IMG/VR virus record: IMGVR_UViG_3300009130_000118
Coordinates: 1-25,948 of that record
From: a virus
Length of the DNA: 25,948 nucleotides
Direction: 5' to 3' (one strand)
The notes under the pieces were generated by a model, which ran no database searches, was not told where the DNA came from, and saw only the letters and a program-made list of their open reading frames with translations. Numbering within the stretch: the stretch's first letter is position 1; each line of letters starts with the position of its first letter. This document shows, in pieces, positions 1 through 25,948 of the stretch. The translations under genes and the position numbers were made by a program.

Positions 1-186
1 CATGTATCCTATTAGACTTAAAGCTATCACTGATTCAAATGTGTGGTCTTGAATCCAGTGTTTGAATGGCCACCATAAGTATGAATTAGTTGTAAACATA
101 TTTCTAAATAACATATATGTCACGAAAAACATACTATAGTTCCATGTGTATTTAATATAAGGTACTATATTATTTAAATGCTTCAT
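1..186 (-). CDS. Partial small membrane-like protein, unknown function (runs off left edge)
   Basis: An open frame starts at ATG 186-184 and stays open for 62 codons to the window edge, so the C-terminus is missing. A GGAGG site lies 4 nt upstream (191-195 on the plus strand). The visible protein begins MKHLNNIVPYIKYTW and is rich in aromatic and hydrophobic residues (YSMFFVTYMLF, then YLWWPF), which suggests one or two membrane-associated helices. It follows the phosphatase gene by about 20 nt in the same direction and is probably co-transcribed with it. I do not recognise the family. That it is a gene is fairly secure from the RBS and spacing; the membrane location is inferred from composition only. 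Confidence 0.65.
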   Translation of the reverse strand, partial: MKHLNNIVPYIKYTWNYSMFFVTYMLFRNMFTTNSYLWWPFKHWIQDHTFESVIALSLIGYM

Positions 187-205
187 TTTTCCTCCACATT
201 TAGGG

Positions 206-688
206 TTAAAAGTTACCGTCTGCAACTTGCATACATTGCAAATTAAGACCATTTCTCCACATATCAACTACTTGATTCCTATCATCAAATACATATTTAA
301 CATCATAGCGAGGTGCTACTTCTTTGTTATATATATCATATTTAACGTAACAATCTTTTCGATAATCACCTTTTCCACGCAGTATAAGCTCCCAACCTTT
401 AATTGGTGCAGGTGCATCTTGTCTATCAAAGACATATTTATTGATCCACCATTTTGTTAGGTCATAAGCATCATTGTGCTTACTGCGTTTACTTGAAAAG
501 CTGACATTCTCTCTTGCTGACAGAAAAACAATATAACATTCTAATTGTTTAGCTGTATTTAACAACAAGTCTATAACAGGTTGATTAGGTTTATCTTCAT
601 CAGCCTTGATATATTCAAAAGGACTTCTATTTTTAAAATTCATTAAAGCTATAGTCCCATCCACGTCACATATTATTGCTCGCTTCAT
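206..688 (-). CDS. Polynucleotide kinase 3'-phosphatase-type HAD hydrolase (phosphatase domain only)
   Basis: This 160-residue protein matches the C-terminal phosphatase domain of T4 Pnkp-like enzymes, which remove 3'-phosphates from nucleic-acid ends during nick or RNA repair. HAD motif I is CDVDGT at residues 7-12, with D8 the likely nucleophile and D10 the acid/base. Motif II is LSARE at 56-60. A basic segment GKGDYRKDCYVK spans 105-116. The acidic motif FDDRNQVVDMWR at 134-145 would bind Mg2+, followed by the family's usual C-terminal QVADGNF. The P-loop kinase domain of T4 Pnkp (about 300 aa in total) is absent. Family membership is secure; the substrate (DNA, RNA or a nucleotide) is not shown by the sequence. 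The ATG lies just downstream of a GGAGG on the minus strand and 15 nt after the preceding gene, so it belongs to the leftward operon. Confidence 0.88.
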   Translation of the reverse strand: MKRAIICDVDGTIALMNFKNRSPFEYIKADEDKPNQPVIDLLLNTAKQLECYIVFLSARENVSFSSKRSKHNDAYDLTKWWINKYVFDRQDAPAPIKGWELILRGKGDYRKDCYVKYDIYNKEVAPRYDVKYVFDDRNQVVDMWRNGLNLQCMQVADGNF

Positions 689-703
689 ATTTACTCCTCC
701 AAA

Positions 704-934
704 TTAATATTCAATTGGTTCAATATCTTCTAAATCTTCAGGTTCATCATTAACCCCAAATTTAGCTTCCCAATATTCTTCTTGGGTTTTGTAACCATAA
801 TATTCCCAAACAGGAATACCTAGTTCTTTTACTACATTAAAATCTTTTAATTCTGGTATACTATTTATTTCATAACCTAATAAATTACCATGTTTATCAA
901 GCCATTCTTGTGCATGAGATTTAATTTTTCCCAT
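704..934 (-). CDS. Small acidic protein of unknown function (76 aa)
   Basis: I chose ATG 934-932 because a GGAGGA site (plus 942-947) lies 7 nt upstream. An in-frame TTG at 949 would overlap that RBS and is less likely. The protein begins MGKIKSHAQEWLDKHG and ends in a very acidic tail with many Glu and Asp residues (about 60-76). The middle contains a Trp/Tyr-rich stretch (VWEYYGYKTQEEYW). No catalytic motif, signal peptide or membrane segment is visible. It sits between the tmRNA-like RNA (960-1032) and the phosphatase, all on the minus strand with short gaps, so it is probably on the same transcript. An acidic small phage protein could be a host-protein inhibitor or DNA mimic, but nothing here demonstrates that. 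Confidence 0.75.
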   Translation of the reverse strand: MGKIKSHAQEWLDKHGNLLGYEINSIPELKDFNVVKELGIPVWEYYGYKTQEEYWEAKFGVNDEPEDLEDIEPIEY

Positions 935-959
935 TGATTTATCCTCCAAGTTAATTTAG

Positions 960-1032
960 TGGAGACGGTGAGAATCGAACTCACGTCATGTCCAATGTCC
1001 TGAGACACTACACATCGAAACCTTTCGTCCCC
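960..1032 (-). ncRNA. Mini tmRNA-like RNA: tRNA-like domain closed by a short hairpin, no message region
   Basis: Read on the minus strand this is exactly 73 nt. The 7-bp acceptor stem is GGGGACG (1032-1026) with CGTCTCC (967-961), discriminator A at 960, and a G3-U70 wobble (1030/963), the alanine identity mark of tmRNA and tRNA-Ala. A 5-bp T stem GTGAG/CTCAC encloses a canonical TTCGATT loop (979-973). In place of a D arm it has GG-TTTCGA (1022-1015), the 5' signature of tmRNA. A GAC linker (987-985) joins the T stem to a roughly 12-bp hairpin, ATGTGTAGTGTC/GACATTGGACAT, with one mismatch and a TCAG tetraloop, where tmRNA would have helix 2 leading to its tag region. From memory, both acceptor strands and the GAC linker match Bacillus-type tmRNA. 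CCA is not encoded (CTA follows). It cannot be folded as a canonical tRNA: there is no D stem and no 7-nt anticodon loop. Confidence 0.75.
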
Positions 1033-1052
1033 CATTCTATCATTTAAGACAG

Positions 1053-1080
1053 AAAAAAACAATTAATAACAATATATTAA
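1053..1080 (-). terminator. Possible rho-independent terminator at the 3' end of the large RNA
   Basis: On the minus strand a 6-bp AT-only stem TTAATA/TATTAA (1080-1063, 6-nt loop) is followed after TTG by seven T residues (1059-1053). A second perfect 7-bp hairpin, TTATCAA/TTGATAA (1101-1081), lies directly upstream. The weak stem makes this a poor terminator. It may instead be a processing site 5' of the tmRNA-like RNA, whose first base is 21 nt downstream. Confidence 0.35.
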
Positions 1081-2110
1081 TTATCAAAACAACCTTGATA
1101 AAAAATAAACTCTTATTAATCCCTACTAAAGCAGCACGTGTCTGCCGTAAAACCTTGACTTTTGAGTCCATAGGTCCTCCTTTCCTAAGTTATTATTTAT
1201 TTAGGAAATTATTCAATAGGTTGAGACTAAGCCTATCAATTGAGTGTCTTTGGAGATATTATCTGTTTTAGCAGTTCCCCTCTTTGTCCACTCGTATTTG
1301 CATACAAGTATCACTCAAAGCTCAGCAGTTTAAGACCGCCACTCTTGTCGGTTTGGTTATCTCAACAGGTACTAAGTTCTTAGGAAGATAGCGAGTCCTC
1401 AAAAGATCTGTTCACCATTAAATACACGCCCTTGTGAGGCTAATGTACACTCTATTCACCGTAGTGTAGAGTATTAGAGCTCTTTGCTCCAAACCGTGCT
1501 ATGAATTTTACTTTTACGTTATCATTTTATCTTTTGGTTATTATGATTAAGTGGAAACGAGGAATTGTTGCTTTGAGACCATAACATTGCTGCTTACTTG
1601 TCTTTTGAACTAGTAAATACAACACTCAATAGCTACATAATATGGCTGGTGACCATAAATACATGTTGTTTCAGGCATTCTAACTCTGTCTTAAGTTTCC
1701 CTAAGAACAGCAACCTTCACAATGGAGAACAGCCTACCTACCACAGGTTAGCTTAAACTCCTTACTCTTTTTATCTATAAAGTGTCACCACTCGCAATCC
1801 AATTTCCCACATTGGATATTACCCACCTAAGCCTCTCAGCTGTCGCCCATGAGACGAAGACAGGTAACGATAGAGCTTGCATTCTAAGACCATTACTGGC
1901 GCTACTAGGACTGTTATTCCATAATCCTTTCACTTTGGGTGTATTACTACACTTATCCTTTTGACCGAAGTCACAGACACAATGCTGCCTGATTACCGAA
2001 GTAATTCTTTATCAACAAGGGATGGAACACACTACATACACCTCAAGTTATCAACTTGATTAGCGATGATTAGTCTTAAGAGTGTGAACTCATATGCTTG
2101 TTGAAATTTG

Positions 2111-2183
2111 TTGCGGGAGACAGATTCGAACTGCCAACCTATTGGTTATGAGCCAATCGAGGTACCAACTCCTCCATCCCGCA
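2111..2183 (-). tRNA. tRNA with CAT anticodon (Met elongator or Ile2)
   Basis: A full 73-nt cloverleaf is visible on the minus strand. The acceptor is TGCGGGA/TCCCGCA (2183-2177 with 2118-2112). The D arm is GAGG/CCTC with loop AGTTGGTA. The anticodon stem is ATTGG/CCAAT around loop CTCATAA, giving anticodon CAT. The variable loop has 5 nt, and the T arm is GGCAG/CTGTC with loop TTCGAAT. The discriminator is A (2111), and CCA is not encoded. It lacks the three G-C pairs in the anticodon stem that mark initiator tRNA. Because the phage is AT-rich and uses ATA heavily, a lysidine-modified Ile2 tRNA reading ATA is as plausible as elongator Met. It lies inside the large structured RNA candidate and would need RNase P and 3' processing to be released. 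Confidence 0.95.
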
Positions 2184-2463
2184 TTAAATCAAGTGGACGC
2201 TGCATGGATCCCAGGTACGGCCTGTTTCTCCTTTGCTACCTTAGCAGTGAGTAGTTACCTCAACATACTAGCCTCTATTTTGCATAGCCCGAGGTGGCTT
2301 GTCCACAGGTAGATAGAGATTAGTCCGAAGCTTCGCAAAATGGATAATAAAACAATTATTCGTTGCAACCCCTTCACGAGGTATGACTAATGCCCTAAAA
2401 ACACACACAAATACCACATGATTGCTACTGAATCACATGGTATATGTCTGGTATAAGTCCATA

Positions 2464-2604
2464 CTATACTGTACCGAAGAAATACTCAAAGGCTAGCTCG
2501 TAAGCTTTACCGTAAGTATCTGCTTCAGCAATAGGTATACCATGGGTATTGCCATTGGAATCACAAAACATCCAATGTAATTCAGATAGTCCAAGATATG
2601 ACAT
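2464..2604 (-). CDS. Small hypothetical protein (46 aa)
   Basis: A 47-codon frame runs from ATG 2604-2602 to TAG 2466-2464, with an excellent AGGAGGA site (plus 2611-2617) 6 nt upstream. The product begins MSYLGLSELHWMFCDSNGN and ends AFEYFFGTV. The middle segment (GIPIAEADTYGKAYELAFEYFF) looks like a short amphipathic helix, and the composition is balanced as in a folded small protein. I do not recognise a family. It ends about 20 nt before the 5' helix of the large RNA candidate and is transcribed in the same direction, so both may share one promoter. The RBS quality and sensible composition make it a likely real gene despite its length. Confidence 0.68.
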   Translation of the reverse strand: MSYLGLSELHWMFCDSNGNTHGIPIAEADTYGKAYELAFEYFFGTV

Positions 2605-2623
2605 ATCTCTTCCTCCTATTTAA

Positions 2624-2654
2624 ATTATAAGGACTTCACTATATCATATGTTAA
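2624..2654 (-). promoter_or_regulatory. Candidate sigma70-type promoter for the leftward 46-aa gene and large RNA
   Basis: On the minus strand TTAACA (2654-2649) and TATAAT (2629-2624) are separated by 19 nt. The -10 box is a perfect consensus, but the spacer is 2 nt too long, and the predicted start would fall almost on the AGGAGGA site at 2611-2617. It lies between the terminator after the 87-aa gene and the 46-aa gene. Confidence 0.3.
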
Positions 2655-2691
2655 TAGCTCCTTCTATATATTAGATAGAGTAGTAACATAC

Positions 2692-2729
2692 AAAAAAGGG
2701 AGATTGGTAGTTAAGGATAAGGCTCTCCC
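2692..2729 (-). terminator. Rho-independent terminator after the 87-aa gene
   Basis: On the minus strand a 6-bp stem GGGAGA/TCTCCC (2729-2724 with 2703-2698) is followed directly by six T residues (2697-2692). The loop is long (20 nt), and an alternative AGGCT/AGCCT stem overlaps its 5' arm. It lies about 37 nt beyond the stop codon at 2766, where a terminator for that gene would be expected. Confidence 0.5.
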
Positions 2730-2765
2730 AAGCCTCAAACTAATACCTAATACGTGCCAATAGTA

Positions 2766-3029
2766 TTAAGGATTAGTAGTACCAACAGTCGCACCACTTG
2801 CTTGTAATTGCGTGATAAGCTTATTAGCCTCTTGCAATTTAGCTTGTGTTTCAAGAGCCAATGCTTTCAGGTCATCTTTACGATCTATCACAGGTGCAGC
2901 AGTAAGACCCAAAGCTAAGTTTATCTTATCCTCTGCAGGTAGATAAGCTACGGCTTGTTGAGCTTCCAGCTGAATTGCGTCGTATAATGCACCAGTCAAC
3001 ACTTGACCTTTGTTCACAGTGATACTCAT
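2766..3029 (-). CDS. Small hypothetical protein (87 aa), helical C-terminus
   Basis: The frame starts at ATG 3029-3027 and ends in TAA. The product begins MSITVNKGQVLTGALYDAIQ. Residues about 50-80 form a predicted amphipathic helix or short coiled coil (DDLKALALETQAKLQEANKL), followed by a flexible Gly/Thr end. No catalytic motif, membrane segment or signal peptide is visible. The RBS is weak: a good AGGAGGG (plus about 3063-3069) is some 35 nt upstream, too far to serve this ATG, and I found no suitable in-frame start next to it. It is the first leftward gene after the divergent region and is followed by its own terminator, so it may be a monocistronic unit. Function is unknown. Confidence 0.6.
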   Translation of the reverse strand: MSITVNKGQVLTGALYDAIQLEAQQAVAYLPAEDKINLALGLTAAPVIDRKDDLKALALETQAKLQEANKLITQLQASGATVGTTNP

Positions 3030-3237
3030 GTTATTGTAGTTCTTATTTCTTACGAAGTTAAGACCCTCCTATATTATGAGATTAAAATAAACAAACAAAA
3101 ACAACTAAAAAAATCAAATCAAAAATAACTAAAAAGCGATAGCAAATAATCCCCGTAAGGGGTGGTCATATATAAATAAGAGCGTATAACAAAATCCTTG
3201 TATTTTTGAAAGTTTTACAATAAATTAAAAACCTATT
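3030..3237. promoter_or_regulatory. Divergent intergenic region with A-rich tract and GNRA hairpin
   Basis: This 208-nt gap separates leftward and rightward transcription. Positions 3081-3135 contain no G on the plus strand and are mostly A. At 3151-3162 CCCC-GTAA-GGGG forms a short hairpin with a GNRA loop on the plus strand. A plausible rightward promoter is TTGTAT (3198-3203), 17 nt, TAAATT (3221-3226), which would start transcription about 6 nt before ATG 3238. A CATAAT element near 3073-3078 on the minus strand could be a leftward -10. All promoter calls here are weak. Confidence 0.4.
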
Positions 3238-3393
3238 ATGGCTAAGAAACACACAGAAATGAAGCTTACTTTTAGAGTAGTATTTAAGGATTCTATGACG
3301 GATCACGACATAACTCAGTTTATGAAGAATATTAATCTAGATCTTGATGAGTCTAAGGTTGAAAATGTAGAATTGGTTAAACTCTCTAAGTAA
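3238..3393 (+). CDS. Small hypothetical protein (51 aa), first rightward gene
   Basis: A 52-codon frame runs from ATG 3238 to TAA 3391. The product begins MAKKHTEMKLTFRVVF, with a hydrophobic beta-like strand at 9-16, then an acidic helical part (TDHDITQFMKNINLDLDES) and a final strand (KVENVELVKL). The layout is strand-helix-strand, as in small folded phage proteins. No SD is visible before 3238; a second in-frame ATG at 3259 also lacks one. A candidate promoter would give a nearly leaderless mRNA. The next gene starts in a TAATG overlap at its stop, which suggests translational coupling and supports both genes being real. Function is not recognised. Confidence 0.6.
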   Translation: MAKKHTEMKLTFRVVFKDSMTDHDITQFMKNINLDLDESKVENVELVKLSK

Positions 3394-3491
3394 TGCCTAC
3401 TATACAAGTAACATGTCTGGGTTGTGGTAGTCGTACTTATGCAGTTAATTGTAAATATAGATGTCAGTTATGTGGCTTTGAAGGTGGATGA
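3393..3491 (+). CDS. Tiny zinc-ribbon protein (32 aa)
   Basis: This 33-codon frame overlaps the stop of the preceding gene by one base (TAATG), a classic coupling arrangement. The product contains two knuckles, C-x2-C (CLGC, residues 8-11) and C-x2-C (CQLC, around 26-29), preceded by an additional Cys (about 22). This is consistent with one zinc ion held in a ribbon, as in small zinc-ribbon or rubredoxin-like proteins; such proteins often bind nucleic acid or partner proteins. It ends with TGA at 3489. The frame stays open for about 51 codons past that TGA but then overlaps a better gene. Function is inferred from the cysteines only. Confidence 0.6.
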   Translation: MPTIQVTCLGCGSRTYAVNCKYRCQLCGFEGG

Positions 3492-3534
3492 GCTGATGTA
3501 ACGAGCCAGGATGGCCCTAAAAAGGAGAGAGAAT

Positions 3535-3750
3535 ATGACAAAGAGAAAGAAACCTACAAACAGAGAGTTAGTCGAAGAGATAAACTACCTAGGTCAAAGG
3601 TTGATAAGGACAGAGCAAATACTCCAGAATTATGTGAAAGCATTTGATTTATATGTAGCTATGAAAAAGGATGAAAAGAAGTTCAAAACTTTCATTGATA
3701 CTACTATAAAAAAGGCTGAAAAAGAGCAAAAAAAGAGTGCCTCAGTTTAG
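3535..3750 (+). CDS. Small basic coiled-coil protein (71 aa)
   Basis: I start this gene at ATG 3535 because AAGGAGAGAG ends 4-7 nt upstream. An in-frame ATG at 3511 lies before that RBS and has none of its own. The product begins MTKRKKPTNRELVEEINYLG. Residues about 10-45 show heptad-like Leu/Ile spacing (ELVEEINYLGQRLIRTEQIL), and the C-terminal third is very rich in Lys and Glu. The size and pattern resemble small coiled-coil proteins that precede terminase genes in many phages, but I cannot name a family. It is followed by a 157-nt gap with two hairpins and a promoter candidate. Confidence 0.72.
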   Translation: MTKRKKPTNRELVEEINYLGQRLIRTEQILQNYVKAFDLYVAMKKDEKKFKTFIDTTIKKAEKEQKKSASV

Positions 3751-3765
3751 GATTGACTCCCCAGT

Positions 3766-3829
3766 CCGAATTTTGCAAAACAAATAATTTGCAAAATCGG
3801 TGTAAGTAACTTATATTAAGGAACTTACA
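3766..3829 (+). other. Tandem hairpins, possible attenuator or 3' end signal
   Basis: The first hairpin pairs CCG plus ATTTTGCAAA with TTTGCAAAAT plus CGG (3766-3779 with 3788-3800; A3769 bulged, 8-nt loop). The second, directly abutting, is TGTAAGT/ACTTACA (3801-3807 with 3823-3829, 15-nt loop). Neither is followed by a T run on either strand, so a standard terminator is not supported. The position just after the 71-aa gene fits an mRNA end, processing or stability element. Confidence 0.45.
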
Positions 3830-3845
3830 AGGATTAAAAAAAGTC

Positions 3846-3874
3846 TTGTTATTTAAAAAAAAAGTAAGTAAACT
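3846..3874 (+). promoter_or_regulatory. Candidate rightward promoter for the terminase-side operon
   Basis: TTGTTA (3846-3851) and TAAACT (3869-3874) are separated by 17 nt, the optimal spacing, with an A-rich spacer. Transcription would start near 3881, leaving a short leader before the AGGAGG at 3897-3902. Matches to consensus are 4 of 6 in each box. It is the best promoter-like arrangement I see ahead of the late genes. Confidence 0.38.
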
Positions 3875-3907
3875 AGTGCACTAAATAGTATTTAAAAGGA
3901 GGTGTTT

Positions 3908-4087
3908 ATGGCTATCAAAACTTATACTTTAGAAATTGTGTATGATGATAAAGATGAAACAATAGAGTATGTAAAAGAGTACATAAGCGGGACAGAGCCT
4001 CCAGTTTTTCTACCAATGCCTAAAGAATTAGAGATTGATGAGGATTATTGGAAACAGAATTACAGTGGTGAGGTAGGCGAGGCCTAA
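3908..4087 (+). CDS. Small acidic hypothetical protein (59 aa)
   Basis: The start is ATG 3908, 5 nt after a perfect AGGAGG (3897-3902). A GTG at 3902 overlaps that RBS and is rejected. The product begins MAIKTYTLEIVYDDKDETIE, with an N-terminal beta-strand pattern (TYTLEIVYD), a proline-rich middle (EPPVFLPMP) and an acidic end containing DEDYW. No motif of known function, membrane segment or signal peptide is present. It is the first gene after the candidate promoter and opens the rightward run towards the terminase genes. Confidence 0.7.
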   Translation: MAIKTYTLEIVYDDKDETIEYVKEYISGTEPPVFLPMPKELEIDEDYWKQNYSGEVGEA

Positions 4088-4091
4088 TTAT

Positions 4092-4109
4092 CAATTGCTG
4101 ACGCAATTG
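4092..4109 (+). other. Perfect short hairpin between small genes
   Basis: CAATTGC-TGAC-GCAATTG is a perfect 7-bp stem with a 4-nt loop, 5 nt after the stop at 4087. It is not followed by a run of T, so it is more likely an mRNA stability or processing element than a terminator. A GC-rich stretch (4115-4131) follows before the next RBS. Confidence 0.45.
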
Positions 4110-4146
4110 TCTTACTCGCTACGCTCGCGCAAATTAGAGGAGAGAT

Positions 4147-4332
4147 ATGGCAAGTTTAGATGGATGGAGTCTAAATGAGAAGCTTAAGATATTAGAGGCT
4201 AAACTCAAAAGACATGAAAACATTATAGGAGCCTTGGCTAGCAAACTTTTTCATTTAGAAGATAAGGTTAAAGGTAAGTCTCCTTCTAAAAAGAAGGCGG
4301 TTAAAAAGAAAAATGTCAAAAGTACCAGTTAA
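4147..4332 (+). CDS. Small coiled-coil protein with basic tail (61 aa)
   Basis: ATG 4147 follows a GGAGAGAT box (4139-4146) directly. Residues about 8-43 form a clear heptad pattern (LNEKLKILEAKLKRHENIIG and on to LFHLEDKV). The last 17 residues are almost all Lys, Ser and Val, a basic tail that could contact nucleic acid. The architecture resembles the 71-aa protein at 3535-3750, though the sequences are not obviously related. It overlaps the start of the next frame by 20 nt. Probable oligomeric accessory protein; role unknown. Confidence 0.72.
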   Translation: MASLDGWSLNEKLKILEAKLKRHENIIGALASKLFHLEDKVKGKSPSKKKAVKKKNVKSTS

Positions 4333-4486
4333 AACTGCAGCTATTACTAAAGGTAAGCAACATATCTGACCTCATGAAGGTACGCCACATCCAGTTGGGA
4401 AGAGGCATAAAGGGGTTAAAGGACAGGATCATTGGAAATCTACTGAGTATGTTATAGCTGATAACAAATATGTAGAGGGAAAATAA
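4313..4486 (+). pseudogene. Small ORF interrupted by an in-frame TGA (57 codons if read through)
   Basis: The frame starts at ATG 4313, 20 nt inside the preceding gene, and reads MSKVPVKTAAITKGKQHI before a TGA at 4367-4369. The same frame then continues for 38 sense codons, beginning PHEGTPHPVGKRHKG and ending NKYVEGK at TAA 4484. The downstream part has a normal, protein-like composition (KGQDHWKSTEYVIADN) and contains no methionine that could restart it in frame. The next gene's RBS begins 3 nt after its stop, so the spacing fits a real gene. It could be a point-mutation pseudogene, a sequencing error (TGG to TGA), or genuine read-through or recoding. The long genes in the window show no internal TGA, so general reassignment is unlikely. 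Confidence 0.55.
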
Positions 4487-4501
4487 ACAGGAGAGATTTT
4501 T

Positions 4502-5233
4502 GTGCGTGTTTATAAGGTAAATGGCATAAAGCACAAGGTTTTTGAAGATTTAGAGGAAGTTCCATCTGATTATAGTATTATAGATTGGAAGAAAGCAGAT
4601 GTAGGCGATTGGGTTAAAGCAGATGATGGATGTTATATTCAAATTCTAAGAAGAGGTAAGATGCTTAAACCTAAGGGAAAGGAAAGAGTTGTCTATTATG
4701 TAGGCACTTGTACAGGTACTTTTATAGCTAATAAAACATCTAAGATGGATACTTCTAGAAGGGAAAATATATATTCTTTCTCAGGTTTTAAGGATAAAGA
4801 GCCTAGAAGATTGACTAAGAAGGAAGGTTTATTTGTTTATTATTTAACCAAAGAAAAACTTAGTCCAGAGAAAGCATATTTAAAAGCTTTTCCTACCAAT
4901 AATGGTAGGTATGCACAAGAGAAGGCTTTAGAATTAGTTAAAACAGAGAGGGTATTAACACAAGTGAAAGAAGAGTTAAAACCAGTTTTAGAAGAATTAG
5001 GTATTTCTGAAGAATACATCTTAAAAGGTATAAAGAATACTGCAGAATTAGCGGAGAAAGAAGATGTAAAGTTGAGAGCTTTATTTAAACTATCTGATAT
5101 TATGGACTTAGAAGACAAAGCTTCAACGAAAGTGACTCAATTAACAGGCGTATCTTTTGGTGGTTTTGATGAAAAAATGCTAGAAGTTGCCGAAAGACCT
5201 AAGGAATTAAATAATGGCAAAAAAGAATCTTAG
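4502..5233 (+). CDS. terS: Terminase small subunit (probable)
   Basis: The GTG start at 4502 is chosen because a GGAGAGAT box (4490-4497) lies 4 nt upstream and no ATG is near. The 243-residue product has an N-terminal module of about 100 residues (beta-rich, YYVGTCTGTFIAN around 66-78), then a helical part LTKKEGLFVYYLTKEKLSPEKAYLKAF (104-130), the usual small-terminase pattern of a DNA-binding helix-turn-helix with the xSPxxAY signature. A second helical region (ISEEYILKGIKNTAELA, then KLRALFKLSDIM) resembles the oligomerisation segment of Terminase_2-type proteins. TerS recognises the packaging site and recruits the large subunit. The gene lies 1.75 kb upstream of terL, separated by three small genes. 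The N-terminal extension is unusual for the family. Assignment rests on motif pattern and location. Confidence 0.68.
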   Translation: MRVYKVNGIKHKVFEDLEEVPSDYSIIDWKKADVGDWVKADDGCYIQILRRGKMLKPKGKERVVYYVGTCTGTFIANKTSKMDTSRRENIYSFSGFKDKEPRRLTKKEGLFVYYLTKEKLSPEKAYLKAFPTNNGRYAQEKALELVKTERVLTQVKEELKPVLEELGISEEYILKGIKNTAELAEKEDVKLRALFKLSDIMDLEDKASTKVTQLTGVSFGGFDEKMLEVAERPKELNNGKKES

Positions 5234-6401
5234 CCCTTTCGATCTGGTAAAGCAGGCGGGCGAACAAAAGAATAAAGACTTATTCGCTCCAAGCTCCAAT
5301 ATGGCTAGGAAAATACAGCCTGTAAGTCAAAGAAAATTAAATGCACCTTCTGGAAATGTTTCTGGAAGTGTCGCAACAAATAAACCCAATTTAAAAGGAA
5401 GTGTTCAAGCTGGAGTTAACAATGAAAACGCTCCAATGTTATCCCCTGTGCAGCAAGCAGGTGCATATGGGCAAGCAGACCCAGGACATACTGCATGGGA
5501 AACTGGAACATCAACAACATCTCCAAATGAAGGACCTTGTTATGGTGTGAATATATTAGGACAGCAGTTTGAAGTTTCTTGTGACGCATCTAATTGTGTA
5601 TTTGGCCCATGTGGATCTACAACTACAACTACCCCAGGAACAGGTGATTTTTATACAGGACCTGGAACGTCAACAAGTGATGATGATACTGGTGGTGATG
5701 ACGGCGGTGATGATTGTCAGCCAGAGTATAATATATTAGGACAATGTATTGCATGTTGTGATGGAGTAGGAGGGGGTGGAGACGATGGTGGTGGATATGA
5801 CAATGATACAGGTTTGTGTGTAATGATATGTTCAGACGGATGTCAACAAGAAGTTCCTTGTGGAGACATGTCTTCAGGAACCTACTTTACTGGAGCAGAG
5901 TGTTGCGATGGTAGTGGAGGGTTTGATGAAGGAGATGATTGCGAACCATCATATAATATTTTAGGACAATGTATATCTTGCTGTGACGGCGGAAGCTCTG
6001 GTGATGATTCTGGCGATGATTCTGGTTATGATGGGTCAAGTTATGTTGTTTGTCCTGATGGAACTTTTGCTCCAGGAATGGAATATTGTGATGACCCAGA
6101 AGGAGAAGGATGTCAACCATCATATAATCTTTTAGGTCAGTGTATCGCGTGTTGTGATGGATGGCAAGATCCAGATGATGATGACTCAGGCGATGATGAT
6201 TCAGGAAACGAAGGTGGTGATGCAGGACCATGTATATATATATGTTCTGATGGATGCTCTTATCAAGCTGATTGTAATGGAAATGCTGCGGGCAATTACT
6301 TTACTGGACAAGATTGTTGTGAGAGCGGAGAGCCAGATGAGGAAGATGAATGTACACCTAATTACAATATATTAGGACAGTGTGTGTCTTGTTGCGATTA
6401 A
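5214..6401 (+). CDS. Cysteine-rich repeat protein with Asp/Gly/Ser linkers, unknown function
   Basis: ATG 5214 overlaps the terS end by 20 nt, with an AAGGA about 10 nt upstream. The 395-residue product has a basic, Ser/Asn/Pro-rich N-terminus (1-100) with no signal peptide. A nearly identical core, C-x-P-x-YN(I/L)LGQC(I/V)xCCD, then occurs four times, at residues 168, 243, 300 and 380, with a degenerate copy near 109-123 (VNILGQ). A second motif, CSDGC...C...(T/N)YFTG..CC, occurs at about 202-231 and 340-369, with a third variant near 280-292. Linkers are runs of Asp, Gly and Ser. Spaced cysteines in such hydrophilic linkers suggest disulfide-stapled or metal-binding beads, perhaps a virion fibre or decoration, since intracellular disulfides would form after release. 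Alternatives are a Ca2+-binding linker protein or a metal store. I know no family with this layout. Confidence 0.85.
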   Translation: MAKKNLSPFDLVKQAGEQKNKDLFAPSSNMARKIQPVSQRKLNAPSGNVSGSVATNKPNLKGSVQAGVNNENAPMLSPVQQAGAYGQADPGHTAWETGTSTTSPNEGPCYGVNILGQQFEVSCDASNCVFGPCGSTTTTTPGTGDFYTGPGTSTSDDDTGGDDGGDDCQPEYNILGQCIACCDGVGGGGDDGGGYDNDTGLCVMICSDGCQQEVPCGDMSSGTYFTGAECCDGSGGFDEGDDCEPSYNILGQCISCCDGGSSGDDSGDDSGYDGSSYVVCPDGTFAPGMEYCDDPEGEGCQPSYNLLGQCIACCDGWQDPDDDDSGDDDSGNEGGDAGPCIYICSDGCSYQADCNGNAAGNYFTGQDCCESGEPDEEDECTPNYNILGQCVSCCD

Positions 6402-6417
6402 TATTTAGGGGAGAGAT

Positions 6418-6636
6418 ATGAGCGATATAGAGAATTATGACTGGTTAGGTTTATTAAAATCTACCGTAGATGTTGCCAAAAATGGCACTATTGATGATGT
6501 ATCTGCACAAGCAAGATTTGATATTTGTAAAGATTGTCCTTTTTTAAAGGATAGTAATAAATGTAGGAAGTGCGGATGTTTTATGAATATTAAAGTTAAA
6601 GTTAAAGGGGCTACATGCCCTATAGGTAAATGGTAA
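6418..6636 (+). CDS. Small zinc-binding cysteine protein (72 aa)
   Basis: ATG 6418 follows the GGAGAGAT box (6410-6417) directly. The C-terminal half holds the motif C-x2-C (CKDC, residues 37-40), then C-x2-C-x-C (CRKCGC, 49-54) and a final C in ATCPIGKW (67). This is a compact zinc-binding pattern that I have seen in many small proteins of uncultured tailed phages. The N-terminus (DWLGLLKSTVDVAK) is helical and amphipathic. It lies between the cysteine-repeat protein and a small peptidoglycan-binding-like protein, in tight order. A metal-binding protein-interaction role is likely; nothing shows a more precise one. Confidence 0.75.
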   Translation: MSDIENYDWLGLLKSTVDVAKNGTIDDVSAQARFDICKDCPFLKDSNKCRKCGCFMNIKVKVKGATCPIGKW

Positions 6637-6645
6637 GGAGCTAAT

Positions 6646-6999
6646 ATGCCAGACGGAGAAGGAACATATGGTAATCAAGTAGGACGACCTACCGAAGAGG
6701 AAAAGGAAGGTAATGCTGTTAATGTTTTTATGGATCAAGCTACAGCAGAAGAATCAGTTAATTTAGCTGAGAATCAAAACCTTTCTGAACAGGAAGTAAA
6801 GGAAGCACAAGCAGGTTTAAATTTACTTGCAACTATTTTTCCAAAAGATCAAGCAGAACAATTGAAAATTGATGGAGTATTTGGACCTAAAACTTATAAT
6901 AGATTTAAAAAGTTTTATGTTTCATTACCTAAAAGCACTCAATCTAAGTTGCCTGCTAAGGATAATCCTTTGCTTAATGTTGATGGCAAAGTCGTTTAA
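6646..6999 (+). CDS. Small protein with a C-terminal peptidoglycan-binding-like motif (117 aa)
   Basis: ATG 6646 has an AAGGAG about 6 nt upstream. The N-terminus MPDGEGTYGNQVGRPTEEEK resembles the flexible MP.GxGTYG..VGRP start of small proteins common near phage terminase genes. Residues about 44-95 are helical and end in KIDGVFGPKTYNRFKKF, the signature of PG_binding_1 domains (helix, then xDGxFGxxTxxAVxxFQ), which anchor cell-wall hydrolases to peptidoglycan. There is no catalytic domain here, so it may act with the peptidases encoded downstream. The frame overlaps the terL start by 17 nt. The wall-binding call is moderate because only about half a domain is recognisable. Confidence 0.7.
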   Translation: MPDGEGTYGNQVGRPTEEEKEGNAVNVFMDQATAEESVNLAENQNLSEQEVKEAQAGLNLLATIFPKDQAEQLKIDGVFGPKTYNRFKKFYVSLPKSTQSKLPAKDNPLLNVDGKVV

Positions 7000-8548
7000 T
7001 ATAAATAAGCATAACGTATCAAAAGCTGAACAAAATCTTGAACTAGCTAAAAAAGATATGATTGCTTTTGGAAAGTTGTTCTTACCTGATGATTTTATGA
7101 GGTCAGAAACACCTTTCTTCCATTACCAAGTAGCAGATGTTATATCTGATTTAAGTAAAAAACAAGCTGCTATTATCTTACCTAGAGGACATGGTAAGAC
7201 TGTTTTAACGAAATGTAATATTTTACAGGACTTTTGCTTTAGCAAAGATCCTTTGTTTTATGGTTGGGTTGCTGCAAGTAGTAAAATATCAGTTCCTAAC
7301 TTAGATTATGTTAAGTATCATATAGAATTTAATGAAAGAATTTTATATTACTTTGGTGAACAAAAAGGAAAGAAGTGGACAGAAGATGATATCGAGTTTA
7401 AAAACGGCTCTAAGCTTATCAGCAAGTCAAACTTATCAGGTATTAGAGGAGGAGCTAAGCTTCATAAAAGATATGACCTTATCGTCTTGGACGACTTTGA
7501 AGATGAAAATAATACCATTACGGCTGAGTCTCGTTCTAAAATCTCTAACCTTGTTACAGCTGTTGTCTTTCCTGCTCTTGAGCCTGGTACAGGGAGGCTT
7601 CGTATTAATGGCACTCCCGTTCACTATGATTCATTTATTAATAACATCCTTGTTGCGCACGACAAAGCAAAAAGTGCAGGAGAAGATTTTAGCTGGGAAG
7701 TAATTACACATAAGGCTATACAGCCTGATGGAACTCCTTTGTGGCCAGATTGGTTTGGCAAAAAGGAAATGGATAGAAAGAAAAAGTTTTACACAGATTC
7801 TGGGCAACCTCAAAAGTTTTACCAAGAATATATGATGGAAGTCCAGTCTGCAGATGACTCTATATTTACTAGAGCTCATATAAAATACTGGGAGGGAGAA
7901 TATAGATATGATGAAGAGACTGGTATCTCGTATATCGATGATAAAGAAAAGGGTTATACTCCAATCAATGTATTCGCTGGGGTTGATCCTGCTACTGATA
8001 GTGTTCGCAGGGACAGTGATTTTAGTGTACTTATGGTTGTTGGTGTCGATCCTAACAATAATGTTTACGTTTTACATTATACACGCATTAGGTCACTTCC
8101 TGTCTTGGGCATACCTGGAGAGGCCAAGAAAGGTATTGTTGACCATATGTTCGAGCTTAACAAAACATATCACCCGAATTTATTCGTGGTTGAGGACACA
8201 ACTATGTCAAAGCCTATTTTTCAATCGCTCAATGCAGAAATGCGTAGGCGTAATGACTTTGGAGTTAAGTATGTTGCTGAAAAACCTGGGACAAGGATGT
8301 CAAAACGTGATAGGATACAAGAAATTTTGGCGCAAAGATTTGCGATAAAGTCAATGCACATTAAAAAGGATATGTATGATTTACAGCACGAGATTATTAC
8401 TTTTGGCCCACGAATGGGTCACGATGATACCATTGATGCTCTCGCTTATGCGTGTAAGTATGCACATCCTTCAAAGATTGTAAAAGAAAATAAATCAGGT
8501 GACTGGTATAAACATAAACCTAGAGCTAAAAACTGGGTTGTAGCGTAG
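6983..8548 (+). CDS. terL: Terminase large subunit (ATPase and nuclease)
   Basis: I start the gene at ATG 6983, which overlaps the previous gene by 17 nt; the longer open frame upstream is not coding. The 521-residue product is a complete DNA-packaging motor. The ATPase has a Walker A-type motif ILPRGHGKT (65-73), a hydrophobic-acidic Walker B LIVLDDFED (166-174) and a coupling motif NGTP (209-212). The RNase H-like nuclease follows, with acidic residues in AGVDPATD (D335), VVEDTT (E404) and HDDTIDALAYA (D481-D485). These are the standard metal ligands for cutting concatemers. TerL docks on the portal and is fed DNA by the small subunit. Length and motif order are typical. Codons in the middle and second half use CGT, AGG and GTC more than the neighbouring genes do. 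Confidence 0.97.
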   Translation: MAKSFNINKHNVSKAEQNLELAKKDMIAFGKLFLPDDFMRSETPFFHYQVADVISDLSKKQAAIILPRGHGKTVLTKCNILQDFCFSKDPLFYGWVAASSKISVPNLDYVKYHIEFNERILYYFGEQKGKKWTEDDIEFKNGSKLISKSNLSGIRGGAKLHKRYDLIVLDDFEDENNTITAESRSKISNLVTAVVFPALEPGTGRLRINGTPVHYDSFINNILVAHDKAKSAGEDFSWEVITHKAIQPDGTPLWPDWFGKKEMDRKKKFYTDSGQPQKFYQEYMMEVQSADDSIFTRAHIKYWEGEYRYDEETGISYIDDKEKGYTPINVFAGVDPATDSVRRDSDFSVLMVVGVDPNNNVYVLHYTRIRSLPVLGIPGEAKKGIVDHMFELNKTYHPNLFVVEDTTMSKPIFQSLNAEMRRRNDFGVKYVAEKPGTRMSKRDRIQEILAQRFAIKSMHIKKDMYDLQHEIITFGPRMGHDDTIDALAYACKYAHPSKIVKENKSGDWYKHKPRAKNWVVA

Positions 8549-8556
8549 GAGAGATT

Positions 8557-8949
8557 ATGGCAAGATTTGGAAAAAGATCTAAGGAAAGATTAGCAACATG
8601 TCACAAAGACTTACAGAAAGTATTTAATGAAGTGATTAAAACAGTCGATTGTTCTGTTATAGAAGGACATCGAAGTGGAGAAAGACAAAACAAGCTCTAT
8701 GAAGAAGGAAAGACTAAAGTACGTTACCCAGATGGTAGGCATAATGCTAAGCCTAGTAACGCTGTTGATGTCTGTCCTTACCCTATTGACTGGGATGATA
8801 GAGAACGTTTCCACCTTTTTGCTGGGTATGTCCTTGGGGTGGCTCGTGGGATGGGTATTACTCTTCGTTGGGGAGGAGACTGGAATATGAATTTTGAGGT
8901 AGATGATAATAAGTTTGATGATTTCCCTCATTTTGAACTAAGGAAATAA
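8557..8949 (+). CDS. Zinc D,D/L,D-type peptidase endolysin (M15 family)
   Basis: ATG 8557 follows GGAGAGAT (8548-8555). The 130-residue product matches M15C phage endolysins (L-alanyl-D-glutamate peptidase type). It has GHRS (37-40) in the early helix region, RHNAKPSNAVDVCPYPIDW with zinc ligands H62 and D71, and a C-terminal DFPHFEL that supplies H125. A Trp/Gly-rich LRWGGDW (103-109) precedes it, as usual. The enzyme would cut peptide stems in peptidoglycan at lysis. There is no signal peptide, so it needs a holin to reach the wall; two small membrane proteins at 19363 and 20278 are candidates. The gene lies between terL and a second peptidase. Assignment is strong from the ligand pattern and length. 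Confidence 0.92.
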   Translation: MARFGKRSKERLATCHKDLQKVFNEVIKTVDCSVIEGHRSGERQNKLYEEGKTKVRYPDGRHNAKPSNAVDVCPYPIDWDDRERFHLFAGYVLGVARGMGITLRWGGDWNMNFEVDDNKFDDFPHFELRK

Positions 8950-8951
8950 TT

Positions 8952-9602
8952 ATGATATTTGATATGTTTAGAGACCAAAATATAATGGCTGAGGACGGAA
9001 CTATTGATAAAGCTGTTGAGATAGCTACTGATGCTGCAAATAATAAAAAAGATACCTATCATGGAACAGGTAAGAGAAATGCAGATTACGATAATGTTTG
9101 CTTAAAATGTGTTAGGAATATATTTGGAGAAGCAAATATTCCTTTTCCTTCAACTAATTCTGTTGTAACTTTTATGGATGCAATGGCAGGAGTTCCTGTT
9201 GATTTGTTTGATAATCCTAAAGATGCTAATGGAAAAAGGATGAGAGTTCCTTATGTTGGTAGAAAAAATTGGACTACTTTAGATATAGCATCAGGATTGA
9301 AGCCTGGAGATGTTATGGTAGTAAAAAATAATACAGGTGGTTTTCATGCTACGATGATAACAAATATATCTGGAGGTCCTGATGATCAAGGTTTTTTTCA
9401 AGGATTTTATACAGGAGTAGATGTTGTGCATGATAGAGGTAATATATGGCCTGTTCAATCCTCTCATTATGAATGGCAAACACTAGTAGAGGGTCAAGGT
9501 GGAGATTTTGGAGAAAATAGAAAATTTGTTAAAGCATATAGGTATACTCCTCCTGTTTATAATGCTGGACAAGAATTAGAAAAAAGGATGTTAAACGAAT
9601 GA
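8952..9602 (+). CDS. Putative NlpC/P60-like or CHAP-like cysteine peptidase (216 aa)
   Basis: ATG 8952 is 2 nt after the stop of the M15 gene, with AAGGA just upstream. The 216-residue product contains NADYDNVCLKCVRNIF (43-58), where C50 or C53 could be the nucleophile at the start of a helix. It is followed by LKPGDVMVVKN (116-126) and GGFHATMIT (129-137), with H132 as the base. The order Cys, then PGD-hydrophobic strand, then His is the hallmark of papain-like cell-wall peptidases. Overall similarity beyond this is not clear, so it may instead be a virion-associated hydrolase or an enzyme of altered function. Its stop overlaps the next start (ATGA). No membrane segment or signal is seen. 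Confidence 0.68.
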   Translation: MIFDMFRDQNIMAEDGTIDKAVEIATDAANNKKDTYHGTGKRNADYDNVCLKCVRNIFGEANIPFPSTNSVVTFMDAMAGVPVDLFDNPKDANGKRMRVPYVGRKNWTTLDIASGLKPGDVMVVKNNTGGFHATMITNISGGPDDQGFFQGFYTGVDVVHDRGNIWPVQSSHYEWQTLVEGQGGDFGENRKFVKAYRYTPPVYNAGQELEKRMLNE

Positions 9603-10069
9603 GAACATTAGCGGATCTAGAAAAAAATCAGAAAAAATATAAAGCTATAAGTAAATCTAGAGCCTCAGCTCCACCAAATCCTTTGCCAGCTAATTTAAGT
9701 CAATTAGATACTCCCGAGATGATTGATATGTTTAAATTGATGTCTGTTATGAATACAGGAAGTACTACATCATGGACTCAAATAAGAGATTTGTTTATTA
9801 AGAAAAAATTAAAAACCCCTGGACCAGAGAAAATAGGAGCTGTAAATGCTGCTTTAGTAGCAAAAACTAAGGCTTTGAATTTATCTCAAGAAGATATAAT
9901 AATGAATGATATGAACTTGGACACTAATAGTGTGATAGATCAGATTAATGCTGGTACTGTTGACTTAGATAGTGGTGCAGAAGAATTAGAGAAGATGAAA
10001 ATGATCGAAGGCGATATGCCTGGTCAAGGAAAACATAAACAAGGTAATTGGGGAGGCGGGAATGTCTAA
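9599..10069 (+). CDS. Hypothetical protein preceding the portal (156 aa)
   Basis: ATG 9599 overlaps the previous stop in ATGA, suggesting translational coupling. The 156-residue product begins MRTLADLEKNQKKYKAISKS, has a Pro/Ala-rich stretch (ASAPPNPLPANL, 22-33) and several helical segments with many Met and Lys residues (PEMIDMFKLMSVMN). The C-terminus is Gly/Lys/Asn-rich (GQGKHKQGNWGGGNV). The end overlaps the portal gene by 8 nt. The position just before the portal suggests a packaging or head-assembly helper, but I see no family signature and do not assign a role. Confidence 0.72.
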   Translation: MRTLADLEKNQKKYKAISKSRASAPPNPLPANLSQLDTPEMIDMFKLMSVMNTGSTTSWTQIRDLFIKKKLKTPGPEKIGAVNAALVAKTKALNLSQEDIIMNDMNLDTNSVIDQINAGTVDLDSGAEELEKMKMIEGDMPGQGKHKQGNWGGGNV

Positions 10070-12443
10070 AAAGAAAGCGGAGAGAATAAGACAATTATTC
10101 AATTCTGTCAATGGTAATACTAGAACAAGATGGGAGACCGTTAATCAAAAAGGTTTCGATTTTGCAAATGACAATCAATTGAGTAATGAAGAGAGAACAG
10201 CTTTAGAAGAACAGGGTATGCCAACATTTACTATTAATAGGATTTCTCCTGTTGTAGAAATGTTAAACTTTTATGCTACAGCTAATAATCCAAGATGGCA
10301 GGCTATTGCTACTGAAGGTAGTGATACTGATGTTGCTGGAGTTATTTCAGATTTAGCAGATTATATATGGTATACATCAGAAGGAAGCTCTTTATACTCT
10401 AATGCTATAAATGATGCTATAACTAAATCAATAGGGTATCTTCAAGTAGATATAGATCCTAATGCTGATCATGGTATGGGTGAGGTTATTATTAAACAAC
10501 CAGAACCATTTGATGTATATGTAGATCCTAAATCTAGAGATATGCATTTTAAGGACGCAGCTTTTATTCTAGTTAGAAAATTAATACCTAGATCACATCT
10601 TATAGAATTGTTCCCAAGTTTTAAGAGTAAGGTTAAGAAAGCTTCAAGTGATGAGAATTATGAGTATAACTATTCTTCAAAAGATAGAGGTATAGACCAA
10701 GTTGATTATACTTATAAAGATATACAAGGTGAGGCTATTGACCCTTTATCTGGAGAGAATGATGATATATTAGAACTATTTGAATTATTTGAGAAGATTC
10801 AAGTAGAATATATGAATGTTTTTTATAAAATCCCTGTAGATGAAGAAAAATTAAAACAAATACAGCAACAAGTTCAGGTTAAATTGCAGGAAATGGCTGC
10901 AGAGCAACAGGTCTCTTTTAAAGAGAGAGCAGCTAAAATGCAGGAAGCAGTTCAAAAAGGTGAGATGATTCCTGAAAGAATGCAATTAGAAGTTGAGAAA
11001 CTTCAGAAACAGCAAGCTCAAGAATTAGAACAGATGAAAGTTCAGATGCAAAGTCAGCTTCAAAGAGAACATGAAAAGACTGCTAATATTATTATATCTA
11101 AGAAAGAGTATGAAATTCTTATTAAAAATGAGGCAGACTTTATAAAAAATGTTTATCAAGCTGTGAGCTTTTTCCAACCTAGAATGAAACAAACTTGTGC
11201 TGTTGGAGATCAAGTATTATATGAGACTATACTTCCAGAAAAAATTACAGAGTATCCTATAATCCCAATACATTTTAAATGGGTAGGGACTCCATATCCT
11301 ATGAGTGCTATTTCTCCATTGGTTGGGAAACAGCAAGAAGTTAATAAAGCTCATCAATTATTAGTTCATAATGCTTCTTTAGGAAGTTCTTTAAGGTGGA
11401 TGTTTGAAGAAGGTTCTGTTGATACTGATTATTGGGAAAGATACTCAAGTTCTCCAGGAGCTTTACTGCCTGTAAGACCAGGAGCAGCTCCTCCAACACC
11501 TGTTCAACCAGCTCCTTTATCAAATGCTTTCTATCAGATAGTTCAAGAATCTAAAGGAGATATGGAATATTTAGCAGGTATATATGCTTCTATGATGGGA
11601 GACCAAGGTGGTCAACATGAAACATATAGAGGTATGTTAGCTATAGATGAGTATGGAACAAGAAGAATTAAACAATGGTTAAAGAATAGTATAGAGCCTT
11701 CATTGAAGCAAGTAGGTAAGGTTGTCATGCAATATGCTCAATCTGTTTATACAGCTCATAAGGTATTTAGAATAGTTCAACCTAGTGCTCTACAAGAAAG
11801 TAGGGAAATAGAAATGAATATACCTTTATATAATGATAAGGGTGCTGCTATTGGAAAATCATTAGATGTTACTACTGCTAAATTTGATATAAGAATAATT
11901 GCAGGTTCTACTATGCCTATTAATAGATGGGCTTATTTAGATGAATTAAAACAAATGTTGCAATTAGGAGTTATAGATGATATAGCTTTATTAGCAGAAA
12001 CAGATTTAAAAGATAAAGAAGCAATTGCTAAGAGAAAGAGTTTATATTCTCAATTATCTTCGCAAGTTAAAGGAGCTCAGGGTACTATTAAGGACCAAAA
12101 AGGAACCATTGAGACTCTAGAACGTCAAGTAGTTCAAGCCAACATTAAGATGAAAGTAATGATGGCTGAAATGGAAGTTATCAAGAAGAAAGAAGAAGCT
12201 AAAGGTAAAATTCAAAGAGCTACAGACCAAGTACAAGATAGTAGTAAGCTAGAGAAACAAAGATTAGCTGCTACTACTGATATTATCTTAGGAAAACTTG
12301 ACTCTTCAGTAACTCAAGCAGAGAAACAATTAGGTAGATCTGTTGGCGATGCTGACAAGAGAATGCAACAAGCAGCTGAGGAAGAAGGTAAAAAACAAGC
12401 CGAAGCAAAAGAAAATGTTGCACAAGAGAAAAAAAACAACTAA
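10062..12443 (+). CDS. Portal protein (P22-like)
   Basis: ATG 10062 follows GGAGG by 6 nt. The 793-residue product fits the P22-type portal family, the dodecameric head vertex ring through which DNA enters. The N-terminal part has TRTRWETVNQKGFDFANDNQ (20-39), FTINRISPVVEMLNFY (56-71) and NNPRWQA (75-81), the family's usual start. Residues about 350-600 carry the core (EYEILIKNEADF, EYPIIPIHFKWVGTPYPM, then GDQGGQHETYRGMLAIDEYG). An unusually long Gln/Glu-rich coiled coil is inserted at roughly 261-340. The C-terminal about 130 residues are another Lys/Gln/Glu-rich coiled coil, probably the barrel or scaffold contact. TerL lies upstream and the scaffold directly downstream. Family assignment is strong; the detail of the coiled-coil roles is inference. 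Confidence 0.92.
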   Translation: MSKKKAERIRQLFNSVNGNTRTRWETVNQKGFDFANDNQLSNEERTALEEQGMPTFTINRISPVVEMLNFYATANNPRWQAIATEGSDTDVAGVISDLADYIWYTSEGSSLYSNAINDAITKSIGYLQVDIDPNADHGMGEVIIKQPEPFDVYVDPKSRDMHFKDAAFILVRKLIPRSHLIELFPSFKSKVKKASSDENYEYNYSSKDRGIDQVDYTYKDIQGEAIDPLSGENDDILELFELFEKIQVEYMNVFYKIPVDEEKLKQIQQQVQVKLQEMAAEQQVSFKERAAKMQEAVQKGEMIPERMQLEVEKLQKQQAQELEQMKVQMQSQLQREHEKTANIIISKKEYEILIKNEADFIKNVYQAVSFFQPRMKQTCAVGDQVLYETILPEKITEYPIIPIHFKWVGTPYPMSAISPLVGKQQEVNKAHQLLVHNASLGSSLRWMFEEGSVDTDYWERYSSSPGALLPVRPGAAPPTPVQPAPLSNAFYQIVQESKGDMEYLAGIYASMMGDQGGQHETYRGMLAIDEYGTRRIKQWLKNSIEPSLKQVGKVVMQYAQSVYTAHKVFRIVQPSALQESREIEMNIPLYNDKGAAIGKSLDVTTAKFDIRIIAGSTMPINRWAYLDELKQMLQLGVIDDIALLAETDLKDKEAIAKRKSLYSQLSSQVKGAQGTIKDQKGTIETLERQVVQANIKMKVMMAEMEVIKKKEEAKGKIQRATDQVQDSSKLEKQRLAATTDIILGKLDSSVTQAEKQLGRSVGDADKRMQQAAEEEGKKQAEAKENVAQEKKNN

Positions 12444-12471
12444 ATTATAAACATTTATAAAGGAGAGATAA

Positions 12472-13392
12472 ATGGAACAAAATGATCAAAGTAACCCAGA
12501 TACATTACCTTCTGATAACAAGGAAGCTAATAATAAAGTATTTGGCTCTTCGTCAGAGTTCTTTAGTGAGTTGGAACAAGATGTTAATGGAGCTATCGAT
12601 GATAGTTTGATTGACGGATTGGGCCAAGAATCCCTAGAGACGGGAAATGACTCCCCTATACAGGAGCGACAGGTCCCTGCACAGCAGGCAACACCTAGTG
12701 CACCTGAGGGCAATAGTAACTCGAATATCGATTGGGAAAAACGATACAAAGATTCAAGTAGGGAAGCACAAAAACTCTCGGCCAGAGTTAGCAAGCTTAA
12801 ACCTTTTGAACCTTTGATGGATGTCATGCGTAAAGATTCAGGTCTAATTACGCACATTAAGGACTACTTACAAAGTGGTGGCAAACCAGCAAAATCTGTT
12901 AAGGAAGAATTAGGGCTTGATGAGCATTTTCATTATGACCCTAACGAGGCTTTAGATAATCCTGAATCTGATTCAGCGAAAGTCTTTGAAGCACACGTTG
13001 ACAAAGCTGTTAAAAGTAAAGTTGATGGAGCTTTAAAAACAGAAAGAGCTAAAGTTGCACAAGGGCAAGCAAGGAATAGACTTGTTCATGAAGCTAATGC
13101 TTTTAGAAAAAAACATAATATCGATAATGATACTATGAAACAAGTTCTTCAAAAGGCAGGTACTAACAAATTAAGTTTTGAAGATGCCTATCTTTTAGTT
13201 AATAAGAGCGGAGTTCAAAGAAATATCGAGAATAGTGTTAGACAAGATGTTGCCCAGCAAATGAAAAATGTAAGGAATATTCCCCAAAGTGCTAGTCAGA
13301 CGAACAGTGCGCATGCAGAAAAAAGTCCTACTGATAGTGTGTTTGATTCACTATTAAGTTCGGACGATAATGTAGATAATCTGTTCGGATAG
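12472..13392 (+). CDS. Capsid scaffolding protein (probable)
   Basis: ATG 12472 follows the GGAGAGAT box (12462-12469). The 306-residue product lies between portal and major capsid genes, the normal place for a scaffold. It is hydrophilic, with an acidic, Gln/Ser/Pro-rich N-terminus (1-80), a helical, charged middle containing coiled-coil-like runs (DWEKRYKDSSREAQKLSARV, 86-105) and an Ala/Lys/Gln-rich second half. There is no globular enzyme motif. A scaffold shapes the procapsid with the capsid protein and exits before DNA enters. The N-terminal third uses distinctly more G/C in third positions than the portal. The role is assigned by position and composition, so confidence is moderate to high. 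Confidence 0.82.
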   Translation: MEQNDQSNPDTLPSDNKEANNKVFGSSSEFFSELEQDVNGAIDDSLIDGLGQESLETGNDSPIQERQVPAQQATPSAPEGNSNSNIDWEKRYKDSSREAQKLSARVSKLKPFEPLMDVMRKDSGLITHIKDYLQSGGKPAKSVKEELGLDEHFHYDPNEALDNPESDSAKVFEAHVDKAVKSKVDGALKTERAKVAQGQARNRLVHEANAFRKKHNIDNDTMKQVLQKAGTNKLSFEDAYLLVNKSGVQRNIENSVRQDVAQQMKNVRNIPQSASQTNSAHAEKSPTDSVFDSLLSSDDNVDNLFG

Positions 13393-13444
13393 CCTTATCA
13401 AATCAGGCTCCCGAATGTAACTCGTAACAAAGGAGGACATTAAA

Positions 13445-14968
13445 ATGTCTGATTTATTCAAAACTGGTGATCTTTCGCCAGGATCGAGTACTGGGATTAC
13501 TACCCCTGGCTTACCTTCGGGTGGTCAAGGAAATCCCGATACTGGTGATCTGAGACGAAAGTATAACTTCGGTGATCGTGTTTCTGAGTTATCAATTGCT
13601 CAAGACCCTTTTTTTAGGTTCTTAAGTAAGGTTTCTAAAAAACCTACTGATGACCCTCAGTTCAAGTTTACCGAAAAAAGGCATTCTTTTCATAAAAGAT
13701 ATGCTTATGTAACTGCACACGCTGCTACTACTGCTGTAGGATCAGTAACTGCTACAGTTACAGCATCTGACATAGCTCTTGGTAATGAATATTGTTTTAA
13801 AATGGAAGCGGACTATAAAAATAGTGGTAATATCGTTTCTGTTTATGGCAATACTGCTAACCAAATCAATGTTGGTGCTACTGGAACAAAGCCTAACTTT
13901 TTCTTAGTAGGGCAATTAGTTAAAATCAACTTTAATTCAAGTTTACCTACAGTAAGTTCTTATGCTGCTAATGACTATATAGTTGTTAAGGTATTAGAAC
14001 ATTCTGATTCAGGTGAAGCTGTTATTTTAAAAACTAAAGTTGTTAAAGCACTAAATGCTGATGCTAATAACAAGCTTTGTTCAATGAAAGCTACAACTAC
14101 TGCAATGACAGGTTCAAGTGCTGCTGATTTAACAGATCAGTCTATGGCTGCTTTAGAACCTAAAAAATGTTATGTTGTAGGTACTGCTCATGAAGAAGGT
14201 TCTGGTTATCCTGAAACATGGAAAGACCAACCTTACTCTACAAGCTACGGACAAACTCAAATCTGGAAGACTGCAATGGCAATGACTAACACTGCTAGAG
14301 CAACTGCTTTAAGATATGATAAAAATGAGTGGGCTCGTGTTTGGAAAGAAAAGTTGATTGAGCATAAATGGGATATGGAGCAATCGCTTCTATTCGGATC
14401 ACAACAATCGTTAGATGGTACAAATTACACTGAAGGTGCAGTTAACTGGATCTTAGGAAAAGGTAATATCTTTAGTGGGTTTGATATCGCATCATATACA
14501 GCTGACGACTTCTTAGAAGATATGTCTGCTTATATGGACCCAAGATATGGTGGAAGTGCAGCTACAGTATTTTTCTGCTCTACTTCTGTATTTAATTGGC
14601 TTCATAAATTAGGTGGATACTTCAAGAACAATCTTGAAATTTCTTCTAACTTCAGAGCTGATATGGCGATTACAGGTAAAAAGAAAGTATTTGGTGTTGA
14701 TATCACTACAATCACAACTCCTTATGGAGATATGAATGTAGCCAGAAATATCCACTTAGATGGTACTGATATAGGTATACTTGCTATTAATATGAAGTAT
14801 GCTTCTTACAGACCTCTAGTAGGTAATGGTCTCAATAGAGATACTTCAGTATATGTTGGCGTTCAAACTCTTGAAAACTCTGGTATTGATAGACGTGTGG
14901 ACTTAATCTTAACAGAAGCTGGTATGGAATGGCAAATGCCTGAATGTCACGCTATCTGGAAATCATAG
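13445..14968 (+). CDS. Major capsid protein (probable SU10/DUF5309-like)
   Basis: ATG 13445 has AGGAGG about 7 nt upstream. The 507-residue product has a Gly/Ser/Thr-rich N-terminal arm (1-35), then DPFFRFLSKVSKKPTDDPQF (56-75), a conserved motif of SU10-type capsid proteins, and a Thr/Val/Ala-rich region (about 95-230) that may be an inserted domain. The second half contains HK97-fold-like features, for example helices around WKEKLIEHKWDMEQSLLFG and a strand-rich region with ITTITTPYGDMNVARN (about 417-432). The ending with MEWQMPECHAIWKS is typical of this type. It lies between the scaffold and two small head proteins. Assignment is strong from position, length and motif; the exact fold boundaries are not determinable here. 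Confidence 0.87.
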   Translation: MSDLFKTGDLSPGSSTGITTPGLPSGGQGNPDTGDLRRKYNFGDRVSELSIAQDPFFRFLSKVSKKPTDDPQFKFTEKRHSFHKRYAYVTAHAATTAVGSVTATVTASDIALGNEYCFKMEADYKNSGNIVSVYGNTANQINVGATGTKPNFFLVGQLVKINFNSSLPTVSSYAANDYIVVKVLEHSDSGEAVILKTKVVKALNADANNKLCSMKATTTAMTGSSAADLTDQSMAALEPKKCYVVGTAHEEGSGYPETWKDQPYSTSYGQTQIWKTAMAMTNTARATALRYDKNEWARVWKEKLIEHKWDMEQSLLFGSQQSLDGTNYTEGAVNWILGKGNIFSGFDIASYTADDFLEDMSAYMDPRYGGSAATVFFCSTSVFNWLHKLGGYFKNNLEISSNFRADMAITGKKKVFGVDITTITTPYGDMNVARNIHLDGTDIGILAINMKYASYRPLVGNGLNRDTSVYVGVQTLENSGIDRRVDLILTEAGMEWQMPECHAIWKS

Positions 14969-14980
14969 GAGGACTTGAAA

Positions 14981-15388
14981 ATGGCAAACAATATACCATT
15001 ATATGGTGCTAATAAAGCAGGTGGTGACCTTGGCGATCTTCAAGACTTTGTGGAAGGCTCTTTAAAAGTAGTAGAGTATAGAAAAAATCATGAAGCAGAT
15101 GACTCTGCTGTGACTTTATACACTGCTGGTACTGAAGGACTTCACATGTTAGGTTACTCTTTATATGTTACTAACGTAAAGGGTTCTGCAGGAGATTTCC
15201 AAGCTAACGTAGAAGTAAACGGCGTTAACGGAACTTTGTCGGCTGCTGGTTCAGCTGGTGAAATTTTCGAAGGCGGCGGTGACGTGTTAAATACTGAAAC
15301 TGTTAAATTAGAATTTTCTGGAACTGCTGGTGATTCTGCTGATGTAAGAGTAATCATCTGGGGTTCTGCTAATACTAACTTAACATAG
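14981..15388 (+). CDS. Small head or decoration-like protein (135 aa)
   Basis: I start at ATG 14981, 8 nt after an AGGAGG (14967-14972) that overlaps the capsid gene's stop. A TTG at 14975 is rejected as too close to the RBS. The 135-residue product begins MANNIPLYGANKAGGDLGDL. It is beta-rich and Gly/Ala/Thr-rich, with alternating hydrophobic strands (SLYVTNVKGSAGDFQANVEV, ADVRVIIWGSA). Such small beta proteins directly after the capsid gene often decorate or cement the shell. No family name can be assigned from what I see. A strong RBS and position suggest high expression. Confidence 0.7.
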   Translation: MANNIPLYGANKAGGDLGDLQDFVEGSLKVVEYRKNHEADDSAVTLYTAGTEGLHMLGYSLYVTNVKGSAGDFQANVEVNGVNGTLSAAGSAGEIFEGGGDVLNTETVKLEFSGTAGDSADVRVIIWGSANTNLT

Positions 15389-15397
15389 GAGGTTAAC

Positions 15398-15655
15398 ATG
15401 GCTAGTAAGTACTGGATAGGCAATGAGCCATCGAGCAATGTAACTAGTGCGCAAGCTAAGAAAATTGCTGCTGACCCTGCAAGTGCTATTGTAGATATTA
15501 CAGATAGTACTGGTGGTGTAGCAAGTGATACTATAGCTGATACTGCAGGTGCTGCTCCAACAACAGCTGAGTTTGAAAATGCTGTTGCTTCGATTAGTGC
15601 TAAGTTAAATAGTGCGTTAGCTGCGTTAAGAGCTCACGGCATCATAGCTGAGTAA
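15398..15655 (+). CDS. Head fiber-like protein (85 aa)
   Basis: ATG 15398 follows AGGAGG by about 6 nt and lies 9 nt after the preceding stop. The 85-residue product has a Gly/Asp/Ala/Thr-rich segment, STGGVASDTIADTAGAAP (36-53), then an Ala/Leu amphipathic helix (FENAVASISAKLNSALAALR, 59-78). The motif GGxxxDTIADxxG followed by a short coiled coil is characteristic of small phage head fiber and fibre-stalk proteins that trimerise through the helix. The context after capsid and decoration-like genes agrees. The identity of the fibre partner is not visible. Confidence is good for the family, lower for the precise role. Confidence 0.72.
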   Translation: MASKYWIGNEPSSNVTSAQAKKIAADPASAIVDITDSTGGVASDTIADTAGAAPTTAEFENAVASISAKLNSALAALRAHGIIAE

Positions 15656-15663
15656 ATAAAATA

Positions 15664-15709
15664 AGGTGCGGGTGTCACTCAGGAAGACTTCTCTCCCCGC
15701 GTGGCACCT
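15664..15709 (+). other. GC-rich structured intergenic element between head and tail genes
   Basis: AGGTGC (15664-15669) pairs with GCACCT (15704-15709). An alternative inner stem, GCGGG (15668-15672) with CCCGC (15696-15700), competes for the same bases, giving a bistable fold. It lies in the only GC-rich gap (76 nt) within the structural operon. No T run follows, so intrinsic termination is weak. It could tune expression of head against tail genes. Confidence 0.45.
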
Positions 15710-15731
15710 AATCCTTTCAACTTAAGGAAAA

Positions 15732-17153
15732 ATGGCATATACATTTCAAGAAGAAGTAGAAGCTAGATTAGAAATATCACTAGGTGGAGTTGTAACTACA
15801 GCTGACGTTGATCAGTATTTACAGGACGGTATCTTAGAAATATATAATCTTCTTAAAAAAAGCGGAGCTATGGATGAGCTTCGTTTGTTTTTAGGTAGTA
15901 CTGAAGATATTGTTTCTTATAAAATATCATCAGCTAGTTCTGCTACTCCATCAGTATTTGTAACAGTTGGGACTCATGGATGGTCGGTAGGAGATTTAAT
16001 AAGTCTTCATGGATTGACAGCAAATTCTGAGTTAAATGACACTATTCAAAGAATTGGTACTGTTGTTCCTCCTTCTTCTCTTACTTTTGAGAATGTGTAT
16101 CTTACTACTCCAGAAGCATCTAGTGGAACACTGGTTGAACTCCAGGCTAAGACAAACCTAGTAGCTAATCCTGTAAAATACTTACATGATAAGGTATATA
16201 ACGCAGGTTATGTATTAGTAGAAAGAAGGCATACAGAAACTAAAAATACTTTCTATAAGGAAGGCATAAAAGAAGTATGGTATGCATGTAGAGAAGTTAC
16301 TATAGATAATTTAAATAAAGTTTATGACCCAAGCTCTTCTCAAGTAGCGACTAATAGAAGTCCTGTTTTTTGGAGAACTGAAAATAATGGAGAAATAAAT
16401 GTATATCCTGAGCCTTCAGTTTCAAATCCTGTAAGAGTATGGGGATTAAAACAATACAGAGATATAGCATTTGATGACGATGTATCATCCTATACTGATT
16501 TTCCTGATGCTTATTTTCCAGTATTAACTTATTATGTAATTGCGCAAGTTGCAAGACAATATATGTCTAAAGAAATAAATTCATTTTCTGCTTTAAATTG
16601 GTCAAGTTTAACACTAGTTACTAGATTAGCTGATGCTGCCCCATCAGTACCTTATGGTTTAGGTACGATAGTAGGAACACCTCCAACATTTACTAAGCCA
16701 GATGCTTATGATGGAATGGCCTCTCCTTATGCTCAAATAGATGTATTTTTAGGAGATGACGATTCGGAACTTTCTACTGCTGCTGCACAAAAACTTTCTG
16801 CTCAAATACAAAACTATGCTCAAGAAATTCAAAATGAATTAGGAAAATATACTAAAGAAGCTAAGGTATGGGAAACTACTGTTTCTCATCAATTCAAAGA
16901 TGCAGATGGCGATTTACAAGCATTAATAGCAGAATTTCAAAATGAAGTTGCAAGATATCAAACTAATGTTCAAGCATATGCTCAAGAAGTACAAGAGCAA
17001 GCAGGGAAAGTGACTTCTTTAGTTCAAAAATTTAGTGGTTCTATTTCCGCATGGGGTGCAATAGCTACAACTTATGAACAAAAGTTTTTAGGACTTATAG
17101 CTCAAAGATCTCCTCAACAACAACCTAAAGAAGGAGTTAAAGATGCTGGTTAG
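15732..17153 (+). CDS. Virion structural protein with C-terminal coiled coil (adaptor/tail region, 473 aa)
   Basis: ATG 15732 follows TAAGGA by about 4 nt. The 473-residue product starts MAYTFQEEVEARLEIS; residues about 1-50 form a helical N-terminus (VDQYLQDGILEIYNLLKKSG). The central part is strand-rich (about 50-330), with motifs such as TVGTHGWSVGDLISLHG, NPVKYLHDKVYNAGYVLVER and WYACREV. The C-terminal 130 residues form a long Gln/Ala/Glu coiled coil (KLSAQIQNYAQEIQNELGKY and repeats of it). Similar architecture is common for the connector or adaptor proteins that follow the capsid gene in podovirus-like genomes. No enzymatic motif is visible. It overlaps the next gene by 11 nt. Role is by position only. 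Confidence 0.68.
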   Translation: MAYTFQEEVEARLEISLGGVVTTADVDQYLQDGILEIYNLLKKSGAMDELRLFLGSTEDIVSYKISSASSATPSVFVTVGTHGWSVGDLISLHGLTANSELNDTIQRIGTVVPPSSLTFENVYLTTPEASSGTLVELQAKTNLVANPVKYLHDKVYNAGYVLVERRHTETKNTFYKEGIKEVWYACREVTIDNLNKVYDPSSSQVATNRSPVFWRTENNGEINVYPEPSVSNPVRVWGLKQYRDIAFDDDVSSYTDFPDAYFPVLTYYVIAQVARQYMSKEINSFSALNWSSLTLVTRLADAAPSVPYGLGTIVGTPPTFTKPDAYDGMASPYAQIDVFLGDDDSELSTAAAQKLSAQIQNYAQEIQNELGKYTKEAKVWETTVSHQFKDADGDLQALIAEFQNEVARYQTNVQAYAQEVQEQAGKVTSLVQKFSGSISAWGAIATTYEQKFLGLIAQRSPQQQPKEGVKDAG

Positions 17154-18441
17154 AGAACTTATGGAGAGAACAAATATTTCAAATTTTGGAGTAGCTAGAA
17201 TGTTTATTGAAGATGCTATGATAGACATGAGCATCAAACAAGCACCTTGGCAAAGAGAGCTTGATATAGGTATAATAAAAGATGTAAGGTTTTATGATAT
17301 ACCTGTTGATTGTATTAAAATTACAGATATATTAATTAAAAACCATATGAACTCTAAGGGAGAGTATAGATCTATTCCTAGATTATTAAATGAGCCTAAG
17401 AACAAAGATATTGCTAAAGGTGGCTATGAGGATTTAATTTCTGGAAGTGCTCCTCACAGCAATGAATCATCAGATTTAAATACAACTGTGAATACTATAA
17501 ATGAAGCAGGGGAAACTTCTGGGAGTATTGATAATATAGGTAGCCAAGCAATGGAGTATGGTTATTATATGAAAGGTAATAGAATAGCTATTGTCGAAAA
17601 AGCTTTATATCAAGACCCTAATGCGGATGTCACTAATGATATTAATGCCTATCAAAGAAGTAATTATGATTGGAGAAGTCCTAGTGTAAATAATTTATCT
17701 GGGATAAAGATTAGATATGCTTATAAACCTGTTTACTATATGAATAGGACTGGTTCAGGACACGTATCAGATTCAAGTGGAAGAAATTATGCCGTTCAAG
17801 TATTTGATTTCATAAGTAAAGAAAGTGGCGCTTACAATATTTCTTCAACAGGTGGTTTTAACGAGGTAACTGAGTATCTAATTTATTGTGTAGATAGGAT
17901 TAATAATTTATGGGAAGAGAGCTCACCAACATTTAGTGATTTTACCGTTGAGCCTAAGTTATCAAACTATGCAGCTGGAAAATGGATTTGGCTTGAAAAT
18001 GTTGGTTTCTTTTCAGGCTTATGGGAGATTACTCGATGTGCAGGAGCTGATCATGCTGTAGATGTAGAACAAAAATCTTTACTAGGTATAAGGAGACCTA
18101 TACAATGGGCTTCTGGACAATCTCCAGAAACTAATGGTCAAGGACTTCCTATTACATCAACTTTATTGAATCATAATATAGATGAATGGAGAAGACAAAG
18201 TTTAGTTATTACAAATATAAATACATTATATACAGATCAAGAAGATTTTAATTTACCTGTTAGCGATTTACAGTCTAGAGCTATTATATGTTTTATTAAA
18301 GCTCAAATGGCTTTAGAAGCTGGTAATATAGAAGTTAAAGAATATTTCGAGAAAGAGTATGAAACAAAACTCGCTCAACAAGAAACTGCTTATGTGACAG
18401 GACCGAGAATGATATCGGCTGGACCATTTGCATTAAAGTAA
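17143..18441 (+). CDS. Virion structural protein, probably tail tube or adaptor (432 aa)
   Basis: ATG 17143 lies within the last codons of the previous gene; AAGGAG is about 9 nt upstream. The 432-residue product begins MLVRELMERTNISNFGVARM, with an N-terminal helix bundle (1-45) containing FIEDAMIDMSIKQAPWQREL, the kind of entry motif seen in head-tail adaptor or tubular proteins (T7 gp11 and P22 gp4 types). The middle is beta-rich with many Tyr and Asn residues, and the C-terminus is helical (LQSRAIICFIKAQMALEAGN). No enzymatic residues are recognised. The pair with the upstream gene and the large tail protein downstream suggests a short non-contractile tail. Assignment is contextual and moderate. 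Confidence 0.65.
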   Translation: MLVRELMERTNISNFGVARMFIEDAMIDMSIKQAPWQRELDIGIIKDVRFYDIPVDCIKITDILIKNHMNSKGEYRSIPRLLNEPKNKDIAKGGYEDLISGSAPHSNESSDLNTTVNTINEAGETSGSIDNIGSQAMEYGYYMKGNRIAIVEKALYQDPNADVTNDINAYQRSNYDWRSPSVNNLSGIKIRYAYKPVYYMNRTGSGHVSDSSGRNYAVQVFDFISKESGAYNISSTGGFNEVTEYLIYCVDRINNLWEESSPTFSDFTVEPKLSNYAAGKWIWLENVGFFSGLWEITRCAGADHAVDVEQKSLLGIRRPIQWASGQSPETNGQGLPITSTLLNHNIDEWRRQSLVITNINTLYTDQEDFNLPVSDLQSRAIICFIKAQMALEAGNIEVKEYFEKEYETKLAQQETAYVTGPRMISAGPFALK

Positions 18442-18458
18442 ACTAAGGAGATAATATA

Positions 18459-18854
18459 ATGGATTCACATTATAAACATATCTATGATCATAAAGGCATA
18501 AGGGAATATGAAGGTGATGAAACTGGTAATATCGTTCTTGGTCAAAGTGGGATAGATATATTAGATACACAAAACGATCTCGTAACTGCTGGTGAGCCTT
18601 CAGGTTCTACTAATCTAGTTTCGGGAGCGGATGTAGATCTAACAAAAGTAAAACAATGGTGTCAAATAACTTGTTTAGGTGCTACTGGTGGTACTGGTGC
18701 AGAGCTTACAATTCAATTAAAACAAGGCTCTAGGAAATATACAGATATAGCAATTGTACTTCCTCCTGGAACATCTATTTATGGCCCATTTCATTTGGTA
18801 AAGTTAACAAGTACAGTAACACATAATGTAGCCCTTTATTTAACAAGGGGATAG
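18459..18854 (+). CDS. Small virion-associated protein, unknown (131 aa)
   Basis: ATG 18459 follows AAGGAGAT by 8 nt. The 131-residue product begins MDSHYKHIYDHKGIREYEG and contains a Gly/Thr-rich strand region (CLGATGGTGAELTIQLKQGS, 73-92) and a hydrophobic C-terminal strand (STVTHNVALYLTRG). The overall pattern is an all-beta fold typical of small tail or decoration proteins. There is one pair of cysteines (CQITC). No signature of known function is seen. It sits between a tail-type protein and a low-complexity Ala/Lys protein. Confidence 0.68.
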   Translation: MDSHYKHIYDHKGIREYEGDETGNIVLGQSGIDILDTQNDLVTAGEPSGSTNLVSGADVDLTKVKQWCQITCLGATGGTGAELTIQLKQGSRKYTDIAIVLPPGTSIYGPFHLVKLTSTVTHNVALYLTRG

Positions 18855-18868
18855 AAAAAAAGGAGAAA

Positions 18869-19357
18869 ATGATGGGAAATGGACCCTCAATTAATGATTT
18901 AGTTGCACAGGCTTTCAAAGAATCTGGTGAAGGTTCTGCTGTACACGAATCAGAAGCAACAAAAGGCGCTGGAGTAAGTAGATCAGCTGGCGGCGATGAT
19001 GGTGGTGGTAAAACTAAAAAAGGCCATAAAGTAAAGAAGGGACAGGTTGGAAATCAAGGAACTGTTTCAGCTATTACTGATAGGCGTAAAAAGAAGGAAA
19101 AAGCTTCAGAAGATGCAGCTGCCGCAGAAGCTAAAAGATTAGCTGAAATCGCAAGAGAAAAAGAGATAGCAGATCAAAAAGCTAAAGAAAAAGCTGAAGC
19201 TGAAAAAGCAGCAGAAAAAAAGAAAAATCCTGAGAAAGAAGCAGCACATGCTAAAGAAGCATCACATGCTAAAGAAGCAGCAGCACAAAAAGCAAAAGCA
19301 GAGGCGGCAGCAAAAGCAGCAGCAGCAGCAAAAGAAGCAGCGAAAAAGAAGAAGTAA
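18869..19357 (+). CDS. Ala/Lys/Glu-rich low-complexity helical protein (162 aa)
   Basis: Two ATG codons in tandem (18869 and 18872) follow AGGAG; the second gives the better 6-nt spacing. After an ordinary start (GNGPSINDLVAQAFKESGEG), residues 45-70 are Gly/Lys-rich, and from about 72 the protein is almost entirely Lys, Ala and Glu. Its 3' part contains a tandem 15-base repeat coding for AHAKEA/SHAKEA (about 19245-19280) and GCA runs. The predicted structure is one long single alpha helix with a strongly basic end, as in TolA-like linkers or H1-like DNA-binding proteins. It may be an internal virion or DNA-condensing protein, but neither is shown. Such repeats expand and contract readily by slippage. 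Confidence 0.72.
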   Translation: MMGNGPSINDLVAQAFKESGEGSAVHESEATKGAGVSRSAGGDDGGGKTKKGHKVKKGQVGNQGTVSAITDRRKKKEKASEDAAAAEAKRLAEIAREKEIADQKAKEKAEAEKAAEKKKNPEKEAAHAKEASHAKEAAAQKAKAEAAAKAAAAAKEAAKKKK

Positions 19358-19362
19358 GAGTG

Positions 19363-19545
19363 ATGCTAGACTCGCTGAAAACAGCGTCAGTAGGCGTAAC
19401 AGGAAGTTCTTTGTATTGGATAACTTGGGTGCCTCCATTAATTAGTTCAATGGCGGCATTTGCTACTTTGATATATATGCTAATTAAAATATGGAGAGAA
19501 TTAAAGTATGGTAACAGTAAAGAGAGCGGTAGTAACCCCAGATAA
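19363..19545 (+). CDS. Small membrane protein, possible holin (60 aa)
   Basis: I start at ATG 19363, with a weak AAGAG upstream; an adjacent GTG at 19360 is an alternative. The 60-residue product has one strong hydrophobic segment, SLYWITWVPPLISSMAAFAT plus LIYMLIKIW (about 17-45), followed by a charged, polar tail. A single or hinged (PP) transmembrane segment in a small protein with a charged C-terminus is typical of phage holins, which perforate the inner membrane so that endolysin can act. It overlaps the metallophosphoesterase by 38 nt. A second candidate follows at 20278. The holin role is a reasonable inference, not demonstrated. Confidence 0.6.
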   Translation: MLDSLKTASVGVTGSSLYWITWVPPLISSMAAFATLIYMLIKIWRELKYGNSKESGSNPR

Positions 19546-20275
19546 ACATTTTCCGCTAGCTGATAGAGCAGCAATTAATGTTTTATGTAAGGTTATAAAG
19601 TTAGTAAAGCCAACTATATATATTGACTTAGGAGATGTTGGAGAGTGGGAGGCTTTTTCTTCTCACAAATGGAAAAAGAAAACAGCTCCTCCATTAGAAT
19701 ATCTGATTAAAACTTTTGATCAGGATGTTAGGGATGTCAATCAAGGTATGGATATTATTGACGAAGCTCTAGATAAAGTAGGTTGCAAAGAGAAGTATAT
19801 AACAGAAGGAAACCATGATAATTGGCTGAATATCGTGGTTGGACAACATCCTTACTTACCGCAATATTTATTTAAAGATGCGGTTAATCTCGAAGAAAGA
19901 GGATATGAATACTATCCTATGGGCAAATACTTAAGAGTAGGCAAACTTAACTTTTACCACGGTCATCACTATGGTGGACAATACCATGCTGCCAACCATT
20001 TAAGAAAACTTGGTGGTAATGTAATGTATGGTCATTGGCACGATATACAGCAACATTCAGCTACACATATAGATGGCCAAAAATCTGCTTGGAGTATAGG
20101 ATGTTTAAAAGATATGTCTAATGAAAAAAATTCATGGTTAGGTGGTAGACCTATTAATTGGTCTCATGCTTTTGCTATAATTGATTTTTTTGACAATGGA
20201 ATGTTTACAGTAGATGTAGTACAAATTATAAATGGAAAAGCCATAGTCTGGGGTGAATTAATAAATGGGAATTAG
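19508..20275 (+). CDS. Calcineurin-like metallophosphoesterase (255 aa)
   Basis: ATG 19508 overlaps the previous gene by 38 nt and has GGAGAG about 10 nt upstream. The 255-residue product has the metal-binding series of the family: DKHFP (12-16), a variant of the usual DxH motif; DLGDVGEW (40-47); EGNHDNW (100-106), the GNHD motif; HGHHYGG (150-156); and YGHWHD (174-179), the C-terminal GHxH motif. These ligands bind two metal ions and hydrolyse phosphoesters, often of nucleotides, nucleic acid or phosphoproteins. A location among virion and lysis genes is unusual for metabolic enzymes and suggests a late or particle-linked role. Family membership is secure; the substrate is unknown. Confidence 0.9.
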   Translation: MVTVKRAVVTPDKHFPLADRAAINVLCKVIKLVKPTIYIDLGDVGEWEAFSSHKWKKKTAPPLEYLIKTFDQDVRDVNQGMDIIDEALDKVGCKEKYITEGNHDNWLNIVVGQHPYLPQYLFKDAVNLEERGYEYYPMGKYLRVGKLNFYHGHHYGGQYHAANHLRKLGGNVMYGHWHDIQQHSATHIDGQKSAWSIGCLKDMSNEKNSWLGGRPINWSHAFAIIDFFDNGMFTVDVVQIINGKAIVWGELINGN

Positions 20276-20277
20276 AT

Positions 20278-20580
20278 ATGGATTGGTTACAGGTTTTAGA
20301 ACAGTATGGTGTACCTCTTGTTGTGGCAGTTGCTTTTTGGTTGTTTATACAGAAACAGAATAAGTTTATACAAGATGAGCTACAAAAAGAATTAAGAGAA
20401 AGTTTTGAAAGACTTGAGGGTATTGTTATATCCTTAATAAACCAACAAAAGAAAATGCAGATAGAGCAAAAAGGTATAAAAAGAAGTTTTGAAGCTTTAG
20501 TTGAGATTATAGCAGCTTTATCAGGAAATGGATTAAAACATAAATTTATGAGAACAATGGAAAAAAAGGAAGAGGAATGA
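20278..20580 (+). CDS. Small membrane protein with coiled coil, holin-like (100 aa)
   Basis: ATG 20278 lies 2 nt after the metallophosphoesterase stop. The 100-residue product has an N-terminal hydrophobic segment, WLQVLEQYGVPLVVAVAFWL (3-22), and then a long charged coiled coil (FIQDELQKELRESFERLEGI and on). One membrane helix followed by a Lys/Glu-rich coiled coil is the layout of BhlA/UviB-type holin-like proteins and of some spanin or antiholin proteins. Its stop overlaps the next start (ATGA). Together with the gene at 19363 it may form a holin/antiholin pair with the M15 endolysin far upstream. The membrane topology is clear; the function is inferred. Confidence 0.65.
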   Translation: MDWLQVLEQYGVPLVVAVAFWLFIQKQNKFIQDELQKELRESFERLEGIVISLINQQKKMQIEQKGIKRSFEALVEIIAALSGNGLKHKFMRTMEKKEEE

Positions 20581-20762
20581 TACAAGGATTAGTATTAAAA
20601 GTGATTATAAAAGCTGTTATGAAAGCTATTGAAAAAGCTGATGATAAAAGAATAGCTAGTAGTCACGATAAAAGAATTAAAGCATTAGAAAAGTTAGCAC
20701 ATGGACCTAGAAATTTTGTAACATGTGATTGTTGTAAAAAGAAACTAAAGGAGAAAAAATAA
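20577..20762 (+). CDS. Small basic protein with a CxCC motif (61 aa)
   Basis: ATG 20577 overlaps the previous stop in ATGA; the upstream GGAAGAGG serves as RBS. The 61-residue product is Lys-rich with a hydrophobic helix at 1-20 (MIQGLVLKVIIKAVMKAIEK), a basic DKRIKALEKLAHGP segment (31-44) and a C-terminal TCDCC followed by KKKLKEKK. The three clustered cysteines could form a disulfide or take part in metal binding, but a fourth ligand is not evident. No family is recognised. It lies in a group of four tightly packed small genes ahead of the large tail gene. Confidence 0.6.
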   Translation: MIQGLVLKVIIKAVMKAIEKADDKRIASSHDKRIKALEKLAHGPRNFVTCDCCKKKLKEKK

Positions 20763-20763
20763 C

Positions 20764-20973
20764 ATGAGCTTTATTAAAAACTTAATTAGTGAACATAAGG
20801 AAGAGATTATTAATAAAATATTTGATGATGAACTTCAAGAAAAGATTGTGACTAAATTAAATGAACATGTTGACATTCCTATTATATCTGAGAAAACAGA
20901 AGAAAAGATATTAAATGCTATCTATGATTCTATTGAAGATGTAGTTAAGAATGCTATGATAGAAAAATTATAG
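20764..20973 (+). CDS. Small helical hypothetical protein (69 aa)
   Basis: ATG 20764 follows AAGGAG (about 11 nt upstream). The 69-residue product is a mostly helical, charged protein (MSFIKNLISEHKEEIINKIF, then EEKILNAIYDSIEDVVKNAM) with a short Pro-containing turn (VDIPIISEKT) between two helices. There are no cysteines, membrane segments or catalytic motifs. The stop overlaps the following GTG start by one base (TAGTG), consistent with translational coupling to the large tail gene. Function is unknown; a chaperone or assembly helper is only a guess. Confidence 0.65.
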   Translation: MSFIKNLISEHKEEIINKIFDDELQEKIVTKLNEHVDIPIISEKTEEKILNAIYDSIEDVVKNAMIEKL

Positions 20974-23900
20974 TGCCAAAAAAATCTTATATAATAAAAG
21001 ATTTTAGTGGAGGATACAATTTATTCAAGCATACTAGTTCGTTAGAAGATAATGAGTCTCCCCTTATGATAAATGTTAGAGGAGATAAAAAGGGTAAATT
21101 GAGAGCTGCACACAGTATACTTGCAGCAGGATCTAGTTTATTTACAGATATATACATTAGTCCATCTCAAGGCTTATTTGCGAGTAGATTTGATTATGGT
21201 ATAGAAGAAGAACTTCAATTCCAAGGGTTTAATGTTGTCACTCAAGTAACACTAACTCCTGGCGATTCTACTGCAATAGTAGGAGCGACTGCTGGGGTAG
21301 GTGTTGAATATGGAAATGGTGGTGCTAATTTCCAAAATCATGCTGTTCAATTTGATATTACAGCAGCTTCTTTTAAGCCTGCTAGATGGTATGTGTTTAG
21401 ACTTGTTATAATTAATAAAAGTAGAGCAACTACTGTAGGTTGGCCAGGATGGTTAGAGGCTCATATAAATGATCAAAACCCTGTAGATGTTACTTCTCAA
21501 ATGTTTCCAGCAGAATATAGAACAAAAGCTGCGGGAACTCAGAGTGGTATTGCTATAAGAAATAATGAAAGAAATGCTTCTCCTGTTGGTTTTTGTAATA
21601 CTGTTACTTGTGATAGATACACTACAATAGTTAATTTTATGATTAAAACTCCAAATGCATTTACTGGAGGAGCAAGTAATACAAGTAAATTTTGGCTTAC
21701 AGGGCATCCTAATGGCACAACAACAGGAGCGGGAGCTGATGATTATATTCTATCATCATTAGGTGTTTCAGCTTTACCTTATGATGTAGATAAGGATGTC
21801 GCTCAGAATTATAGTGATGTAAGGTCTCTTATGCATCTTAATGCAGGAAAAGTACATATAGTTCATGATGACCTTTATGTCGCTAGGGAAGTAGCATATA
21901 CTAAAGTTAGAAGTTATGATAATTCAGATGGCACATCAAGTGCTGGAGTCGCTAGTGGAGAAAGTTCAGATGCTACACTTCATCAATCAGGTCAAATAGC
22001 AAGATTATCTGAAGGTAATTTTAGAGATATTCAAAATTCAGAGACTAAAAGTATAGGTTATGTTGTAAATGAGTTAAGTGAAGTATTAGGAGGGCATGGT
22101 AGTAGTATATTAACAGGAGATGCTACTGAGACTGTTGAAAGAGATAAATATCCTTATATAAAGTATCCTATGAAAAGAACTTTTATAGCAAGAGCTCAAG
22201 ATCCTCAATCAGCTTTACCTCAATCGTCTTTTGGTAAGGTTGAAAATTTAGGAAGACCTTTAGTATGTTATGAAAATACATCTAATGTAACTCTTGATGA
22301 TATGTTAAAAACTATTAGCAATGGAAAGACAGGAATATCTATTACAAAACCTAGTGCCAATGGAACACCAATGAAGGATGAGTGGAGAAAAGTATGGAAA
22401 TTTGGAATTGCATACAAATTAAGAGATGGAAGTTATACTAATGTTGTAGATGCGGGCACAGGACTATTTGCAGGAGAGACAGGAAAAGTGATTAATATGC
22501 ATGTTACTGATTCTCAATTTGATTCTTTAAGAGTGGACAGTACTAATTTTACTGAAGACAGAACAATTACTATGGCAGCATCTGCTGATCCAACTGATTA
22601 TAGTATGTATATCAAAAATGGAGTATTGCATGGACTAGCTAGTAAAGTTGGAGAAGTAGCTGATGATGCTACTCAATTAGAAGCTTTTACTATAGCTGCT
22701 GCTGAATTTGCTGGTGGAGCAACAGGTGCATCGGGAGTATGTTATGTCAGTAATGCACATATAGATTATGAATTAGATTTAACCGATGCTACAGCGTGGC
22801 CAGAAAACCCTAGGTTTGAATTATTCTTTAAAGAAGATTCTCAAGAAGCAAGATCTTATGATTCAGGAATTGTTGTTGGTGCTACAAATTTTGATGCATG
22901 GGCTCCTTGGTGTCTTAATGACGAACCTAATGGCTCTCGATATCACAATTATTTAACTACTGGTGGAGAAAAGTCATTGTGTGGGACAGCTACTACCTTA
23001 GGTGGTTATAGTAATTTTAGAGATGCTAGAGTAAATGGCATGGTTATTTTTATGTATTCAGATACAGATTTATCAGCAGATGAAGATATTCCTTGGCAAC
23101 CTTTATTTGAAGTAGATTTAGACCTTAAAAGATATAAAAATTGGGCTTATGATAAAAGATGGTATGATTTAGAGCCTAATAGTAAACATTGCTCGTTATA
23201 TGTTGAAAGCGGATGTGGTTATACTAGCAGTACTGATTTTTCTCACGATGGAACAAAGAATTGTGAAGAAGTTCCAAGTGCGTATACAATGACTTATTCA
23301 GATTTAATTCCTTATAGATCTAATGAAAATACTAAAGTTAGATGGGGTTCATCTTGTATGGTTAATGGAAGAGCGGTTATTGGAAATGTTAAACTAAATG
23401 GTACAATTTATAATGATAGAATAATGGTTTCTGCTCCAGGAACTATTGATGTTTTTGCAGAAGATTATGCTTGGGATGCAGGCTCTTCAGATGGTCAAAA
23501 AATAATTACTATTGCAGCATTTGGGGACAAAGTACTTGTTTTTAAAGAACAAGATATGTATATAATGAATTTCACAGATCCTAATAACTTTTTTATAGAG
23601 GCTCAATATCATTATTATGGCGTAAATAATCCAGGTTCAGTATGTAGATCAGATTATGGTATCACATGGGTTGCTCCTAGATATGGAATTATGCATTATG
23701 ATGGAAGCTCTATAACAGATTTAACTGAAGAAAAATTAACAATTGAAAATATGTGTAGAGATATGAGCAATCAAGATTCTACATTAAGAGGAATTAGATC
23801 TTCAGATGTTCCTAGTATATCTTTTGAACCTAAGAGTAGAACTTTACTAGTTTTAATGGATACTTATCATAATTATACAGGTTTATGGACAGGTAATTAT

Positions 23901-24515
23901 TCTGAATTAGCTTGGTCATATGACTTTAATTCTAAAGATTGGTCTTTAATGGACAAGTTTCAATATAATTCTAGTAATAAAAAGACATTTACTAATTTTA
24001 TAGATATAGGAAATGGTAAATTATTTACAATTAAATCAGATATTACTGGAAGTGCTTATCCTCATCTAAATGGATTGACTGTTCCTTATGAGGTTAATCC
24101 TAGCGGAACTATAGCTTATGGATCTACTCACATACCTCAATTTTGGACTAGGGAGATAGATTTTGGAGATATGGGTTCTAATAAACATGTCTATAAAGTT
24201 GTTGTTAAATATAAGAAGTCCTGCAATGCTACAGGCCCTCAAACTGGATTTAGAGTGCAAGCTGCTGTAAATGGTAATTATGATTCGTTAAGAAATATGA
24301 CAACTACATTATCTACAGATGGATGGATGAATAATTCTACTGATTCATGGACTGTTCAAGAATTTAAACCTGAGACTTTATCTGAATTTAAGAATATAAA
24401 AACTATCGCAGTTACATTGACAGCATCAGCAACTTCAAGTGTATATGAAGGTTTTGTAATAGATAGTATTAGTCTTGTTTATAGAATAAAAAGTGTTGTA
24501 AGGGAGACTTTCTAA
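20973..24515 (+). CDS. Large virion tail protein, probable nozzle/hub (1180 aa)
   Basis: The GTG at 20973 overlaps the preceding stop by one base. The 1180-residue product opens with KDFSGGYNLF, SLEDNESPLMINVRGDKKGK and LRAA (9-46), the characteristic opening (FSGG.N....L.DNESP...NVR.D..GKLR) of large beta-rich tail proteins such as podovirus nozzle proteins. Long stretches of alternating hydrophobic strands, Gly/Asp/Asn turns and Trp/Tyr-rich blades (for example ITIAAFGDKVLVFKEQDMYI) suggest beta-propeller-like modules. The C-terminus contains a conserved-looking VIDSISLVYRIKSV. It is the largest gene here. The next gene starts in a TAATG overlap. The tail role is well supported by size and start motif; exact nozzle identity is inference. 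Confidence 0.75.
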   Translation: MPKKSYIIKDFSGGYNLFKHTSSLEDNESPLMINVRGDKKGKLRAAHSILAAGSSLFTDIYISPSQGLFASRFDYGIEEELQFQGFNVVTQVTLTPGDSTAIVGATAGVGVEYGNGGANFQNHAVQFDITAASFKPARWYVFRLVIINKSRATTVGWPGWLEAHINDQNPVDVTSQMFPAEYRTKAAGTQSGIAIRNNERNASPVGFCNTVTCDRYTTIVNFMIKTPNAFTGGASNTSKFWLTGHPNGTTTGAGADDYILSSLGVSALPYDVDKDVAQNYSDVRSLMHLNAGKVHIVHDDLYVAREVAYTKVRSYDNSDGTSSAGVASGESSDATLHQSGQIARLSEGNFRDIQNSETKSIGYVVNELSEVLGGHGSSILTGDATETVERDKYPYIKYPMKRTFIARAQDPQSALPQSSFGKVENLGRPLVCYENTSNVTLDDMLKTISNGKTGISITKPSANGTPMKDEWRKVWKFGIAYKLRDGSYTNVVDAGTGLFAGETGKVINMHVTDSQFDSLRVDSTNFTEDRTITMAASADPTDYSMYIKNGVLHGLASKVGEVADDATQLEAFTIAAAEFAGGATGASGVCYVSNAHIDYELDLTDATAWPENPRFELFFKEDSQEARSYDSGIVVGATNFDAWAPWCLNDEPNGSRYHNYLTTGGEKSLCGTATTLGGYSNFRDARVNGMVIFMYSDTDLSADEDIPWQPLFEVDLDLKRYKNWAYDKRWYDLEPNSKHCSLYVESGCGYTSSTDFSHDGTKNCEEVPSAYTMTYSDLIPYRSNENTKVRWGSSCMVNGRAVIGNVKLNGTIYNDRIMVSAPGTIDVFAEDYAWDAGSSDGQKIITIAAFGDKVLVFKEQDMYIMNFTDPNNFFIEAQYHYYGVNNPGSVCRSDYGITWVAPRYGIMHYDGSSITDLTEEKLTIENMCRDMSNQDSTLRGIRSSDVPSISFEPKSRTLLVLMDTYHNYTGLWTGNYSELAWSYDFNSKDWSLMDKFQYNSSNKKTFTNFIDIGNGKLFTIKSDITGSAYPHLNGLTVPYEVNPSGTIAYGSTHIPQFWTREIDFGDMGSNKHVYKVVVKYKKSCNATGPQTGFRVQAAVNGNYDSLRNMTTTLSTDGWMNNSTDSWTVQEFKPETLSEFKNIKTIAVTLTASATSSVYEGFVIDSISLVYRIKSVVRETF

Positions 24516-25165
24516 TGAAATATGATATAGATAGAAGAGATAGAAGAAGTCTTGCTAATAAAATTATAGATGAAAAAGGCAATGCAAGATTGCAAGCTAA
24601 GTCTGGGGATATGAAAATTACTAGAGATGTAAACGGTGTTAAATTAAATGTTAAATATGGTACAAAATGGTATAGTACTATACTTAGAAGTGATGCTGAG
24701 GTAGTAGAAACAAACTTTAAAGAGAGTAGTTTAACTTATAAAGAACATTATTTATATGATGGAGTACATGCTAAAGATACTTGGTTGAACATAGATTTTG
24801 CTCTAGATAGAACTAGAGTACTTCCAGCATTAGTTACTGGTGCTGTAATATGGCTTATACCACAAACTATGAATTTAAAAGGTGTAAAATTAATGTCAAA
24901 TACAGCCTTTAATGGTGACTTGGGTATCAGATTATTGAGATACAATAAAGGTGGAGCAGATATGAGTCTTATAGGAAGTTATACACCAGCATTTTCTCTA
25001 GTTAGGGATATGACATTTGTTAGAGGAAATGATTATTTCTTTCCTTTATCAGGGAATTTAAAAAGAGGTGAGTCCTACATAGCGCAAGTATATGGACCAA
25101 CAATTAATTGCTTTTCAATGATGAAAATGCAATGGATTTTACAAAACAAACTATCAATCAAATAA
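24515..25165 (+). CDS. Virion structural protein, tail-associated (216 aa)
   Basis: ATG 24515 overlaps the previous stop (TAATG), indicating coupling. The 216-residue product has a basic N-terminus (DIDRRDRRSLANKIIDEKGN), then KITRDVNGVKLNVKYGTKWY (34-53), a strand-rich motif found at the start of small virion or fibre-linked proteins in similar phages. The C-terminal half is a beta-rich domain (NLKGVKLMSNTAFNGDLGIR, YIAQVYGPTINCF). No enzyme residues are evident. It follows the large tail protein and precedes an Ala/Gly-rich gene, so it may be a tail or fibre-connector component. Family is not named with confidence. Confidence 0.65.
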   Translation: MKYDIDRRDRRSLANKIIDEKGNARLQAKSGDMKITRDVNGVKLNVKYGTKWYSTILRSDAEVVETNFKESSLTYKEHYLYDGVHAKDTWLNIDFALDRTRVLPALVTGAVIWLIPQTMNLKGVKLMSNTAFNGDLGIRLLRYNKGGADMSLIGSYTPAFSLVRDMTFVRGNDYFFPLSGNLKRGESYIAQVYGPTINCFSMMKMQWILQNKLSIK

Positions 25166-25177
25166 AAAGAGGTTATT

Positions 25178-25948
25178 ATGGGCAGACGGTCAAGACAAGC
25201 AAAACAACAAGCAGCATTAGGATATGCTGTAGGATTAGATGATTTATCGTCTAGTTTAGATTTTAGAAAAAAATGGAAAGATTTTACTGAAGAGGTTAAA
25301 GAAGCAAATAAAGAAGCTGCAAAGAAAAGCGCGTTTACTTCTTTTGTTAGAACAGCAGTATTTTATGCTACAGCTGTTGCAACAGGAGGTATGAGTATGC
25401 TTTGGCATAGTGCTGCAACATCATATGCAGCGTCTGCGGCTGCTGGATTAGTAGCTGATGAGGTATTGTATGGTGATATACCTGTACCTCAAGCACCTAA
25501 TAAAAAAGCTAGTAAATTTAATCAAGCTAGAAATATGGAAAAACAGCAACAACTTGAGACTGCTTATGGAGACCTAGCAGGAGATATAGCATTAGTAGAA
25601 TCAAACATAGATACTGCCCACTATGTTGAGCCTCTAACTAATGTAGTAGCTTTTTATGGTCCTAAGATGATTGATGCTAAGTGGAGCGGTGTTAACCCAA
25701 GTACAAATGTAACAATGTTGGATTCTGCAAGTCAACAAGCGGCTTCTGCTGGTACTGCTGCATCAGGAGGTATTCCTGAAACAGTATCTACAGTGGCTAG
25801 TACAGGATCTGGAGGTGGAGCTGCAGATGCTGGTAATGTAGCTCGAACAGCTGCTACAGGTGCTTCTGAAGGTCCTGCTGGATCGCCCACTGGAGCGACT
25901 ACAACTAGTCAAGGCGGTGATATAGATTGGGCTGCTATTGAAGGGACT
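25178..25948 (+). CDS. Partial Ala/Gly-rich protein with hydrophobic segment (runs off right edge)
   Basis: ATG 25178 follows AAAGAGG by 5 nt. The frame is open for 257 codons to the window edge, so the C-terminus is missing. The product begins MGRRSRQAKQQAALGYAVGL, then a charged helix (KKWKDFTEEVKEANKEAAKK, 31-50) and a hydrophobic, Ala/Gly/Ser-rich stretch (about 55-95) that could cross a membrane. The visible end is a Ser/Gly/Ala/Thr-rich low-complexity region. The layout resembles internal or ejection-type virion proteins that follow tail genes, but this is only suggestive. It is the last gene in the window. Confidence 0.68.
   Translation, partial: MGRRSRQAKQQAALGYAVGLDDLSSSLDFRKKWKDFTEEVKEANKEAAKKSAFTSFVRTAVFYATAVATGGMSMLWHSAATSYAASAAAGLVADEVLYGDIPVPQAPNKKASKFNQARNMEKQQQLETAYGDLAGDIALVESNIDTAHYVEPLTNVVAFYGPKMIDAKWSGVNPSTNVTMLDSASQQAASAGTAASGGIPETVSTVASTGSGGGAADAGNVARTAATGASEGPAGSPTGATTTSQGGDIDWAAIEGT

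Follow-up and report, generated by a model that had tools for sequence, protein, structure and literature searches.

A probable GOLLD RNA beside a CCA-less tRNA-Met, a pseudoknotted element and a tmRNA-like RNA in an uncultured phage

What is encoded by a long stretch of phage DNA that is dense in hairpins and at first sight free of genes? The stretch analysed here (the window, 25,948 nt) is a 25.9-kb virus record whose plus strand carries terminase, P22-type portal and head protein genes, and whose RNA module lies on the minus strand; the phage is uncultured. A sequence-only reading had proposed a single 1.4-kb structured RNA at 1053-2443 on the minus strand, as a diverged GOLLD or ROOL RNA or a new class. 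In place of one RNA, this interval contains a GOLLD RNA of ~800 nt (~2011-1215), a tRNA, a gene and, distinct from GOLLD, a pseudoknotted element (2306-2193), with linkers between them. As had been claimed, it surrounds a tRNA and lies between a small gene and a tmRNA-like RNA. A scan of the window with all Rfam models gave three matches (GOLLD, tRNA and tmRNA), every one on the minus strand, where the order is 46-aa gene, pseudoknotted element, tRNA-Met, GOLLD, 43-aa gene and tmRNA-like RNA. The features, all on the minus strand, are as follows.

2464-2604: 46-aa protein gene (MSYLGLS...HWMF), first gene of the module, conserved in six other contigs
2446-2459: motif GACTTATACCAGAC, 3' of the 46-aa gene and before the pseudoknotted element, seen in the sequence
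2411-2443: terminator-like hairpin of 13 pairs, 3' of the 46-aa gene, from a terminator scan; kept in L087, L097 and L098
2193-2306: pseudoknotted pre-tRNA element with closing stem P1, hairpins P2 and P3 and long hairpin P5, from covariation across six loci
2110-2183: tRNA-Met (CAT), no CCA encoded, called by ARAGORN; Rfam tRNA 63.8 bits at 2183-2111
2013-2103: spacer closed by the pairing CAACAAG/CTTGTTG and peculiar to the window phage, from alignment and coordinates
1630-2011: probable GOLLD 5' domain, beginning at the UUCG hairpin 2007-1991, from a 13-sequence alignment
1215-1629: probable GOLLD 3' domain with A/U-rich linker (RF02032) and terminal hairpin 1237-1215 (from the sequence)
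1181-1208: 8-bp hairpin TTTCCTAA/TTAGGAAA between GOLLD and the 43-aa ORF, seen in the sequence; kept in L087 and L089
1040-1171: 43-aa ORF with a hydrophobic, membrane-type segment and GGAGG upstream, from sequence comparison
957-1032: tmRNA-like RNA of 76 nt, tRNA-like domain only; RF00023 55.7 bits (cut-off 47)

Identity and extent of the GOLLD RNA

The GOLLD model RF02032, which covers only the 3' half of the RNA and has a cut-off of 150 bits, matched 1629-1218 (minus strand) over its full length (model positions 1-416 of 416) with 185.6 bits and an E-value of 4.8e-51, and gave no matches in 14 control genomes. The Rfam model for ROOL, likewise a large phage RNA found near tRNAs and forming RNA cages, had no match in the window either at the gathering threshold or at E<5, and ROOL identity was rejected. 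Related GOLLD loci score 119-205 bits. Thus, of the earlier proposal, GOLLD membership stood, while ROOL and strong divergence did not: judged by its score, the window RNA is an ordinary member of the family. The A/U-rich linker aligns to a stretch of low conservation in RF02032 and differs in length between relatives.

As the Rfam model describes the 3' half only, the 5' half was sought in relatives. When the region was searched by BLASTN in 50,697 phage records, matches came at the tRNA-Met only, and relatives were therefore drawn from IMG/VR by means of DNA patterns and neighbouring genes: four came from phages that share the window's head protein (GOLLD in 4 of 50 such contigs), and many more from DNA patterns drawn from the first alignment (27 of 33 pattern-found contigs). 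Across 13 distinct phage GOLLDs, a 382-nt 5' domain aligned from the hairpin at 2007 onward, with a consensus of 71 pairs in which 96.5% of 922 pair cells were paired. Compensatory, two-sided change was seen in 34 of the 71 pairs, exceeding all 500 shuffles, and two-sided changes numbered 126, as against 41 for the shuffles and no more than 17 for the slid controls. In the slid controls 33-44% of cells stayed paired, a comparison that is partly favoured because the loci were in part pattern-found and the structure was taken from the same alignment, although the effect is large. Joining this 5' domain (2011-1630) to the Rfam match (1629-1218) gives a GOLLD of ~800 nt at about 2011-1215 on the minus strand; we regard both the family identity and this anatomy as very probable. 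The predicted fold of the 801-nt minus strand (-215 kcal/mol, z -2.0, equalled by 0 of 20 shuffles) compares with -173.8 kcal/mol and z -0.3 for the plus strand of the same segment; with the GOLLD model also matching the minus strand only, the dense minus-strand structure described earlier holds over most of 1053-2443.

The best-described relative, GOLLD env-38, lies downstream of a Met-tRNA, divides at position 420 into a 5' region (1-420) and a 3' region (421-833), and forms a hollow 14-mer cage with the linker inside (PMC12286853). The window RNA resembles it in having a full 3' domain with linker, a separate 5' domain, a length of ~800 nt, a phage origin, a position directly downstream of a tRNA-Met and relatives in metagenomes; the 5' domain was compared among the relatives collected here, and its likeness to env-38 rests on the published description. 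Unlike env-38, it is flanked by a mini-tmRNA on the 3' side and a pseudoknotted element on the 5' side, and it lacks one hairpin of the P21 region: in the RF02032 alignment 14 model positions (about 232-245) are absent, corresponding to one of two hairpins whose loops, by our own numbering, join the half-cages in env-38. The contact between two half-shells may therefore differ from that in env-38. Several relatives also seem to have a single hairpin here, in a comparison with uneven anchors.

GOLLD linkers sometimes contain tRNAs (PMC12286853). One of the relatives, in a 128.9-kb record (L120, G057), has a 205-bit GOLLD within a 14-tRNA array, and its linker contains a tRNA-Arg. Traits of the family are a 5' domain less conserved than the 3' domain and a homo-14-mer cage with conserved intermolecular bridges. 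In a Lactobacillus prophage, GOLLD accumulates in lytic growth but is dispensable for phage production (PMC7567579).

The pseudoknotted element and the tRNA-Met

Upstream of the tRNA-Met, the 114-nt element has a P2 loop that pairs with a downstream GAGG as a pseudoknot. Its single-sequence fold energy is ordinary (z -0.7), so the case for it is made by covariation in six sequences (the window, L087, L089, L097, L098 and L117). With a structure derived by hand, 141 of 141 cells were paired in five loci; over six loci and 28 pairs, 166 of 166 cells were paired and 15 pairs had changed on both sides, which none of 500 shuffles matched. The sixth copy, in L117, was found by a covariance model (E 8e-8) and aligned with it, which biases the alignment towards the nested stems of that model; the pseudoknot lies outside the model, and its arms in L117 read CUUG/CAAG in place of CCUC/GAGG. 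The element had no family match in Rfam 15 at E<5 and, searched alone by BLASTN, no match in 50,697 phage records, and a covariance-model search of 81 sources found it only in contigs that also have the tRNA-Met and GOLLD. As far as covariation can identify it, the element is a separate conserved RNA outside GOLLD that is not described in Rfam 15.

The 46-aa gene that opens the module changes mainly at synonymous sites (pS 0.64 versus pN 0.12 against L089). All six other contigs with this gene also have the element, the tRNA-Met and GOLLD, and a viral scan for the protein found no contigs beyond the same six. The motif GACTTATACCAGAC is identical in all six. It was also considered as a repeated phage promoter and rejected, being present as a single copy in the window with eight inexact matches versus 8.7 expected.

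Past the acceptor stem of the tRNA-Met the sequence reads CCCGCA-ACAAAT, so that CCA is not encoded; the tRNA-Met genes that abut GOLLD in relatives likewise have no encoded CCA. Where the GOLLD 5' start could be located downstream of a tRNA-Met, the distance between the two was 2, 6, 9, 79 or 100 nt, a 4-nt overlap, or in one case 317 nt. The 100-nt gap is that of the window, and its spacer is almost missing in L087, L089 and L097, where tRNA and GOLLD are 2-9 nt apart. In the remaining GOLLD loci a tRNA lies downstream, or there is none.

The 3' flank and the tmRNA-like RNA

The RNA at 1032-957 aligns to the two ends of RF00023, the tmRNA model, with 27 nt standing for 324 model positions. 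It shares with tmRNA an acceptor stem whose third pair is G-U, the D-loop GG-TTCGA, the T arm and a 3' end CUCCAC; a G-U at the third pair is the alanine identity element. It differs in lacking an mRNA-like domain, a tag frame and pseudoknots, its relatives and itself measuring 76-82 nt against a model of 374 positions, and ARAGORN called no tmRNA here. Relatives of 81-82 nt were found in L087 (4640-4720), L089 (866-946), L083 (1406-1486) and L095 (4018-4099), the last a phage contig in which GOLLD was not found; the window and three of these relatives score above the Rfam tmRNA cut-off. Across the set the acceptor stem and T arm are near constant and the core is variable. The marine phage Melnitz also has a tmRNA gene, but its tmRNA is complete, permuted and in two pieces, with a riboswitch (PMC9004378), whereas the window has the tRNA-like part only; the permuted tmRNA model scored 22.5 on the window RNA, below its cut-off of 47. 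If charged, such an RNA, having no tag template, could compete with host tmRNA. The possibility that its 3' end is an attachment-site copy of host ssrA was considered and gained no support, with just two exact matches, both in unrelated genomes.

Between GOLLD and the tmRNA-like RNA, the 43-aa ORF, with a good ribosome-binding site ahead of it, is present in the window, L087 and L089, with identities of 98% and 73% in the two relatives and pS of 0.18 and 0.40 versus pN of 0.01 and 0.18. In L083 the tmRNA-like RNA begins 15 nt past GOLLD. The hairpin at 1181-1208 is possibly a processing site.

Adjoining the RNA module is a gene with a HAD_PNKP (polynucleotide kinase-type phosphatase) domain (206-688, minus strand), and a gene resembling it apparently lies 3' of GOLLD in L115 and L117. 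A link to the module via RNA-end repair is possible.

Readings of the locus and possible routes of release

The placing of a CCA-less tRNA-Met directly before GOLLD and a tmRNA-like RNA after it suggests release by tRNA-processing enzymes. RNase Z acts on CCA-less precursors and RNase P at tRNA-like 5' ends. One longer transcript might span the module from the 46-aa gene to the tmRNA-like RNA; an RNase Z-type cut at the 3' end of the tRNA-Met would then set the 5' end of GOLLD, and an RNase P-type cut ahead of the tmRNA-like RNA would free its 3' side. The released RNA would fold as two domains, a 5' cap and a 3' ring, and its copies would self-assemble, as in env-38, to form a hollow cage that encloses the A/U-rich linker. 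By this homology, cage assembly in the window phage is probable. Co-transcription and processing, drawn from gene layout and enzyme specificity, we put forward tentatively, as having somewhat less than an even chance. Compared with the close packing seen in L097, the window has its 100-nt gap on one side and the 43-aa gene on the other.

GOLLD might instead be transcribed separately, between a promoter and a terminator of its own, the neighbours being stable-RNA genes gathered at one spot with no shared processing. Phage tRNA arrays often include a GOLLD (PMC6582537), as in the relative with 14 tRNAs around it, and roughly half of the GOLLD loci collected here lack any tRNA within 1.5 kb, as this account would have it. 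We nevertheless consider it rather unlikely, since a tRNA-Met that ends 2-9 nt before GOLLD, or overlaps it by 4 nt (L121, L123, L083, L142), leaves no space for a promoter, and a scan for promoters of the sigma-70 type and for terminators gave nothing convincing beside GOLLD beyond chance. The co-occurrence of element, tRNA-Met and GOLLD in all six contigs with the 46-aa gene would also fit a functional RNA of 1.1 kb, in which the element is a 5' extension of GOLLD and the tRNA-Met is embedded, much as the sequence-only reading had implied. That most loci have a GOLLD with the same 5' domain and no element, and that in L117 the element lies ~150-190 nt away from the tRNA, makes this very improbable.

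It is scarcely credible that the region encodes small proteins and that its hairpins are incidental. Two real small genes do flank it, and the frame 1782-1964 (plus strand) inside GOLLD is open in four close relatives, but several chance ORFs within GOLLD are broken by stops in relatives, compensatory changes follow the minus strand, and the conservation of 1782-1964 is explained by RNA covariation. In our view the protein-coding reading is refuted for 1215-2011 and 2193-2306. The claim that the interval has no gene fails at its low end, where the 43-aa ORF runs from 1171 to 1040.

Returning to release by tRNA-processing enzymes, its broadest form would be a single module in which a new pseudoknotted RNA class (2306-2193), the tRNA-Met, a GOLLD cage and a frame-less tmRNA are cut by these enzymes and act jointly on translation during infection. 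We regard this as unlikely.

Were the single module real, the cage might, for example, contain tRNAs or parts of ribosomes, with SmpB or stalled ribosomes occupied by the mini-tmRNA; tRNAs and ribosome parts are the candidates for GOLLD cargo in the literature. GOLLD itself was already known, and the newer parts are the pre-tRNA element and the mini-tmRNA. The ends of GOLLD are nearly fixed by the CCA-less tRNA and, in some relatives, by the tRNA-like RNA, which yields a concrete and cheap prediction on its release, and natural tRNA-GOLLD fusions with gaps of 0 to 100 nt offer a series in which ideas on the cargo may be probed.
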